Assembly: GCF_007859315.1 (NCBI RefSeq)
Contig: NZ_VOHA01000018.1
Span: 62,001 to 126,000 of the forward strand
Direction of reading: 5' to 3'
Length of the DNA: 64,000 nt
Origin: Reyranella sp. CPCC 100927
Lineage (GTDB): Bacteria > Pseudomonadota > Alphaproteobacteria > Reyranellales > Reyranellaceae
A program made the translations under genes and the position numbers. Numbering within the stretch: the stretch's first letter is position 1; every line of letters starts with the position of its first letter. The notes beneath the pieces are model-generated. The model was not told where the DNA came from. It did not search any database and saw only the letters and a list, made by a program, of their open reading frames with translations. Shown in pieces: positions 1 to 64,000 of the stretch.

Positions 1-484
1 GGTGCGCGGCCGCGTAGGCAGCATAGGGATTGCTGCCACCGTCCCGAAGGTTATCGGGGATGCGCGGCAAGCCTGACGTGTTCGTCGCGAGGTCCAGGAA
101 GGTGATCTGCCTGCCGTTGCGGGTCGGCATCCTGACGTTGGCGGGAAGATCGTTTGCGACCGGATCGTCGAGCTTGACGTCGCCGCGCGTCACCATGTCG
201 GCCAGCAACAGGGCCGTGAAGACCTTGGTGATCGAACCGATCTCGAACACGCTATCGCCATCCAGCGGGTGGCTGTCGGCGCCGCCGCCGGCACCATGGG
301 CGACGATCTTGTGCTGGCTGGAATCGAATGAGCAGACGACCATGCCGACGCTCTGGCGGGCAAGGTCGATGCGATCCCGCAGGATCGCGCGCGTTTCATC
401 CTCGGACACCGGATCGGCGTGCGCTTGCGTCGCGAACACCGCGCCGGCGGCCACTCCCAGAACAAGATCTCGACGGCGAAGCAC
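1..484 (-). CDS. Serine hydrolase, class C beta-lactamase/esterase family (5' part only)
   Basis: This is the N-terminal 161 residues of a serine beta-lactamase-like hydrolase; the rest lies beyond the left edge. From the GTG at 484 the protein opens with an Arg-rich, Tat-like signal (RRRDLVLGVAAGAVFA, then an Ala-rich cleavage region), so export is likely. The SxxK catalytic motif is seen as SITK (Ser84, Lys87) in EIGSITKVFTALLLADM, followed by the usual 'LDDPV' and 'TSGLP' landmarks. The family (PF00144) includes class C beta-lactamases, D-aminopeptidases and esterases, and the substrate cannot be told from this fragment. No ATG exists in frame upstream, so GTG is chosen because it sits just before the signal peptide. 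The Tyr-x-Asn and Lys-Thr-Gly motifs would be off-window. Confidence 0.85.
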   Translation of the reverse strand, partial: MLRRRDLVLGVAAGAVFATQAHADPVSEDETRAILRDRIDLARQSVGMVVCSFDSSQHKIVAHGAGGGADSHPLDGDSVFEIGSITKVFTALLLADMVTRGDVKLDDPVANDLPANVRMPTRNGRQITFLDLATNTSGLPRIPDNLRDGGSNPYAAYAAAH

Positions 485-828
485 GGGACAACCTGATGAT
501 CTGAACGGATCGGGCAACGCGTCGAGAGAGTAGGCAAGGTGCTTTTTGAAGACAAGCGCCGCTCCTGGATCCCCGTTACGCTCGCACGACCATTGCGACT
601 CACGGTCCAGCGAGAGCCGGTATTGGTTGCGCCAACGCTGAAAATCAGCTATCAGCGCGCCCCCGCAACGCCATGATGGAGGCGGCCTTGTTTGCAACCG
701 CGCGCTTCCCGGGTTCGATCCGCGACAACTGACGCGCGGCCCGGGGTTCGATCCCGGGCGAACCCACAACGCCCGACACCGCCTGCCCTGTCGCCAGGTC
801 GCTGGACCTGCGTTTGCGGAATGCTGTC
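485..828. other. Intergenic stretch with two tRNA T-arm-like motifs
   Basis: About 340 bases with no convincing gene. The decamer GGTTCGATCC, typical of a tRNA T-arm, occurs at 712-721 and again at 745-754, 33 bases apart, inside two imperfect copies of a roughly 30-base GC-rich segment. I could not fold either copy into a T-stem with a normal acceptor and anticodon arm, so these look like tRNA-gene remnants or a degenerate repeat rather than a working tRNA. Short reading frames here lack domain features and are left out. Confidence 0.4.
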
Positions 829-1956
829 ATGACCTCGTCTCTCTCGCGGGCCTCCCGCCCGGAGGCCGCGCGTTCGCGCCTGCTGGAACGCCAGCTCCGA
901 CGATACCAGAAGCCCTTTCAAAGTGCCGTGCGGGCGCTGGCCCGGCGGCACACGCGGCTGGCGGACCTTGCCGCAAGCTTTCCGGCGCTGCTGTTTGCGC
1001 TCGCCGTCCCGCGGCTGGGAGTCAAGCCCGAGCCCGCGATCGCGCGCGTGATCCAAGGTCAAAGCCTGGCCGAGATCGCCGCTGCGGCCGGCATACCGCT
1101 GTGGCTGCGCAAGCTGTCGCCCGAAGCGCTGGCCCGTCCGATCCGGAAACTGCCCGACGGCGCCCTGTTTCGCCGGCAGATCGTGAACCACCTACCACCC
1201 TCAACCAAGCTCGCGCCGGCGTGGCTGGAGGCCGTGACGGACGTGGCCACGTTCGCCCACGAGGCGGCGGCCGTGTGGATCGCACGCGAGTTCGTCCGCG
1301 AACCCAAGCACGTGGAACCGGCGCGACTGCGGCTCCTCAGTCTCTGGTTATGGTTTTCCTGCCAGCCGGAGACGTTCGGTTACACGTTGATCGACAAGCC
1401 ATGGACCCTCGACATGCGCATCGGCACCGCATTTACCGCCGCGAATGCGTGGCACACGACCCTGGAGCTGCACCTCAACCTCGGCCACCAGCCGATTGCA
1501 GACGTATGGCTCCGCGCCGGCCGCGTGGGCGGGTACGACTTTCTGCCGCTGACCTCGATTGCGGCCATCATCGAAGAAGCCGCCGCCATGAGGAATTGCG
1601 TGCGCACCTATGGCAACAGCCTGGCGCACAATCGCTCACGGCTCTGGAGCCTGCGACGGGATGGCGAGCGCATCGCCACGCTATGCGTTGCCGCTCGCAA
1701 CGAGCCGCTGCTGAACATCGTCGAGCTCAGAGGCCCGGGAAACGCCGAGGCGCCGATCGACTCGTGGTGGGCGGCACGTCAATGGTTGCACATGCACGAT
1801 CTGCCCCAGATCAAGACGGGGCGACGTGAGTCGGCGCCGCTCGATCGCGCCACCTGGATCGCGCTGTGGCGCCCCTACTGGCTCGCCCAGCGCCGCATTC
1901 CGAACTGGCTGCCGATCGTGCCGTCGCGCACGGCGCTCGACGCGCTCGACGCGTGA
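829..1956 (+). CDS. PcfJ-domain-like protein
   Basis: A 375-residue cytoplasmic protein. The C-terminal third carries the pattern seen in PcfJ-like proteins: a conserved block near residues 254-275 (MRNCVRTYGNSL, then an RSRLWSLRRDGERIATL strand) followed by a short Trp-rich segment (WWAARQWL). PcfJ was named from an enterococcal conjugative plasmid, but homologues are scattered on bacterial chromosomes and their biochemical role is unknown. The N-terminus is Arg-rich and helical. The frame could open at a TTG at 814, but the first ATG (829) is preferred. No plasmid or transfer gene lies nearby, so this looks like an orphan copy. The family call rests on remembered motif shape, not a search. 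Confidence 0.6.
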   Translation: MTSSLSRASRPEAARSRLLERQLRRYQKPFQSAVRALARRHTRLADLAASFPALLFALAVPRLGVKPEPAIARVIQGQSLAEIAAAAGIPLWLRKLSPEALARPIRKLPDGALFRRQIVNHLPPSTKLAPAWLEAVTDVATFAHEAAAVWIAREFVREPKHVEPARLRLLSLWLWFSCQPETFGYTLIDKPWTLDMRIGTAFTAANAWHTTLELHLNLGHQPIADVWLRAGRVGGYDFLPLTSIAAIIEEAAAMRNCVRTYGNSLAHNRSRLWSLRRDGERIATLCVAARNEPLLNIVELRGPGNAEAPIDSWWAARQWLHMHDLPQIKTGRRESAPLDRATWIALWRPYWLAQRRIPNWLPIVPSRTALDALDA

Positions 1957-1994
1957 TCGGCGGCGCCTCAGGTGACGCTATCGTCGACCCGCCC

Positions 1995-2021
1995 TTGACA
2001 GTGAGTGTACACTCATATAAT
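1995..2021 (+). promoter_or_regulatory. Sigma70-type promoter with a palindromic operator filling the spacer
   Basis: TTGACA (1995-2000) and TATAAT (2016-2021) are both perfect consensus boxes, separated by 15 bases. Bases 2002-2015 form a perfect 14-base palindrome, TGAGTGTACACTCA, that occupies almost the whole spacer. A repressor dimer bound here would block RNA polymerase. The boxes and palindrome are seen directly; the regulator is unknown. The short 15-base spacer suggests that basal activity may depend on DNA distortion. Confidence 0.7.
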
Positions 2022-2057
2022 ATGAGCGAACGATCACGATCGCGGACGGCTGTGCGC

Positions 2058-2387
2058 ATGCGCTACACACCGAACGAGATTTCGCCGGGCAGACAGATCG
2101 CCGCCGTCGGCATGTCGGCCCTCTTCCTGGGCTGGGCGACGCATGGCGTGCTGATCGACGATCTGTTCATCCCCGCGGGGCGCGGCGGCGGCACGGGCTC
2201 GCACTTGCACGGCGGGGCCGCGTGGATCGTGTTCGCGGCCGTGGTGTGCGTTGCCGCGAAGTGGTTGTCCGTGGTGGTGGACCACTACGATACCCGTAAC
2301 AACGAGGCCGCGTACCAGCGTTTCCAGACGTTCATGTGGGTCGCCGCCATTGGCCTGGTGGTCTTCGCGAGTCTGGCCCGCCGCTAG
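2058..2387 (+). CDS. Small integral membrane protein, three predicted spans
   Basis: A 109-residue protein with three hydrophobic segments at about residues 13-33, 55-75 and 91-106, with a Gly-rich extramembrane loop (AGRGGGTGSHLHGG) between the first two. I do not recognise a family. An in-frame ATG at 2022 overlaps the end of the -10 box, so it cannot be in a transcript made from the promoter at 1995-2021; the ATG at 2058 is therefore used. The next gene, a CHAP/NlpC-like protein, starts 102 bases downstream on the same strand. The pairing resembles holin plus lysin or immunity plus toxin, but that is only a suggestion. Confidence 0.65.
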   Translation: MRYTPNEISPGRQIAAVGMSALFLGWATHGVLIDDLFIPAGRGGGTGSHLHGGAAWIVFAAVVCVAAKWLSVVVDHYDTRNNEAAYQRFQTFMWVAAIGLVVFASLARR

Positions 2388-2489
2388 AGCGGAACCATGC
2401 TCCCGGAAGCGCGGGCGTTGCGCCGGCGCTGCCGCGGGTCCCACGCGCTTCGGGATCAACCCGTTGCCACACACAGGGAGATCGCCGTC

Positions 2490-3443
2490 ATGATGCTTTC
2501 ACTGTCGGTCGGAACCGTCGGACGCACGACGGTGGGTGCGGTGCGCATGGAGATCGACTGGGGCCGCCGGACCTGGTCGGTCGGCGCGCGGCAACCGGGC
2601 TGGACGCAGTCGCGGCTGCCGGAGCGCGGCCCGCTCGAAGTGCGGCCCACCGGCGCGCTGTGGCTGCTGGAGCCGATTGCCCGCGCGCTCATGATCACCA
2701 TCGACAACGGACCGACGGGGCCGCTCGATAGCGCGCATCGGACCGGCAACGGGACCCTGTGCGATGTGACCAATCCCCAGTGGCCGGTGACCAAGCTGAG
2801 CTGGTCGCGCGAGGAAGCGAGCACGAGCGGTCCCGCCGCGTCCGCATCCGCGCCCATCCGCACGCAGGCCGTGGCCGTGTGCACGCGCAACCTGCCGGCA
2901 TCAGGCGTGCAGGAGCCGGCGAACTGCGTCGAAAGCACGCCGGGCAAGAAGAAGGGTGCCGACGGCGCCACCGGTTGCGGCGGCTTTCCCGGCTGGATGA
3001 TCAAGGAACTCGGCGCCGAGAAGTTCTCCAAGCAGACCATCACAGTCAAATGGACGGCGCCGGACGGTGCCCAGAAGCAGGCCACCATCGGCGTCACCTC
3101 GCCCACGATCGGTTGGGAACAGCTGGCGCTGGGAATCGAAAAGGCCCGCGGATCGCCGCCGGGCACATTGTGGAAGCTCTACACGCCGGGCGGCCCGCGT
3201 CCGCTGCCCGGCGACATCTACACCTTGAAGAAGCCCAGCGGCGCGTTCCGGCATGTCGGCGTGATCATCGACCCGACGGGATCGGCCTGGAAGACGGCCG
3301 ACGGCGGCCAGGGCCTGGGCTTCGCGGTCGGCTTCCGCGCCCGCACGTTCGATCCCAGCACCGGGAAGCTGGAGGGCGAGGACAAACAGCCGGCGTTCCT
3401 CAAGGGCTGGGTCGACCTCGAAGCCCTGCTCGAAAAAACATGA
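2490..3443 (+). CDS. CHAP/NlpC-like cysteine amidase-type protein
   Basis: A 317-residue protein with no signal peptide. The start at 2490 is chosen because an AGGGAG ribosome site precedes it and the upstream part of the frame is Arg-rich junk-like sequence. The C-terminal 150 residues look like a papain-fold amidase: a Cys-containing motif (CGGFPGWMIKELG), then PLPGDIYTL, then a His-containing strand FRHVGVIID, then TADGGQG. These match the order of Cys, core strand and His in CHAP/NlpC-P60 enzymes that cut peptidoglycan peptides, amides or thioesters. The N-terminal half is beta-rich and unrecognised. Such domains also occur as secreted toxins. The exact catalytic Cys is not certain, and a search could place it in a different papain-like family. 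Confidence 0.6.
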   Translation: MMLSLSVGTVGRTTVGAVRMEIDWGRRTWSVGARQPGWTQSRLPERGPLEVRPTGALWLLEPIARALMITIDNGPTGPLDSAHRTGNGTLCDVTNPQWPVTKLSWSREEASTSGPAASASAPIRTQAVAVCTRNLPASGVQEPANCVESTPGKKKGADGATGCGGFPGWMIKELGAEKFSKQTITVKWTAPDGAQKQATIGVTSPTIGWEQLALGIEKARGSPPGTLWKLYTPGGPRPLPGDIYTLKKPSGAFRHVGVIIDPTGSAWKTADGGQGLGFAVGFRARTFDPSTGKLEGEDKQPAFLKGWVDLEALLEKT

Positions 3444-3498
3444 CAGGCGGAACAACGGAACGCTCACCTCTCGGCGTCGGGCGTCCCACAGTGCCGGC

Positions 3499-4779
3499 TC
3501 AGGTCGTCCGGGTCGATCGCCGCTGCCGCGCCTGCGCCTCGCGCTGATAGACGGCGAAGATCGCCCGTCCGATCAGCGACGTCTCGGCTTTCGCGCACTG
3601 TTCGTACACACGTGCCTGCGTCGCCTGGATCGCGTTGTCGCCTGGGGCTGCGGCACCGGCCAGCTCGGCAAGGTGGGCCGCCAGGCGCGTCCGGCCGCTG
3701 TCGGCCAGCGCCGCGGCGCGCGCCGCCAGCTTGCCGGCACCGCCCGCGAGCGCGGCAAGCTCGGCGGCCAGTTCGGCCTGCGGCGCCGGCTTGAGGTGCG
3801 CGGGATTGCCGTCGAACCAGCCGGCATGCAGATGCCACAGCGCGCGCACGACGAACTCCGGATCGTCGTACTTCGGCAACAGATAGGGCCTGGCGAGCAG
3901 ATCGGCGGGCGCCGACACGGCCCGCAGGATCTCGTCCAGCGACCGGCCCTCGTTCATGAGGTTCAGGGTCTGACGGCTGAGGCTCTCCAGGACCAGGGCG
4001 CCATCGCCCAGGACCTGAGCCGCCCGGCTCTCGCCGAAGACGACGGGGCCGTGGCCGGGAATCAGCGCCGCCGGCTTCAACGCCTCCATACGACGCAGCG
4101 CTGCGGCCCAGTCCGGCGCGAAGCGCTGGACCTTGCGCGGATTGCCTGCGTTCGGGAACGCCCAGATCACGAAGTCGCCGCTGGCCAGCACGCGCTGCTG
4201 CGGCAGCCAGACGAAAGTGGCGTCGTCGGTCTCGCCGCGCCCGTGGAACAGCTCGATCCGTACGCCACCGATGGTGAGCACGAGGCTGTCGTCATAGACC
4301 GCATCGGGGCGACGGTGCTGGTCCGGGAAGGTGTAGCCCGGCTGGTTGAACTGGCGACCCATCACCAGGCTGTTCAGCCCATGCGTGGCATCGTAGCGGT
4401 CGAACCGGCGCAGCACGTTGCGGTGGGCGATGACATGCGGCCGCGCGATCCCTCTTGCGCTGGCCTCGTGATCAAAGAGCTTGGCACCCCAGCTGTGGTC
4501 GATATGGCCGTGCGTGTAGATCACGGTGTGAACCGGACTGTCGTCCCAGCGGCGCAGGGCGGCGAGCATCTGGTTCGCTGTCTCGCGGCTGCCGGTGTCG
4601 ACGAGCACCAGACCTGAAGCGGTGCGAATCGCCGTCGTATTGCCGAAGAGATAGCCCGTATGGATGGCAATGACACCATCGGCAATCGGTATCGCGGCGC
4701 CGCCGGACACAGCCGCCGTCCATTCCTCCATCGCCGCGGTGCCGGCCCACAGCCGCTCGAACAGCTGGTCTTGATCCAT
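3499..4779 (-). CDS. Alkyl/aryl-sulfatase-like metallo-beta-lactamase protein
   Basis: A 426-residue protein with the metallo-beta-lactamase zinc motif THGHIDHSWG near residues 89-98 (HxHxDH), further metal-site candidates in GRGETDDATFVW and ASGDFVIW, and IPGHGPVV downstream. The C-terminal 150 residues form an Ala-rich helical region resembling the dimerisation domain of SdsA1/BDS1 alkylsulfatases (PF14863). The family hydrolyses alkyl sulfate esters such as SDS, but this protein is shorter than typical SdsA enzymes (about 600-650 residues) and lacks an evident SCP2-like sterol-carrier tail and signal peptide, so sulfatase activity is inferred only. It is convergent with the CHAP-like gene and stands alone. 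Confidence 0.75.
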   Translation of the reverse strand: MDQDQLFERLWAGTAAMEEWTAAVSGGAAIPIADGVIAIHTGYLFGNTTAIRTASGLVLVDTGSRETANQMLAALRRWDDSPVHTVIYTHGHIDHSWGAKLFDHEASARGIARPHVIAHRNVLRRFDRYDATHGLNSLVMGRQFNQPGYTFPDQHRRPDAVYDDSLVLTIGGVRIELFHGRGETDDATFVWLPQQRVLASGDFVIWAFPNAGNPRKVQRFAPDWAAALRRMEALKPAALIPGHGPVVFGESRAAQVLGDGALVLESLSRQTLNLMNEGRSLDEILRAVSAPADLLARPYLLPKYDDPEFVVRALWHLHAGWFDGNPAHLKPAPQAELAAELAALAGGAGKLAARAAALADSGRTRLAAHLAELAGAAAPGDNAIQATQARVYEQCAKAETSLIGRAIFAVYQREAQARQRRSTRTT

Positions 4780-4920
4780 GTGGTCGCCTCGTTGCTGCGG
4801 ACTCGAGGCGTCTGTCTCCGCCTGGCGCGCAAGAGCCAGCTACACTAGCCCTCCTGACATCTGCTGTCAGGAGGATGGCGTGGCGTTTCAGTCGCCGCCA
4901 CAAGCCCCTTCGCCGCGTTT

Positions 4921-5162
4921 GAGCGAGGGACCTTGCGGTGCGTCGATCAAAACGGCGCGGTGCGTTGAAGGCAGAACGGCTTCACCACAGAGGCACAGAG
5001 ATCACAGAGAGGCACAGAGGGAAGAGATGGCGCGTCGAAGGCGCGCTTTTGACATTCTCTGTGTTCCTCCGCGCCCTCTGTGCCTCTGTGGTTCATCTTT
5101 CAGCAGAACGCACACGTTCCATCGTGTGCGATCAATGCACCGCAGGGTCCTTCGCTTCACTC
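4921..5162. repeat. Nested palindromic repeat element
   Basis: This fills most of the 424-base gap between the sulfatase-like and TetR genes. The outer arms (4921-4949 and 5130-5162) are imperfect reverse complements built around 'GACCTTGCGGTGC'. Inside lies a second inverted pair built on ACCACAGAGGCACAGAG (from 4983) and its complement (to about 5095), a motif common in intergenic repeats of many bacteria. A further perfect 8-base hairpin stem lies at 5109-5116/5123-5130. The outer arms match another copy at 22026-22167, so this is a family. Reading frames across it are low-complexity and not genes. Confidence 0.7.
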
Positions 5163-5203
5163 GGGGCGACACTAAGCGCACCCGCATGCGATAGCCCTGC
5201 CCG

Positions 5204-5875
5204 TCAACCGGGACGGGTCGGGGTTTCCCGCGCCGCTGGCGTCACCGGCGTCGCCCTGCCGGTGAGATAGCCGAGCAGCATCCGCGTCACCTCCTGCGTC
5301 AGCGCGCCGGATTTCAGGTCGGACAGCCGCTCCGTGGCGGCGTTGTGGATGACCGCCTCGACCGCCCGCATCGCGACGTAGACGGCAAGGTCGAGATCGG
5401 GCACCACGATTTCAGACCGCCGCGCCGCGAACGCTGCCTTAACCTGCGCGGTCAGCCGCGCACCGAACGTCGCCTCCCAGTCGACCTTGCCCAGCGGCGG
5501 CGTCTCCGACAGCACGCGGTGCAATGCCGGATCGACGAGATGCGCGCACACGACCTGCTCGATGGCCGCCCGCACCACGTCTTCGAACGGCAGGTCCTGC
5601 GCCCGCGGCGCCACCTCCTCGATCCCGTCCTCGATCGCGTTCCTGTGGCGGCGGATCAGTTCGCCCAGCAGCGACTCCTTGTTCGGGAAATATTGATAGA
5701 GCGTGCCGACGCTGACGCCCGCCTTTGCCGCCACGTGGTTGGTCGTGAATCCGCCATAGCCATCGCGCGCCAGAATCCGAGCAGCGGCTTCGAGAATCGC
5801 CTCGACCGTGGCGCGCGAACGGTCCTGCTCGGGCCTTTTCCTCAGGATCGGCGGCGTTTTGCGGCGCTTGGCCAT
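5204..5875 (-). CDS. TetR/AcrR-family transcriptional regulator
   Basis: A 223-residue repressor-type protein. The N-terminal helix-turn-helix spans about residues 24-70 (ILEAAARILARDGYGGFTTN, then AAKAGVSVGTLYQYFPNKESLL), the standard TetR signature. The rest is the helical ligand and dimerisation domain. The start at 5875 begins MAKRRKTPP; upstream codons run into the operator repeats and are unlikely to be translated. It is divergent from an O-methyltransferase 97 bases away, and the shared upstream region contains two tandem palindromic repeats, so autoregulation plus control of that gene is likely. The ligand is unknown. Confidence 0.93.
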   Translation of the reverse strand: MAKRRKTPPILRKRPEQDRSRATVEAILEAAARILARDGYGGFTTNHVAAKAGVSVGTLYQYFPNKESLLGELIRRHRNAIEDGIEEVAPRAQDLPFEDVVRAAIEQVVCAHLVDPALHRVLSETPPLGKVDWEATFGARLTAQVKAAFAARRSEIVVPDLDLAVYVAMRAVEAVIHNAATERLSDLKSGALTQEVTRMLLGYLTGRATPVTPAARETPTRPG

Positions 5876-5902
5876 CGGCGTTCCGGGCATGCGAGTATTC
5901 AA

Positions 5903-5942
5903 TCCGAGCAAAAGCTCATATGATCCGAGCAATAGCTCATAT
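5903..5942. promoter_or_regulatory. Tandem TetR-type operators
   Basis: Two 19-base direct repeats, TCCGAGCAAAAGCTCATAT (5903-5921) and TCCGAGCAATAGCTCATAT (5924-5942), recur with a 21-base period, that is two helical turns. Each contains an inverted GAGC-N4-GCTC core. They lie between the divergent TetR gene and the O-methyltransferase, so they are probably the TetR binding sites. Confidence 0.65.
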
Positions 5943-5971
5943 CACGCAATTCTGCAACGGAGACACGCACC

Positions 5972-6661
5972 ATGCTGCCGACAACCTGCGGCACCGGCCT
6001 TGACGATCCGAGAGTGGCAGCGACGCTCAAGACGCTGCACACGCGCACCAGGCGCGATGGCTGGGTTTTCCTGCGTGCCCTGCCCGCCATCCTTCTCGCA
6101 AAGGCAACGGGACGGGACATCTCCAAGATCGTCGAGCCCTATCTCAAGGACGCCTACATCTCCGTCGATCCCAGCCAGGGAAAGCTGCTCTACATGACCG
6201 CGCGCGCGATCGATGCGCGCCTGATCGTGGAGTTCGGCACTTCATTCGCGATCTCGACCATCTACCTCGGCGCCGCGGCGCGCGCGAACAACGGCCGCGT
6301 CATCGGCACCGAGATGGAACCCGCGAAGGTCAGGGCCGCGCGAGCCAACGTCGCGGCAGCCGGACTGGCGCCGTTCGTGGACATCCGCGAGGGCGATGCC
6401 ATGCGGACACTGGCAACAGTCGAAGGTCCGATCGACCTCCTTCTGCTCGACGGTTGGAAGGACGTCTATCTGCCGATGATCAAGATGCTGGCGCCGCGGA
6501 TGCACGTGGGCACCGTGGTGCTGGCCGACAACATCTTCACCTACAAGAAGGCGCTGCGACCCTATGTCGAATACATGCAAGACCGCGCCAACGGCTTCGA
6601 CTCTGTCACCCTGCCGATCGGGTTCGGCCACGGCATGGAGTATTCGGTGCGCCGGCGATGA
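5972..6661 (+). CDS. Class I SAM-dependent O-methyltransferase
   Basis: A 229-residue methyltransferase of the catechol/caffeoyl-CoA O-methyltransferase type. The SAM-binding glycine loop is VEFGTSFAISTIYLG, followed by the acidic end of the second strand in GRVIGTEMEP, DIREGDAM, and the metal/catalytic strand LLLLDGWKDVYLPM. Near the C-terminus LADN fits the usual metal-ligand Asp-Asn pair. A ribosome site (CGGAGA) lies 8 bases before the ATG. It is divergent from a TetR gene with tandem operators, suggesting induction by a small, possibly phenolic, molecule. The substrate cannot be told from sequence. Confidence 0.9.
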   Translation: MLPTTCGTGLDDPRVAATLKTLHTRTRRDGWVFLRALPAILLAKATGRDISKIVEPYLKDAYISVDPSQGKLLYMTARAIDARLIVEFGTSFAISTIYLGAAARANNGRVIGTEMEPAKVRAARANVAAAGLAPFVDIREGDAMRTLATVEGPIDLLLLDGWKDVYLPMIKMLAPRMHVGTVVLADNIFTYKKALRPYVEYMQDRANGFDSVTLPIGFGHGMEYSVRRR

Positions 6662-6729
6662 GCGTGCTGGCCGCGACATCAGCAGCGCCGGCGTCTGCCA
6701 CCCGATGGTTCGATATCTATCCTTAGTGC

Positions 6730-6764
6730 TTGACGTGTGACTTATTTGTGATTAAATACTCACA
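6730..6764 (+). promoter_or_regulatory. Probable promoter with an overlapping inverted repeat
   Basis: TTGACG (6730-6735) and TTAAAT (6752-6757) are spaced 16 bases apart. An inverted repeat TGTGA (6747-6751) / TCACA (6760-6764), with an 8-base gap, overlaps the -10 box. The half-sites are those of CRP/FNR-type regulators, but the classical gap is 6, so the assignment is tentative. The region is noticeably AT-rich against its surroundings. Confidence 0.45.
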
Positions 6765-6855
6765 TTCTTGGTTCGATGCTCAGGAGAGTCGTCGTGCCCC
6801 TGAAAATCCCGCTATTTCTCGCGGCATCCTCGCAGCAAGCCTGGACGTGACGGCG

Positions 6856-7440
6856 ATGTCCCTCCGCCATGACGTCCTGATGCTGCTGCGCGGCCCGGTG
6901 ATTTCCGCCATCAGGTTCAGATTCCCGATCGGCCCATTACCCGGGAATGAGGAGGCCGTCGTATCGACGTCGTACCACCGGGTCGCGGATGCCATTGACA
7001 GCGGCGCCGTGCGCCTCAAGGAGGCCACCAGTTTTCCGCCCGGGATTGCGGGCGAGTACACCAGCAACACCCTGCGCCTGTCTCCCGTACGCGATCCCGC
7101 TTCACGCGCCCTGGCCGTGCACGAATGTACGCACGCCTTCTTCGACATCGCCCGCAAACGCATCTCCGACCAGAACGACGAAGCCGCCGCTTATGCGGCC
7201 GGCATGCTCTATCTCGTTCTGTGCGGACTGGGAGGTTCACCGGTGTCGGGCCCCTATGATGCCGCCCGACCCGTTGCCGAAGGCCTCCTGCAAGCGTATC
7301 GCGCCGGCACGGCAGGGGCTCCCATGGTCGATCTTGCTGCGTGGCAGGCATTGCGCACGTACATCCGGGCGCATCCCAGCTACCGCCACCTGCGAGGCCG
7401 CTGGCCCGACGACACAAGGGGCTACCCGCATGACGGCTGA
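6856..7440 (+). CDS. HExxH-containing protein, putative zinc-dependent
   Basis: A 194-residue protein of unknown family. It has a zincin-type motif, HECTH (His89, Glu90, His93), in the helix LAVHECTHAFFDIA, followed 16 residues later by a Glu in NDEAAAYAAGML that could be the third zinc ligand. This order suggests a metallopeptidase fold, but nothing else identifies it. The frame is open further upstream to a TTG at 6730, but that TTG is part of the -35 box, so the ATG at 6856 is used; no strong ribosome site precedes it. A well-spaced GGAGAG precedes a GTG at 6794 in another frame that stops after about 18 codons and could be a leader peptide. Confidence 0.6.
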   Translation: MSLRHDVLMLLRGPVISAIRFRFPIGPLPGNEEAVVSTSYHRVADAIDSGAVRLKEATSFPPGIAGEYTSNTLRLSPVRDPASRALAVHECTHAFFDIARKRISDQNDEAAAYAAGMLYLVLCGLGGSPVSGPYDAARPVAEGLLQAYRAGTAGAPMVDLAAWQALRTYIRAHPSYRHLRGRWPDDTRGYPHDG

Positions 7441-7524
7441 CGCAGCCGATGACACGCGCAGCGATCGCGTCAGGCCTCTGGCGAAGTCCACATGACAAAT
7501 CCACAACGATGGGAGGCCAAGCCG

Positions 7525-8517
7525 ATGGGCAGGTTCGTTGCTTTCATCGCGTCACTGACCGTGCTGGTGGCGATCACGATGCAGGCACAGGCGCAGAGGC
7601 CGGCGGCACTACCGCCGACGGGCGATGTCCCGGGATCGTCAGATCACCCCCTCATTCCGCGCTACAAGGGTTCCGAGATCCGCCGGCACAGCGTCGATGC
7701 GTTCGACAGCTACACCCTGGCCACGGGCCGCATCCTGAAACGAGACAAGGCACCCGTGTCCCAGGTCGCCGAAAAATCCGTCGCGTTGGAAGGCAAGGTC
7801 ACGAACCTGATCTACCGCGCGCCGGTGGACCGGTCGTCGCTGGAAGTCTTCCGCAACTACGAGGAGGCCCTGAAGAACGCCGGCTTCGAGACCCTGTTCA
7901 CCTGCTCGCGCAGCGAATGCGGTCCGGGCTTCAACAGGGCGATGAATCCCGACGTCCACAACAGCCTGCTGTACGACGCCAACCAGCACTACCGCGCCGC
8001 CAAGCTGGCGCGGCCGCAGGGCGACGTCTATGTCGCGCTCTATGTCACCACCGACGAGCCCAGCAAGCGCGCCTACACCAAGCTCACCGTGGTCGCGGTC
8101 AAGCCCATGGAGCAGCGCATGGTGGTGGTGAGGGCCGACGAGATGGAACAGGCGATCGCGCGCGACGGCAGGATCGCGATCTACGGCATCCTGTTCGATT
8201 TCGACAAGGCCGACATCAAGCCCGAGTCCAAGCCGCAGATCGACCAGCTCGGCGAATTGCTGAAGAAGAACCCGAAGCTCGAGGTGCTGATCGTCGGCCA
8301 TACCGACGGCCAGGGTGCCTTCGACTACAACCTCACGCTATCGCAGCGCCGGGCGCAGGCGATCGTGACCGCCCTTGTCGCGACGGGCATCGCGGCCAAC
8401 CGCCTGACGCCGGCCGGCGCCGGCATGGTGGCGCCGGTCGCCTCCAACCGCACCGATGAGGGGCGCGCCCGCAACCGCCGCGTCGAGATCGTCGAACGCG
8501 TCAGCGGCGGACGGTAA
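7525..8517 (+). CDS. OmpA-family outer-membrane/peptidoglycan-binding protein
   Basis: A 330-residue exported protein. The ATG at 7525 follows GGGAGG by 8 bases and starts a signal peptide (MGRFVAFIASLTVLVAITMQ, then AQAQ). The central part (about 40-200) resembles the DUF4892-like N-domain found in some OmpA-type proteins. The C-terminal 120 residues are an OmpA-like domain: ILFDFDKADIKPES, LEVLIVGHTDGQGAFDYN, LSQRRAQAIVTALV and the final GRARNRRVEI, which carry the peptidoglycan-contacting Asp and Arg residues. It probably anchors the outer envelope to the cell wall. It stands before a HEAT-like gene 18 bases downstream, possibly co-transcribed. Confidence 0.9.
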   Translation: MGRFVAFIASLTVLVAITMQAQAQRPAALPPTGDVPGSSDHPLIPRYKGSEIRRHSVDAFDSYTLATGRILKRDKAPVSQVAEKSVALEGKVTNLIYRAPVDRSSLEVFRNYEEALKNAGFETLFTCSRSECGPGFNRAMNPDVHNSLLYDANQHYRAAKLARPQGDVYVALYVTTDEPSKRAYTKLTVVAVKPMEQRMVVVRADEMEQAIARDGRIAIYGILFDFDKADIKPESKPQIDQLGELLKKNPKLEVLIVGHTDGQGAFDYNLTLSQRRAQAIVTALVATGIAANRLTPAGAGMVAPVASNRTDEGRARNRRVEIVERVSGGR

Positions 8518-8535
8518 GCTGGGAACCGACAAACC

Positions 8536-9051
8536 ATGGACAAGGCAGCGACGAGACCGCTTTGGCGACAAGCCCTTGAAGACACAGACTGGTCCATGCT
8601 CTGTCACGCCTACGGCACTGCCGGCGATACACCGGCCCATCTCCACGCCTTGCTGGGTGAGAACCCCGACAAACGCACAGCCGCGGAATACCACCTGAAC
8701 TCCGCCATCATTCACCAAGGCACGCCGTGGCCCGCGACGGCTCCCGTGACCACCATCGTTGCCGGCATGTTGATGGACACGGCGACGGCGCCGTTCATGC
8801 AGAAAAGCCGTCAGGCCCTGATCGATTTCCTGACCGAAGTTGACGAGTCTATCGGCCAAATGTCCGCAACAGACTGGCCGAAACTGGAAACCATGGCCGC
8901 TCATGACATCAGTCCCCTGCTGGTTGCAGCGGACTACGACGCCATCTACGGGGATGAAGACGCTGCGAATGCTCTCTTTGCGCAGTCCATGCTCGACCTG
9001 CGCAACATCGCACCGCTGATCCGTGCGGGCATCGCCGCACTCAGGCCCTAG
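8536..9051 (+). CDS. HEAT-like hypothetical protein
   Basis: A 171-residue soluble helical protein without signal or membrane segments. Stretches such as AYGTAGDTPAHLHALL and NSAIIHQGTPWPATAPV recall a group of HEAT-repeat-like hypothetical proteins known mainly from actinobacteria, where they often act as small scaffolds or immunity-like proteins; that resemblance is from memory. It starts 18 bases after the OmpA-family gene and is probably in the same transcript. No catalytic motif is visible and no function is assigned. Confidence 0.65.
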   Translation: MDKAATRPLWRQALEDTDWSMLCHAYGTAGDTPAHLHALLGENPDKRTAAEYHLNSAIIHQGTPWPATAPVTTIVAGMLMDTATAPFMQKSRQALIDFLTEVDESIGQMSATDWPKLETMAAHDISPLLVAADYDAIYGDEDAANALFAQSMLDLRNIAPLIRAGIAALRP

Positions 9052-9070
9052 GTCTCGGCAAGAATCATGA

Positions 9071-9223
9071 GCCCGCGTTGAGGCGGGCGCCCCACCCCGA
9101 GAAGCAGGCCGCAGGACCGCATCTCGCAACAGCGCAGACACCGCGGTCGCACGCTTGAAGACTCTGCCTGTAGCCCATCCTTCGAGACGGCCGCTGCGCG
9201 GTTTCCTCAGGGAGAGGTGGACG
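9071..9223. other. Intergenic region with hairpin and repeat fragment
   Basis: A perfect 6-base stem (GCCCGC at 9071-9076, GCGGGC at 9083-9088) is followed about 90 bases later by CCATCCTTCGAGACGGCC and CTCAGGGAGAGG (about 9176-9218), sequence of the type found in dispersed alphaproteobacterial intergenic repeats. It separates the convergent HEAT-like and patD genes. No T-run is present, so it is not a typical intrinsic terminator. Confidence 0.4.
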
Positions 9224-9242
9224 CCTGCGCTTCCTGGGGTTC

Positions 9243-10703
9243 CTACAGCTTCACCATCACGTGGCGGGGCACCGTGTAGTCTTCCAGGGCGTACATCGAC
9301 ATGTCCTTGCCGTAGCCCGAGGACTTCAGGCCGCCGTGCGGCATCTCGTTGGCCAGCATGAAGTGCGTATTGATCCAGGTGCAGCCGTATTGCAGCCGGC
9401 GGGCGACCTGCATGGCCACCGCGACGTCGCGCGTCCAGACGCTGGAGGCCAGCCCATATTCCGAGCTGTTGGCCCAGTCGATCACCTGCTCGACGTCGGT
9501 GAAGCGGGTGACGGACACGACGGGCCCGAACACCTCGCGCTGCACGATCTCGTCCTCCTGGCGGGCGCCGGCGATCACGGTGGGCTCGTAGAAGAAGCCG
9601 GCGCCGGCGGCGAGGCGACCACCGGTGGTCACCTCCATGTGGCCCTGCATCTGGGCGCGCTCGACGAAGCTGGCCACACGGTTGCGCTGGCGGTCCGAGA
9701 TCAGCGGCCCCAGTTCGACGCCCTCCTCGTCCTGGGTGCCGATCTTGAGCGACGCGGCGGCGCTGGTGAGGTCGGCCACGACGCGGTCATAGGTCTTGGC
9801 GCCGGCATAGATGCGGCACGCGGCGGTGCAGTCCTGGCCGGCGTTGTAGTAGCCGAAGGTGCGCACGCCGGCCACCACCTCGGCGATGTCGGCATCGTCG
9901 AACACGATCACCGGCGCCTTGCCGCCCAGTTCGAGGTGGGTGCGCTTGAGCGTGGCCGACGCCGCCTGCAGGATCTTGCGGCCGGTCGACACGTCGCCGG
10001 TCAGCGACACCATGCGCACCTGGGGATGCTCGACCAGCGGCTGACCGACGCTGTTGCCGCGGCCGCACACGACGTTCAGCACGCCCTTGGGCAGCACGTC
10101 GGCGGCCAGCCGCGCGAACAGCAAGGCCGTGAGCGGCGTCTGCTCGCTGGGCTTGAGCACCACGGTGTTGCCGGCGGCGAGCGCCGGCGCCGTCTTCCAG
10201 GCTGCCATCATCAGCGGGTAGTTCCACGGCGCGATGGAGGCCACCACGCCGATCGGATCGCGGCGGATCATGCTGGTGTGGCCGGCCAGGTACTCGCCGG
10301 CGATCGAGCCCGTCATGCAGCGCGCGGCGCCGGCGAAATAGCGGAAGCAGTCGGCGATAGCGGGAATCTCGTCACCCAGAGCCCGGGCATAAGGCTTGCC
10401 GCAGTTCAGCGACTCCAGGCGCGCGAAGCGCTCGGCGTTAGCCTCGACGAGATCGGCCAGCCGCAGCAATGCCAGCGACCGCTCCGCCGGCGTCGTCTGC
10501 GACCAGCCGTCGAAGGCGCGGTGCGCCGCCGATACCGCGCGATTGACCTGTTCCTGGGAGGCTTCCGCCACCTCGCACAGCACGGCGCCGGTGGCGGGAT
10601 TGAGGATCGGTTCGACCGGGCCCTCACCGGCGACAAGCTGCTGGTCGATCAGCAGTTCGGTCTGGAACGTCTGCTTGCGGTCACCGGCCATGTCCATCTC
10701 CAT
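9243..10703 (-). CDS. patD: Gamma-aminobutyraldehyde dehydrogenase
   Basis: A 486-residue aldehyde dehydrogenase. Catalytic residues are clear: Glu258 in LELGGK and Cys292 in [13 protein letters not shown], a sequence characteristic of PatD/YdcW, which oxidises 4-aminobutanal to GABA with [11 protein letters not shown] and the NAD-binding [10 protein letters not shown] are also present. The ATG at 10703 (MEMDMAGD) is used; frame continues upstream only as overlap with the permease gene. It is the last gene of a five-gene operon in the order substrate-binding protein, ATPase, two permeases, dehydrogenase, exactly the order of E. coli ydcSTUV-patD. Import of putrescine or a related amine followed by oxidation is the likely role. 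Confidence 0.92.
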
Positions 10704-10720
10704 ACGCTCGGTCGTCAAAG

Positions 10721-11542
10721 CTAGCGGGCGCTGCCGTCCTCGCCGCTGCGCGTCAGCCAGTACGCAGCCACGATCGGGATGAAAGTCAGCGCGATGATGA
10801 AGACCGCCACCACATTGGTGACCGGCCGCTGGCGCGGGCGGATGAGCTCCTGCACCATCCAGATCGGCAAGGTCGTCTGCTGGCCGGCGGTGAACGTGGT
10901 GACGATGACCTCGTCGAAGCTGAGCGCAAAGGCCAGCAGCCCGCCGGCCAGCAGGGCCGAGCCCAGCTGCGGCAGCAGCACGTAGCGGAACGTCTGGAAG
11001 GCGTTGGCGCCGAGGTCCATCGAGGCTTCGAGCAGCGACGGGCTGATGCGGCGCAGGCGCGCCACGGCGTTGTTGTAGACCACGACGACGCAGAACGTGG
11101 CGTGGCCGACCACGATGGTCCAGAAGCTGAACGGGATTTCGAGCGTGTGGTAGGCTGAGCGCAACGCGATGCCCGTGATCACGCCGGGCAGCGCCAGGGG
11201 CAGGATCAGCAGCAGCGAGATCGTTTCGCGGCCGAAGAACTGCCAGCGCGCCAGCGCACCGGCGGCCAGCGTCCCCAGCACGATGGCGATGGCGGTCGAC
11301 AGCGCGGCAACCTGTACCGAGAGCGTCACGGCGGCCCACACGTCGGTGCGCCCCAGCGTCACGGCAAACCATTGCGTGGTCAGGCCCGGCGGCGGGAAGA
11401 CGTAGCTCTTATCCTCGCTGCTGAAGGCATAGAGGATGATCAACGCCAGCGGCACGTGCAGGAACAGCACGCCGCCCCAGGTGGCGGTCTTGAGCAGCCA
11501 CGAGGCGCCGGGGGCGGATCGCGGACGACGGCTAGAGGGCAT
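10721..11542 (-). CDS. ydcV: ABC transporter permease, PotC/YdcV type
   Basis: A 273-residue inner-membrane permease with six predicted spans. The EAA loop that docks on the ATPase is [19 protein letters not shown], and the run of hydrophobic segments matches the PotC/YdcV side of polyamine importers. It overlaps the preceding permease gene by 11 bases and precedes patD by 17 bases, so the genes are clearly one operon. Substrate is inferred from context to be a polyamine or its derivative. Confidence 0.9.
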
Positions 11543-12479
11543 CGAACGCCCCCTTGCGCTTGGCGAGCCACAAGTAGACGCCGATCACCACGATCGGCAC
11601 CAGCGAGAAGGCGGCGGCGAACGGCAGGTTACCGGCGACGCCCTGCTGACGATAGACGACCTGCCCGATATAGAGCGTCGAATTGCCGATCACCTGCGGG
11701 ATGATGTAGTCGCCCAGGGTCAGCGAGAACGAGAAGATCGAGCCGGCCGCGATGCCCGGCATCGCCAGCGGCACGATCACCTTGCGGAAGGTCTGTGCCG
11801 GGTGGGCGCCGAGGTCGGCCGACGCCTCCAGGCAGGAGGCCGGGATGCGCTCGATCGCCGCCTGGATCGGCAGGATCACGAACGGCAGCCACATGTAGAC
11901 AAAAACGATGAAGGTGCCCAGCGGCGAAAAGCTGAGCGAGCTGCCGCCGACCACGGGCAACGACAGGACACCATCGAGCAGCCATTGCAGCCCCACCGCC
12001 TGCAGCACCCAGGAGATCGCGCCCTCCTTGGCCAGCAGCAGCTTCCAGGCATAGAGGCGCACCAGATAGCTCGACCACAGCGGCAGCATCACGGCGACGT
12101 ACAACAAGGCCTTGCCGGTGCCGCGTGCATGGCGCGCCATGTAGTAGGCGATGGGAAAGCCGATGGCGATGCAGGCCGCGGTGACCGACAGCGACATGGC
12201 GGTGCTGCGCAGAGCGACATCGAGGTTGGTCGGGCTGAAGATCGCGACGAAGTTCCCGAAGCTGATGTCGCGCACGACGGCGCCCGAGAACTCGTCGATG
12301 CTGAAGAAGGCATTGGCCAGCAGGCTCAGCAGCGAGCCGAGATAGACGATACCGAACCACAAGAGCGGCGGCAGGATCAGCAGTCCGGGCAGCAGGCCAC
12401 GGCGCGAGAAGATCAGCGTCGACAGCCGGTCCGACAGCGACGGCGCCAGGCGTGTCGCAGGAACGGCCGCCGTGCTCAT
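11532..12479 (-). CDS. ydcU: ABC transporter permease, PotB/YdcU type
   Basis: A 315-residue inner-membrane permease, slightly longer at the N-terminus than its partner, with six main spans. The EAA loop reads [19 protein letters not shown]. It overlaps the ATPase gene by 4 bases at its start and the next permease by 11 bases at its end, which implies translational coupling and balanced synthesis. It forms the heterodimeric channel with the downstream permease. Confidence 0.9.
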
Positions 12480-13480
12480 GCGGCACCCAGGGCGTGAACG
12501 GCGCCGTCGTCCCAGTGCAGGAAGGTGTTCTGGCCGACAGCCGGCACGCCGGTCGCCGCCGGCACGTCCGCCAGCAGCCGGGCGCCGGCAGCCACCGCCA
12601 CATGCAGGCGCCAGAAGGCGCCGAAATATTGAGTCTCGGCGACGGTGCCCCCGGTGCGCGCACCGGATTCGGTGCCCAGCCGGATCAGCTCGGGCCGGAT
12701 CATGGCGCTGTCGTGACCGGTCAAGGTGCGTGCGCCCTCGCCGCTCAGCACGTTGGCGGCGCCGACGAACTCGGCGACAAAACGCGTCGCGGGACGCGCG
12801 TAGAGGTCCGCCGGCGTTGCGATCTGCTCGATGCGACCCTTGTTGAACACGCCGATGCGATCGCTCATCGACAGCGCTTCATGCTGGTCGTGGGTGACGA
12901 AGATGAAGCTGATGGCGAGTTCACGCTGCAGGCTCTTGAGCTCGCTCTGCATCTGCTCACGCAGCTTCAGATCCAGCGCACCCAACGGTTCATCGAGCAG
13001 CAGCACGCGCGGCTGGCTGATGAGGGCGCGCGCCAGGGCCACGCGCTGTCGCTGGCCGCCGGAGAGCTGGGCCGGCCGGCGCTGTGCCACGTCGGGCAGC
13101 CGCACCAGGTCGAGCAGTTCGCGGGCGCGCTTCTCGCGCACGGCACGCTCGACGCCGCGCACCATCTGGCTGTAGGCGACATTGTCGAGGATGCTCATGT
13201 GGGGGAAGAGCGCGTAGTCCTGAAACACAGTGTTCACCGGCCGCGCATAGGGCGGCTGGTGCGTCACGTCCTCGCCCTGGATCAGGATGGTGCCTTCGGT
13301 CGGCAGGGTGAAACCGCCGATCATGCGCAGGCAGGTCGTCTTGCCCGAACCGGACGGCCCCAGCAGGGTGAAGAATTCGCCGGCGCGGACCTCGAGATCG
13401 ACCTGGTCGACGGCACGGAACGCCTTGCCGCCGGACTGGAAGACACACGACACCCGGTTCAGCGTGACGGCGCTCGACAT
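12476..13480 (-). CDS. ydcT: ABC transporter ATPase, PotA/YdcT type
   Basis: A 334-residue ATPase. Walker A is GPSGSGKTT (41-49), signature LSGGQ (139-143), Walker B LLLDEP (160-165), and the H-loop lies in FVTHDQHEA. The C-terminal 90 residues form the TOBE-type domain of polyamine and spermidine importers. A repeat of about 147 bases separates it from the substrate-binding protein gene upstream, while downstream genes overlap. This arrangement would let the binding protein be made in excess of the rest. Confidence 0.92.
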   Translation of the reverse strand: MSSAVTLNRVSCVFQSGGKAFRAVDQVDLEVRAGEFFTLLGPSGSGKTTCLRMIGGFTLPTEGTILIQGEDVTHQPPYARPVNTVFQDYALFPHMSILDNVAYSQMVRGVERAVREKRARELLDLVRLPDVAQRRPAQLSGGQRQRVALARALISQPRVLLLDEPLGALDLKLREQMQSELKSLQRELAISFIFVTHDQHEALSMSDRIGVFNKGRIEQIATPADLYARPATRFVAEFVGAANVLSGEGARTLTGHDSAMIRPELIRLGTESGARTGGTVAETQYFGAFWRLHVAVAAGARLLADVPAATGVPAVGQNTFLHWDDGAVHALGAA

Positions 13481-13504
13481 CGCCTCCTCCCCTTCTTGCG
13501 CTCC

Positions 13505-13651
13505 TACCTTCCCCCGCTTGCGGGGGAAGGTGGCGCGTAGCGCCGGATGGGGGGTGCCTCAACAAAAATGATGCTTGCCATCAATGTTGACGCTGTTGGA
13601 CCAACCCCCATCCGCCCTTCGGGCACCTTCCCCCGCAAGCGGGGGAAGGTA
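13505..13651. repeat. Palindromic intergenic repeat, family B copy 1
   Basis: An inverted repeat of about 147 bases. Its ends are CTTCCCCCGCTTGCGGGGG (13509-13527) and the complement at 13628-13647, each itself a hairpin, with inner arms GGCGCGTAGCGCCGGATGGG and its imperfect complement. A second copy lies at 22770-22917. It lies within the ydcSTUV-patD-like operon, between the binding protein and ATPase genes, and could stabilise the upstream message or reduce read-through. Confidence 0.85.
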
Positions 13652-13660
13652 AAAGAATGG

Positions 13661-14821
13661 TTAGCGGCCGCCGAGGACCGCGATGTAGTCCGATGCCCAC
13701 TTGTGATAGGGCACGCACTGATCCTTCTGGCTGGCGCATTTGGTCGTCGGCGTGCGCCAGAACGAGATCTTCTCGAACGATCCCAGGCCCTGGCGTTCGC
13801 ATCCGCCATCGCCCAGCAGCTTGTTGCCCTTGCAGGCCGCGAGCACGACCGGCACCGAGCCGAACCAGGCGGACAGATCGCCCTGCAGCTTGGTGTTCAG
13901 CGAATGCTCGAGCCACATGTAGGCACAGTTCGGGTGCTTGGCCTCGCTGTGCATCATCGTGGTATCGGCCCACCCGGTGGCGCCCTCGACCGGCACCACC
14001 GTCGCCACGGGCTGCTTCTTGGAGCCCAGGATGTTGGCCTGGAACTGCCAGGAGCTCGAGGCCACGACGCCTTCGTTGGTGAAGTCGTCGATCTGCACGA
14101 ACGCATCGTGCCAGTACTTGCCCACCAGCTTGCGCTGGCCGCGCAGCAGATCAAGCGCCGCCTTGTACTGCGTTTCGTTGAGCTCGTAGGGATCCTTGAT
14201 GCCGAGCTCGGGCTTCTTCTTCATCAGATAGAGCGCTGCGTCGGCGATGTAGATCGGACCGTCGAAGGCCTGGATGCGACCCTTGTTCGACTTGCCGTCG
14301 GGCAAGGTCTGCTCTTCGAACACCGTGGCCCAGGAGTCCGGCTTTTTGTCGCCGAACACCTTGGTGTTGTACATCAGCACGTTCCAGCCCCACTGATAGG
14401 GCACACCGTAGTGCGTGCCGTTGACGAAGTGCCAGGGCGCCTTCTGCAGCCGCGGATCGATGGTGGCGTAGCTGGGGATCAGCGCGACGTTGATGGGCTG
14501 CACCCGCTTGCCGGCGATCAGCCGCATGGAGGCGTCGCCCGATGCCGTCACGAGGTCGAAGCCGCCTTCGTTCATCAGCGCGACCATCTCGTCGGACGTG
14601 CCGGCGGTTTTCACCGTGACCTTGCACGACGTCTTCTTCTCGAACTCCGTGACCCAGTCGAAATCCTTGTTGGTCGCGCCGCGCTCGATGTAGCCGGCCC
14701 AGGCCACGATATCGACCTGTCCCTCGCCCTTGCCGATGCTCTTGAGCGGTTGCTGCGCCAGGCTGGGCACACCGACGGCCAGCGCTGTCGTCAGAACGGC
14801 TGCCGTCTTGGCGATCCTCAT
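13661..14821 (-). CDS. ydcS: ABC transporter substrate-binding protein, YdcS/PotD type
   Basis: A 386-residue periplasmic binding protein. The start at 14821 follows AGGAGG by 6 bases; a signal peptide (MRIAKTAAVLTTALAVGVPS, then LAQQ) is cleaved at about residue 23. The body has the PotD/YdcS-like pattern, with DIVAWAGYIERG near the start and the hinge strand GVPYQWGWNVLMYN. Four to five Cys residues lie in the last 70 positions (CKGNKLLGDGGC, TKCASQKDQC), suggesting disulfides, unusual for the family. It heads the operon and is divergent from a LysR gene. Confidence 0.92.
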   Translation of the reverse strand: MRIAKTAAVLTTALAVGVPSLAQQPLKSIGKGEGQVDIVAWAGYIERGATNKDFDWVTEFEKKTSCKVTVKTAGTSDEMVALMNEGGFDLVTASGDASMRLIAGKRVQPINVALIPSYATIDPRLQKAPWHFVNGTHYGVPYQWGWNVLMYNTKVFGDKKPDSWATVFEEQTLPDGKSNKGRIQAFDGPIYIADAALYLMKKKPELGIKDPYELNETQYKAALDLLRGQRKLVGKYWHDAFVQIDDFTNEGVVASSSWQFQANILGSKKQPVATVVPVEGATGWADTTMMHSEAKHPNCAYMWLEHSLNTKLQGDLSAWFGSVPVVLAACKGNKLLGDGGCERQGLGSFEKISFWRTPTTKCASQKDQCVPYHKWASDYIAVLGGR

Positions 14822-14950
14822 GGCAAGCCTCCTATTCGACTTTGTTCAAGAAATGCCGCCGGTGCGTCGGTTTCTTGCAAACCGTGCCGGAAGCCAGCAC
14901 AAAACTAACGTTGACGCCGGAGGTCGCCAAATTCAGTATAGGGTGGCTTC

Positions 14951-14971
14951 GCTATCGAAAAAAAAGATAGC
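14951..14971. promoter_or_regulatory. Inverted repeat between ydcS and lysR, candidate LysR box
   Basis: GCTATC (14951-14956) and GATAGC (14966-14971) form a perfect inverted repeat around an A-rich 9-base centre. It sits 73 bases upstream of the LysR gene and 130 bases from ydcS, in the AT-richest part of the divergent region. LysR-type regulators bind T-N11-A interrupted palindromes of this general form. Confidence 0.5.
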
Positions 14972-15043
14972 TCGTGTAACGACGCGTTCTCCCCAGGCTT
15001 TCCAGCAGCTTGCACAGGCTTCTTGCCGTGCGCCCGAGGAGAC

Positions 15044-15961
15044 ATGGCCCGCCATTTCACCCTGAGGCAGTTCCGCTATTTCCTGGCCGTGGCCGAATCG
15101 GGCTCCGTCGCGGCCGCGGCGCGCATGATCAACATCGCGCAGTCGGCGCTGACCAAGAGCATCCTCGACCTCGAGGTCACCCTGGGCATGCCGCTGTTCG
15201 AGCGTACGTCGCGCGGCATGACCTTGACCCAGGCCGGCTACCGCTTCCAGGCCAGCGCCCGCAAGGTGATCTCGTCCGTCGCCGAGGCGGGCACCATCGG
15301 CCGCGGCCGACAGGAGGAACTCACCGGCCAGCTCGCCATCGGCGTCACCAGCCTGGTGGCCGGCTACTATCTCGCCGGCCTGCTGGCCCGCTTCCGCCGC
15401 TCGCATGCGTCGGTCCGCGTGACGGTGATCGAAGACAGCCCGCAGTTCCTCGAACACCTGCTGGTCAACGGCGAGATCGACCTCGCGATCATGATCGCCA
15501 ATGCATTGGGTGATCCGCAGGCGCTGGTGGTCGAGATGCTGACCAGCTCGCCCAATCGCGTGTGGCTGGCGTCGAGCCATCCGCTGGCGGCACACGCCGA
15601 GCCGACGCTGGCGGAGTGCGCGCAGCACCAGCATATCGTGCTGGAAGCCGACCGCATCGAAAGCGTGCTGCGCGCCGTGTGGACACGGCACGGCCTGCGC
15701 CCGCAGGTCATGTTGCGCACGTCGTCGCTGGAAGCGGTGCGCTCGCTGGTCGGCGCCGGCACCGGCGTCACGGTGCTGCCGGACTTCCTCTATCGGCCAT
15801 GGACCTTGGATTCGGACCATGTCGAGTCCCGCACGCTGCGCGAAAGCGTGCCCAACATCGACGTCGGCCTGGTGTGGCGCCGCGGCTCGCCCGTGCGCGC
15901 TGCGATGTCGGAGTTCATCGACCTGGCACGCGAGCAGTCGCGCGCCGGGCGCGCCCGCTGA
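15044..15961 (+). CDS. LysR-family transcriptional regulator
   Basis: A 305-residue regulator. The winged helix-turn-helix occupies residues 1-62 (LRQFRYFLAVAESGSVAAAA, AQSALTKSILDLE, LFERTSRGMTLTQAG); the remainder is the two-lobed effector domain. The ATG at 15044 follows GAGGAG and aligns with the usual LysR N-terminus. It is divergent from the ydcS-type operon and probably activates it in response to a polyamine-related ligand, though this is inferred from position. Confidence 0.93.
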   Translation: MARHFTLRQFRYFLAVAESGSVAAAARMINIAQSALTKSILDLEVTLGMPLFERTSRGMTLTQAGYRFQASARKVISSVAEAGTIGRGRQEELTGQLAIGVTSLVAGYYLAGLLARFRRSHASVRVTVIEDSPQFLEHLLVNGEIDLAIMIANALGDPQALVVEMLTSSPNRVWLASSHPLAAHAEPTLAECAQHQHIVLEADRIESVLRAVWTRHGLRPQVMLRTSSLEAVRSLVGAGTGVTVLPDFLYRPWTLDSDHVESRTLRESVPNIDVGLVWRRGSPVRAAMSEFIDLAREQSRAGRAR

Positions 15962-15984
15962 CGTCAACCGCGCGACGGATCACC

Positions 15985-16890
15985 ATGGCAAAGCCGCGCG
16001 TGCCGCCGCCGCTGATCCAGTCGCATCTGATCGCGGCGTTCGGTGCCGTCACCGACTTCCAGTCGGTGTCGGAAGGCGAGGACTTGCAGGCTTTCGGCTT
16101 CGTACGCGGCCGCGATCGCTACATCGCGCGCATCAACGCGTCGGCGGCGGGGTTTCGAAAGGACGGCTTCGTCTCGCGACGTTTCGCCGGCATGCACCTT
16201 CCGATACCTGATGTGATCGCGATCGATCGCCTCCCGACCGGCCATGCGTGCTGCGTCTCGCGGCGCGCGCCCGGCGTCACGCTGCAAGACTTGGCAGCGC
16301 GCGATCTTGCCACCGTACTGGAACCGGTGGCCGGCGTGCTCGATGCGATGGCCGACTGCGACCTGCGGGGAACCCGAGGCTTCGGTACCTTCGACGACTC
16401 CGGCATCGGCGGCTTCGCGTGCTGGCGGGATTACCTGACCAGCATCCGCGATCATGGCCGCTACGACTGGCCGGCGGCGTACCGGCACGTCGCGCGCGAT
16501 CGCATCGAGCGACTGTTCGAGCCGATGACCGCCCTGCTCGACCACTGCCCCGAAGAGCGCCACCTGGTGCACGGCGATTTCGGCTCGAACAACGTGCTGG
16601 CCGACGGCGGCCGCATCAGCGGCGTCATCGACTGGTCAGACGCCCTGTTCGGCGATCCGCTCTACGACGTCGCCAACATCCTGTTCTGGCGCCCCTGGCT
16701 CATGTGCATGGAACAGCAGGCACGCTTCCTCGAACAGCAGCAGCCCGACCGCCTCGCACCCGCGGCGCGACTGCGCTGCTACCAGCTGCGGATCGGTCTC
16801 AACGTCCTCTACGACGCCGCGATCGACCGCAACGGCCACGAGGTCGCCTGGGCGCTGGCCCGATGCAACGCCATCGCGGCTCAATCATGA
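15985..16890 (+). CDS. Aminoglycoside-phosphotransferase-family kinase
   Basis: A 301-residue protein with the APH/choline-kinase fold. Brenner's motif is HGDFGSNNVL (catalytic Asp in HGDF), and the metal-binding Asp is in GVIDWSDALFGDPLYD. The N-terminal lobe contains the strand RYIARINASAAGF that supplies the ATP-binding Lys-like position. Family members phosphorylate aminoglycosides, choline, homoserine or similar alcohols. Resistance cannot be assumed. It starts 23 bases after lysR on the same strand and could share its transcript, and it converges on the acetolactate-synthase-like gene. Confidence 0.85.
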   Translation: MAKPRVPPPLIQSHLIAAFGAVTDFQSVSEGEDLQAFGFVRGRDRYIARINASAAGFRKDGFVSRRFAGMHLPIPDVIAIDRLPTGHACCVSRRAPGVTLQDLAARDLATVLEPVAGVLDAMADCDLRGTRGFGTFDDSGIGGFACWRDYLTSIRDHGRYDWPAAYRHVARDRIERLFEPMTALLDHCPEERHLVHGDFGSNNVLADGGRISGVIDWSDALFGDPLYDVANILFWRPWLMCMEQQARFLEQQQPDRLAPAARLRCYQLRIGLNVLYDAAIDRNGHEVAWALARCNAIAAQS

Positions 16891-16897
16891 GACGTCG

Positions 16898-18538
16898 CTA
16901 CGCGGTCACCGGCAGGCGCTCGCGCAGTTCGTCGACCAGCACGCGGGTGTTCTCGCTGTAGTCGACCGGCACGACCACCAAGTGCACGCCGCCGCCGGCG
17001 AACGCCTGTTCCAGCGCCGGGATGAAATCGCCGATCGCCGTCACCCGCGTGCCCTTGGCACCGTAGGACTCGGCATAGCGCACGAAATCCGGGTTGTTGA
17101 AGGTCATGCCGAAGTCGGGGAAATGATCGACCGCCTGCTTCCAGCGGATCATGCCGTAGGCGCGGTCCTCGATCACCAGCACCACCAGATTCAGCTTCAG
17201 CCGCACGGCGGTCTCCAGCTCCTGGCTGTTCATCATGAAGCCGCCGTCGCCGCACACCGCCATCACGCGGCGCTGCGGATACAGCATCGCCGCCATCATC
17301 GCCGAGGGCAGGCCAGCACCCATGGTGGCAAGTGCATTGTCGAGCAGCAGCGTGTTGGCGACGCGGGTTCGGTAGTTGCGCGCGAACCAGATCTTGTACA
17401 TGCCGTTGTCGAGCGCGAGGATGCCGTCGGCCGGCATGACCTGGCGGATATCGTGCACCAGGCGCTGCGGCGTGAAGCGGTCCTCGGTGGCGCGGTCGGC
17501 GATGCGCGCCAGGATGCCCTCGCGCAGCGGCAGCATGGCACCGGCGTTGGCGATGCGGCCCTCGATGCGATCGGCCAGCAGCCGCAATGACGGGCCGATA
17601 TCGCCGATCACCTCGGCTTGCGGGAAATAGACCTGCTCGACGCTGGCGGGCTGATAGCCGACATGGATCACCTGCGGGCCCGCGGCGCCCATGATGAAGG
17701 GCGGCTTCTCGATGGTGTCATGGCCGATGGTGATGATCAGGTCGGCGCGCTCGATGGCTTCGTGCACGTAGTCGCGCTCCGACAGCGCGGCGGTGCCCAT
17801 GTAGAGCTCGGTGCCGCCGGAGACGGTGCCCTTGCCCATCTGGGTGGTGAAGTACGGGATGCGGGTGCGCAGCACGAACTGCCCGAGGTCCGACGTGGAG
17901 CGCGGGCGCGACGCCGCCGCGCCCAGCATCACCAGCGGACGTTGGGCTGCCAGGATCATGCCGGCGGCGCGATCAAGCGCCGCAGCACCGGCCGCCGGCA
18001 ATTCGACCGGATGCGGCGCGACCAGGGGGACCGATTCACCCGTCTCGGCGGCGATGTCCTCGGGCAGCTCCAGGTGAACGGGACCGGGGCGCTCCTCCTG
18101 CGCGATGCGAAAGGCCTCGCGCACCAGGGTCGGAATCATGGCCGGCGAGACGATCTGGCGCGAGAGCTTGGTCAGCGGCTTCATCGCGGCCACGACGTCG
18201 ACCACCTGGAAACGGGCCTGACGTGAGGACAGGATGCCTTTCTGGCCGGTGATCATGATCATCGGCATGGCGCCCAGCAGCGCATAGGCAGCACCGGTGG
18301 TGAGATTGAGCGCACCCGGCCCCAGGGTGGTGATGCAGACACCGGGCTTGCCGGTGAGGCGGCCGTAGGTGGCGGCCATGAAGGCGGCCGCCTGCTCGTG
18401 ACGGGTCAGTACCAGCTCGATCGACGAGCGGCGCAGCGACTCGACAACGTCGAGATTCTCCTCGCCCGGCACGCCGAAGATGCGATCGACACCCTCGTTT
18501 TCGAGAGCCGCCACCAGCAGATCGGATCCCTTGGCCAT
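16898..18538 (-). CDS. Acetolactate-synthase-like thiamine diphosphate enzyme
   Basis: A 546-residue enzyme with all three ThDP-enzyme domains. The catalytic Glu48 lies in LTRHEQAAAFMA, and the ThDP/metal motif is CGDGGFMMNSQELETAVRL. The closest type is catabolic acetolactate synthase (AlsS-like), which joins two pyruvates to 2-acetolactate; no regulatory-subunit gene lies next to it, which fits a catabolic or stand-alone form. The start at 18538 follows GGAGAGG. Related family members (glyoxylate carboligase, oxalyl-CoA decarboxylase and others) have similar motifs, so the substrate is not certain. Confidence 0.85.
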   Translation of the reverse strand: MAKGSDLLVAALENEGVDRIFGVPGEENLDVVESLRRSSIELVLTRHEQAAAFMAATYGRLTGKPGVCITTLGPGALNLTTGAAYALLGAMPMIMITGQKGILSSRQARFQVVDVVAAMKPLTKLSRQIVSPAMIPTLVREAFRIAQEERPGPVHLELPEDIAAETGESVPLVAPHPVELPAAGAAALDRAAGMILAAQRPLVMLGAAASRPRSTSDLGQFVLRTRIPYFTTQMGKGTVSGGTELYMGTAALSERDYVHEAIERADLIITIGHDTIEKPPFIMGAAGPQVIHVGYQPASVEQVYFPQAEVIGDIGPSLRLLADRIEGRIANAGAMLPLREGILARIADRATEDRFTPQRLVHDIRQVMPADGILALDNGMYKIWFARNYRTRVANTLLLDNALATMGAGLPSAMMAAMLYPQRRVMAVCGDGGFMMNSQELETAVRLKLNLVVLVIEDRAYGMIRWKQAVDHFPDFGMTFNNPDFVRYAESYGAKGTRVTAIGDFIPALEQAFAGGGVHLVVVPVDYSENTRVLVDELRERLPVTA

Positions 18539-18630
18539 CGTGCCTCTCCAAGACCGCCACACTCGCGTCTTGATGTAGGACGATCATCCCGCATGCGCCA
18601 CATCCTTCGGCGCGAACACGTCAGGAATCG

Positions 18631-19134
18631 ATGCCATCAACAGAAACCGGACCGCGGCACGAACGCCGGCCCACATGCCGACGCCGGACGCTGGGCGGCG
18701 CGCTGCTGGCCACGTTGCTGGGCATGTCCTTGCCGTCGGCTGCCGCCCCTCTGCCGCCCGCCGGGCCTGTCAACCTGTGCGGCACCATCGTCAGCGCCAA
18801 GTGGCAGGCGGCGCAGACGGCGCGCGGCATCCCGGGCATGTCCGGCACCGCGGGGCATGATCGCACGTTTCCGGCGCAGTTCACGATCCTGCTCGAAGCG
18901 GTCAGCGGCGCCGATGCCGCTACTGCGCGCAACATCAACCTGGCGTTCGGCTTATCCGACAAGGACGCACATGAAACGCCGGCCGGACCACGACGCGTCC
19001 GCCTGGGATTGAACCACGACGATCCAAACTTTCTCGACGGCGCGGGTTCGCTCTGCATCGACGGGTACAGCGTTCGCGGCGACGAGGGCGGTACCTGGAC
19101 CGAGCACAAGAGCGTTGCGGTGAAACGCCGCTGA
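18631..19134 (+). CDS. Exported hypothetical protein
   Basis: A 167-residue protein with a Tat-like signal: an Arg-rich N-region followed by TLGGALLATLLGMSLPSAAA. The mature part (about 125 residues) has two Cys residues (LCGTIV and LCIDGY) that could pair, and is predicted to be beta-rich. I do not recognise a family. It is divergent from the acetolactate-synthase-like gene and is followed at once by a palindromic repeat. Confidence 0.7.
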   Translation: MPSTETGPRHERRPTCRRRTLGGALLATLLGMSLPSAAAPLPPAGPVNLCGTIVSAKWQAAQTARGIPGMSGTAGHDRTFPAQFTILLEAVSGADAATARNINLAFGLSDKDAHETPAGPRRVRLGLNHDDPNFLDGAGSLCIDGYSVRGDEGGTWTEHKSVAVKRR

Positions 19135-19141
19135 CGCCGGC

Positions 19142-19297
19142 CTAGTACCCGCTATCGCTCGAGTGTGACTAGAGCCTGTCATCCCGAGCGTAGCGAGGGA
19201 TCTTTCGATGTTGGCGCACCTGTACGTCACTTGCAGAAGATCCCTCGCTGCGCTCGGGATGACCGCTGTATCAGCGACGAGTGCTTCCGGATACCAG
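19142..19297. repeat. CTAG-bounded MITE-like repeat, family A copy 1
   Basis: About 156 bases, beginning CTAGTACCCGCTATCGCTCG and ending with a decayed complement of that end. The centre is a long inverted repeat built on TCATCCCGAGCGTAGCGAGG and its complement, with a short loop region. Full or near-full copies occur at 25740-25871 and 62916-63071. It separates two convergent genes. Confidence 0.85.
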
Positions 19298-19318
19298 CGA
19301 TCACGACACCACTGGCAT

Positions 19319-20440
19319 TCACCTGAACGCGAAGATCATCGTACCCGTGCCTTTGCCGCTGATCGTCACGTTCCTGAAACCGGCGCGCTCGAAGGCCTTC
19401 TTCACGATCTGTGCCTGAAAACCCTGGCACCAGATATTCATCTCGACCTTGCCGCCGACCTGCATAACCTTGGCGGCCGCCTGGGTCGCAGCCGTCCAGT
19501 CGACATCGACGAAGCGCAGGCGTGAGGACATCATGAACGTGACGGAGCGCGGCACGAAGATCTGGTCCATGTCCTCCATGTAGCCCCGGACGTGGTTGGA
19601 AATGCCGCTGCTGGGGCCACCGGACCCGGCCTTGATCGGGTTCAGGTTGGTCATGTGCGGCGTCTCGTGGCCACCGCCGACGTTGAGCTTGCCGTTGATT
19701 GGCTTGATGCGCGTGACCTGAGACCGGCGCGCCGTGGCGACGATGTTGGTCGAGAGCGACCGCAGGGTCGTGTTCATCGCCGTCATGCTGGCGCCGGTGC
19801 CGAGCATCGCGACCGTGCCCTCGATGACGAGCTTGAACACCGCGTCGTTGATGCGGCGCAGTTCGTCGCGGGCATCGGCCGGCGACATCTTCCGCTGCTC
19901 GACGAGCAGCCGCAGGTCGGCGTTGAACTGCGTATAGACGGACAGCAGCAGCCGGGCATCGCGGGCATTGCCGCCGGCCAGGCCGAGATAGAAGGCAATG
20001 TCCTGCGGATATTCCTGATAGGCCTCGACCTGCATGTAGGTGCCTTGCCGGATCCAGACCACGATGTCGCCCCACGGCTTGACACCGGTGAACCGGTGAA
20101 CGCCGCTGGGCAGCTTGAAGGCGAGAATCTGCTCGCGAACATGGGCCGGCATCCAGGCCGGCAGAGTCGCCGGCGCCTTCGCCATGATCGGCTGGATCCG
20201 GCGCACATACTGGTTGGCCAGGCCGTGCCGCAGGCTGAACACGAGATCGAGGTCACTCTTGTCGATGAGGAACCGTCGCTGGGCGCCCGCCATCGGCCGC
20301 TCGCCGGGATCGGGGCGCAACGCGTCCCGCGATGCCGGCGGCTTGGTCCACAGGAAGGCCGATGCCTGCGGTGGCGTGATGGGCTGGCTGAAAACGAGCC
20401 GGCCGGAATCGCTGGGATCAATCGTCACGGAGAGCGCCAT
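19319..20440 (-). CDS. Protein with polymorphic-toxin-like C-terminal domain
   Basis: A 373-residue soluble protein. The ATG at 20440 follows GGAGG. The first 240 residues are an unrecognised alpha/beta region. The last 120 residues (GKLNVGGGHETPHMTNLNPI onward, with RYM-like GYMEDMDQIFVPRSV, RLRFVDVDWT, QVGGKVEMNIWCQG and the ending VTISGKGTGTMI) match from memory a Rossmann-like, methyltransferase-looking domain found at the C-termini of Rhs and other polymorphic toxins. Here no Rhs, PAAR or secretion domain is attached. It could be a stand-alone toxin-derived enzyme or an orphan module. No immunity gene is evident. Confidence 0.6.
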   Translation of the reverse strand: MALSVTIDPSDSGRLVFSQPITPPQASAFLWTKPPASRDALRPDPGERPMAGAQRRFLIDKSDLDLVFSLRHGLANQYVRRIQPIMAKAPATLPAWMPAHVREQILAFKLPSGVHRFTGVKPWGDIVVWIRQGTYMQVEAYQEYPQDIAFYLGLAGGNARDARLLLSVYTQFNADLRLLVEQRKMSPADARDELRRINDAVFKLVIEGTVAMLGTGASMTAMNTTLRSLSTNIVATARRSQVTRIKPINGKLNVGGGHETPHMTNLNPIKAGSGGPSSGISNHVRGYMEDMDQIFVPRSVTFMMSSRLRFVDVDWTAATQAAAKVMQVGGKVEMNIWCQGFQAQIVKKAFERAGFRNVTISGKGTGTMIFAFR

Positions 20441-20735
20441 GTGTGCCTCCAGTCGGAAGGGCCGTATGCCCTCCTGCAATGGCATCACCCTAGCGATGGC
20501 GTGTATCGCCGCGATGTCGCCTGCGCGCGTGCGTGTATCGTTTGTATTTCATACGACAGGCGGTAGAGCTTCCGGTCTTTGACAAGTGACCAATCGGCGT
20601 GATGCCACTCCCTGCAGCGCTGTGCGCAAAGGCAAACGGTTGCATACCGTCCATACGGTCGTTGCGCGCTTCCGGCGCGATGCGTCAGACTGCGGCCACT
20701 CGGCGGAAAAACAGCCGCCCGAACAAGGGGGAAGG

Positions 20736-21983
20736 ATGCGTTTCACAATCGCCCGACGCGGTTGGGTTGTGGCTGCCGCCGTCATGGCCGGCGCTGTCAT
20801 GCCCGCCACCGCGCAGCAAACCGGCATGAGCCCGCTCGATCTGTCGAATCCGGCGGCCAGCCGGCAAGACGCCAACCTGCGCTCGTTTCCCGTGCCGCCG
20901 ACGGTGACGCCGTTGGAGCGCTTGCCCGTGGGCAAGCTGAAGCTGCCGGCCGGCTTCAAGGCCGAGGTGTGGTCGCACGGCCATCCCGGCGCCCGCACGA
21001 TGGTGATGGGCGACAAGGGTACGCTGTTCATGGGCACGCGCCTGATCGGGCGCGTCTATGCCATCACGACCAAGGACGGCAAGCGCGAGTCCAAGGTCCT
21101 GCTGCAGGGCCTGACCCAGCCCAACGGCCTCGCCTTCCGCAACGGCGCACTCTACGTGTTCGCGATCAACCGGGTGTTCCGTTACGACAACATCGAGGAC
21201 AAGCTCGACAATCCCGGTGATCCGGTCGAACTGACGGACAAGTTCAACCTGCCCGACACCGTCCATCACGGCTGGAAGTACGTGGAATTCGGGCCGGACG
21301 GAAAGCTCTACGTACCGACCGGCGTCAACTGCAACATCTGCGAGGTCAACCCCGGTATCCACGGCCAGATCCGGCGCTATAACGCCGACGGCTCGGGCAT
21401 GGAGATCATCGCTCGCGGCGTGCGCAACACGGTCGGCTTCGACTGGCATCCGGCGAGCAAGGAACTGTGGTTCACCGACAACGGTCGCGACTGGGCCGGC
21501 AATGAGGGTCCGCAGGACGAGCTCAACCGCGTGGCCAAGGGCATGGACGGCGCCAATTTCGGCTTCCCCTACTGCCACGCCAACGGCATCGCCGACATCG
21601 ACATCCGCCGGCCCAACCCGTGCGCGGGTGTGGTGATGCCGGCGGCGCTGCTGGGGCCGCACTCGGCCGGACTCGGCATCAAGTTCTACACCGGCACGAT
21701 GTTTCCCAAGACGTACCAGAATGCCGCCTTCATCGCGCGGCGCGGCTCGTGGAACCGCGAGAAGAAGTTCGGCTACGACGTGGTGGTGGCCCGCACGCAA
21801 GCCAACGGGACCGCCACGATCGAGCCGTTCATGACCGGACTGCTCGACGAGGCCAAGAACGAGTTCGCCGGCCGTCCCACCTACGTCCTGCAACTGAAGG
21901 ATGGCTCGCTGCTGGTGTCGGACGAACAGAACGGCGCCATCTACCGCATCACCTATGCCGCACCCAAGGGCGGAAAGAACTGA
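20736..21983 (+). CDS. PQQ-dependent sugar (L-sorbosone/aldose) dehydrogenase-like protein
   Basis: A 415-residue periplasmic protein. The ATG at 20736 is preceded by GGGGGAAGG and starts a signal peptide (RGWVVAAAVMAGAVMPATAQ). The rest is a six-bladed beta-propeller of the soluble glucose/sorbosone dehydrogenase family: LPAGFKAEVWSHGHPGARTM, DTVHHGWKYVEFGPDGKLYV, RRYNADGSGMEIIARGVRNT, DNGRDWAGNEGPQDELN, and a late YVLQLKDGSLLVSDEQNGAI. A Cys pair (NCNICEVN) is unusual. The next gene encodes a diheme cytochrome c, a likely electron acceptor, so oxidation of an aldose or sorbosone into the respiratory chain is the probable role. PQQ biosynthesis genes are not in the window. Confidence 0.85.
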   Translation: MRFTIARRGWVVAAAVMAGAVMPATAQQTGMSPLDLSNPAASRQDANLRSFPVPPTVTPLERLPVGKLKLPAGFKAEVWSHGHPGARTMVMGDKGTLFMGTRLIGRVYAITTKDGKRESKVLLQGLTQPNGLAFRNGALYVFAINRVFRYDNIEDKLDNPGDPVELTDKFNLPDTVHHGWKYVEFGPDGKLYVPTGVNCNICEVNPGIHGQIRRYNADGSGMEIIARGVRNTVGFDWHPASKELWFTDNGRDWAGNEGPQDELNRVAKGMDGANFGFPYCHANGIADIDIRRPNPCAGVVMPAALLGPHSAGLGIKFYTGTMFPKTYQNAAFIARRGSWNREKKFGYDVVVARTQANGTATIEPFMTGLLDEAKNEFAGRPTYVLQLKDGSLLVSDEQNGAIYRITYAAPKGGKN

Positions 21984-22025
21984 CCGCCCACAGCATGTCT
22001 CGATCGACGGCTTCTTCCGTCGTCT

Positions 22026-22167
22026 TGAGCGGAGCGAAGGACCTTGCGGTGCAGTATTCAAAGAGTGGCGACACCGGTGATCATCAGCGTCAACGGTGTG
22101 CTGATGTCAGCACCGCAGGATCCTTCGCGCCTGCCCTGAGGTCTGCCGAAGGGTCGCTCAGGATGAC
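22026..22167. repeat. Inverted repeat, family E copy 2
   Basis: Arms GAGCGAAGGACCTTGCGGTG (from 22031) and CACCGCAGGATCCTTCGC (to about 22130) are reverse complements, with the outer end CTCAGGATGAC just beyond. This matches the outer arms at 4921-5162. It fills the gap between the sugar dehydrogenase and cytochrome c genes and runs over the cytochrome start codon. Confidence 0.75.
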
Positions 22168-22759
22168 GGCAGTGGTCGCGCTCCAGCGATACGGGGTGTT
22201 GGCCGTCGGCGTGATCGCGATGGTCCTGGCCGCTAATAGTACGGGCGCCCAGACCATGCCGATTGCCGAGCGCATCGCCCAGTGCGGCAGCTGCCACGGC
22301 GAAGACGGCAATTCACGCCTGCCGGACGTGCCGTCGCTGGCCGGGCAGCCGGCGTTCTTCGTGATGAACCAGCTGTTCCTGATGCGCGAGGGCGTTCGCC
22401 GCATCGAGGTGATGACGCCGATCGTCAAGGAACTGACCGACGGTGATCTCGATGCGCTGTCGGCGCATTACGCCCAGCTCGCACCCAAGGCCAGCGACGA
22501 GACGATCGACCCGGCAATGGTCAAGCAAGGCGATGCACTGGCCCAGAAGCTGCGCTGCGCATCGTGCCATCTGCTGACTCTCGCCGGCCAGGACCAGATG
22601 CCGCGGCTGGCGCGGCAGCGCGTCGACTACCTGTTCAGCACGATGAAGGCGATGCGCGACAATCAGCGGCCCGGCACCGATACGCAGATGAGCAGCATCG
22701 TGGCCGGCCTCTCCGACGCCGACCTCACGGCACTGGCGCACTATTCAGCGTCACGGTAG
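22163..22759 (+). CDS. Diheme cytochrome c (cytochrome c4/c553-like)
   Basis: A 198-residue periplasmic protein with two heme-binding sites, CGSCH (41-45) and CASCH (132-136), and a signal peptide in the first 29 residues. Each heme domain has a downstream Met that may be the sixth ligand. It follows the sugar dehydrogenase on the same strand and probably carries its electrons. The start codon ATG at 22163 and the AGG before it fall within a palindromic repeat, implying that the repeat provides the translation start region. This placement is the only in-frame choice that gives a proper signal peptide. Confidence 0.88.
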   Translation: MTAVVALQRYGVLAVGVIAMVLAANSTGAQTMPIAERIAQCGSCHGEDGNSRLPDVPSLAGQPAFFVMNQLFLMREGVRRIEVMTPIVKELTDGDLDALSAHYAQLAPKASDETIDPAMVKQGDALAQKLRCASCHLLTLAGQDQMPRLARQRVDYLFSTMKAMRDNQRPGTDTQMSSIVAGLSDADLTALAHYSASR

Positions 22760-22769
22760 CGCGCTCCTA

Positions 22770-22917
22770 TACCTTCCTCCGCTTGCGGGGGAAGGTGGCG
22801 CGCAGCGCCGGATGGGGGGCGCTGGAACGCAGGTGCTGTCGATAGTGGCGCCAACTCCGCTGGAACATCCCCCATCCGCCCCTTCGGGGCACCTTCCCCC
22901 ACAAGCGGGGGAAGGTA
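22770..22917. repeat. Palindromic intergenic repeat, family B copy 2
   Basis: About 148 bases, strongly matching 13505-13651: ACCTTCCTCCGCTTGCGGGG at the left end, the complement at the right end, and inner GGCGCGCAGCGCCGGATGGG with its imperfect complement. It lies between two convergent genes, where the paired arms could act as a two-way RNA stem. Confidence 0.85.
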
Positions 22918-22921
22918 AAGG

Positions 22922-23677
22922 TTACGTCCGCAATGTCAGGCCGCCGTCGACGACCAGGCCGTGGCCGGTGATGAAGTCGGCTTCGTCGCTGGCCAGCAGC
23001 AGGGCGCCGCGGGCGATGTCGATCGGCTTGCCCAGCCGCCGCAGCGCCGCCTTCTTGGCCCAGATGGCCGCGATCTCGGGGTTGGCGAAGCTGGCCGCCG
23101 TCATGCCGGTCTCGATGGCGCCGGGACAGATGTAGTTGGCGGTGATCCGGAACTTGCCCAGTTCCAGAGCCAGCGTGTGCGTCAACCCGGCGACGCCGGC
23201 CTTCGACGCGCAATAGGCGGCAAGCCCATAGTCGGTGTCGAACGCCATCACCGACGCCGTGTTGATGATGCGGGCGCGGCCGGTGCTGGCGGCGCGCTCA
23301 CGCAGCGCCGGGATCGCCTGCCGGCACAAGCGGAAAACGGCGGTCACGTTGACATCCAGGGTGCGCGACCATTGCGCATCGGTCATGACCTCGGCCAGCG
23401 CATTGGCACTGACGCCGGCGTTGTTGAACAGGATGTCGAGCCCGCCGAAGCGCTGCAGCGCCGCACCGATGATCGCGGCCGGCGCGTTTTCATCCGTGAC
23501 GTCCTGGGCCAGCGGCACGATGGCGGCGTTGCCGGCATGCGCCGTCTCGATCGCCGACTGCGGCCGGTCGACGGCCAGAACGCGAGCGCCCTCGCTGGCG
23601 AACAGCTGCGCGCTGGCCGCGCCGATGCCCGACGCCGCACCGGTGACGATCGCGATCTTGTCCTTGAGCCTGGCCAT
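22922..23677 (-). CDS. Short-chain dehydrogenase/reductase
   Basis: A 251-residue NAD(P)-dependent oxidoreductase of the classical SDR type. The cofactor motif is TGAASGIG, the structural NNAGVS follows, and the catalytic Ser, Tyr and Lys lie in NTASVMAFD and AAYCASKAG. The start follows GGAGGAG. The C-terminal ITGHGLVVDGGLTLRT is typical. The substrate is unknown and no pathway partner is adjacent. Confidence 0.9.
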   Translation of the reverse strand: MARLKDKIAIVTGAASGIGAASAQLFASEGARVLAVDRPQSAIETAHAGNAAIVPLAQDVTDENAPAAIIGAALQRFGGLDILFNNAGVSANALAEVMTDAQWSRTLDVNVTAVFRLCRQAIPALRERAASTGRARIINTASVMAFDTDYGLAAYCASKAGVAGLTHTLALELGKFRITANYICPGAIETGMTAASFANPEIAAIWAKKAALRRLGKPIDIARGALLLASDEADFITGHGLVVDGGLTLRT

Positions 23678-23824
23678 GACACTCCTCCTCGGTTGAGGGG
23701 AGCGTACGCGGATCAATGCTGCGCGACGAAGCCCCTCCGCCTCAACGTTCCGCAGGGAGAGACACGCGTATCGCATCGCGCTTTGCCATGCAGTCCTTAT
23801 GGCAGTGAGGTTGGCGTGCAATCC

Positions 23825-24154
23825 TCAGCGACGACGCGGCTTCTTCTTCGGCAGCGCGTGCGCCCATGCCATGTCGAGCGCGCTCTTGAGTTCCGCCGCG
23901 CTGAGCTTGGCCAAGGTCGCCGTGGTCCAGCCCTGTCGGCCCCAGCCGTTGGCGATCGCCGCAAACGCCGCCGGCGCCATCATGCACTTGAATTCCTGCT
24001 CGTCGGGCGTGAACTTGAAATTGGCGGATTTGCCGTCGGCGGCCAGCGTCACATAGGTGCGCGCGACCTTGAACGCCGCACGATCGAAGTGCGGCGCCTC
24101 CGTGGTGCCATCCAGTGCCAGCGCCATGCGGCGCAGATCGCTGCCCGTCGCCAT
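23825..24154 (-). CDS. MmcQ/YjbR-family protein
   Basis: A 109-residue protein of the MmcQ/YjbR DNA-binding fold: LALDGTTEAPHFDRAAFKVA, TYVTLAADGKSANFKF, CMMAPAAF and NGWGRQGWTTATLA, ending in a basic Lys/Arg tail. Homologues are small proteins of unknown function, some adjacent to resistance or efflux genes. The ATG at 24154 gives the usual family N-terminus. It is divergent from the AraC-family gene. Confidence 0.85.
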   Translation of the reverse strand: MATGSDLRRMALALDGTTEAPHFDRAAFKVARTYVTLAADGKSANFKFTPDEQEFKCMMAPAAFAAIANGWGRQGWTTATLAKLSAAELKSALDMAWAHALPKKKPRRR

Positions 24155-24220
24155 CGGCGCCAGTATGCCGTAATCTGGCACTGCAACCCACACAAGTCAG
24201 CGGCCGCGGCACAAAATCCC

Positions 24221-25027
24221 ATGGCTGTCCCTCTCAACACCGACGCAACGATGCGGCCGACCACCACGGGCCAGCCATCGGGCGCACGCTCGCGCTACCG
24301 GACGTTCAAGCCCACCGATCCAGCGACAGTAATGGCGATCGCCTGTACATGGGAGGGGCATGCCGGGTGGACGCGTCCGTTGCGCTTGTTGCCGGACGGC
24401 TGTGTCGATCTGGTCTGGGATGGCACCGTGCTGATCGCCTGGGCCCCGCGTCCGGTTGCCTGGCGCGGCGCCTTGCAAGCGGATAGCCGCAACGTCGGTG
24501 TGAGAGTCACGTGTGGCGCAGCCGGGACCCTTCTTGGCCTGCCCGTCGACCGCCTGGCGCCAGGCGGTCTGCGGCTGCGGGACATCTGGGGGACGCTGGC
24601 CCTGGATGCCGAGATCTGTCTGGCACGGACGCCGGCACCCGACGCGCAGCGCGCGCGGCTGGAGCGCCTGGTGGTCGACCGCCTGAACGATGGCCATCGA
24701 CCGGATGCATCGATCATCGACGCCGCCCGCCGCCTGGCCGCGCCCGCGGCCACCACCGTCGCGATGGTGGCGCAGGCATCCGGGCTGGGACCGCGTGAAC
24801 TCCACCGTCGCTTCCGACGACACGTCGGCTACGGCCCGAAGGTATTGCAGCGCATCTTCCGGTTCGGCCACGTCATTCGATCGCTTCCCGCGGTCGCCAA
24901 TGGCCGCCTGTCACTGGCGTCCCTTGCCGTGGACCTGGGCTACGCCGATCAGGCCCATCTCAGCCGCGATTGCCGGCTGATCGCGGGATCCGCGCCGGGT
25001 GCCCTGCTCCGAAGCTGGCGGCAATAG
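24221..25027 (+). CDS. AraC-family transcriptional regulator
   Basis: A 268-residue regulator. The C-terminal 100 residues contain the two helix-turn-helix units: VAMVAQASGLGPRELHRRFR and LASLAVDLGYADQAHLSRDC. The N-terminal half resembles the DUF6597-like domain often fused to AraC DNA-binding domains (RLLPDGCVDLVWDG). The ATG at 24221 is used, and 24251 is an alternative. It is divergent from the YjbR-like gene and followed by a transglutaminase-like gene; targets are not evident. Confidence 0.85.
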   Translation: MAVPLNTDATMRPTTTGQPSGARSRYRTFKPTDPATVMAIACTWEGHAGWTRPLRLLPDGCVDLVWDGTVLIAWAPRPVAWRGALQADSRNVGVRVTCGAAGTLLGLPVDRLAPGGLRLRDIWGTLALDAEICLARTPAPDAQRARLERLVVDRLNDGHRPDASIIDAARRLAAPAATTVAMVAQASGLGPRELHRRFRRHVGYGPKVLQRIFRFGHVIRSLPAVANGRLSLASLAVDLGYADQAHLSRDCRLIAGSAPGALLRSWRQ

Positions 25028-25080
25028 AGCGCGCCGAAACGTTCAAGACAGTCCTCCGCGTTACGGCGCAGCATCACGCC

Positions 25081-25743
25081 ATGACCGACATCATCACCGA
25101 AACGAACCGTGTGTTCCTCGCGCCCGCCGACTATGTCGACAGCGATCACCCGCGGGTGGAACAAGCGGCGACGCACCTGACGGCGGGCGCCGTCGACGCT
25201 GCATCCATCGCGCGCCACCTGTATGTGGCGGTTCGCGAGATCCCCTATGGCGCGCCGGATTTCGATCGGCTCGAGTCGTTCAAGGCCAGCACCGTCCTGG
25301 CGGAAGGCCGTGGCTATTGCGTCGCCAAGGCATCGACGTTCGCGGCGCTCTGCCGAGCGGCCGGCGTGCCGGCGCGGCTGGGTTTTGCCGATGTCAGCAA
25401 CCACCTCGCAACGGCCCGGGTGCTCGATCTGATGGGCGGCGAGCTCTTTGCCTGGCACGGTTATGCCGAGGTCCTGCTCGACGGCCGCTGGGTGAAGGTG
25501 AGCCCGACCTTCGACTCCGCGCTGTGTGCCAGAATGGGAGTCCCGCCCCTGGCGTTCGATGGCTCAAACGACGCCCACTTGCAGCCGTTCGACCGACTGG
25601 GGCGGACATTCATGCGCTACGAAAAGACGCACGGGACTTTTCACGACGTGCCAGCCCGGTTCCTGGCGACTGAAATGAGGCGCCTCTATCCCCGGGCCCA
25701 TGCCGCCATCAGCGCTGGCGAATTTCGGTCGCCGGCGCCCTAG
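25081..25743 (+). CDS. Transglutaminase-like protein
   Basis: A 220-residue protein with the transglutaminase-core triad: Cys80 in GRGYCVAKASTFAAL, His126 in FAWHGYAEVLL, Asp145 in VSPTFDSA. The bacterial family mostly consists of proteases or peptidases with a papain-like fold, and no signal peptide is present, so it is cytoplasmic. It lies 54 bases after the AraC gene on the same strand. The TAG stop codon (25741-25743) falls in the CTAG end of a repeat element. Confidence 0.85.
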   Translation: MTDIITETNRVFLAPADYVDSDHPRVEQAATHLTAGAVDAASIARHLYVAVREIPYGAPDFDRLESFKASTVLAEGRGYCVAKASTFAALCRAAGVPARLGFADVSNHLATARVLDLMGGELFAWHGYAEVLLDGRWVKVSPTFDSALCARMGVPPLAFDGSNDAHLQPFDRLGRTFMRYEKTHGTFHDVPARFLATEMRRLYPRAHAAISAGEFRSPAP

Positions 25744-25871
25744 CGGCTATCGCTCGAGTGTGAGTCGCGACGGTCATTCCGAACGTAACGAGGGATCCAG
25801 GAACGGCGCCTGGATCCCTCGCCCCGCTCGGGATGACAGCTGAATCAGTGACCCGCGATTGCAGGTATCAG
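25740..25871. repeat. CTAG-bounded MITE-like repeat, family A copy 2
   Basis: About 132 bases. The left end CTAGCGGCTATCGCTCGAGT matches copies 1 and 3, with one base change at the CTAG junction region. The core inverted repeat (GAGGGATCCAGG and complement) is shorter. Its first four bases include the stop codon of the transglutaminase-like gene. Confidence 0.8.
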
Positions 25872-25882
25872 CATCTGAGCAA

Positions 25883-26293
25883 TCAAAGCGGCTGGTTGAG
25901 CGCCCAGAGCACGCCGAACGGATCACGCACCTGGGCATAGCGGGCGCCCCAGAACATCTCGGAAATCGGCAGCACCGACGTCGCGCCGGCCTCGATGGCG
26001 CGCTTCCACCAGGCGTCGATATCGTTGACATGCAAGGTCATGGTGAATCCCTGCGGCTTCTCCAGCGGATGCCCATGCTCGGGGTACGCATCGGCCAGCA
26101 TCAGCGAGCTGCCGTTGACATAGAGATGCACGTGCATCGTGCGGCCCTTGTCATCCGGCGGATGCGCGCCGGCCAGTTCGGCACCGAAGGCGCGCTGGTA
26201 GAAATCGGCGGCCTTCATCGCACCATCGACCTGCAGATAGGCCGTGAGCCCACCCTTCACGTCCGGCTGGGGCGCCTGCGTTTGCGTTTCCAT
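25883..26293 (-). CDS. VOC/glyoxalase-fold protein, PhnB-like
   Basis: A 136-residue protein with the PhnB-like vicinal-oxygen-chelate fold: GLTAYLQVDGAMKAADFYQR near the start, MHVHLYVNGSSLMLAD in the middle and WGARYAQVRDPFGVLWALN at the end. Members are often called 3-demethylubiquinone-9 3-methyltransferase-like by homology, but no methyltransferase activity is known. A good ribosome site (AGGAGA) precedes the ATG. It stands alone between a repeat and an MFS gene. Confidence 0.88.
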   Translation of the reverse strand: METQTQAPQPDVKGGLTAYLQVDGAMKAADFYQRAFGAELAGAHPPDDKGRTMHVHLYVNGSSLMLADAYPEHGHPLEKPQGFTMTLHVNDIDAWWKRAIEAGATSVLPISEMFWGARYAQVRDPFGVLWALNQPL

Positions 26294-26432
26294 GACGATC
26301 TCCTTTCAACCGGTCCTTCGTGCCCGCCGTGAATGGCTAAGCCTCGAAGCAAGGACGAAGCAGGAGATCGCCAACCGACAACACGGCAGAAATTTTTTGA
26401 TCTCTCGACCGGCCGCCCCAGGCCGGGCCGCG

Positions 26433-27656
26433 CTATCGCGTCACCGGCTGCGCCGGACGCGGCAGCGCGAACATCACCTGCAGCGCGCCGGCCGCCAGGC
26501 CCATCCCGACACCCAGCCGCCACGCCAGGTCGTAAGACCCCAGCGCATCGAACAGCAGGCCGCCGCCGAAAGCGCCGAGGAAGCTGCCGACCTGGTGGCT
26601 CATGAAGGCGATGCCCTGGATCATCGCCTGCCAGCGCAGACCGAACATCTCGGCGACCGCGCCGGCAATCAACGGCCCGACGCCCAGCCACAAGAAACCC
26701 ATCAGGGCAGCGAACAGCAGGGTGCTGGCCGGCGTCGGCGCTGTCATGAAAAACCATGCCAGCACCAGCGAGCGGCACACATACATCGTGCCCAGCAGCG
26801 TCTGCTTGGACCAGCGGCCGCCGGCCCAACCGAAGAACAGGCTGCCCAGCACATTGAAGCCGCCGATCACCGCCAGCGCCTCGGCACTCAACATCGGATC
26901 CATGCCGCACAGCGCCAGGTAGGACGGCAGATGCGTACTGATGAAGATCAGCTGCATGCCGCATACAAAATAGGCACCGGTCATGATCAGAAACGCCGGT
27001 CGCGTGAGCGCGGCCCGCACCGCCGCGCCGGCCGACCGGTCGTCCAGCGCGTCGCCCACGGGTGCCCGAAGCGTCACGCGATCGACCCGGCCAGCCGCCC
27101 ACGCCGCCGGCAGCATGCCGATCGCCAGCACCGCGAAGCCCAGTACGCCGGCGCGCCAGCCATAACCCTCGGCCAGCATCTGGCCCAGCGGCGCCGCCAC
27201 CAGAGAGCCGATCGAGCCCGCCGCCGAGACCAGGCCGAGCACTAGGCTGCGCTGCGCCGGCGGCACGGCACGCGACGCCACCGCCATGGCAATCGCCGTC
27301 GCGGTACAGGCCAGCGCCAGGCCGACCAGCACGCCGGCACCCAGCGTGACGGTGATCACGCCCTGGGCGTGGGCCATCACCAGCAGGCCGGCGACATAGA
27401 ACACGGCGCCCGCCAGCATGACGGGCCGGAAACCGACGCGCACCGCCAAGGCGCCGGCGATCGGTTGCAGGAAGCCCCAGGCCAGGTTCTGGACGGCGAT
27501 CGCCAGAGTGAAGTCGGCGACGGCGATCGACAGATCGCGCGTGAGCGGCGGCATGAAGAGCCCGAAGCTCTGGCGCAATCCCATGCCCAGGCTGAGCATG
27601 ACCGCAGCACCGACAAGGATCGGCAGCGCTGGCCGCAACGCCTTGATGTCGCGCAT
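26433..27656 (-). CDS. MFS transporter
   Basis: A 407-residue major facilitator protein with twelve predicted spans and short loops. The N-terminal half includes the loop MLSLGMGLRQSFGLFMPPLT, a pattern of the oxalate/formate-antiporter-like and drug-exporter-like branches. Start follows GGAGGG. It is divergent from a TetR gene with two operator-like palindromes in the 100-base shared region, so it is probably a TetR-controlled efflux or uptake system. The substrate is not visible. Confidence 0.9.
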   Translation of the reverse strand: MRDIKALRPALPILVGAAVMLSLGMGLRQSFGLFMPPLTRDLSIAVADFTLAIAVQNLAWGFLQPIAGALAVRVGFRPVMLAGAVFYVAGLLVMAHAQGVITVTLGAGVLVGLALACTATAIAMAVASRAVPPAQRSLVLGLVSAAGSIGSLVAAPLGQMLAEGYGWRAGVLGFAVLAIGMLPAAWAAGRVDRVTLRAPVGDALDDRSAGAAVRAALTRPAFLIMTGAYFVCGMQLIFISTHLPSYLALCGMDPMLSAEALAVIGGFNVLGSLFFGWAGGRWSKQTLLGTMYVCRSLVLAWFFMTAPTPASTLLFAALMGFLWLGVGPLIAGAVAEMFGLRWQAMIQGIAFMSHQVGSFLGAFGGGLLFDALGSYDLAWRLGVGMGLAAGALQVMFALPRPAQPVTR

Positions 27657-27681
27657 GGTCGTGCCCTCCGCCGCGCCTTGA

Positions 27682-27701
27682 ATTACACCGATCTGTGTAA
27701 T
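27682..27701. promoter_or_regulatory. TetR operator O1
   Basis: ATTACAC (27682-27688) and GTGTAAT (27695-27701) form an inverted repeat with a 6-base centre. It matches operator O2, 57 bases away centre to centre, and lies 26 bases before the MFS gene. Confidence 0.75.
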
Positions 27702-27717
27702 TGACCTTGTGCTAGGC

Positions 27718-27757
27718 TTGACCGCACGTCAAGCGAGATTTACACAGGTCTGTGTAA
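27718..27757 (+). promoter_or_regulatory. tetR promoter with operator O2 over the -10 box and start codon
   Basis: A promoter candidate TTGACC (27718-27723) with TACACA (27741-27746) at 17-base spacing lies in front of the tetR ATG at 27757. Operator TTACACA-GGTC-TGTGTAA (27740-27757) overlaps the -10 box and the first base of the start codon. Transcription from this promoter would begin within a few bases of the ATG, implying a leaderless message. Confidence 0.65.
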
Positions 27758-28488
27758 TGGAAACACGCTCCTCGCCATCGGCGTCCGACGGTGCCGTCTC
27801 GGCCAAGGACGCCATGCGCCAGCGCATCCTCGAGACCACCGACCGGCTGTTCTACGGCCACGGCATCCGTGCCGTTGGCGTCGATACGGTCGCGGCCGAA
27901 ATCGGCATCAGCAAGCGCACGCTCTACAATTACTTTCCGTCGAAGGACGCGCTGATCGTCGCCTACCTGTCGCGCCGCCTGCGGCCGGCACCGTTCACCG
28001 ACGCGCCGCCGGCCGAACAGATCCTGGGCGATTTCGACCGGATGGAACGAAACTTCGCGCGACCGGGCTATCGCGGCTGTCCGTTCGTGAATGCCGTCGC
28101 CGAGATGGGTGATCCGGCGCACGGCGCCAACAAGATCGCCGTCGCGTTCAAGGAGCAGCGGCGCCTGTGGTTCCGCGACCTGCTGCGCCGGCTGGAGGTC
28201 GCCGATCCGGACGGGCTGTCGATGCAGCTGATGCTGCTGGTCGACGGCGCCATCGCCGCCGCCCTGGTGCGCGGCGATCCGCGCATGGCCCGCGCCGCGC
28301 GCGAGGCGGCGCGCGTCCTGCTGGCGGCGGCGGGGGTGGATGTTGGGAGTACAAACGCTGGGGGCGCGTCACTGCGTGACGCGTCGGCGCGCAGCGCCGA
28401 TCCCTTACCAGTTCAAAGCAACCCAGCGCGCAGCAACCGAAGAAAGAAGACGCGCCACGGAGCGGCGCGCCCCCAGCACCCTGCATAA
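27757..28488 (+). CDS. TetR-family transcriptional regulator
   Basis: A 243-residue regulator. The helix-turn-helix spans about residues 18-66 (RILETTDRLFYGHGIRAVG, then AAEIGISKRTLYNYFPSKDAL). Family resemblance is to the group with a Cys-Pro motif at GCPFVNAVAEMGD. The start at 27757 overlaps its own operator. The last 45 residues, after VLLAAAGVDVGS, are Arg/Ser/Ala-rich and encoded by a palindromic repeat (28357-28477), so they are probably an acquired tail. It is divergent from the MFS transporter and probably represses it. Confidence 0.88.
   Translation: METRSSPSASDGAVSAKDAMRQRILETTDRLFYGHGIRAVGVDTVAAEIGISKRTLYNYFPSKDALIVAYLSRRLRPAPFTDAPPAEQILGDFDRMERNFARPGYRGCPFVNAVAEMGDPAHGANKIAVAFKEQRRLWFRDLLRRLEVADPDGLSMQLMLLVDGAIAAALVRGDPRMARAAREAARVLLAAAGVDVGSTNAGGASLRDASARSADPLPVQSNPARSNRRKKTRHGAARPQHPA
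28357..28477. repeat. Inverted repeat within the 3' end of tetR
   Basis: GCTGGGGGCGCG (28357-28368) and CGCGCCCCCAGC (28466-28477) are exact complements that bound a 121-base segment. Inside are further hairpins (GCGTCACTGCGTGACGC). The segment encodes most of the TetR C-terminal extension. Confidence 0.7.
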
Positions 28489-28537
28489 CCACCCAGGGCA
28501 CCTCAAACGCCCGCGTACTGCCCGCCACTCGGAAAAA

Positions 28538-29515
28538 TCACCGCGTGGTGATCACCACCTTGCCGGTGGCCTGGCGTGACAGCAGGGCGTTCATCGCCTC
28601 GGGCGCCTTCTCGAGCGGAAAGCGCATCGAGATGTGCGGCTTCAGCTTGCCCTGGCGGAACCAGGCGAACATCTCGTCGAAGTTCTTGCGCGCCTCGGCC
28701 GGCTCGCGGCCGCGCCAGGCGCCGTAGAAGACGCCGCGCACGTCGCAGCTCTTGAGCAGCGCCAGGTTGGCGGGCAGCGACGGAATACGGCCCGACGCGA
28801 AGCCGATGACCAGCAGACGACCGTACCAGGCGATGCAGCGGACCGACTCGTCGAAGGCATCGCCGCCCACCGGATCGTAGATCACGTCGGCACCGTTGCC
28901 GCCGGTCAGTTCCTTCACCTTGTCGCGCAGCTTGTCCTTGGCGTAGTTCACGAACATCGTGGCGCCGTGCTTGCGGCAGATCTCCATCTTCTCGTCCGAC
29001 CCGACCGCGGCGATCACCTTGGCGCCCATCACGGCGCCCAGCTCGACGGCCGTCAGGCCGACGCCGCCGGCGGCGCCCAGCACCAGCAAGGTCTCGCCCG
29101 GCTTCAGATCGCCCCGCTGCTTCAGCGCGTAGTAGCTGGTGCCATACGTCATCGTGAAGGCGGCACCCTCCTCGAACGACATGTTGTCAGGCATCGGCAG
29201 CAGGTTGTTCTGGTCGACCACCGCCTCGTCGGCGTAGCCACCGTGGCCGATCATGCCGATGACCCGGTCGCCCTGCTTGTAGCCCTGGACACCCTCGCCG
29301 ACCTCGGCCACGACACCACCGACCTCGTGACCCGGCGCGAACGGCCGCGGCGGCTTGAACTGGTACTTGTCGGCGATGATCAGGGTGTCGGGAAAGTTCA
29401 CGCCGGCAGCATGAACGGCCACCCGCACCTGCCCCTTGCCCACAGGCGCCGACGGCAGCTCCTTGAGCACCAGGCTCTCCGGACCGCCGACTTTCTCGCT
29501 GATCATCGCCCGCAT
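28538..29515 (-). CDS. NADPH:quinone oxidoreductase (zinc-independent MDR family)
   Basis: A 325-residue medium-chain reductase of the quinone-oxidoreductase/zeta-crystallin kind. GHEVGGVVAEVG in the catalytic fold, a Tyr-rich quinone-site strand (AFTMTYGTSYYALKQRG) and the NADPH motif LGAAGGVG are seen, and the structural-zinc Cys cluster is absent. The ATG at 29515 follows GAGGAG. It reduces quinones or enones by one-electron or hydride transfer in the cytosol. It is divergent from the cardiolipin synthase gene. Confidence 0.9.
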   Translation of the reverse strand: MRAMISEKVGGPESLVLKELPSAPVGKGQVRVAVHAAGVNFPDTLIIADKYQFKPPRPFAPGHEVGGVVAEVGEGVQGYKQGDRVIGMIGHGGYADEAVVDQNNLLPMPDNMSFEEGAAFTMTYGTSYYALKQRGDLKPGETLLVLGAAGGVGLTAVELGAVMGAKVIAAVGSDEKMEICRKHGATMFVNYAKDKLRDKVKELTGGNGADVIYDPVGGDAFDESVRCIAWYGRLLVIGFASGRIPSLPANLALLKSCDVRGVFYGAWRGREPAEARKNFDEMFAWFRQGKLKPHISMRFPLEKAPEAMNALLSRQATGKVVITTR

Positions 29516-29690
29516 GGCGTCGTCTCCTCTTCGATCGATGCCATCATTGATAGCCGTTGGCCCGGCGCAGGCAAAGGCCGCACTGTTTCGCGTGTCGAGA
29601 ACGCGCGGTAGCCTGGGAGGACTGGAACACCGCCCCTGCTGGGACGTTATCAGGCAGCGCACGGCACTGTGGTGGTGTAGAGGATGCTCG

Positions 29691-31136
29691 GTGGACGCAA
29701 CGCCTTCTACGATCTCCTGGATGGTCGTCGCGCTGGCCCTGCTGCACCTGGTGGGGCTGGGAACCGCCATGCGCGCCCTGATGTTCGGCCGCACGGCCCA
29801 GGGAACCGTCGCCTGGATGATCGCCTTGACGCTGGTACCCTACGTGGCGCTGCCGCTGTACGTCGTATTCGGCCACGGCAAGTTCCAGGGCTATGTGCGG
29901 GCCCGCCGCACGCGCAACGGCCAGCTCAACGACCTGATGCGCGCCGTGCGACCGCTGCGCGCCTCGGAACGGGCACTGGATCGCGATACCGAACCGCCGG
30001 AGCTGTTGGCGCTGGAGCGTCTGGCCGAACTCCCCTTCACCCGCGGCAACAAGGCTGAGCTTTTGATCAACGGCGAACAGACCTTCCGTTCGATCTTCGC
30101 CGGCATCGCCGAGGCACGGCGCTACCTGCTGGTGCAATTCTACACCATCCATTGCGACGGCGTCGGCACGCACCTGAAGAAGGCCCTGATCGAGCGCGCC
30201 CAGGCCGGTGTCGCGGTGTACGTGCTCTATGACGAGATCGGCTGCGAGGATATGCCGCGCAGCTATGTCGACGAGCTGCGCCAACACGGCATCTTCATCA
30301 GCGCCTTCAACGAATCCAAGAGCTGGTTCGCCCGTCACTCGCGGATCAACTACCGCAATCACCGCAAGATCGTGGTCGTCGACGGGCACACCGCCTGGGT
30401 CGGCGGTCTCAACATCGGCGACGAATACCTGGGCAAGGATCCGGCGCTGGGCGCCTGGCGCGACACCCATGTGCGGGTGACCGGCCCCTCGGTGCAGGGC
30501 TGTCAGCTCAGCTTCGTCGAGGACTGGCACTGGGCCACCGGCGAGATGCTGACGCTCGACTGGCGGGCGTATCACGCCGAGCCCGACGGGCTGCCGGTGC
30601 TGGTGCTGCCGACCGGTCCGGCCGACACGGTCGAGACCTGCGCGCTGGCGTTCGGGCAGATGATCGCCGCCGCCCGCCGGCGGATCTGGATCGCCAACCC
30701 CTATTTCGTGCCCGATTCGCACATCCAGGCCGCCCTGCAGCTGGCGGCGTTCCGCGGTGTCGATGTGCGGGTGATGATCCCCGGCAAGCCCGATCACCGT
30801 ACGACCTGGCTGGCGAGCCTGTCGTACCTGCCCGACATGACCGCCGCCGGCGTCAAGGTCTATCTCTACGAGGCCGCCGTGCTGCACCAGAAGGTTTGCG
30901 TGTTCGACGACCGACTGGCGACCATCGGCACGGCCAACTTCGACAATCGCTCGTTCCGCCTCAATTTTGAGATTACACTCGCCTTTCTGGACGCCCGCTT
31001 CACCCGGGAGGTGGCCGACATGCTGGCGCGCGACTTTCAGGAAAGCCGCGAGGTCGACGCCGACCTGCTCGCGTCGCGCTCGCTGGCGTTCCGCGTGGCC
31101 GTGCAGGGTGCCCGCCTGCTGGCACCGGTGCTGTGA
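29691..31136 (+). CDS. cls: Cardiolipin synthase
   Basis: A 481-residue membrane-associated phospholipase-D-fold enzyme that makes cardiolipin from two phosphatidylglycerols. Two N-terminal hydrophobic segments (about 9-29 and 42-62) precede two HKD sites: His224-x-Lys226 to Asp231 (HRKIVVVD) and His399-x-Lys401 to Asp406 (HQKVCVFD). The GTG at 29691 is chosen because AGAGG lies 7 bases upstream and the nearest in-frame ATG (29721) would cut into the first membrane segment. It overlaps the next gene by one base, and ExoD follows, suggesting a membrane and surface-glycan cluster. Confidence 0.9.
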   Translation: MDATPSTISWMVVALALLHLVGLGTAMRALMFGRTAQGTVAWMIALTLVPYVALPLYVVFGHGKFQGYVRARRTRNGQLNDLMRAVRPLRASERALDRDTEPPELLALERLAELPFTRGNKAELLINGEQTFRSIFAGIAEARRYLLVQFYTIHCDGVGTHLKKALIERAQAGVAVYVLYDEIGCEDMPRSYVDELRQHGIFISAFNESKSWFARHSRINYRNHRKIVVVDGHTAWVGGLNIGDEYLGKDPALGAWRDTHVRVTGPSVQGCQLSFVEDWHWATGEMLTLDWRAYHAEPDGLPVLVLPTGPADTVETCALAFGQMIAAARRRIWIANPYFVPDSHIQAALQLAAFRGVDVRVMIPGKPDHRTTWLASLSYLPDMTAAGVKVYLYEAAVLHQKVCVFDDRLATIGTANFDNRSFRLNFEITLAFLDARFTREVADMLARDFQESREVDADLLASRSLAFRVAVQGARLLAPVL

Positions 31137-31942
31137 TGCGACGCGACGAACACAACGTCGCGCATCTGCCGGCCTCGATGCTGGATGTCGATGCATCGCA
31201 ACCGGTCGACGCGGTCGTCAACGACCGGCTGGCACTGCGCACGCCGCCGTCGGCGACCTGCCGCGTGATGACCTACAACGTCCATTCCTGCATCGGCGCC
31301 GACCGCAAGTACGATCCCCATCGCATCCTCGATATCGTGCGGCGTATCGACGCCGATGTGGTGGCGCTGCAGGAGATGCGGGCCTATTCGGCCGTGGACG
31401 ACCAGTTCCACCTGTTCCAGGAAAGCCTCAAGCCGATGGCGGCAGTGTTCGGCACGACCTTCCGCCGCACGCGGTTCAAGTTCGGCAACGCCCTGTTCGT
31501 GCGCGGCGACATCCTGGAGACGCGGCTGCTTGACCTCAGCGTGGCGCCGTTCGAGGAGCGTGGTGCCATCGACTGCACCGTGCGCGTGCGCGGCCGGCGC
31601 GTGCGCTTCATCGCCGCCCACCTGGGCCTGTTCCGGCGCGAGCGGGCCGAGCAGCTGACGCGCCTGGCGACCGCGCTGAAGCATCACGGCGAAGACACCA
31701 CGGTGATCCTGGGCGACTTCAACATCTTCGGCGCCGAGCGGCGGCGGCTGCGCGCGGTCGGCGCCCCGGCGGCCCTGCCCCGCATCCGCACCTTTCCGTC
31801 GTTCCAGCCCATCATGTCGCTGGACCGGGTGTGGACCATCCCCAACGACCGGCTCGTGCGCCTGGCCCGCCACCGCGAAACCCCGGCAAAATGGGCTTCC
31901 GACCATCTGCCGCTGGTCGGCGACGTGGCGCTGACGGAATAG
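31136..31942 (+). CDS. Endonuclease/exonuclease/phosphatase (EEP) family protein
   Basis: A 268-residue EEP-fold hydrolase: RVMTYNVHSCIG (Asn), VVALQEMRA (Glu), FIAAHLGLF, ILGDFNIFG (Asp-Asn) and ASDHLPLV (Asp-His) are all present. Such proteins next to cardiolipin synthase occur in other Alphaproteobacteria and may act on phospholipid or nucleic-acid phosphodiesters; no signal peptide is evident. Its ATG overlaps the stop codon of cls (TGATG), so the two are translationally coupled. Confidence 0.88.
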   Translation: MRRDEHNVAHLPASMLDVDASQPVDAVVNDRLALRTPPSATCRVMTYNVHSCIGADRKYDPHRILDIVRRIDADVVALQEMRAYSAVDDQFHLFQESLKPMAAVFGTTFRRTRFKFGNALFVRGDILETRLLDLSVAPFEERGAIDCTVRVRGRRVRFIAAHLGLFRRERAEQLTRLATALKHHGEDTTVILGDFNIFGAERRRLRAVGAPAALPRIRTFPSFQPIMSLDRVWTIPNDRLVRLARHRETPAKWASDHLPLVGDVALTE

Positions 31943-31965
31943 GAACAGATCCTTGTGGAAAGCCC

Positions 31966-32000
31966 CTTGGGAGCGCGGGCGTCCCGGCCGCACTCCCAGG
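31966..32000. repeat. Short inverted repeat, family D fragment
   Basis: CTTGGGAGCGCGGGCG and its partial complement CCGCACTCCCAGG lie between the EEP and exoD genes. They match the arm sequence of the larger repeats at 53494-53595 and 59449-59573. Confidence 0.6.
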
Positions 32001-32019
32001 CCACAATAGGCTGCATGTG

Positions 32020-32673
32020 ATGCCCCACGACCGTCCCGAAGCCGAGCGCGAGTCGCTGATCGACCTGCTGCAGCAACTGTTCGCCGGGCCGCGCGAGGCG
32101 CGCGTGACGGTGGCGCAGTTGATGGACGACATGAAGGGGCGCGCTTACCCCCTGGTGGTGGTCGTCTTCGACATTCCCAACTGCATTCCCACCGGCATTC
32201 CCTGGCTGTCGACCATCACCGGCATTCCCATCGTGATCCTGCTGCTCCAGATGCTGATGGGCTACGAGGCGCCGTCCCTGCCGGCCTTCATCGGCACCAA
32301 GTCGATGCCGCGCGGCCGGCTGCAGGATTTCCTGGTCCGCGCCCGCCGCTGGATCGTGCGGCTGGAGAACGCCGTCCATCCGCGCCTCTCCGGCTGGACC
32401 ACGGGCGCGGCCGGGTTCTGGCTGTCCATCGGGTTGTTGTTCAACGCCGTGATCCTGGCGCTGCCGATCCCGTTCGACAATTTCCCGCCGGCCTGGGCTG
32501 TCATGTTCTTCGCCCTGGCGTTGCTGGAACGCGACGGCTTGATGGCACTGGCCGGCTGGGTCGCGACACTGGTCACCGTGGCATGGACGGCGCTGCTGCT
32601 GATCTTCTACAGCGAGGTCATGGCCCTGGTGCCGACCTTCGGGCGCCAGATCAAGGACGCGGTGTTCGGGTGA
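32020..32673 (+). CDS. exoD: ExoD-family exopolysaccharide synthesis protein
   Basis: A 217-residue inner-membrane protein with four to five spans, matching the ExoD family: VTVAQLMDDMKGRAYPL near residue 30, VVFDIPNCIPTGIPWLS, ITGIPIVILLLQMLMG, and a C-terminal pair of hydrophobic segments (ALLERDGLMALAGWVATLVT). ExoD is needed for exopolysaccharide production and alkali tolerance in rhizobia. The ATG at 32020 is used; an in-frame GTG precedes it by one codon. It follows the cls-EEP pair after a short gap. Confidence 0.88.
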   Translation: MPHDRPEAERESLIDLLQQLFAGPREARVTVAQLMDDMKGRAYPLVVVVFDIPNCIPTGIPWLSTITGIPIVILLLQMLMGYEAPSLPAFIGTKSMPRGRLQDFLVRARRWIVRLENAVHPRLSGWTTGAAGFWLSIGLLFNAVILALPIPFDNFPPAWAVMFFALALLERDGLMALAGWVATLVTVAWTALLLIFYSEVMALVPTFGRQIKDAVFG

Positions 32674-32679
32674 CTCGTG

Positions 32680-33534
32680 TCACCCTCTTCTCGAACCGGC
32701 CTGCCAGAAAGCGCGCAAAGGGCGCACGAGATCTTCCGGCCGTTCCTCCGGAAAGAACAGCTTGGCGCCCTGAACTTCGATGACGTCGCGGCAACCGGGG
32801 ATCGTGTCGCGCAGCCAGTAAGCCCACTTCAATGGAAAGAAGATATCGTCAGTTCCCCACACGACCAGACTGGGGGCCTCGAGGCGCCGCAGCAGCGGTT
32901 CGACCGCAACCGTCTGATTGCAATCGAGTTTGAAGAATCGCTCCAGGTCGCGAACCCGGTCGGGGTTGGCAAACAGCGGTGCGAGGTAGGTTCGAAAGGT
33001 CTCCTCCGAAACGCTTTCGGGATGCTCCAGGCCGACGCCGAAGAACTTCCGTGCAAACGTGACGTCATTCAACATGCCGCGACCGATGCTGCCAAGCCGG
33101 CCATCGTCGACGGCCTTCATCAATGGCAGCAACGGCGCCGGCGGATAGTTGTCGTGCACATCGCAGTTGGTGAGGGTGAGGCTGCGGATCCGCGATGGAT
33201 GGCGCGCGGCAAAGATCTGCGCGATCCCACCCCCGGAATCATTGGCGACGACGTCGACCTGGTCCAGGTTCAGCGCTTGGCAGACCTCCTCCAGCATCCT
33301 GGCCTGGGCGTCGAAAGAAACATCCTGGTCACCGGTGATGCGTGTGGCGCCATGGGCCAGCAGGTCGACGGCCACACATCGCCGAAGATCGCTGACCTGC
33401 GCCATCACGTGACGCCAAAGGTGGCTGTTGAGAAAGACGCCATGGACGAACAGCGCCGTCGCGCCATCGCCACGATCGACATATGCGATATCGCCGCTGG
33501 GCGTTTTTGCATACCTCATCGTGTCTGGTGCCAT
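32680..33534 (-). CDS. Alpha/beta hydrolase
   Basis: A 284-residue alpha/beta hydrolase. The nucleophile elbow is VVANDSGGGIAQ (Ser), the oxyanion region FVHGVFLNSHLW, and the acid is in WGTDDIFFPLKW. The expected His position near the C-terminus reads GAKLFFPEERPEDL, with Lys or Leu where catalytic His usually stands, so it may be inactive, use another His, or belong to a hydrolase-like group. The start at 33534 follows GGAGGG. It lies just before a SnoaL-like gene, and the two may form one transcript (both minus strand). Confidence 0.85.
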   Translation of the reverse strand: MAPDTMRYAKTPSGDIAYVDRGDGATALFVHGVFLNSHLWRHVMAQVSDLRRCVAVDLLAHGATRITGDQDVSFDAQARMLEEVCQALNLDQVDVVANDSGGGIAQIFAARHPSRIRSLTLTNCDVHDNYPPAPLLPLMKAVDDGRLGSIGRGMLNDVTFARKFFGVGLEHPESVSEETFRTYLAPLFANPDRVRDLERFFKLDCNQTVAVEPLLRRLEAPSLVVWGTDDIFFPLKWAYWLRDTIPGCRDVIEVQGAKLFFPEERPEDLVRPLRAFWQAGSRRG

Positions 33535-33610
33535 CTCGGTTCCCTCCACGAACGGGCCTGAGCGGGAAGAACAGCGGCTGCCCTGCATTGAACGGCAGCC
33601 GCCTTTCGCC

Positions 33611-34000
33611 TCACGCCCGCGTCACGTGCGCCGATACGCAAAGCCAGCGGCCGTTGCGCCGGGCCCAGACATCGGTGTAGCGGCCATTGCCCTGCTTGCC
33701 GTCGGACAGCCCATAGCTGGTGCGGGCGTGGATGATGGCGAAGTCGCCCATGATGCGGATCATCACGTCGAGAGCCTGGATGTTCGTGATCGTGACCGGC
33801 CGTGCCGTCTGCTTCAGAAAGGCGGCGCGGTCGATCAGGGTCCCGTCCGGATTGGAACAGTAGAAGTCGTCGGCCAGCATCTCGTCGAACCACTTGACGT
33901 CGGAATGCTGCACCGAGCGGATATAGTTGCTGTTGAGCGCCAGCAGTTGGTCGTGATCGGACGTCGCCTGCGTCCGGGGGGCTGCTTCGGCTGCGGCCAT
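33611..34000 (-). CDS. SnoaL/DUF4440-like (NTF2-fold) protein
   Basis: A 129-residue NTF2-like protein: HSDVKWFDEMLADDFYCSNP near the start, then ALDVMIRIMGDFAIIHAR and TDVWARRNGRWLCVSAHVT. The fold includes small hydrolases, isomerases and binding proteins. AGGAGG precedes the ATG. It is divergent from a TetR gene with operator-like repeats, and its promoter (34089-34117) overlaps them, so it is probably a TetR target together with the downstream alpha/beta hydrolase. Confidence 0.85.
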   Translation of the reverse strand: MAAAEAAPRTQATSDHDQLLALNSNYIRSVQHSDVKWFDEMLADDFYCSNPDGTLIDRAAFLKQTARPVTITNIQALDVMIRIMGDFAIIHARTSYGLSDGKQGNGRYTDVWARRNGRWLCVSAHVTRA

Positions 34001-34074
34001 GGTTTCCTCCTGAAGGACCGCCGTGCGTCTGGACAACACCGCGATCCCGATGCATTGCCAAACCGATTCCAGAC

Positions 34075-34117
34075 TGACAGTCTGTCATGTGATACAAACC
34101 GACTGTCGGTCTGTCAA
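34075..34117. promoter_or_regulatory. Paired palindromic operators overlapping the snoaL-like promoter
   Basis: TGACAG-T-CTGTCA (34075-34087) is a perfect inverted repeat, and TGTCGG-T-CTGTCA (34104-34116) is an imperfect second copy 29 bases away. On the minus strand TTGACA (34117-34112) and TATCAC (34094-34089), spaced 17 bases, form a promoter for the SnoaL-like gene that runs through both. A TetR dimer here would block it. Confidence 0.7.
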
Positions 34118-34135
34118 CAGGCGTGAGGCGCGGCA

Positions 34136-34756
34136 GTGGATCAAAAATCGGCCAAGGGCCAGGCGACACGGGCGCAGATCGTCGGTGTCGCCACCGAGCT
34201 GTTCTCGACGGCAGGCTACGAGGCGACCTCGATCGAGACCGTGCTGGCGAAATCCGGCGTCAGCCGCGGCGCGCTCTACCATCACTTCGAGAACAAGGAA
34301 GCGCTGTTCGTGGCTGTGTTCGAGACGATGGAAGCCCGGATCGCGCAGGCCACGGTCGACGCCTCGCGCGGCATCGCCGACCGGGTCGAGGCGATGCGCG
34401 TCGGCACCGAAGCCTTCCTCGACCTCAGCCGCGAACCGGCCATCCGGCAGATCGTGCTCACCGACGCGCCGGCCGTGCTGGGCTGGCAAAAATGGCGCGA
34501 GATCGATGCCCGTTTCGGTTTCGGCCTGCTGAAGGGATCGCTCAAGGCCGCCGCGGCGGCCGGCCGGCTGCAGCCGGATCTCGTGGACGTCTACGCCCAC
34601 ATCCTGCTGGCGGCGATGCTGGAAGTGGCGCTGATCATCGCCCGGGCCGACCATCCGGCCGACGCCGCCCGGCGCGGGCGCACGGCCCTGAACGACCTCA
34701 TCGACAAGATGCTGGGCTCACCATCGCCCCGCCCTGCCCGGCGGAAGTCACAGTAG
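34136..34756 (+). CDS. TetR-family transcriptional regulator
   Basis: A 206-residue regulator. The helix-turn-helix is VATELFSTAGYEATSIETVL with AKSGVSRGALYHHFENKEAL. GTG at 34136 is the start, with GAGG 7 bases upstream. The helical core carries the ligand pocket. It is divergent from the SnoaL-like and alpha/beta hydrolase genes, with two operator-like palindromes between, so it probably represses them and itself. The inducer is unknown. Confidence 0.9.
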   Translation: MDQKSAKGQATRAQIVGVATELFSTAGYEATSIETVLAKSGVSRGALYHHFENKEALFVAVFETMEARIAQATVDASRGIADRVEAMRVGTEAFLDLSREPAIRQIVLTDAPAVLGWQKWREIDARFGFGLLKGSLKAAAAAGRLQPDLVDVYAHILLAAMLEVALIIARADHPADAARRGRTALNDLIDKMLGSPSPRPARRKSQ

Positions 34757-34764
34757 CCGGCGGC

Positions 34765-34962
34765 TCACCCGCAGGCGCTTTGGGCCAGCCGGGCGTCGTC
34801 AGGGTCGTCGAATTCGATCTCCAGGGCACGCGGCGGGCCCACGATCTCACGGCTGATCCGCCAGCTGGCCTTGAATTTCAGCCGGTCCAGGCATGCCAGT
34901 ACGTCGGCCGATACCTGCAGGATCGGCCCGTAACGGATGGGAAAACGGATCGCTGTCGCCAT
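34765..34962 (-). CDS. Small conserved-type hypothetical protein
   Basis: A 65-residue soluble protein (MATAIRFPIRYGPILQ onward, with DRLKFKASWRISREI and ALEIEFDDPDDARLA). Codon choice and residue pattern look protein-like, and no other gene covers these bases. It converges closely with the TetR gene. An upstream GTG at 34977 would add five residues. No function can be assigned. Confidence 0.5.
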   Translation of the reverse strand: MATAIRFPIRYGPILQVSADVLACLDRLKFKASWRISREIVGPPRALEIEFDDPDDARLAQSACG

Positions 34963-35061
34963 TGCCTCACGCCCCACGCGAGAGAAAATCGTGTGATCCT
35001 ATATTGAAGAGATCGCCGCCGCGTTGAAAATCTCTGCCGGATTCAATCGGACACCGATTTC

Positions 35062-35643
35062 ATGCCGCCGGACACCATCGAACACAATGTGCTGCAGGCC
35101 GCAAGACGCGGCCATTTCCGCTACGAGTCGGGCCACCACGGCGATCTGTGGCTCGACCTCGATGCCCTGCTCGCCGACGCGCGGCGGACACGGCAATGGG
35201 CCACCGCGCTGGCCACGCGCGCGGCCGCCTGTCGCCCGGACGCCGTCTGTGGGCCGCTGACCGGCGGCGCATTCGTCGCCCAGTTCATCGCGGCGGAGAT
35301 CGGTATCGAATTCGCCTTCGCCGAACGCCAGATCGATGCATCGGGCACCGCGCGCTATAGCATCCCGGCAGCGCGGCGGGCCGCGCTGAGCGGCCGGCGC
35401 GTCCTGCTGGTCGACGATGCGGTCAATGCCGGTTCCGCCTTGCTGGCGACGGCGGCGGACCTGGTGGCCTGCGGTGCCGACGTGGCCGGCTTCGCCAGCC
35501 TGATCGCGCTCGGCGATGCCGCACCACGCCTCTCGGCGCAGCGCGGTGTGCCCTTCTTTACGCTGGCATCGCTGGAACGACAGATGTGGCTGTCCCAGGA
35601 TTGTCCCTTGTGCCGGGCGCAGGTGCCACTTGAACACGGCTAG
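35062..35643 (+). CDS. Orotate phosphoribosyltransferase-like enzyme
   Basis: A 193-residue type I phosphoribosyltransferase. The PRPP loop is RVLLVDDAVNAGSALLAT (residues 113-130), with GGAFVAQFIA before it and a Tyr/Ser-containing flexible loop (GTARYSIPAARR). OPRT adds PRPP to orotate in UMP synthesis. This copy differs from classic PyrE (DDVITTGG loop) and ends in a Cys pair (DCPLCRAQ). Possibly a PyrE paralogue rather than the housekeeping enzyme. Confidence 0.75.
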   Translation: MPPDTIEHNVLQAARRGHFRYESGHHGDLWLDLDALLADARRTRQWATALATRAAACRPDAVCGPLTGGAFVAQFIAAEIGIEFAFAERQIDASGTARYSIPAARRAALSGRRVLLVDDAVNAGSALLATAADLVACGADVAGFASLIALGDAAPRLSAQRGVPFFTLASLERQMWLSQDCPLCRAQVPLEHG

Positions 35644-35649
35644 AGGCCC

Positions 35650-35673
35650 GCGGCGGCGTCTACCAGCCGCCGC
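35650..35673. terminator. Hairpin after the OPRT-like gene
   Basis: GCGGCGG (35650-35656) and CCGCCGC (35667-35673) form a perfect 7-base stem with a 10-base loop, 7 bases after the OPRT stop codon. No clear T-run follows, so termination would be weak. Confidence 0.4.
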
Positions 35674-35770
35674 ATAGTATTTCTAACAATCACGCTTAGA
35701 AAAACTAACAACCACCGACCAACCCTATCCCCTAGATGTGGCCGCCAGCTGCTCGCCCCATGGAGATCCA

Positions 35771-36745
35771 ATGCCTGCGCCAATGCTTGCCCGGCGGAAG
35801 TTGATCGCGATCGCCGGCCTCTCGGTGCTGTCGGCCCGCCCCGCCGCCGCCGCGCCGCCGAAGGAGATCGCCATCGACTGGGCGACCTACAACCCGGTGT
35901 CGCTGATCCTCCGGGACAAGCGGATCCTGGAGGATGCGTTTGCGAAAGACGGCATCGCCATTCGCTGGGTTCAGTCCGCGGGATCGAACAAGGCACTGGA
36001 GTTCCTGAATGCGGGTTCGCTGGATTTCGGCTCGACCGCGGGTGCCGCGGCCCTGATCGGCCGCATCAACGGCAACCGTATCAAGTCCGTCTATGTCTAC
36101 TCGCAGCCTGAATGGACGGCGCTGGTGACGCGGCCCGATACGGGCATCAAGGCCCCGGCCGACCTGAAGGGCCGGCGCGTCGCCGTCACCCGCGGCACCG
36201 ATCCGCACATCTTCCTGGTGCGCGCCTTGGCCAATGCCGGCCTGACCGAGAAGGACGTGCGGCTGGTGCTGCTGCAGCATGCCGACGGCCGATTGGCGTT
36301 GCAGCGCAAGGACGTCGATGCCTGGGCCGGTCTCGATCCGATGATGGCGTCGGCCGAGATCGACGACGGCGCCACGCTGTTCTTCCGCGATCCGGCCGCC
36401 AATACCTGGGGCGTCCTGAATGTGCGCGAGGAATTCGCCGCCCAGAATCCCGAGATCGTAAGCCGGGTGCTGGCGGCCTATGAACAGGCGCGCCGCTTTG
36501 CCGTCGACAACCCCAAGGCACTCGCCGCCGCCCTGGTCGCCGCCACCAAGCTGCCCGAGGCGGTGATCGCCCGCCAGCTCGAGCGGACCAGCATCACCCA
36601 CGGACCAATCGGCGCCGCGCAGCGCGACAGCATCCTGGCGGCGGGCATCGCCCTGCAGCGGGCGGGAGTCGTGACCGCCGACACCGACGTCGCGGCGCAG
36701 GTCAACGGCTTGCTGGACGGCCGGTTCCTCGCAGCGACGCAATGA
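35771..36745 (+). CDS. SsuA-like ABC substrate-binding protein
   Basis: A 324-residue periplasmic binding protein of the nitrate/sulfonate/taurine group. A Tat-like signal (ARRKLIAIAGLSVLSARPAA) is followed by KEIAIDWATYNPVSLIL. The domain pattern (FLNAGSLDFGSTAGAAALIG, LKGRRVAVTRGTDPHIFLV) fits SsuA/TauA. The ATG at 35771 has GGAG 5 bases upstream. It shares a 4-base overlap with the permease gene. Sulfonate or related organosulfur uptake is the family-based expectation; no desulfonating oxygenase is adjacent. Confidence 0.88.
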   Translation: MPAPMLARRKLIAIAGLSVLSARPAAAAPPKEIAIDWATYNPVSLILRDKRILEDAFAKDGIAIRWVQSAGSNKALEFLNAGSLDFGSTAGAAALIGRINGNRIKSVYVYSQPEWTALVTRPDTGIKAPADLKGRRVAVTRGTDPHIFLVRALANAGLTEKDVRLVLLQHADGRLALQRKDVDAWAGLDPMMASAEIDDGATLFFRDPAANTWGVLNVREEFAAQNPEIVSRVLAAYEQARRFAVDNPKALAAALVAATKLPEAVIARQLERTSITHGPIGAAQRDSILAAGIALQRAGVVTADTDVAAQVNGLLDGRFLAATQ

Positions 36746-37575
36746 CCCCTGTGAGCGTTGCCCAGACATCGGAACCGGCGCTGGACACACCAGCCGCCCC
36801 GCCGCCGCGCCCCTTCCGCTGGCGTCTGCTGCTGGGCTTCGTGCTGCCGATCGGTGCGGCCGTCCTGTGGGAAGCCGCGGTCCGCAGCGGCCTCGCCGAG
36901 GGGCGCCTGATGCCGCCGCCCAGCCGCATCCTGGCCACGCTCGTCGATCTCGCCCGCGGCGGCGAGCTGTGGTGGCACGCGCAGGCAACCCTGGCCCGGG
37001 TCGCCGCCGGCTTCGCGCTGGGAGTTGCGGCGGGCACGGCGCTCGGCGCCCTGGCCGGCGCCTCCGGCCTGTGGCGCGCGCTGCTCGATCCCACGCTGCA
37101 GGGATTGCGCGCCATTCCGTCGATCGCCTGGGTGCCGCTGTTCATCCTCTGGCTCGGCATCTTCGAGGCCTCCAAGATCGCGCTGATCGCCGTGGGCGTC
37201 TCCTTCCCCGTCTATCTCGGCACGCTGGGCGCGATCCTCTCGATCGACCGCAAGACCATCGAGGTCGGCCGCATCTTCCGTCTGTCGGGACCGGCGCTGG
37301 TCGGCCGCATCATGCTGCCCGCCGTTCTGCCCCACTACGTCATCGCCCTGCGCTCGGGCCTGGGACTGGGCTGGATGTTCGTGGTCGCAGCGGAGTTCAT
37401 GGGTGCATCCGAAGGACTGGGCTACCTGCTGGTCGACGGCCAGCAGCTGGGCAAGCCGGCGCAGATCATTTCCGCCATCGCGATCTTCGCCATCCTGGGC
37501 AAGATCACCGATGCCATTCTGGTTGCCCTGACGGCGCCGCTGTTGCGCTGGCAGGACGTGGCCGGCAGGTCCTAG
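36742..37575 (+). CDS. SsuC/TauC-like ABC permease
   Basis: A 277-residue inner-membrane permease with six predicted spans. The EAA loop region is EVGRIFRLSGPALVGRIMLP, and the WVPLFILWLG segment is characteristic of the nitrate/sulfonate/taurine group. It overlaps the binding-protein gene by 4 bases (ATGA) and lies 2 bases before the ATPase gene, so the three are one operon. Confidence 0.9.
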   Translation: MTPVSVAQTSEPALDTPAAPPPRPFRWRLLLGFVLPIGAAVLWEAAVRSGLAEGRLMPPPSRILATLVDLARGGELWWHAQATLARVAAGFALGVAAGTALGALAGASGLWRALLDPTLQGLRAIPSIAWVPLFILWLGIFEASKIALIAVGVSFPVYLGTLGAILSIDRKTIEVGRIFRLSGPALVGRIMLPAVLPHYVIALRSGLGLGWMFVVAAEFMGASEGLGYLLVDGQQLGKPAQIISAIAIFAILGKITDAILVALTAPLLRWQDVAGRS

Positions 37576-37577
37576 CC

Positions 37578-38348
37578 ATGCTCGCGCTGAACGCCGTCTC
37601 CAAACGCTATCCCAACGGCACACGGGCGCTGGCCGACATCTCGCTGGCCGTCGACGCCGGTGAGATCCTGGCCATCGTCGGTGGATCGGGCTGCGGCAAG
37701 AGCACCTTGCTGCGGCTGGCCGCCGGCCTCGAAGCGCCAACGACCGGAGAGGTCCAGGTCGATGGCGAACGCATCGCAGGCCCGCACCCGGCGGTCGGCC
37801 TGGTGTTCCAGGAACCGCGGCTGCTGCCCTGGCTGACGGTGGCGGGCAATGTCGGCTTCGGGCTGGCGGCGCTGGCGCCAACGGAGCGAGCAGCGAAAGT
37901 AAACGCCGCGTTGGCACGCGTCGGCCTGGCTGATTATGCCGCGCGATGGCCGCGCGAGCTGTCCGGCGGCCAAGCCCAGCGCGTCGCACTCGCCCGCGCG
38001 CTGGTCACCAATCCGCGGGTGCTGCTGCTGGATGAGCCGTTCTCGGCGCTCGACGCCTTCACGCGCGTGGACTTGCAGGACCACCTGCTCGACCTGTGGG
38101 CCGACACGCGGCCGACCCTGGTTCTGGTCACGCACGACATCGAGGAGGCGCTGGTCCTGGCCGACCGGGTGATGGTCATGCGGGCCCATCCCGGCCGGAT
38201 CGCCGGTGTCCTGACGCTCGAGGCGCCGCGGCCGCGCGATCGGCAGTCCGGCACGTTCGAGCGCGCCAAGCGCCAGTTACTGGCCGACCTGGGGCGCGCC
38301 GGCACCTACCGATCGGGCGAAGAAGCGTTTCCGACGGCGGCGATTTGA
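37578..38348 (+). CDS. SsuB/TauB-like ABC ATPase
   Basis: A 256-residue ATPase. Walker A is GGSGCGKST (35-43), Q-loop FQEP, signature LSGGQ (128-132), Walker B LLLDEP (149-154), and H-loop VTHDIEEA. It completes an SsuABC-like operon with the two preceding genes. A large inverted repeat lies right after the stop codon and may end the transcript. Confidence 0.92.
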   Translation: MLALNAVSKRYPNGTRALADISLAVDAGEILAIVGGSGCGKSTLLRLAAGLEAPTTGEVQVDGERIAGPHPAVGLVFQEPRLLPWLTVAGNVGFGLAALAPTERAAKVNAALARVGLADYAARWPRELSGGQAQRVALARALVTNPRVLLLDEPFSALDAFTRVDLQDHLLDLWADTRPTLVLVTHDIEEALVLADRVMVMRAHPGRIAGVLTLEAPRPRDRQSGTFERAKRQLLADLGRAGTYRSGEEAFPTAAI

Positions 38349-38355
38349 GCTTTGT

Positions 38356-38541
38356 CCCTCTCCGCCCACGCAGTGGGGGGAGAGGGAGGGGCCCATCGCG
38401 TTAGCGATGGGAGGGTGAGGTAGGTGTTGAAGACGGACGTGATCTCATTCCAGAAATCGCGTGCGTTCTGACCACCCACCTCACCCTCCCACGCTGCGCG
38501 TGGGCCCCTCCCTCTCCCCCCGCTACGCGGGCGGAGAGGGG
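38356..38541. repeat. Large inverted repeat, family C
   Basis: About 186 bases. The left arm starts CCCTCTCCGCCCACGCAGTG, the right arm ends in its imperfect complement, and inner arms (GAGGGTGAGGTAGG and CCTCACCCTCCC) are also complementary. It lies between the SsuB-like ATPase gene and the converging acyl-CoA dehydrogenase gene and is a candidate two-way terminator or mobile palindrome. Confidence 0.8.
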
Positions 38542-38548
38542 TTCTCAT

Positions 38549-39736
38549 CTAATACGAGCGTGGCAGTTCCAGCACGTGTTCGGCGACGAAGTTCAGCACC
38601 ATGTTGGTCGAGATCGGCGCCACGGTGTAGAGCCGTGCCTCGCGGAACTTGCGCTCGACATCGAACTCCTCGGCGAAACCGAAGCCGCCATGTGTCTGCA
38701 CACAGGACTCGGCCGCCTGCCATGACGCTTCCGACGCCAGCAGCTTGGCGACGTTGGCTTCCTCGCCGCAGTTGATGCCGCTCTCATAGAGGCTCGCCGC
38801 CTTGCGCACCATGAGCTCGGCCGCCTGCAGCGCGACGTAGGCGCGCGCGATGGGATACTGAACGCCCTGGTTCTGGCCGATCGGGCGACCGAACAGGTTG
38901 CGCTCCTTGGCGTAGTTCGTCGCCTTGTCGATGAACCAGCGGCCATCGCCCAGACACTCGGCGGCGATCAGGATACGCTCGGCGTTCATGCCCGACAGGA
39001 TGTAGCGGAAACCCTGCCCTTCCTCGCCGATCAGGTTCTCGGCCGGCACTTCCATGTTGTCGAAGAACACTTCGGTGCTGTTGTGGTTCATCATGGTGCG
39101 GATCGGCCGGATGGTGAGGCCCTTGCCCTTGGCCTCCTGCATGTCGACCAGGAACACCGACAGCCCGTCGGTGCGCTTCTTCACCTGGTCGCGCGGCGTC
39201 GTGCGCGCCAGCAGCAGCATCAGGTCGGAGTGCTCGGCGCGGCTGGTCCAGATCTTCTGGCCGTTCACGATGTAGCGGCTGTTGTCCTTCTTCACCGCCT
39301 GGGTGCGCAGGCTGAGCGTGTCGGTGCCGCTGGAGGGCTCGGTGACGCCGAAGGCCTGCAGGCGCAGCTCGCCGCTGGCGATCTTGGGCAGGTAGCGCGC
39401 CTTCTGCGCGGCGTTGCCGTGCCGCAGCACGGTGCCCATGGTGTACATCTGCGCATGGCAGGCGGCGGCGTTGCAGCCCGCGGCGTGGATCTCCTCGAGC
39501 ACGGCGGCGGCGGCCGAAATCCCCAGCCCCGAACCACCGAATTCCTCCGGGATCAGGATCGACAGCCAGCCGGCCTCGGTCAGCGCCCGCACGAAGTCGG
39601 TCGGATAGGCCCGCTCGCGGTCGAGCCCACGCCAATAGGCGCCGTCGAACTTGCCGCAGAGCTGGGCCACGGCATCGCGGATCTCGGGATGGGTACGGGC
39701 GTACGGATGATCGCTCGGGATTACGGTCGCGGCCAT
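38549..39736 (-). CDS. Acyl-CoA dehydrogenase
   Basis: A 395-residue FAD-dependent dehydrogenase. Landmarks are AFGVTEPSSGTDTLS (FAD/acyl motif), YIVNGQKIWTSRAEHSD, EVFFDNMEVPAENLIGEEGQ, and the late QTHGGFGFAEEFDVERKFRE. The catalytic Glu, normally late in the chain near the fatty-acyl site, is not certain. Substrate unknown. It stands alone on the minus strand between a large repeat and the HxlR gene. Confidence 0.9.
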   Translation of the reverse strand: MAATVIPSDHPYARTHPEIRDAVAQLCGKFDGAYWRGLDRERAYPTDFVRALTEAGWLSILIPEEFGGSGLGISAAAAVLEEIHAAGCNAAACHAQMYTMGTVLRHGNAAQKARYLPKIASGELRLQAFGVTEPSSGTDTLSLRTQAVKKDNSRYIVNGQKIWTSRAEHSDLMLLLARTTPRDQVKKRTDGLSVFLVDMQEAKGKGLTIRPIRTMMNHNSTEVFFDNMEVPAENLIGEEGQGFRYILSGMNAERILIAAECLGDGRWFIDKATNYAKERNLFGRPIGQNQGVQYPIARAYVALQAAELMVRKAASLYESGINCGEEANVAKLLASEASWQAAESCVQTHGGFGFAEEFDVERKFREARLYTVAPISTNMVLNFVAEHVLELPRSY

Positions 39737-39825
39737 GGGCTTTCCATCAGATCAAGGACTCAAGCCCGTTAGCAGACGCAACCAGGGAAGACGAGCCGGT
39801 TTTCGTCAGGGCAGCCAGCGGCGCC

Positions 39826-40170
39826 TCACGCAGCGGAACGCCGGCCGTCCGCAGCGATGTCCCGACGCGTCTGCTGCCACCATGCGCTGAGCGCGTTGAT
39901 CAACGGCACGAGCTTGTGGCCATGCGCGGTGAGATCATAGTCGACGCGCAGTGGATAGCCGGCATGCACCGTCCGCCGCACGATGCCGGCCGCCTCCAGC
40001 TTGCGCAGTTCCAAGGTCAGGATCCGATGCGACACCGTGGGATTGTCACGTCGGAGGTCGCTGAAGCGCTTGGTTCCGTCGCGCAGGTAGTAAAGCAACA
40101 GCGTCGGCCAGCGACCGCTGAGCACCTGCATGACCTGCTCGATCGGGCAGTGCGAAACGACGTTCTTCAT
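39826..40170 (-). CDS. HxlR-family transcriptional regulator
   Basis: A 114-residue winged-helix regulator: CPIEQVMQVLSGRWPTLLLY (recognition-helix region) and VSHRILTLELRKLEAAGIVR, then YDLTAHGHKLVPLINALSAW. The start at 40170 (MKNVVSHCPIEQ) puts the conserved redox-type Cys at position 8. HxlR members sense electrophiles or oxidants through this Cys. It is divergent from a GST gene, which suggests joint control of detoxification. Confidence 0.9.
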   Translation of the reverse strand: MKNVVSHCPIEQVMQVLSGRWPTLLLYYLRDGTKRFSDLRRDNPTVSHRILTLELRKLEAAGIVRRTVHAGYPLRVDYDLTAHGHKLVPLINALSAWWQQTRRDIAADGRRSAA

Positions 40171-40280
40171 AGGTCCCGCCTGGTTACAGATTTGTGCGTA
40201 ATTTACATGGGAACGGCAGCAACTACATTCCAGTTCGCTGCGCAGCGCGATCCCTCGGCCCTCAACACTCGGAATGTGAC

Positions 40281-40997
40281 ATGGAACCGATCCTACTCTA
40301 CGGCTTCCCGCTGGGAAGCTCGATGGGACTCGTCGCTGCGCTGGAGCAGCTGGGACAACCCTATCGCCTGAGCCGCGTCGACATGCTGGTCGACATGGCA
40401 ACCGACGCGTACGGCCGCATCAACGACCGCCGCGAAACACCCGTGCTGATCACCGACGATGGTCGCGTGCTGACCGAGACCATGGCCATCGCCGGCTGGC
40501 TGGAGGCACGCGACACGCAACGGCGCATCAGCTACGCGCCGGGCACACCGGACGCCGATCGCATGCACCAGATCATGGCCTTCGTGAATACCGGCTTCAC
40601 CGGGTCTTTCAGCCCGCTGTGGACGGCGCTGGAAATGAAGAATCCGGACCCGGCGACGCTGGAGATCCTGCGCGCCCACGGCCGCAAGTCGGTGATCAGC
40701 CGTCACGCGCGCCTGGAGGCGATGATCGCCGACACGCCTTTCCTCGTCGGCAACAAGCTGACATTGGCCGACACTACCCTGATCGGCGTGGCGCGCTGGG
40801 CGGAATTCCACGATGCCGTCGATCCGGCCGCCTATCCCAAGCTGACGGCGCTGCGGCGGCGGATCGAGGCGGAACCGGCCGTGCGCTTCGCGCAGGCGAT
40901 CGAGGATGGCCAGACGCCAGCGGGATCCGGTGCCTGCAAGGGCCATGTGCCTCTGGCCGAGGTGATCGAGCGCTTCGGCGCCCGGCGCGCGGCCTGA
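40281..40997 (+). CDS. Glutathione S-transferase
   Basis: A 238-residue GST. The N-terminal thioredoxin-like domain (residues 1-80) has PILLYGFPLGSSMGLV and RRETPVLITDDGRVLTETMA with the Ser/Ile-type glutathione-site strand, and the C-terminal helical domain begins about residue 90 (FLVGNKLTLADTTLIG is the substrate-side helix). It is divergent from the HxlR regulator. Conjugation or reduction of electrophiles is the expected role. Confidence 0.9.
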   Translation: MEPILLYGFPLGSSMGLVAALEQLGQPYRLSRVDMLVDMATDAYGRINDRRETPVLITDDGRVLTETMAIAGWLEARDTQRRISYAPGTPDADRMHQIMAFVNTGFTGSFSPLWTALEMKNPDPATLEILRAHGRKSVISRHARLEAMIADTPFLVGNKLTLADTTLIGVARWAEFHDAVDPAAYPKLTALRRRIEAEPAVRFAQAIEDGQTPAGSGACKGHVPLAEVIERFGARRAA

Positions 40998-40999
40998 GA

Positions 41000-41926
41000 T
41001 CACCCGCGCGCGGCAGCGAGCACAGTCTCGATCACTGTGCCGTGTACGGGGTGCGCGAAGCCGTCGACCGAGGCGGCGCGCACCCCGGCGACCGGATCGG
41101 CCGATGGCCCGTCGCGCACGAGGGTTTCGAGGATCTGCAGGTCGATCTGCGGCGTCACGGTCGCCAGCAGCGATGCGGCCTTCGCCGGCAACAGCAGCGA
41201 CAACGCCGCCAGAAATGCGTAGGCGCCCCAGTTGGAAACGCCGCAGACCACGAGATGATCGGCCGGCGTGACGCAGGCGATCTTCTCGCCGTTGGGCACC
41301 GAGCCTGCGATCAGATCGCGCGGCAGGCTGCCCATGCCGACCTCGTTGCCGCCGTCGCCGATCGCGATGCGCACCCAGGGGCCTGCCGTGAACAGGTCAT
41401 CCAGCGGCGCGGTGGTCGCCGACACGTCGATCCCGCGCATCGTATAGCAGCCGCCATCGGCGGCCCGGCCGCAGCGCTCGATGGCGATGACATGCGTCAC
41501 CCCCGCCGTGCGCCAACGATCGACCAGGCTTGCAATCGCCTCGGCCTGTGCCGGCCCGGTCGGCACGACATCCAGCCCGATCCGCGCGTCGATGGCCTGG
41601 CCGGTGCCGCGCAGCGCGGCACTGACGGCACCGGCGCACGGCGTGTCGGTCGCCACGCGTACACCCCAGCCGCAGTTGGCGAAACCGATGGCAAGATGGG
41701 CGGCGCCCACCGGGCCGTCGGTCTCCGCCATCGGCGGATCGAGAGTCGGCACGAAAAAGCCGGTGATGATGCCGATGGTGGGCTGGGCGACAGCCACGAT
41801 CGCACGCGCCGCGCGGGCCAGCCCGCCCTGCGTGGCCGCCATCAGCGGTGCCGCGCCGCGCCCGACCTCGCGGCAGACAACCGCTTCGATGGCGGCCAGC
41901 CGCGCATCGACATCGACCTGTTCCAT
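41000..41926 (-). CDS. D-glutamate cyclase family protein (DUF4392)
   Basis: A 308-residue protein matching the DUF4392/D-glutamate cyclase family: HVIAIERCGRAADGGCYTMR, DLFTAGPWVRIAIGDGGNE and GGNEVGMGSLPRDLIAGSVP are the hallmark blocks. Enzymes of this family convert D-glutamate to 5-oxoproline. Its ATG shares bases with the stop codon of the upstream cyclase gene (TGATG), so the two are translationally coupled. No D-glutamate transporter or racemase is adjacent. Confidence 0.82.
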   Translation of the reverse strand: MEQVDVDARLAAIEAVVCREVGRGAAPLMAATQGGLARAARAIVAVAQPTIGIITGFFVPTLDPPMAETDGPVGAAHLAIGFANCGWGVRVATDTPCAGAVSAALRGTGQAIDARIGLDVVPTGPAQAEAIASLVDRWRTAGVTHVIAIERCGRAADGGCYTMRGIDVSATTAPLDDLFTAGPWVRIAIGDGGNEVGMGSLPRDLIAGSVPNGEKIACVTPADHLVVCGVSNWGAYAFLAALSLLLPAKAASLLATVTPQIDLQILETLVRDGPSADPVAGVRAASVDGFAHPVHGTVIETVLAAARG

Positions 41927-44190
41927 CACTTCTCCTCAGCCTCATAAACGCCATCCCAGATGGCAGGCGGTTGGGCAACAAGAGTTTTCAGCCGGACGTT
42001 CATGCGCTCGTAGTATCCCGAGCCCCAATCCGCCACGTCAGCACAGGCCTTCGCCTGTTCAGCCTTGAGCCTTGCCGCCGCGAAATCACCGGCACGATAT
42101 GCCACTAGGAACGCCCCGTGTGCGGCCTCCCAGGCGCGGAACGCCTCGGTATCGCGCAGGGTGGCATCGCCGATCAGGGCGAAGATGCGTTCCGGCTCGC
42201 TCCTGCCCTTCACCTTGACCAGATCGAGCTCGATGCAGGCAAAGTCCGGCGCCGACCGCCGGGTGTCCTCGCCGACGATGATCGCCACGCCATAGACCTT
42301 GCACTGACCTTCCAGGCGTGAGGCCAGATTGACGTCATCGCCCAGCACCGAATAGGTGAAGCGCTGGTCGGACCCGAAGTTGCCGACAGACGCCGGACCC
42401 GTATTGAGGCCGATTCCGATCGCCACCGGGATGTGGTTGCGCCCCTCGTCGTGCGCCTGGCTGCGCCATTCGATATTCAAGTCCTTCAGGCGCGACTGCA
42501 TGGCCAGCGCCGCGCGACAGGCCCGCGCCGCATGGTCCGGCACATCGAGTGGCGCGTTCCAGAATGCCATGATCGAGTCGCCCATGTACTTGTCGATCGT
42601 GCCGCGTTCGGAAAGGATGATGTTGGTCATGGGTGTCAGGAAGCGATTCATGAACCGCGTCAGGCCCGGCGGATCGAACTGCTCGGAAATCGTCGTGAAA
42701 CCGCGCACGTCGGTGAACATCACCGTCAGGATCCGCTCCTCGCCGCCGAGTTGCAGGCGCGCGGGATTGCGCGCCAGTTCCTCGACCACATCCGGTGACA
42801 GGTAGAGGCCAAAGGCACCGCGGATCTGCGCCCGCTCGCGCTCGGTCAGCATGAAACTCGACGCCGAACTGGCGGCGTAGATCAGCGCCAGCATTGCAGG
42901 TGCATAGATGGGATCGACCAGCACGCGTTCGGTGACAAAGAGAAGCCACGGTGCCCCCAGGCCGACGGCCACGCCGACAATCGCCAGCACGCCCTTCCAA
43001 CCGGCCGAGACGCGCGGCATGACGAACACGAAGAGCAAACCCGCCACCAGCAGGAAGCCGGTCTCCAGCGCGCCGGCATAGAACGGCCGCGCCAGGTAGG
43101 TCTCCGTGAAGATCTGCTCGACGAGCTGGGCATGGATCTCGACGCCGGGAATGGCGCTGTCCACCGGTGTGTTGCGGATGTCCTTGAGACCGGCGGCGCT
43201 GGTGCCGACGAAGATAATACTGCCCGCGATCTTCTCCTTGTCGACCCGATCCTCCATCACGTCACGGGCGGAGATGAACCGCTCCTGGCGGTGGCCGCTG
43301 TCGTACAGCACCAGGTTGCCATGGCGGTCGGTCGGTACGATGCGATCGCCGACCCGAACGGACTGCACACCGTCCTGGAATGCCGACAGCGTTCGCGCCA
43401 GCCACCCCAGATCGCCGCCCGATGTCGCGCCGCGCACGACATATGTCGAGGCCTGCACGGCGATGCGCACCGCCTCCAGGGAAAGCGCCGGATAAACATG
43501 CGACTGCGTCTCGAGCCGCAGCAACAGGGGAACGCGGCGGATCACGGTGATGTCGTGGTCGGGCGTGATACCGCCGTTGCCCTTGGCGCCGGCTTCCAGC
43601 AACTCCAAGGTGGAAACCACGCTGGCATAGCGGTTCAGGTACAGCAGCGGATCCTCGCCACTGATCGCGTAGCCGTGTTTCAGACCTGGTGGCCGGCTCT
43701 GGCGCGTCGCGGTATCGAAGGCATAGGCCGTCACCACATTGGCATGGGCGAAGGCATCGGCCAGCAGGCGGTCGTTATCCTGCACGGCGGCGGCAATGCG
43801 CTGCACGGTCTCAGGATCGACATAGGCAATCAGCTCGCGCACCCGGCGATGCCACGACGAAGCGTCGGGCTCGGCAAACAACACGTCGAAGGCAACAACG
43901 GCCGCTCCCTGCTCACTGAGCTTGTCGACCAGCTTGGCAAGCCGATCGCGCGGCCAGGGCCACTGGCCATAGGCTGCCAGCGTTGCTTCGTCGATATCGA
44001 CGATGCGCACGTTCCATTGCGGATCATAGTCACGCGGCTTCAGACGCTGGAACGCATCGAACGCGAAGTCACGCAGCTGGTTGACGCTGGGTGGGTCGGC
44101 GACGCGCAGCGCCAGCGCCGCCAACAGGACCATGAACGGCGCCACGATCGGCAAGCGCCTGCCCCATCGCCTTGCCAGCCACCCGATCAT
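41926..44190 (-). CDS. CHASE2-domain adenylate/guanylate cyclase
   Basis: A 754-residue membrane sensor. After a short N-terminal membrane anchor, residues about 40-350 form a CHASE2 periplasmic sensor domain (for example VNQLRDFAFDAFQRLKPRDY, AAYGQWPWPRDRLAKLVDKL, AAVVAFDVLFAEPD). Three membrane spans follow at about 370-445. The C-terminal class III cyclase domain contains VMFTDVRGFTTISE (metal Asp near 490), DKYMGDSIMAFWN (metal Asp near 540) and VLGDDVNLASRLEGQC (transition-state Asn-Arg). The ATG at 44190 is chosen because GGGGGGAAGGG lies upstream; an ATG at 44214 is the alternative. It makes cAMP or cGMP in response to a periplasmic cue. Confidence 0.93.
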   Translation of the reverse strand: MIGWLARRWGRRLPIVAPFMVLLAALALRVADPPSVNQLRDFAFDAFQRLKPRDYDPQWNVRIVDIDEATLAAYGQWPWPRDRLAKLVDKLSEQGAAVVAFDVLFAEPDASSWHRRVRELIAYVDPETVQRIAAAVQDNDRLLADAFAHANVVTAYAFDTATRQSRPPGLKHGYAISGEDPLLYLNRYASVVSTLELLEAGAKGNGGITPDHDITVIRRVPLLLRLETQSHVYPALSLEAVRIAVQASTYVVRGATSGGDLGWLARTLSAFQDGVQSVRVGDRIVPTDRHGNLVLYDSGHRQERFISARDVMEDRVDKEKIAGSIIFVGTSAAGLKDIRNTPVDSAIPGVEIHAQLVEQIFTETYLARPFYAGALETGFLLVAGLLFVFVMPRVSAGWKGVLAIVGVAVGLGAPWLLFVTERVLVDPIYAPAMLALIYAASSASSFMLTERERAQIRGAFGLYLSPDVVEELARNPARLQLGGEERILTVMFTDVRGFTTISEQFDPPGLTRFMNRFLTPMTNIILSERGTIDKYMGDSIMAFWNAPLDVPDHAARACRAALAMQSRLKDLNIEWRSQAHDEGRNHIPVAIGIGLNTGPASVGNFGSDQRFTYSVLGDDVNLASRLEGQCKVYGVAIIVGEDTRRSAPDFACIELDLVKVKGRSEPERIFALIGDATLRDTEAFRAWEAAHGAFLVAYRAGDFAAARLKAEQAKACADVADWGSGYYERMNVRLKTLVAQPPAIWDGVYEAEEK

Positions 44191-44243
44191 TCGCCCTTCC
44201 CCCCGGCACGACATTACGGTCAGCCGCGCCGGCCGTCCATGTC

Positions 44244-45233
44244 ATGCCTTCCCCGCCGAGCCCCCCGATGCTATCTCCGCGTGCGATGTCGAGTTTCCCC
44301 TCTCCCGGTTCGTTGTCCGATTCCGTCGGCGGTATCTACAGCAAGGTCGTGGCGCTCGCGCTGCTGTCCACTATGGATGCCATGGTGAAGGCGCTCGGTG
44401 CGCGCTATCCGACCCTACAAATCGTCTTCTGCCGCAGCGTGTTTTCGGTACTGCCGCTTCTGTGGCTGATCCAGGCCGCCGGCGGCTGGCAAACGCTTGC
44501 CACGCGCCAGCCCCTGCTGCAGTTCGGCCGCGTGGTCGTATCGTTCCTGTCGATGTTCGGCTTCTTCTACCTCTTCCCGTTGATGCCGCTGGCGGAACTG
44601 TATGCGATCTCGTTCGCCTCGCCGTTCTTCATGACCGTCCTGGGTGTCCTGCTGCTGGGCGAGCAGGTCGGCTGGCGCCGCTGGTGTGCGGTGATCGTCG
44701 GCTTCATCGGCGTACTGATCATCGTGCAGCCGGGAACGGCAGCATTCCATCCGCTGTCGCTGGCGGTGCTGGGCACCACGTTCTGCTACGCGCTCTCGAT
44801 GATCTGCGTGCGCCGCCTCAGCCGGACCGACAGCGACCAGACCATCCTGTGCTATTCCATCGCGTCGATCACCGTGAGCGGCCTGATCATCAGCGGCAAC
44901 GAGATTGCCGGGCAACCGTTGGGTACCGCTTGGATCTGGCCGACATTCACCGACTGGCTATGGCTGGCCGCGATCGGTTTGACCGGCGGCTTTGGGCAGA
45001 TCCTCATGACGCGCGCCTGGCGGCTGGCCCCTGCTGCCGTGCTGGCGCCGTTCGACTACGTCTCGATCGTGTTCGCGCTGAGCTACGGCTGGTTGTTCTG
45101 GCGCGAGGTGCCGACCGTCTGGTTGTGGCTGGGCCTGCCGCTGATCATCGGCTCCGGCCTCTACATGCTGCATCGTGAGCGCGTGCGTGCGCGTCAGAGG
45201 CGGTCGGGGTCCGATGACAATTCGACCGCATGA
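44244..45233 (+). CDS. EamA/DMT-family transporter
   Basis: A 329-residue drug/metabolite transporter with ten predicted spans in two EamA repeats. Typical loops are GIYSKVVALALLSTMDAMVK in the first half and AAIGLTGGFGQILMTRAWRL in the second. It is divergent from the cyclase gene, with only about 50 bases between starts, so the start is uncertain (44244, 44268 and 44286 are all possible) and no clear ribosome site is seen. Substrate unknown. Confidence 0.85.
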   Translation: MPSPPSPPMLSPRAMSSFPSPGSLSDSVGGIYSKVVALALLSTMDAMVKALGARYPTLQIVFCRSVFSVLPLLWLIQAAGGWQTLATRQPLLQFGRVVVSFLSMFGFFYLFPLMPLAELYAISFASPFFMTVLGVLLLGEQVGWRRWCAVIVGFIGVLIIVQPGTAAFHPLSLAVLGTTFCYALSMICVRRLSRTDSDQTILCYSIASITVSGLIISGNEIAGQPLGTAWIWPTFTDWLWLAAIGLTGGFGQILMTRAWRLAPAAVLAPFDYVSIVFALSYGWLFWREVPTVWLWLGLPLIIGSGLYMLHRERVRARQRRSGSDDNSTA

Positions 45234-45282
45234 TATTGCACAACAGTGACTTTTAATGTACAAGACATTGGTAAATATCGTC

Positions 45283-45321
45283 GATCAGGTTGAGTAGTCA
45301 TCGATATCCGTCAACCTGATC
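45283..45321. promoter_or_regulatory. Perfect 11-base inverted repeat, candidate operator or RNA hairpin
   Basis: GATCAGGTTGA (45283-45293) and TCAACCTGATC (45311-45321) are exact complements with a 17-base loop, 50 bases after the DMT transporter stop codon. No T-run follows, so it is not a standard terminator. It stands at the head of the AT-rich leader before the barrel gene. Confidence 0.5.
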
Positions 45322-45370
45322 AAGATCGCTCGGCTCTCGGTATGGAGGGGCGCCGGGCCACAAACAGATC

Positions 45371-45396
45371 ACACATGCCGATGCTGCCGCATGTGT
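45371..45396. promoter_or_regulatory. Second inverted repeat in the barrel-gene leader
   Basis: ACACATGC (45371-45378) and GCATGTGT (45389-45396) form a perfect 8-base stem with a 10-base loop, about 50 bases before the first ATG of the TPR-barrel gene. It might be an operator or leader hairpin. Confidence 0.45.
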
Positions 45397-45443
45397 AACT
45401 AATCCTACAGCATATTGCTGCGCGTTTCGCTTTTGCGTCGCAC

Positions 45444-46934
45444 ATGTTCAGGTCCCAGGGCCTGCAAGCTATTTCATTTGGGGGTTCGAGAACGGTTTCG
45501 CCTGCGTACACGCGGACTCGCTGCGGCGACGTCCAACGCGTGACGAGGAGGTGCGCCGTAAACGCGTCAGTGTCGACCGAGGGGGATCGGTTGAACGGGC
45601 CAGGGTGGTTGCGCGCAGGTCTGCTCTCGATCTGCATGACGTTCGGGGGTCAGCACGAGTCGAACGCCCAGACGCCGCCGGCGTCAGCGGATCGCGCTGC
45701 CTATGACAGCGCATTCAAGGAGATGATCGGCGATCCCGGCAATCTTCAGAAGGCGTTCACCTTCGTCGAACGCGCGATCAAGGTCGGCGATCTGGAAGGC
45801 GCTGTCGCCGCGCTGGAACGCATGCTGATTCTCGCCCCGAACCTGCCGCGCGTACGCCTGGAGCTCGGCGTTCTCTACTATCGACTTGGTTCGTATCAAA
45901 TCGCCCGGCGGTACATCGCCGAGGTACTCGCCCTGCCCGATGTGCCGCCGCCCGTGCGCCAACGCGCCGAGGCTTTTCAGGAAGAGATCGATCGCCAGAT
46001 CAATCCGCACAAATTCTCCGGCACTCTGCTCTTCGGTTTCCGTTATCAATCGAACGCCAATGCCGCACCGACAGCCGGCAACGTGCGGTTCGGCGGCCTG
46101 GATGCCCAGCTCGACCGCCAGTTCACGGCCAAGAAAGACGGCAACGCCTTCGTCATCGGCAGCTTCCAGCACCTCTGGGACTTCGGCCTGCAAGGCGGCG
46201 AGTCGCTGGACACACAGGCGACGATCTACGCGGCGCGGCAGTTCAAGGCCACCGCTGTCGATCTGCTCTACGCCAGCGTCACAAGCGGCCCCCGCATGTG
46301 GCTGCTGCCCTCGCAGCTACCGCAGGTCAGCATCCGGCCTTATGTCGGGATCGACTATGTGATCCTGGGAACGTCGACGGAGTATTGGGCGCCGGGTGTC
46401 GGCGTCAATCTCGACAAGAAGTGGTCCGACGTTGCCGTGAGTTTCGTCGCCGAGGTCCGTCGCCGCGACTATCACAACAGCAAGAAGCGCCCGTTCAACG
46501 ATTTCCGCACCGGCTGGGAGACGTTCGGACGCATATCCGCCGACTGGCAGGTATTGCCCTGGCTGTCGCTGGGCGCATGGGCCGGCGCCGGCCGTTTCGA
46601 CGCCAAGAAACGCTTCGAAAGCTACAACGAATGGCTGCTGGGTGTCGGCGCACAGGCCATGCTCGGCCAACCGGCGTGGGCACCTGGTGAGCAGATCACG
46701 CTGACGTTGTCGGCGGCGCGCCTGTGGGACAACTACGACGCACCGGATCCCGCTCTCGATCCGGGAACGACGCGGCGCGACCGCGAGTGGCGCCTGTCGC
46801 TGACACTGCAGGTCCCGATCGCCGAGCGCCTCGCCATCGTGCTGCAGGCGGCGCGCAACGCACGGTCATCATCGCTGCCCAACTTCGACTACACGAACTA
46901 CATCGGTATGGCCGGCCTGACCTGGCGCTTCTAG
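45444..46934 (+). CDS. Slam/DUF560-like TPR plus outer-membrane beta-barrel protein
   Basis: A 496-residue exported protein. After a signal region (WLRAGLLSICMTFGG) come TPR-like helices (residues about 100-175: LQKAFTFVERAIKVGDLEGA, AALERMLILAPNLPRVRLEL, GVLYYRLGSYQIARRYI), then from about 190 a series of amphipathic strands (GTLLFGFRYQSNANAAPTAG, SFQHLWDFGLQGG, ISADWQVLPWLSLGAWAGAG) ending MAGLTWRF with a terminal Phe, typical of outer-membrane barrels. TPR plus barrel is the layout of Slam translocons that export TbpB-like cargo, the likely role here. ATG at 45444 is used; a TTG at 45591 with a GAGGGGGA site gives a tidier signal peptide. Confidence 0.75.
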   Translation: MFRSQGLQAISFGGSRTVSPAYTRTRCGDVQRVTRRCAVNASVSTEGDRLNGPGWLRAGLLSICMTFGGQHESNAQTPPASADRAAYDSAFKEMIGDPGNLQKAFTFVERAIKVGDLEGAVAALERMLILAPNLPRVRLELGVLYYRLGSYQIARRYIAEVLALPDVPPPVRQRAEAFQEEIDRQINPHKFSGTLLFGFRYQSNANAAPTAGNVRFGGLDAQLDRQFTAKKDGNAFVIGSFQHLWDFGLQGGESLDTQATIYAARQFKATAVDLLYASVTSGPRMWLLPSQLPQVSIRPYVGIDYVILGTSTEYWAPGVGVNLDKKWSDVAVSFVAEVRRRDYHNSKKRPFNDFRTGWETFGRISADWQVLPWLSLGAWAGAGRFDAKKRFESYNEWLLGVGAQAMLGQPAWAPGEQITLTLSAARLWDNYDAPDPALDPGTTRRDREWRLSLTLQVPIAERLAIVLQAARNARSSSLPNFDYTNYIGMAGLTWRF

Positions 46935-46963
46935 GCAGTGCGGCCGCCAAGGAGAGACGCATG

Positions 46964-49789
46964 AAGACGATCTCCATTCATCACACTCTCTCTCTCGCGA
47001 TCCTGACGCTGCTCTGTATCCACGGCAGCGCGGCGGCGAAAGTCGGCGTGACCAGCTCGGCCACCGGCGAGCCCATCGGCACCCCGCCGGCGCAGCGCGA
47101 GCGCATCCTGCACGTCGGCACCGACGTCTTCGCCAACGAAGCGATTCGCACGGCGGCCAACGACCGGGCCCATCTGCTGTTCAACGATGGCACGGCGCTG
47201 ACGATCGGCCCCAACAGCCAGGTGGCCATCGACCGCTACGTCTACGATCCGGACAAACGCACCGGCGACATCGCCGTGACCGTCACCAAGGGCGTGTTCC
47301 GGCTGGTCGGTGGCAACATCACCAAATCCTCGGAAGCCGTGGTCAAGACACCCTCGGCGACTATCGGCATCCGGGGCGGCATTACCGTCATCGACGCGAC
47401 GGTGCCCGATGCGGTGAAGGCGTACTTCCTGTTCGGCGAACGCATGCGGGTCACCAACAACAATGGCGAACAGATCGCCCGGCGTCCCGGCAGCATCATC
47501 GAGATCGCCTTGGGACAGCGGCCGGCGGACCCGCGTCTTGCCACACGCACCGAGCTTGCAGCGCCCAAAGGGGCCTTGGAAGCGTCGTCGGCGGCACCGT
47601 CGCCGCCGGGAACGCGCGGCAGCAGCATACCCAGCGCGACCACGATCGAGCAGGGCCTGGCGCAATCCGGCGTCGGCAGCACCAATTCAAACTTGCCGCC
47701 GGAGTCCATCGCACCCCCGGGCGCCAACACGGCGCAAGGCGGTTCGGCTGCCGCCGTGGCGCAGGCCAACGCCGCCGGCACGGATGCGACCAGCCGCGCC
47801 ATGCAGCGCGCGCTGGTCCAGATGACGGGGCCGGAATCAACCCCGCCAGGCCCGACGCAGCAGATCCCACCGCCGCAACAGACAACGGCACCACCGCCGC
47901 CGCCGCCGCCTCCACCGCCACAAACAACGGCACCACCGCCCCCACCGCCGCCAAGCGTGGTGACGCTCGGTAGTCAGGGGCGCTTTGTTGCCGACCCACC
48001 GTACATGGGCTTCAACAACGCGACCCTGGCCGCGCCGCGTGATCCGAGCAACAACACAGCGCTCGCCAGCGCCACCGTCACCGACAACAGCCGGCTGACG
48101 CTCACGACCCAATCGGGTGCTTCCTTCATCCTGCCTTGGAGTCCCGGCGCCGGTGCCGTGCTGTCGGCTTCCAACACCAGTTCGACCTTCGGCCCGCTCT
48201 CCGGCATCGGCCTGATTGCACCGGCAGGCGACTTCTTTGCATACGTCTTCGCACCCGACAGCGCGCCCGAAAGGGCCGGCGGAGTCTTCGGCGGCACACC
48301 GACGCCGACCGCCAGCCTGCCGACTGCCGGGTTCGCCTCCCACGTTCTCGTCGGCATCCAATCGGCAACGTCGATCTCGGCCAGTCCCTTCGTGCCGGAA
48401 GCCGACGCCCTGCGGCCGGCGATCCTGACGGCGTTCAATTCGCCGCTGCTGTCCCGTTATTCGGCGAATGCGCACGTATCGCAGATCGGTAGTGCGCCCG
48501 ATCCCAACCAGCGCGCCGTTGCCATGCAAGCGTCCCTGGGCATCGTCGGCCAGGGTGCCGCACAGTCGTCCTATATGGGTCTCATCCTGGCCACCTACAT
48601 CACCGACTACACCAAGCCCGACGCCATCGTGTTGTCAGGTTCGTACAACGGCTCGCTGCGTGCGTCGGCAATGGCGCGCACGGTGCGCTTCGGCGCCGCC
48701 GCCTCGACGATGGAAACACAGACGGGCACGGCGATCTATGGGCCGCAGGCGGACTACATGGTGCTGGGGCCGGACAGCCATGTGACGTCGGGCGTCGGCG
48801 ACAGCGTGCGCATCGAGCAGGCCGCCTTGCGACAGCCGCATGAGAGCCCGAGCGCGACGAGCAGCTACTACCCGGTGGCGATCGCATTGCCCGCGCCAGT
48901 CCCCGACGGGCTGGGTACGCGGCGAACCACCCGGACGATGAACGGCTACGCCGGCGCCAACGTCGAGACCAGCAGCGCCGCCGGCGTGTTCTCGGAATAC
49001 AGCCTGCGCAACACCCGACCGACCGACATCAGCATCACGACCGACGCCTCGAGCAACCGCGTCGAGGCCTCGCTGCGGATGAAAAGATCGGACAGCTACC
49101 ACAGCGACCTGACGCTGCAGCTGGGTGGCCTGACCGGCAACAGCCGGTCGCGGTCGGCGTTCATCGACGACGGCAATTTCGCCATGACGCAGAACGCCAA
49201 CGTGAGTTCGACCTACAATGACGGCAACCCGGCCAATGCGCGCGTGTTCGCCGTGACGCAGTCGACCGTGCCGGTGCACAACCTGCTGCCCGCCGGTGTG
49301 GGCTTCTGCGACTGCGCATACCTGTCCTGGGGCTATTGGGCGGGCGACGTGCGCTACGACAGCGGGCCGCGCATCAACGAGCGCGATCGCATGCACCTGG
49401 GCACCTGGGTCGCCGGCGAGTTGGCCAGCAAGTCGCAAATTCCCGTCTACGGCACCGCCACCTATAACGGCCATATCATCGGCAACGTCACCAACGGCAA
49501 CAACCGCTACCTGGCGGCGGGTGCATTCCAGCACGGCTGGAACTTCGGCAGCCGCAGCGGAACGGTGACGATCACAAACTTCGATGGCGCCAACTACAGC
49601 GGCACGTCATCCGCTGCCGCGTGGACACCGCAGAATTTCGCGGCCTCGATCGCGGGCGCAGGGCGGACGGGTTCGCTGAACGGCTCCTTCTTCAGGAGCC
49701 CGGCAGACCCGGTCGCCTATCAGGCCGGGAGCTTCGCCATCAACGGCGCGGGATACAGGGCGACCGGCATCTTTGCCGGCAAACGGTGA
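46964..49789 (+). CDS. FecR-domain protein with Pro-rich linker and TbpB-like C-terminal barrel
   Basis: A 941-residue exported protein, starting at 46964 after AGGAGA. Signal residues 1-25 end at SAAA. Residues about 40-150 form a FecR domain (AHLLFNDGTALTIGPNSQVA, VVKTPSATIGIRGGI). A Pro/Thr/Gln-rich linker, with two runs of 7-10 prolines, lies at about 300-330. The remainder is beta-rich and ends SFAINGAGYRATGIFAGKR, similar to the closing strands of TbpB-type barrels. The upstream TPR-barrel gene is 29 bases away and is probably its exporter. A canonical lipobox is absent, so it may be released or surface-bound without lipid. Function unknown; FecR domains often pair with CHASE2 sensors. 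Confidence 0.75.
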   Translation, partial: KTISIHHTLSLAILTLLCIHGSAAAKVGVTSSATGEPIGTPPAQRERILHVGTDVFANEAIRTAANDRAHLLFNDGTALTIGPNSQVAIDRYVYDPDKRTGDIAVTVTKGVFRLVGGNITKSSEAVVKTPSATIGIRGGITVIDATVPDAVKAYFLFGERMRVTNNNGEQIARRPGSIIEIALGQRPADPRLATRTELAAPKGALEASSAAPSPPGTRGSSIPSATTIEQGLAQSGVGSTNSNLPPESIAPPGANTAQGGSAAAVAQANAAGTDATSRAMQRALVQMTGPESTPPGPTQQIPPPQQTTAPPPPPPPPPPQTTAPPPPPPPSVVTLGSQGRFVADPPYMGFNNATLAAPRDPSNNTALASATVTDNSRLTLTTQSGASFILPWSPGAGAVLSASNTSSTFGPLSGIGLIAPAGDFFAYVFAPDSAPERAGGVFGGTPTPTASLPTAGFASHVLVGIQSATSISASPFVPEADALRPAILTAFNSPLLSRYSANAHVSQIGSAPDPNQRAVAMQASLGIVGQGAAQSSYMGLILATYITDYTKPDAIVLSGSYNGSLRASAMARTVRFGAAASTMETQTGTAIYGPQADYMVLGPDSHVTSGVGDSVRIEQAALRQPHESPSATSSYYPVAIALPAPVPDGLGTRRTTRTMNGYAGANVETSSAAGVFSEYSLRNTRPTDISITTDASSNRVEASLRMKRSDSYHSDLTLQLGGLTGNSRSRSAFIDDGNFAMTQNANVSSTYNDGNPANARVFAVTQSTVPVHNLLPAGVGFCDCAYLSWGYWAGDVRYDSGPRINERDRMHLGTWVAGELASKSQIPVYGTATYNGHIIGNVTNGNNRYLAAGAFQHGWNFGSRSGTVTITNFDGANYSGTSSAAAWTPQNFAASIAGAGRTGSLNGSFFRSPADPVAYQAGSFAINGAGYRATGIFAGKR

Positions 49790-49832
49790 CGTCCGGGAAG
49801 GCAGGCTTGCGGCCGGCGCCCACGGACGACCG

Positions 49833-50591
49833 CTACGCGGCCTTCTTGCGGTCGGCGGCCAGGTTGGCGAGGGCGTTCCAGCCGCCGAACGACAGCAGGT
49901 GGGCATAGGTCCAGCCCAGCCAGCCCTTGTCGCGCCAGGTCTCGAGGGTCGCGATCGGCAGCTTGTTGAAGCGCGCCTCGTCGACCACCTTGAAGCCGGC
50001 CAGCGACAGCCGCTCGGTGCCGGCGATGGTGGCCTGGGCCTGGTTGTCGACCAGCAGGTCGGCAGCCTGCAAGGCCTCGACGTACTCGGCGGTCGCCTTG
50101 TGATTGCCCTGGTAGGCGGCACAGAACTGCAGGGCGCTGTTCACCAGTTCGGTCGGCTTTCCGGCGCCATCGAACAGCGGCAGCTTGCTGCCATCGACGA
50201 CGAACCCACCGCCCTCGTCGACGGCCAGAATGAGCTGACCGCCCGTGGCCTCAATAAACACGAACGGGTAGCGGCGCACATAGGCCGGGATATAGGTCTG
50301 CGGCAGCCACGTGCCGTCGCCGCTCACGAACAGGTTTTCGTCAGCCCGCAGACCCAGCACCGCCACCGGGATCGGCACCCCCTGGCCGGAGAACACGATC
50401 GGGTAATGGCGCTGGGCCAGCGCAAACTCGGCCCCGCTCACCGGCACCGAATTGGTCCGGGCGGAAAAACCGAACCCGGGATTGTCGCGCAGCGACTTGC
50501 CCTTGTGGCGATTGGCGTCGACCGGCACCGGCTGGGTGTAGAACAGCGGCATGGGCGGTGGGGATGACGTTTGGCCGTTGGCAGTGGACAC
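49833..50591 (-). CDS. SapC-family protein
   Basis: A 252-residue protein of the SapC family (PF07277), small soluble proteins common in Proteobacteria with no established enzymatic role. Blocks such as FALAQRHYPIVFSGQGVPIP, PQTYIPAYVRRYPFVFIEAT and LDDVAR-like WTYAHLLSFGGWNAL match the family as I recall it. The start is taken as the GTG at 50591; an ATG at 50552 is possible, since neither has a strong ribosome site. It converges with the FecR gene, 43 bases from its stop. Confidence 0.82.
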   Translation of the reverse strand: MSTANGQTSSPPPMPLFYTQPVPVDANRHKGKSLRDNPGFGFSARTNSVPVSGAEFALAQRHYPIVFSGQGVPIPVAVLGLRADENLFVSGDGTWLPQTYIPAYVRRYPFVFIEATGGQLILAVDEGGGFVVDGSKLPLFDGAGKPTELVNSALQFCAAYQGNHKATAEYVEALQAADLLVDNQAQATIAGTERLSLAGFKVVDEARFNKLPIATLETWRDKGWLGWTYAHLLSFGGWNALANLAADRKKAA

Positions 50592-50703
50592 GACAAAGCC
50601 CCGTTTTCTGTACGGTTACTGGATCTTCCTGCAGTCTAATCGCCAGAACGCCTCCTGGGCCATTGTTTTTGGTCCATCAACGAATGCCGGATTCCGCATC
50701 TTG

Positions 50704-50733
50704 TTGACAGTTTCGCTCCCAGCACCACATTAG
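50704..50733 (+). promoter_or_regulatory. Possible erpA promoter
   Basis: A consensus TTGACA (50704-50709) is followed at 18 bases by CATTAG (50728-50733), a weak -10. It is the best candidate upstream of the A-type carrier gene. The only other feature in the 187-base gap is a short AT-rich stretch. Confidence 0.35.
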
Positions 50734-50778
50734 AAGTGAGGTGGGCCGGACGCGGCCCGGAAATCAGGGTCCAGGACC

Positions 50779-51126
50779 ATGTCGGATCTCGTCATCGATG
50801 CGCCCCAGGTCACGCTGAGCGACAGTGCCGCCCAGCGCATTGCCTTCCTGCTGTCGCGCGAAACGGCCGAGGCCAAGCTGCGGGTCGCGGTCAACGGCGG
50901 CGGCTGCTCGGGCTTCCAGTACGTCTTCGACTTCGACACCAAGGCCGCCGACGATGATTTCGTCATCGAAAAGGGGGGCGCCCGGGTGCTGATCGACAGC
51001 GCCTCGCTGGAGCTGCTCAAGGGTAGCGAGATCGACTACGTCACCGAGATGGTCGGCTCCTCGTTCCAGATCAAGAATCCCAACGCCAGCACGTCCTGCG
51101 GCTGCGGCAACTCGTTCAGCGTCTAG
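50779..51126 (+). CDS. erpA: A-type iron-sulfur cluster carrier, ErpA-like
   Basis: A 115-residue A-type carrier. The three cluster-binding Cys residues are present: Cys43 in GGGCSGFQY and Cys107 and Cys109 in SCGCGNSF. The N-terminus (LSDSAAQRIAFLL) and FVIEKGGARVLIDSASLELL fit ErpA/IscA. It passes iron-sulfur clusters to target apoproteins. The gene is single, away from isc or suf operons, typical for erpA. Confidence 0.9.
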   Translation: MSDLVIDAPQVTLSDSAAQRIAFLLSRETAEAKLRVAVNGGGCSGFQYVFDFDTKAADDDFVIEKGGARVLIDSASLELLKGSEIDYVTEMVGSSFQIKNPNASTSCGCGNSFSV

Positions 51127-51160
51127 CGGCCATCCTTTCCCACACGTTGGGAAAGACGCC

Positions 51161-52597
51161 CTACCCGCTCGCACCGGCGCGTTTCACCGTACCGGCAGCG
51201 GACGGCCGCAGATAGGCGCCCTGCTTCTGAAGCGCAGCCTGCAGTTCACCGATATCGACCGCCCGCGGCGCCACGCCACGATGGGCGGCAATGGCCGCGG
51301 CGGCGCCGGCGGCATGGCCGGTCAGCCAGCATTGCGGGATTTCGCGCATGAAGGAATGGGAAGTCGCGTCACACGACAAGTGTCGACCCGGCGCCAGCAA
51401 TCCATCGACCACCTGCGGCAGCAACGCGCCATAGGGCACGGAGACGTTGCGGAACTTGGGCGACAATGAAGGGCTGACACCGACCTCGGTCGCGTACGGC
51501 GTACCGTCGTCCCACTGCGTGCGCACGACCTTCTCGACGCCGACCAGCCGGCGCGTGTGCCGCACGCCCATCTGCGGCGCGCTCTGCACGGGATAGGCGC
51601 CGGCGAAACCTGGCGCATGGGCGCGGAACACCTCCAGGTGCTGCCACATCAGCCGGCGGCAGTACGCTTCCACTTCGGTCAGGTCATCGACATTCAGGGC
51701 ATCGAAGCCGGACTGGCGCGGCCCCATGAACAACGCCACGTCATCACGCCACGACGTGAAGGGCCGCTCGAAATGGCGCACCTTCTCGCGTCCCGTCGCC
51801 ATGAAGTCGCTATAGCCCTTGGGATCGGACGTGCGGAAGTCCATCCAGCGCTTCATGTCGACACCGGCCCAGATCCAGGCCGTGTTCATGCAGTGGTGGA
51901 TATCGTTCTTCTCAATATCGGTTTCCGACGGCACGCCGGCGCGATGGAAGATGTCGCCGTCACCGGTGGCATCGACCGTCGCCTTGGCAAGGATCGCCTG
52001 ACGGCCTTCCTTGCTTTCGAACACGACGCCCCTCACCGCACCGTCCTCGACGATCGGCACCGACGCCCAACCGTGCAGCACCAGCCGCGCACCGGCTTCC
52101 TCGACCATGTCGAGCGCTGCCAGCTTCAGCCGCTCGGGACACACCATGGGTGACCAGGTGACGATGCCGTGGAAGGCCGCCGAGCGCAGCGACCAGTACG
52201 CAGCCGTGGCGGCATCGCGCGACCCCCAATCCTGGCGTGCCGGCCCGCAGACATACTCCTTGGGCAGGCGATCGAAGATTTCCTCGGCGACGCCGCGGAT
52301 CACGGGCTTGCCGTCCCAGTCGGTCATGCGGTCTATCCAGAACACCAGCCCGCCGGTCGACAGTCCGCCAAGGTGGTTGTAGCGCTCCAGCAGGATGACG
52401 TCGGCGCCGAGCCGCGCCGCACTGGTAGCCGCTGCCGTGCCCGCCGGCCCGCCGCCGACCACCAGCACGTCACACTCGGCGAACACCGGCAGTGTGCGCG
52501 ACGGCTCGATCCAGGTCTTTTGCGGTCGTGCGATCTGCCGCCGGCGGCGACCGCCCTCGAAGATCTCCGACGTGAAGAACAGACGCCCTTCGGTCAT
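51161..52597 (-). CDS. FAD-dependent oxidoreductase (PF12831-like)
   Basis: A 478-residue flavoprotein. The dinucleotide-binding motif is VLVVGGGPAGTAAATSAARL, the adjacent LLERYNHLGGLSTGGLVFW is typical of the FAD_oxidored family, and the late GLLAPGRHLSCDATSHS is the C-terminal FAD contact. The family is often fused to or grouped with heterodisulfide reductases but many members act on unknown substrates. It converges with erpA. Confidence 0.88.
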   Translation of the reverse strand: MTEGRLFFTSEIFEGGRRRRQIARPQKTWIEPSRTLPVFAECDVLVVGGGPAGTAAATSAARLGADVILLERYNHLGGLSTGGLVFWIDRMTDWDGKPVIRGVAEEIFDRLPKEYVCGPARQDWGSRDAATAAYWSLRSAAFHGIVTWSPMVCPERLKLAALDMVEEAGARLVLHGWASVPIVEDGAVRGVVFESKEGRQAILAKATVDATGDGDIFHRAGVPSETDIEKNDIHHCMNTAWIWAGVDMKRWMDFRTSDPKGYSDFMATGREKVRHFERPFTSWRDDVALFMGPRQSGFDALNVDDLTEVEAYCRRLMWQHLEVFRAHAPGFAGAYPVQSAPQMGVRHTRRLVGVEKVVRTQWDDGTPYATEVGVSPSLSPKFRNVSVPYGALLPQVVDGLLAPGRHLSCDATSHSFMREIPQCWLTGHAAGAAAAIAAHRGVAPRAVDIGELQAALQKQGAYLRPSAAGTVKRAGASG

Positions 52598-52689
52598 CGC
52601 GCGCTCCCACAGAGGCTGTGGACAATGATAGCGACTCGCCCCTCATGGTCCACCTTCCCTTCGCATCGCAGACTTGCGATGGTGCCGGC

Positions 52690-53490
52690 ATGAAAATCGC
52701 GACCTGGAACATCAACTCCGTGCGCCGGCGCACCGGCAACCTCACCGACTGGCTGAAGCGTACGCAGCCCGACGTGCTGCTGCTGCAGGAGATCAAGTGC
52801 CAGGATGACCAGTTCCCGCGGCTGGAGATCGAAGCTGCCGGCTATTGCTGCACCGTTGTCGGCCAGAAGAGCTGGAATGGTGTGGCGATGGTCTCGCGCA
52901 CGGCGCCAGAGGTGGTGCATCGCGCCCTGCCGGGCGACGATAGCGACGTGCAGTCGCGGTATGTCGAGGCGCGGTTCCAGACCAGCGCCGGTGCACTGAA
53001 CGTGGCGTCGATCTATCTGCCCAACGGCAATCCGGTCGGCACGGAAAAGTTCCCGTACAAGCTCGGCTTCATGCAGCGCCTGCACCAGCGCGCGCAAGCG
53101 CTGCTCGAGAGCGAGGAATTGGTGGTTCTGGGCGGCGACTACAATGTCTGCCCGACCGACGTGGATGTCTACGATCCGCCGGCCTGGGCCGACGACGCGC
53201 TGTGCCGGCCCGAATCACGCCAGGCGCTGCGCGGGATCCTGAACCTGGGCTACACCGACGCCTACCGGGCGCTCTATCCAACCACCAAGGCCTACAGCTT
53301 CTGGGACTACCAGGCCGGCGCCTGGAACCGCAACAACGGCCTGCGCATCGACCACCTGCTGTTGTCGCCGCAAGCCGCCGACAAGCTGAAGGCCTGCACG
53401 ATCGACAAGGCCGAGCGCGGCCGACCGGAGCCGTCCGACCACGTGCCGGTGTGGGTCGAATTGGATGCCGAGGTGGTGGCAGCGGCGTAG
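52690..53490 (+). CDS. xth: Exodeoxyribonuclease III
   Basis: A 266-residue EEP-fold nuclease of the ExoIII/AP-endonuclease type. Motifs are MKIATWNINSVRRR, LLLQEIKCQDDQFP (metal Glu), NVASIYLPNGNPVG, LGGDYNVCPTDVDVYD, and EPSDHVPVWVEL (catalytic His). It cuts 5' to abasic sites and removes 3' blocks in DNA repair. The start at 52690 is the family N-terminus; longer frames upstream overlap the divergent flavoprotein gene. Confidence 0.93.
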   Translation: MKIATWNINSVRRRTGNLTDWLKRTQPDVLLLQEIKCQDDQFPRLEIEAAGYCCTVVGQKSWNGVAMVSRTAPEVVHRALPGDDSDVQSRYVEARFQTSAGALNVASIYLPNGNPVGTEKFPYKLGFMQRLHQRAQALLESEELVVLGGDYNVCPTDVDVYDPPAWADDALCRPESRQALRGILNLGYTDAYRALYPTTKAYSFWDYQAGAWNRNNGLRIDHLLLSPQAADKLKACTIDKAERGRPEPSDHVPVWVELDAEVVAAA

Positions 53491-53493
53491 AAG

Positions 53494-53595
53494 CCTGGAG
53501 CGCGGGCGTCTCGCCCGCATCTCCGGCGAAAGCGTAGCTTTCGCCTTTGCGCGTAGCGCCGAGACATGAGCGGGCGGGACGCCCGCGCTCCCAGG
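53494..53595. repeat. Inverted repeat, family D copy 1
   Basis: About 102 bases with ends CCTGGAGCGCGGGCGTCTCG and the imperfect complement ending CGCGCTCCCAGG, plus an internal hairpin (GCGAAAGCGTAGCTTTCGCC). It lies between convergent xth and carbonic anhydrase genes and matches 59449-59573. Confidence 0.8.
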
Positions 53596-53599
53596 CGCG

Positions 53600-54175
53600 T
53601 TACTTCTTCAGCAGGTCCTCGACCTTGGGCGTCGGGCCGGAGCCGTCGATCATGTTGGGCCGACCGGTGTAGGCCTTGGCGAGTTCCATATAGTGCAGCG
53701 CCGACCACTTGAAGACCTGCAGGTCCTTCTCGCCGATGTCGCGCATCTTTTGTGCCGGGTTGCCGGCCCATAGCTCGCCGGCCTTCACGATCTTGCCCGG
53801 CGGCACCAGCGCACCGGCCGCCACCATGGCGCCAGTCTCGACCACGGCGCCGTCCAGGACGGTGGAGTGCATGCCGACGAAGGCATCATCCTGCACGGTG
53901 CAGGCGTGCAGCAGCGCCAGATGACCGACCGTGACATTGCGCCCGACGATCGTGCCCTGGCGCGCATTGCTGACATGGATGACGACGCCGTCCTGGATGT
54001 TGCTGTTGTCGCCGATCACGATGCCCGGTCCATCGCCACGCAACACGGCGTTGAACCAGATGCCGCACATGGCGCCGATCTCGACCTCGCCAATCAGCGT
54101 GGCATTGGCGGCGATGAAGGCCGACGGGTCGACCTTGGGCACGAAGTTGTTGAACGGAACGATCAGGCCGGACAT
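53600..54175 (-). CDS. Gamma-class carbonic anhydrase-like protein
   Basis: A 191-residue left-handed beta-helix protein. Three His residues, His67 (VVIHVSN), His85 (VGHLALL) and His90 (LLHACTV), occupy the zinc sites of the gamma-CA family in the usual H-x17-H-x4-H spacing. The Arg-Asp of VLRGDG matches the catalytic-site Arg. The start at 54175 is chosen over 54190 since AGGAAG then lies upstream at good spacing. It hydrates CO2, or acts as a related acyltransferase-like enzyme (YrdA/PaaY). Confidence 0.9.
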   Translation of the reverse strand: MSGLIVPFNNFVPKVDPSAFIAANATLIGEVEIGAMCGIWFNAVLRGDGPGIVIGDNSNIQDGVVIHVSNARQGTIVGRNVTVGHLALLHACTVQDDAFVGMHSTVLDGAVVETGAMVAAGALVPPGKIVKAGELWAGNPAQKMRDIGEKDLQVFKWSALHYMELAKAYTGRPNMIDGSGPTPKVEDLLKK

Positions 54176-54261
54176 CGGCAGCTTCCTCATCTCAGCGGGC
54201 GCACCGGTTTACGCGGCGTGCCGGGCGGCGTCGAGTCATCGGAAAATACTGGTGTTCCGCC

Positions 54262-54298
54262 ATAAGAAACGCCCCGGAGAGCGGGGCCCTCCGGGGCG
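54262..54298 (-). terminator. Rho-independent terminator
   Basis: CGCCCCGGAG (54270-54279) and CTCCGGGGCG (54289-54298) form a perfect 10-base stem with a 9-base loop. Read on the minus strand the stem is followed at once by TTTCTTAT. It lies 23 bases after the saccharopine-dehydrogenase-like gene stop codon. Confidence 0.85.
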
Positions 54299-54320
54299 GC
54301 GGCTTCGCGACCTGGTCGGA

Positions 54321-55442
54321 TCAGGTGCTGACGGTCAGGACGGGGGTGAGGACGAGACCGAAACTCCTGAGCACACCCAGAAGCTCGCGGTGCCCAAAGG
54401 CCTGACACGCCGATGCGAAGCCGGCTTTCCGCGGTGGCTGCTGCAGCAGGGAGTACGCTGCATAGGCTTGCAGCAGGCCGGTCTGCTTGTAGTTGCTGTT
54501 GCCGTGGATCACGCAGTGGGCGCGTCCCAGTGGTCCCGTCGCGTGCACCGAGTCGAGCGAGGTGTTGATCCGCGGATTCTCGCGCGGCGGCATGCCGGCC
54601 TGCACCGATGCCGCGATCTCGGCCAACGCCTTCTCCTGCTGCTCCGGCGGCAGCGGCTTGATCTTCTCCTCGACCATCTTCTGGGTAGCGACGACGTTCA
54701 GCATCACCTCGCGGGCGAACACGCCGCCGACCACCTTGCAACTGGCCACGCGCGGATCATCCTGGAACCAAATCGGATGGCTGGTGCCGCCCCATGGCAG
54801 GGCGAGCGCCGTCGCGTGCTGGCCGGGAACGTTGACCTCTGTGGTCTCGCTCTGGTTCCACTCCACCAGCTTGTTCTGCTCGAGGTAGAACCACTTGGCC
54901 TTGAGAATGGTGAAGATCGTCTGGGTCGAGGCGTAGGTCGGGAACCCCTTCCACAGCACCAGGATGTCGAGCGTGTCGAGCCCCGGTGTCTCCAGGCAGA
55001 TGTTGGCGGCGATTTCACCGGTCGTATACATCTGGGCGACACCGGGCGAGAGGAGCAGCCCCTTGCCAGCGAACGCCTTGCCCCAACGCGTTTTCGCATC
55101 CAGCACCCAGTCCTGCTCGCCGGTCGTATCCGTGTAGTGACAGCCGGTGGCGAGACAGGCTTCGACGACCTCGGGACCGTACTTGATGAACGGCCCGACC
55201 ATGTTGCTGACGACCCGAGCCCCCTTGAACAGCTTGGTCAAAGCCTCGACCGAGTGCTCGACCTCCACCACTTCGTAATCGGCGGTCTCAATGCCGGGGA
55301 TCTTGTCGACCACCGCCTGCACGCGGGCCTTGTCGCGGCCGGCCGCGATGAAGGGCACGTTGAGCTCGCGCAGATACTCGCAGACCAGACGGCCGGTGTA
55401 GCCGGACGCGCCATAGACGACGACAGGCCTCTTGTCGCTCAT
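54321..55442 (-). CDS. Saccharopine-dehydrogenase-like NAD(P)-binding protein
   Basis: A 373-residue protein. The N-terminus has a Rossmann motif (VVVYGASGYTGRLVCEYL) of the saccharopine-dehydrogenase/trans-acting enoyl-reductase type, FIAAGRDKARVQAVVDKI, and VVSNMVGPFIKYGPEVVEAC. Homologues include enoyl reductases acting with polyketide synthases and uncharacterised enzymes; the substrate is not visible. The start at 55442 follows GGGAGAGAGGC. The gene lies 50 bases after an SDR gene, probably one transcript ended by the terminator at 54262-54298. Confidence 0.82.
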   Translation of the reverse strand: MSDKRPVVVYGASGYTGRLVCEYLRELNVPFIAAGRDKARVQAVVDKIPGIETADYEVVEVEHSVEALTKLFKGARVVSNMVGPFIKYGPEVVEACLATGCHYTDTTGEQDWVLDAKTRWGKAFAGKGLLLSPGVAQMYTTGEIAANICLETPGLDTLDILVLWKGFPTYASTQTIFTILKAKWFYLEQNKLVEWNQSETTEVNVPGQHATALALPWGGTSHPIWFQDDPRVASCKVVGGVFAREVMLNVVATQKMVEEKIKPLPPEQQEKALAEIAASVQAGMPPRENPRINTSLDSVHATGPLGRAHCVIHGNSNYKQTGLLQAYAAYSLLQQPPRKAGFASACQAFGHRELLGVLRSFGLVLTPVLTVST

Positions 55443-55492
55443 GCCTCTCTCCCTGGGAATCTTCGCCAATCGACCGTCGATTTGGACGGCTG

Positions 55493-56296
55493 TCACATGC
55501 CCATGCCGCCGTCGACGGGCAGCCCGACGCCGGTGATGAAGCGGGCCGCGTCGGAGCACAGGAACACGGCCGCATCGGCGACATCGCCGACTTCACCGAG
55601 CCGCCCCAGCGGGGTTTGCCCGACGACATCGCCCACGGCAGCGTCGGTGGTGGGCCACAGTCCTGCCGCCACCACATCGCCGGCGAGCTTCATGCCCATG
55701 TCGGTCGGGATCAGGCCGGGATAGATACAGTTGACGCGCACCCCATAGCCGAGCTTGCCCGCCTCCATCGCGCCGACCCGGGTCAGGCGATCGACCGCCG
55801 ATTTGGTCGCGGAGTAGCCCGCGATCGACGGAAACGCGATCGTGGCGGCGACCGAGGAAATGTTGACGACGGCGCCGCCTTTGCCGGCCGGGCCGCCCGG
55901 CCGCATGGTCCGGAAGGCGTGCTTCATGCCCAGGCTAACGCCGACGATGTTGACGTCGAGCATGCGGCGCAGTTCGGCAGCGTCGATATCAACGACCAAG
56001 GCCGTGATCTCGATACCGGCGTTGTTCACCAGGACATCGAATCCGCCCAGCGTGCTGATTGTGGCTGCGACGGCGGCCTGCCAACTGGCGTCCTCACGCA
56101 CATCGAGCGGCGTGAAGCCCGCTTTGGCGCCTGTTTTGGCGATCGCACTGGCAGTCTGTTGACCGAGATCGTTGAGGATGTCGCCGATCATGACCGCGGC
56201 GCCGGCTTTGGCGAGCGCTTCGGCAATGCTGGCGCCGATACCGCGCGCGCCGCCGGTGACCAGGGCCTTGCGCCCGGTCAGGTCGAAATTGCCCAT
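55493..56296 (-). CDS. Short-chain dehydrogenase/reductase
   Basis: A 267-residue SDR. The cofactor motif is TGGARGIG, the structural NNAGIE follows, and the catalytic residues are in NISSVAATIAF and GYSATKSAV (Ser, Tyr, Lys). The start follows GGAGGA. It is divergent from a TetR gene and upstream of the saccharopine-dehydrogenase-like gene, forming a two-gene, probably TetR-controlled, reductase unit. Confidence 0.9.
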   Translation of the reverse strand: MGNFDLTGRKALVTGGARGIGASIAEALAKAGAAVMIGDILNDLGQQTASAIAKTGAKAGFTPLDVREDASWQAAVAATISTLGGFDVLVNNAGIEITALVVDIDAAELRRMLDVNIVGVSLGMKHAFRTMRPGGPAGKGGAVVNISSVAATIAFPSIAGYSATKSAVDRLTRVGAMEAGKLGYGVRVNCIYPGLIPTDMGMKLAGDVVAAGLWPTTDAAVGDVVGQTPLGRLGEVGDVADAAVFLCSDAARFITGVGLPVDGGMGM

Positions 56297-56434
56297 TTTT
56301 GCGTCCTCCGGTTGTTCTTTTGAGCGCCGAGACTTGCCGGCGCAGTGGCCGCTCTCGCGCGCCTGTCGCGTCATCCGTTGTGGCCGACGCGGGTTCCCTC
56401 CTTCCCGCAGACAGCTTTCAAGCTGCAGTTATAT

Positions 56435-56448
56435 TTGACAATTGTCAA
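56435..56448. promoter_or_regulatory. Perfect palindromic operator between SDR and tetR
   Basis: TTGACAATTGTCAA (56435-56448) is a perfect 14-base palindrome. A looser copy (TTGAC-N3-TGTAA) lies at 56458-56470. A TACAAT box (56474-56479) follows, suitable as a -10 for the TetR gene. The region is AT-rich against its surroundings. Confidence 0.65.
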
Positions 56449-56597
56449 GTTTTCTATTTGACGTATGTAAAGATACAATTGCGCCCAGTGCAATCGTTTG
56501 GTCTGATGTGGTATGCGTTAGGCAATCGGCGCTTGATCGCGACGATGCCCATCCCCTATGCCGATGCGGCACCAACGGAACCGGTGGCAGGTCAGCG

Positions 56598-57290
56598 ATG
56601 CCGTCTGCAGCAATCGAACAACTCGAGCGAGCCCAGCGTCGGCGCGTCGACAAGGTCAACGAGCGCCGGGCCGAGTTGGCGGCCGCCGCGCTTCAGACGC
56701 TGTCGGAGCTGGGGTACGCCCGCACCAGCCTGCGGGAGATCGCGCAGAACTCCGAGTTCTCGCACGGCGTGCTGCACTACTACTTCAGCGACAAGGTCGA
56801 CCTGATCACATGCTGCGTGCGCCACTACAAGGCGCAGTGCGTCACGCGCTACGACGCGATCACGACAACCGCGACGACCTACGACGAACTGGCCGCCGGT
56901 TTCCCCGCGGCGCTGGCCGAAACGCTGCGCCAGGAAGCGACGCTGCATCGCCTGTGGTACGACCTGCGGTCCCAAGCCTTGTTCGAACCGGCGTTCCAGA
57001 ACGACGTGCTGGAGATCGACAAGACCCTGGAGACCATGATCTGGCGCATCATGACCCGACTGGCCGAACTGGCCGGCGAGGAACTGACGCTGCCGCCAGC
57101 GGTGCTCTACGCGATGTTCGACGGCCTGTTCCAGCAGGCCCTGCTGAAATTCCTGGCCGGCGACGCCACGGCGCCGACGGAGCTGCAGGCCGGCGCCCAG
57201 CTGCTCCTGACCCGCGTCTTCACGGCCGCCACCGCCCCGCGCCCGGTGGCGAAACCCGTTCTCGTCTCCAAGCGGCGTACAGCGCGGTAG
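56598..57290 (+). CDS. TetR-family transcriptional regulator
   Basis: A 230-residue TetR/BetI-like regulator: AAAALQTLSELGYARTSLRE (helix-turn-helix start) and NSEFSHGVLHYYFSDKVDLI. The ATG at 56598 opens the protein; upstream frame contains no family-like sequence. It is divergent from the SDR, with a 14-base palindromic operator between, and convergent with the mmsB gene, separated by a strong hairpin. Confidence 0.88.
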   Translation: MPSAAIEQLERAQRRRVDKVNERRAELAAAALQTLSELGYARTSLREIAQNSEFSHGVLHYYFSDKVDLITCCVRHYKAQCVTRYDAITTTATTYDELAAGFPAALAETLRQEATLHRLWYDLRSQALFEPAFQNDVLEIDKTLETMIWRIMTRLAELAGEELTLPPAVLYAMFDGLFQQALLKFLAGDATAPTELQAGAQLLLTRVFTAATAPRPVAKPVLVSKRRTAR

Positions 57291-57310
57291 GATCCTGCTG
57301 TTACGTCGAG

Positions 57311-57335
57311 CGCAGCGAGGGATCTCCTCGCTGCG
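57311..57335. terminator. Perfect two-way hairpin
   Basis: CGCAGCGAGG (57311-57320) and CCTCGCTGCG (57326-57335) form a perfect 10-base stem with a 5-base loop between the convergent TetR and mmsB genes. There is no T-run, but its symmetry and position suit a two-way transcription block. The core matches the family A repeats. Confidence 0.6.
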
Positions 57336-57349
57336 CGCGGAACCCTGCC

Positions 57350-58231
57350 CTACTTGCCGTCGAGCATGCGGATGATGCCGGAGAAATCCTGTGCACCGCG
57401 ACCGGCGTTCACGAACAGGCTGAAGAGCTGTGCCGCCTCGGCGCCCAGCGGCGTGGACGCGCTGGCAGCGCGTGCCGCCTCCTGCGCCAGCAACAGGTCC
57501 TTGAGCATCATCGCGGCGGTGAAACCGGCCTGGTAGTCGCGGTTGGCCGGCGAAGTCGGTACCGGCCCCGGCACCGGGCAATAGGTCGTCAGCGCCCAGC
57601 ATTGGCCCGACGAGGTCGAGGCGACGTCGAACAGCTTCTGCGCATCGAGTCCCAGGCGCTTGGCCAGCATGAAGGCTTCCGACACCGCGACCATCGATAC
57701 GCCCAGGATCATGTTGTTGCAGATCTTGGCGGCCTGACCGTTGCCGGCACCGCCGGCGTGCACGATGTTCTTGCCCATGCGCTCGAGAAACGGTCTGGCG
57801 CGGGCGAACGCGGCATCCGGGCCGCCGACCATGAAGGTGAGCGTACCGGCCGTGGCGCCACCGGTCCCCCCAGACACCGGTGCGTCCACCATCTCCATGC
57901 CGGCCTTGGCCGCTGCGGCCGCCACGGCGCGTGCGCTGTCGACGTCGATGGTCGAGCAGTCGATGAACAACGTGCCTTTGGCGGCGGCGCCAATCACCGT
58001 ACCTTCGTAGACCTCGCGGACATGCTTGCCGGCCGGCAGCATGGTGATCACCACCTCGGCACCCTTCACCGCGTCGGCGACGTTGGCGGCCTTGGTGGCG
58101 CCATTGGCGACCGCAGCGGCAACGGCCGCGTCCGACAGATCAAAGGCCGCCACCTGGTGCTGCGCCTTCAGCAGGTTGGCCGCCATCGGCCCGCCCATGT
58201 TGCCCAGCCCGATGAATGCGATCTTCGCCAT
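57350..58231 (-). CDS. mmsB: 3-hydroxyisobutyrate dehydrogenase
   Basis: A 293-residue beta-hydroxyacid dehydrogenase. The cofactor motif is FIGLGNMGGPMAANLLKA, the substrate motif DAPVSGGTGGATAGTL, and the catalytic Lys lies in GNGQAAKICNN. It oxidises 3-hydroxyisobutyrate to methylmalonate semialdehyde in valine breakdown. The ATG at 58231 follows GGAGGAG. It is the last gene of a three-gene valine cluster on the minus strand, with HIBYL-CoA hydrolase and isobutyryl-CoA dehydrogenase upstream, although repeats lie in the gaps. Confidence 0.92.
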   Translation of the reverse strand: MAKIAFIGLGNMGGPMAANLLKAQHQVAAFDLSDAAVAAAVANGATKAANVADAVKGAEVVITMLPAGKHVREVYEGTVIGAAAKGTLFIDCSTIDVDSARAVAAAAAKAGMEMVDAPVSGGTGGATAGTLTFMVGGPDAAFARARPFLERMGKNIVHAGGAGNGQAAKICNNMILGVSMVAVSEAFMLAKRLGLDAQKLFDVASTSSGQCWALTTYCPVPGPVPTSPANRDYQAGFTAAMMLKDLLLAQEAARAASASTPLGAEAAQLFSLFVNAGRGAQDFSGIIRMLDGK

Positions 58232-58267
58232 GATGTCTCCTCCGCTGCGTAGGCCAATATGTACTTC

Positions 58268-58352
58268 GCCATCCCGAGCGCAGCGAGGGATCTCCTGCGA
58301 ATGACGCACCTGACGCCACTTTAGGAAGATTCCTCGCTTCGCTCGGAATGCC
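58268..58352. repeat. Partial family A repeat
   Basis: The core ATCCCGAGCGCAGCGAGGGA and its imperfect complement (to 58352) are present but the CTAG ends are absent. It fills the gap between mmsB and the hydrolase gene. Confidence 0.75.
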
Positions 58353-58357
58353 AGTTC

Positions 58358-59428
58358 TCAGTCGAACACCAGATCGTTGGCCACCGGATCGAAATGCGCT
58401 TCGACCATCTGCGCCGTCACGCCGTCGATGCTCGGCGGATTCCACTTCGGGCTCTGATCCTTGTCGATCAACGCGGCGCGCACGCCCTCGTAGAAATCGG
58501 CACCGGGCCGCATGCACGCCTGCGCCATGCGATACTCGATGGTCATCGTGTCCTCGAACGAGCGGTTGGCGCAGCGACGCAGCTGCTCCAGCGTGATCTT
58601 CATCGCGGTCGGCGACATCTTCGCCAGCACGTCGATCTGCTTCTGCGCCCAGTCGTCATTGCGGGCCCGGAGCTTGGTGATGACTTCCTGCAAGGTCGCC
58701 GCCGAGAAGCAGCGGTCGATATCCTCGATGATCGACGGCAACGTCGGCGCGCCGGGATCGGTCGCGAACTTCGCCACCACCGCATCGACCTGCCGCCGCG
58801 CGTTTTCGCCCGACAGATCAGCAGCGCCAAGCGCCGTCACCAGTTCCGACAGTTTGGCGCTCGGCACATGGGCCTGCACGATGCCGGCCCACAGCGCGTC
58901 GGCCGCCTTGAGGCGATGGCCGGTCAGCGCCAGGAATGCTCCCAGCGCGCCGCGCAGCCGGCACAGGAAGTAACCGCCGCCGACGTCGGGAAAGAGGCCG
59001 ATCGCCGTCTCGGGCATGGCGAACAGGAATTTCTCGGTGGCGATCGAGTGCGAGCCGTGCACCGACAGGCCGACGCCGCCGCCCATGTCGATGCCATCGA
59101 TCAGGCTGATCCAGGGCTTGCGGTAGCGATAGATACGGCGATTGACGATGTACTCCTCGCGGAAGAAGTCCCGCCGCAGCGTACCGTCGGGATCGTCGCG
59201 CATCTCGCGATAGAGGCCCGCGACGTCGCCGCCGGCGCAGAAGGCGCGCTCGCCGGCACCACGCACCACGACGGCCTTGACTGCCGGATCGCTCTCCCAC
59301 GCCGGCAGCACGCGCTCCATCTCGCGGATCATCTCAAGGCTCAGCGAGTTCAGCGCCTTGGGTCGGTTGAGCGTGATCAGGCCCAGGCCGTGCTGCACGT
59401 CGAAAAGAATTTCTGGTTCGGTCGTCAA
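58358..59428 (-). CDS. 3-hydroxyisobutyryl-CoA hydrolase (crotonase family)
   Basis: A 356-residue crotonase-fold enzyme of the HIBCH type: GLGLITLNRPKALNSLSLEM, AFCAGGDVAGLYREM, DGIDMGGGVGLSVHGSH (oxyanion hole) and MPETAIGLFPDVGGGYFL (the Glu-Asp catalytic strand). The C-terminal half (SPTAMKITLEQLRRC) is the usual HIBCH extension. It releases 3-hydroxyisobutyrate from its CoA ester in valine breakdown. TTG at 59428 is the start, with AAGGAG 7 bases upstream; no ATG or GTG begins the conserved N-terminus. Confidence 0.9.
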   Translation of the reverse strand: MTTEPEILFDVQHGLGLITLNRPKALNSLSLEMIREMERVLPAWESDPAVKAVVVRGAGERAFCAGGDVAGLYREMRDDPDGTLRRDFFREEYIVNRRIYRYRKPWISLIDGIDMGGGVGLSVHGSHSIATEKFLFAMPETAIGLFPDVGGGYFLCRLRGALGAFLALTGHRLKAADALWAGIVQAHVPSAKLSELVTALGAADLSGENARRQVDAVVAKFATDPGAPTLPSIIEDIDRCFSAATLQEVITKLRARNDDWAQKQIDVLAKMSPTAMKITLEQLRRCANRSFEDTMTIEYRMAQACMRPGADFYEGVRAALIDKDQSPKWNPPSIDGVTAQMVEAHFDPVANDLVFD

Positions 59429-59448
59429 TACGGTGCTCCTTCTCTTTC

Positions 59449-59573
59449 GGACCGCGGGCGTCCCCGCCCGCATTCGCTCGTAGCGCAGCGAAGAGCGAAA
59501 CCGGTCGGCGCTGACGCAACAGGCGAAAGCGAAGCTTTCGCCGAAGATGCGCGCGTGGACGCGCGCGGTCCCA
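59449..59573. repeat. Inverted repeat, family D copy 2
   Basis: About 125 bases with ends GGACCGCGGGCGTCCCCGCC and an imperfect complement ending CGCGCGCGGTCC, plus an internal GCGAAAGCGAAGCTTTCGCC hairpin. It lies between the HIBCH-like and isobutyryl-CoA dehydrogenase genes. Confidence 0.8.
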
Positions 59574-59577
59574 AACA

Positions 59578-60717
59578 CTAACCCGTCAACAATCGGCGCG
59601 AGATCACCACGCGCATGATTTCGTTGGTGCCTTCCAGGATCTGGTGCACGCGCAGATCGCGCAGGTAGCGCTCGATCGGGAAGTCCTTGAGATAGCCGTA
59701 GCCGCCGTGCAGCTGCAACGCGTCGTTGACGATGCGAAAGCCGGCGTCGGTGGCGAAACGCTTGGCCATGGCGCTGGCCTGCGTCGCCTCCGGCGACTTG
59801 GCATCCAGCAGCGCGGCCGCCTTGTGGATCAGCAGCCGGCCCGCCTCCAGCTCGGTCGCCATGTCGGCCAGCTTGAACTGCGTGGTCTGGAAATCGGCCA
59901 GCGGCTTGCCGAACTGCTTGCGTTCGATGACATAGCGCGACGCCGCTTCCAGGCTGGCCCGCGCACCGCCCAGCGAGCAGGCGCCGATATTGATGCGCCC
60001 GCCGTCGAGCCCCATCATGGCGATCTTGAAGCCATGCCCTTCCGGCCCCAGCCGGTTGGCAACCGGTACGCGGCAATTCTCGAAGATCACCGCCGCGGTG
60101 GGCTGGCTGTTCCAGCCGAGCTTGTCCTCCTGCTTGCCGAACGACAGGCCCGGCGTGCCGCGCTCGACGACCAGGGCCGAGATGCCGCCGGCGCCATCGC
60201 CGCCCGTGCGGACCATGGCGACGTAGATGTCGCTGCGACCGCCGCCGGAGATGAACGCCTTGGTGCCATTCAGCACGTAATGGTCGCCGTCCAGCACGGC
60301 GCGCGTGCGCAAGGAAGCGGCGTCGGAGCCGGCGCTGGGCTCGGTCAGGCAGTAGCTGGCGAAATGCTCCATCGTACACAGCTTGGGCAGGAAACGATGG
60401 CGCTGCGCCTCGTCGCCGAAGGCGTCGATCATCCATGCGGCCATGTTGTGGATCGAGATGTAGGCCGCCGTGCTGGGGCAGGCTGCCGACAGCTCTTCCA
60501 TGATCAGGGCCGCATCCAGGCGCGTGAGACCACTGCCGCCGACATCGTCCTTCACGTAGATGCCGCCGAAGCCGAGCTGGGCCGCGGCCCGCAGCGTCTC
60601 TTCGGGGAAAATCTTCTCGGCATCCCAGCGCGCCGCGTGCGGCGCCATTTCCGCGCTCGCGAAAGTGCGTGCGGTTTCCTGGAAAGCGCGCTGGTCGTCG
60701 GAGAGTGTGAAATCCAT
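59578..60717 (-). CDS. Isobutyryl-CoA dehydrogenase-type acyl-CoA dehydrogenase
   Basis: A 379-residue acyl-CoA dehydrogenase. Landmarks are [55 protein letters not shown], and the C-terminal catalytic Glu region [19 protein letters not shown]. The short-branched subfamily and the adjacent valine-pathway genes point to isobutyryl-CoA oxidation. Start follows GGCGGGA. First gene of the cluster. Confidence 0.9.
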
Positions 60718-60766
60718 GCGTGTCCCGCCTTGTCGCGCGCGGAGAATAGAAGCGTACTGCCCGCTG

Positions 60767-62381
<1,615 letters not shown>

Positions 62382-62421
62382 GGTTGCACTGGCCCGCCGG
62401 CCGGGGATTACCTTCGGGCCG

Positions 62422-62919
62422 ATGACACGCACCATCCCGTCCGCCCGTGCCTTGCTGATCGATCAACAGGACCGCGTGCTGCTGATGCAGCTTGCCGCGG
62501 GCCATGTCGTCCTGCCCGACCGTGCAAGCGTGCCGCGCACGTTCTGGGTGACGCCGGGCGGTTCGCTCGACGACGGCGAATCGTTCGAGGCGGCGCTGCT
62601 GCGCGAGATCTGGGAAGAGACCGGCCGTCGGCTGACGCACGCCGGCCAGTGGGTCTGGACCGGCGAGAAGGAGATCGTGCGCGACGGCCACCGTGTGTTG
62701 ACGCTCGCCCGTGTCTACGCCCAGCGCATCGCCACGTTCGATCCGGCGCCGCAAGGCTTGACGGCAGAAGAGCAGGCCGGCATCCGCGGTTTCCGCTGGT
62801 GGTCGGCCAGCGAGATCGCGGCCTCCGGCGACCGCTTCGTGCCGCGCCACCTGGCGCGGCTGCTCAACGACCTGCTCGCCGCGCCCTGGCCCGCCGATCC
62901 CATCGGGATCGAGGTCTAG
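62422..62919 (+). CDS. Nudix hydrolase
   Basis: A 165-residue Nudix protein. The box reads GGSLDDGESFEAALLREIWE then ETG (G-x5-E-x7-REUxEExGU), with the catalytic Glu residues at the standard spacing. Substrate (nucleoside diphosphate linked to something) unknown. The gene's TAG stop (62917-62919) falls in the CTAG end of a repeat element. The start at 62422 gives the usual short N-terminal strand. Confidence 0.9.
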   Translation: MTRTIPSARALLIDQQDRVLLMQLAAGHVVLPDRASVPRTFWVTPGGSLDDGESFEAALLREIWEETGRRLTHAGQWVWTGEKEIVRDGHRVLTLARVYAQRIATFDPAPQGLTAEEQAGIRGFRWWSASEIAASGDRFVPRHLARLLNDLLAAPWPADPIGIEV

Positions 62920-63071
62920 TACCCGCTATCGCTCGAGTGTGACTCGGGACTGTCATCCCGAGCGCAGCGAGGGATCTTTCGATGCAAGCGCAACCGTGCG
63001 TCACTTGCAGAAGATCCCTCGCTACGCTCGGGATGACAGCTGTATCAGTGACGAGTGATTCCGGGTACTAG
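62916..63071. repeat. CTAG-bounded MITE-like repeat, family A copy 3
   Basis: A 156-base element with perfect 10-base terminal inverted repeats, CTAGTACCCG (62916-62925) and CGGGTACTAG (63062-63071). Inside are the conserved GCTATCGCTCGAGTGTGACT and the TCATCCCGAGCGCAGCGAGG inverted pair. Its ends contain the stop codons of two convergent genes. Confidence 0.9.
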
Positions 63072-64000
63072 CCCTCCGCCGGGAGCGCGCCACTGGAGTG
63101 GCGCGCTCCCGGCAAATGCGGCCCGCCGCCCTGCATAAAGCTTTCGAGCGCGCGATCGTGCCAGGGTGTCGGGTTGCCGGCGGCGTGGAACCCGACATGG
63201 CCGCCGCCGTCGGCCAGCAGCGGCACCAGTGCCTTGTTCGAAACCCAATCGAAGCCGCGGTAGATCGCTATGGGAATCCACGGATCATCGGCCGCCGCGA
63301 TCACCAGGGTCGGCGTGCGGATCGCCGGCATGAAGCGCACGGCCTTGTTCTTGTCGTAGTAATCCTCGGCGCCAGAAAATCCGTGTCGCGGCGCGATGAA
63401 GCGATCGTCGTATTCCCAGACGTTGCCCGCGGACATGATCGCGGCGCGCTCGGCCGCCGTCAGGCGCGCGCCCGGCGCCGTCGCTTCGCGCTTCATGGCG
63501 GCGATGATGTAGCGGTGATAGAGCCAGTTGCGCGGCCGCATCATGTACTGACAGGTCGCCGACAGGTCGATCGGCGCCGAGACCGCAGCAGCAGCCTGCA
63601 GCGGCGCGGCGGCGCCCTCCTCGCCGAGATACTTCAGCAGCATGTTGCCGCCCAGCGAGTAGCCCACCGCGACCAGCCCGCGCCCGACAAGATCGGACGG
63701 CAGCAACCGAAGGACGGCACGGAAGTCCTGGGTCCGGCCGGCGTAGTAGATGTCGCCGCACAACGGGCGCGACGGTCCGGCGGCGCGCAGGTTGAGCCGC
63801 AGCACGGGATGCCCCAGGGCCAGGAAGTGCCGCGCCGTGTTGCGCACGTAGACGCTGTCGGCGCTGCCGGTCAGCCCATGGATCAGGATCAGCGCCGGAC
63901 CGCCGCCGTCATGCGACGGCCGCTCCAGGGTCGCGAGCAATGTATCGCCGCTGCCGTCGTCCATCGGCAACCGCAGCGGCGCGCACGACGCCGCACCGGT
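63068..64000 (-). CDS. YheT-like alpha/beta hydrolase (N-terminus beyond the window)
   Basis: At least 310 residues of a YheT/Eht1-like hydrolase. The nucleophile elbow is GYSLGGNMLLKYLGEEG (Ser), the acid lies in AADDPWIP, and the His in GGGHVGFH. The frame stays open to the right edge (upstream residues include SCAPLRLPMDDGSGDTLL), so the true start is outside. The last 15 residues (LPGARHSSGALPAEG) are encoded by a hairpin repeat, and the stop lies in the repeat end at 63068-63070. Confidence 0.85.
   Translation of the reverse strand, partial: TGAASCAPLRLPMDDGSGDTLLATLERPSHDGGGPALILIHGLTGSADSVYVRNTARHFLALGHPVLRLNLRAAGPSRPLCGDIYYAGRTQDFRAVLRLLPSDLVGRGLVAVGYSLGGNMLLKYLGEEGAAAPLQAAAAVSAPIDLSATCQYMMRPRNWLYHRYIIAAMKREATAPGARLTAAERAAIMSAGNVWEYDDRFIAPRHGFSGAEDYYDKNKAVRFMPAIRTPTLVIAAADDPWIPIAIYRGFDWVSNKALVPLLADGGGHVGFHAAGNPTPWHDRALESFMQGGGPHLPGARHSSGALPAEG
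63081..63110. repeat. Perfect 14-base-stem hairpin in a gene 3' end
   Basis: GGGAGCGCGCCACT (63081-63094) and AGTGGCGCGCTCCC (63097-63110) are exact complements with a 2-base loop. They encode the last residues of the YheT-like hydrolase. Confidence 0.8.

Follow-up and report, generated by a model that had tools for sequence, protein, structure and literature searches.

Slam proteins of the type 11 secretion system (T11SS; DUF560, PF04575) consist of a TPR domain and a 14-strand barrel, and FecR is absent from the part of the report that describes this architecture (PMC5449769). Their cargo is of the TbpB, fHbp or NHBA type, and for Slam sensu stricto it is a lipoprotein with a lipobox. Cargo of other kinds is described in the relevant sections of a T11SS survey that covers SSN clusters 1 and 3 (PMC12282271) and of a 2021 T11SS paper (PMC8406197); neither FecR nor a cyclase is present in the main texts of the two papers.

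A link between FecR and CHASE2 is already in print. In Sinorhizobium meliloti, according to the section concerned, cAMP synthesis by CHASE2 cyclases goes up on plant uL2, which is sensed via the outer-membrane barrel NsrA (PMC13001267). A LysM-FecR protein occurs with a CHASE2 kinase in Burkholderia, in a report whose relevant passage calls the signals of CHASE2 domains unknown (PMC5192318). A CHASE2 cyclase cluster of Campylobacterota comprises a phosphodiesterase, a FecR outer membrane protein and a TPR protein, so that it shares three kinds of gene with the locus presented here; however, in the portion describing the cluster, its TPR protein is not termed a Slam homologue or an exporter (PMC9239204). 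The literature searched yielded no printed link between the Slam superfamily and either FecR or CHASE2.

Here we describe two adjoining genes, A and B, in a 64 kb stretch of Reyranella sp. CPCC 100927 DNA (64,000 nucleotides; the window) (Table 1). The locus resembles T11SS/Slam in the TPR domain and predicted 14-stranded barrel of A and in the TbpB/NHBA-type barrel that ends the adjoining candidate cargo B; it differs in that B lacks a lipobox, that FecR stands at the N-terminus of B, that a CHASE2 cyclase lies nearby, and that A alone is not detected by PF04575. It also resembles the S. meliloti system of NsrA and CHASE2 cyclases, since FecR, TPR and outer-membrane barrel modules occur beside a CHASE2 adenylate cyclase in both. 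In S. meliloti, however, the modules form one 1190-aa protein, whereas here they are divided between two proteins, the one with FecR also having a Slam-cargo barrel.

Table 1. Features of the A–B locus, numbered from the first base of the window; positions prefixed with L refer to other loci
Feature	Position	Strand	Basis
CHASE2 adenylate/guanylate cyclase, 762 aa	41926..44214	-	PF05226 1.1e-53, PF00211 3.2e-18
DMT/EamA-like transporter reading frame, between cyclase and gene A	44172-45233	+	sequence only
Gene A, Slam/DUF560-superfamily outer-membrane protein, 447 aa, probable TTG start	45591..46934	+	sequence, profiles, model
Gene A Sec signal peptide, ~residues 1-27	45591..45671	+	judged by eye from sequence
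Gene A TPR domain, six helices, residues 32-137	45684..46001	+	Pfam TPR_9 3.5e-9; model
Gene A beta-barrel, 14 long strands, residues 140-447	46008..46931	+	predicted model
Gene B, candidate FecR-TbpB-like cargo, 942 aa, ATG start	46961..49789	+	profiles, model, fold match
Gene B Sec signal peptide, ~residues 1-25, no lipobox	46961..47035	+	by eye; lipobox pattern absent
Gene B FecR / cell-surface-signalling fold, residues 26-183	47036..47509	+	
Gene B disordered Pro-rich linker, residues 209-331	47585..47953	+	pLDDT <50 nearly throughout
Gene B TbpB C-lobe-like region, residues 658-942	48932..49786	+	
Gene B CxC motif CDCAYLSWGYW before barrel, residues 783-793	49307..49339	+	alignment, pattern position
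Gene B C-terminal barrel, residues 814-941	49400..49783	+	NF041636 slam_lipo 1.4e-7
Giant FecR proteins beside CHASE2 cyclases	L295:8057-12409, L298:186-6716, L305:1504-6825, L313:7862-12781		

The first-pass annotation had opened the locus at 45444. A reading frame does run from there, but the TTG at 45591, which is preceded by a G-rich stretch, is the more likely start of gene A, because the orthologue in Vineibacter terrae also begins with TTG at the same residue. The annotation had described the first gene as a signal-bearing TPR and beta-barrel protein ending in WRF, and the reading frame, the TPR_9 match and the barrel model all agree with this. A FecR protein with a putative Sec signal peptide does follow, as had been claimed; it has 942 codons rather than 941, however, and the gap before it is 26 bases rather than 29.

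We then compared gene A with Slam. PF04575 (SlipAM) did not match gene A alone up to E 1 in Pfam, and a PF04575 search of the window's own genome found nothing. Nevertheless, profile comparison showed homology to Slam over both the TPR domain and the barrel. At the same limit of E 1, PF04575 matched 24 of 65 members of gene A's family (best 1.1e-5), and another barrel model, PF13505, matched 11 of the 65 (best 8.1e-7). The Slam profile was built from 27 Slams, FecR-linked ones among them, and a set of 13 served as a stricter test. A decoy barrel family also matched Slam barrels (93.9%, E 2e-7), indicating that high probabilities come easily to barrels; the BBP2 decoy alignment held five sequences, and BcsC was discarded as a decoy family after matching 4/115 genomes, too few for use. 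The best NCBIfam model for gene A was the polysaccharide barrel EpsL (1.9e-6, 27 of 275 bits, last part only), which we set aside in favour of the Slam profiles, whose scores are higher and whose matches extend over both the TPR domain and the barrel. Among solved structures searched by sequence with gene A's family, the matches listed fall in the TPR part. The VIA list for gene A holds porin-like barrels and no Slam, and absence from that list carries no meaning. Gene A has three features of a T11SS/DUF560 protein, namely homology over TPR and barrel, an N-terminal TPR domain and a predicted 14-strand outer-membrane barrel (each strand at least 13 residues; pLDDT 93.3).

Gene B carries, after a signal peptide of ~25 residues, a FecR domain (PF04773, 1.3e-10, residues 61-141), and Pfam found no further N-terminal domain. 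The Pro-rich linker and the GIFAGKR terminus noted previously were both found. In the predicted model, the best structural match of the FecR region is the cell-surface-signalling domain of PupR. The fold is common to the FecR anti-sigma factors (FecA-FecR / PupB-PupR); unlike in these, neither an anti-sigma domain nor a transmembrane helix precedes FecR in B. B also differs from adhesins with LapA-type anchoring/retention domains in that its exporter is type 11-like rather than type 1 and its sequence match to such domains is weak (2/24 long cargos).

The C-terminus of B matches the Slam-cargo family NF041636, "Slam-dependent surface lipoprotein", with an E value of 1.4e-7 but with 32 bits against a cut-off of 80; among 24 long cargos, 14 match the same model with an E value of at most 0.01 (best 6.3e-15). 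Structure comparison of the predicted model assigned this region an NHBA/TbpB-type fold, while a sequence search against solved structures reached NHBA (GNA2132) at an E of only 0.023. Both cysteines of the CxC motif before the barrel are invariant in all 24 aligned long cargos. The full motif pattern occurs in 27/65 named FecR neighbours and in 0/30 phylum-wide ones. We found no significant profile match for an internal duplication of B's lobes; FecR cargos with two lobe units, of 1562 and 1620 aa, occur elsewhere (L109:9315-14003 and L111:9139-14001). A lipobox pattern search found none in B, as the first-pass annotation had stated, and none in 131 of 136 FecR neighbours, the pattern being present in the other 5/136. 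The annotation's proposal of a Slam-like exporter–cargo pair has withstood both findings that could have spoken against it: 14 long strands were predicted where a barrel might have been missing, and B ends in an NHBA/TbpB-type fold. Together with the homology of A to Slam, these data support A and B as a putative exporter–cargo pair within the Slam/DUF560 superfamily of type 11 secretion, in which A would export B.

We next followed the pair across genomes. Of 61 genomes searched, its own among them, 34 contain a match to gene A with an E value of at most 1e-3, and in 28 of these the value is at most 1e-60. V. terrae is the nearest named relative among the genomes compared, with orthologues 77% (A) and 73% (B) identical; dN/dS against this species is 0.20 for A, 0.26 for B and 0.21 for the cyclase, values that indicate purifying selection on all three. 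We scored a FecR gene as linked if it lay on the same strand within 400 bases of the exporter. By this test FecR was linked at 40/45 loci of relatives and at 62/80 named loci (best 80 of 295); these sets overlap, and their counts must not be added. The link was also seen at 14/20 loci from the 20 best other genomes of a phylum-wide search with the gene A family profile. It was found at 16 of 39 PF04575 loci (37 genomes), which is not an unbiased rate because these were hand-picked from 68 positive genomes, some for a CHASE2 gene already seen alongside. FecR had been taken for an unusual cargo domain; in this branch it is instead a frequent neighbour of the exporter. FecR was not adjacent at any of L274-L289, among which L274-L286 stem from the strongest PF04575 matches; L283 has one ~4 kb away.

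On a tree of 89 exporters, which took in 29/80 named loci, the FecR label required 8 changes versus 28.7 in shuffles (0/500 as low); a second tree without five long-branched rows again gave 8, versus 26.5. The 18 of 80 named loci (best 80 of 295) that failed the FecR test comprise four cut by contig ends, one with FecR beside a broken exporter (L108) and 13 with none found, one of which (L150) has ~300 bases left downstream. Nine of the 13 are in the tree, all within one 12-row group that also contains three FecR-linked rows. No FecR gene was seen near the exporter homologues at L118, L119, L121, L122, L124, L127, L132, L136, L140, L156, L160 and L166; by eye, some of this group adjoin an acyl-CoA-dehydrogenase-like gene. 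The A–B pairing is not due to chance. The pair is real, conserved and widespread.

The C-terminal barrel is less regular. Profiles found it at 50 of the 62 FecR-linked named loci (from the best 80 of 295); by reading, the other 12 comprise three contig-end cuts, three proteins split over two frames and six FecR proteins without a barrel. Pfam detected TbpB_B_D in 2/30 phylum-wide FecR partners. Since some FecR partners have no C-terminal barrel, the barrel cannot be the sole signal for gene A's exporter family. Across the wider set it is FecR that stays constant and the barrel that varies. Up to E 0.1, CsgG matched 4/30 and LpoB 3/30 phylum-wide FecR partners. One FecR protein, which ends in a Hint/intein-like domain (PT-HINT 5e-12), lies by a distant TPR barrel-type protein (L074:4554-5762). 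The neighbour of another Slam-superfamily gene (L240:8858-10921) combines TbpB_B_D (3.4e-10) with a weak class 3 lipase match (0.0023), and is possibly an enzyme-bearing T11SS cargo.

A CHASE2 cyclase, missed by the first-pass annotation, changes the likely function of the pair. It is the only CHASE2 gene found in the 9.08 Mb genome (99% complete), in which there are 13 FecR genes. It lies on the opposite strand, separated from gene A by one transporter-like gene, so that the three do not form an operon in the window; V. terrae has the same arrangement with similar spacing. The stretch between the transporter-like gene and gene A contains a perfect inverted repeat with arms of 11 bases (45283-45293 and 45311-45321); a search ahead of the gene A orthologue in V. 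terrae did not find it. A search of the 64 kb window for CRP-like sites gave five weak matches, fewer than chance, none near the genes.

CHASE2 lay within 6 kb of the exporter at 4/45 relative, 8/80 named (best 80 of 295), 10/20 phylum-wide and 9/39 hand-picked PF04575 loci. FecR was adjacent in 31/31 of these entries, which represent 28 distinct loci, as three occur in two sets each, and the cyclase was on the exporter's strand in 21 of the 31. An independent-pairs test of FecR versus CHASE2 on the tree gave a median p of only 0.125. Exporter, FecR protein and cyclase stand in a row on Shinella p1 and Paracoccus pAMI5, whose FecR proteins show weak TbpB_B_D and FHBP_C matches. NHLP-type bacteriocin export genes lie directly downstream of an exporter-FecR-cyclase trio on a Shinella plasmid (L251:14989-19182). 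We also made a separate pick of 40 CHASE2 loci from the top among the matches listed: 21 had FecR in the stretch and five a Slam-type match, some weak or partial. At four of the 40, a giant FecR protein (1450-2176 aa) is directly beside the CHASE2 cyclase, and the three scanned (L295, L298 and L313) gave cadherin-like, Ig-like, laminin-G or RTX-type matches.

From the A–Slam homology, the predicted folds of A and B, the conservation of the pair and its linkage to FecR and CHASE2, we infer the following route. B would enter the periplasm by Sec, and the TPR domain and 14-stranded barrel of A would bring its C-terminal TbpB/NHBA-like lobes out onto the cell surface; homology to Slam is the ground for proposing Sec export, capture with the help of the TPRs and passage through the barrel. 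The FecR domain would remain in the periplasm beyond the disordered linker, which at ~120 residues should be long enough to cross the outer membrane. A periplasmic location is probable, given that the fold matches signalling and anchoring domains and that the cyclase found repeatedly beside the pair contains a CHASE2 sensor. There FecR would take the place that a lipid anchor has in ordinary Slam cargo, and would act as a transmitter: a ligand at the outer lobes would alter its contact with the periplasmic CHASE2 domain and thereby cAMP. We give about even chances to A, B and the cyclase being an exporter–cargo pair within such an outside-in signalling unit. Against it stand the low share of named loci with CHASE2 nearby, an Azospirillum plasmid on which exporter and FecR are present while the 19 kb stretch lists no cyclase, and, in the window, the strand of the cyclase and the intervening gene. 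So do the named loci that failed the FecR test (18/80), the match of the decoy barrel family to Slam barrels, and the NsrA-like protein, in which neither the Slam profile nor the gene A family profile matched anything beyond the TPRs. The same holds for the FecR partners that lack a C-terminal barrel (6/62 without sign of truncation) and, as the relevant part of one study reports, the dispensability for plant signal perception of SMc02177, an S. meliloti FecR protein that is a target of Clr, the cAMP regulator (PMC5498481).

The pair could instead be a plain T11SS pair with no part in signalling. FecR would then only anchor B at the outer membrane, as a retention plug that replaces the lipid; B would be a surface adhesin or binding protein, and the cyclase would regulate the genes or be unrelated. 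We consider this unlikely, although several observations point that way: 72/80 named loci (best 80 of 295) show no CHASE2 within 6 kb, and the FecR region also resembles the anchoring domain 5ix9 by structure comparison. The NCBIfam "retention module" matches 2/24 long cargos (best 1.1e-4), the surface-protein models Lsa33 and LipL45 match the FecR part in 21/24 and 20/24, respectively, up to E 0.01, and FecR elsewhere heads the giant cadherin/RTX-type proteins. It sits poorly with the PupR signalling domain as best structural match, with FecR beside the exporter in each of the 31 entries that have CHASE2 within 6 kb, and with the placement of the genome's only detected CHASE2 gene in the window.

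It is also improbable, in our view, that A is a receptor rather than an exporter, its barrel and TPRs sensing the outside while a wholly periplasmic B relays to CHASE2, so that two proteins would share the FecR, TPR and barrel modules that NsrA combines. This idea draws on the NsrA-like gene upstream of cyaK (we take nsrA to be the gene directly upstream of cyaK), which encodes a single protein containing FecR, TPRs and, at the C-terminus, a barrel that matched weakly, and on the scarcity of a TbpB-type barrel, by Pfam, among phylum-wide FecR partners. Against it, the homology of A to Slam extends through both the TPR domain and the barrel. A wholly periplasmic B is further disfavoured because it leaves unexplained the barrel that marks a Slam cargo. 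Very unlikely, finally, is orthodox secretion, in which B is released whole into the medium with FecR as an inert passenger. The general lack of a lipobox in B and its counterparts fits this, and soluble, nonlipidated T11SS cargo is described in the section concerned of PMC8406197; yet a constant FecR with a variable barrel is the opposite of what an inert passenger predicts.

Returning to the signalling unit, we regard the case for signalling linked to T11SS as a serious one. Whether a large Slam/T11SS branch, rather than exporting nutrient-related proteins or adhesins, forms the outer-membrane part of cAMP signalling, with FecR inside switching CHASE2 and the sensor end on the surface, we hold more tentatively, at somewhat less than even chances; the same FecR-CHASE2 core would then be plugged into different outer-membrane routes. 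These routes would be T11SS here, an in-protein barrel in NsrA and, judged by their repeats, RTX-type export in the giant FecR-cadherin proteins. Overall, these loci connect many other DUF560 relatives with FecR, and some of those with CHASE2 cyclases as well. They offer a testable function for uncharacterised DUF560 proteins and a possible explanation of how events outside the cell may reach CHASE2 domains.
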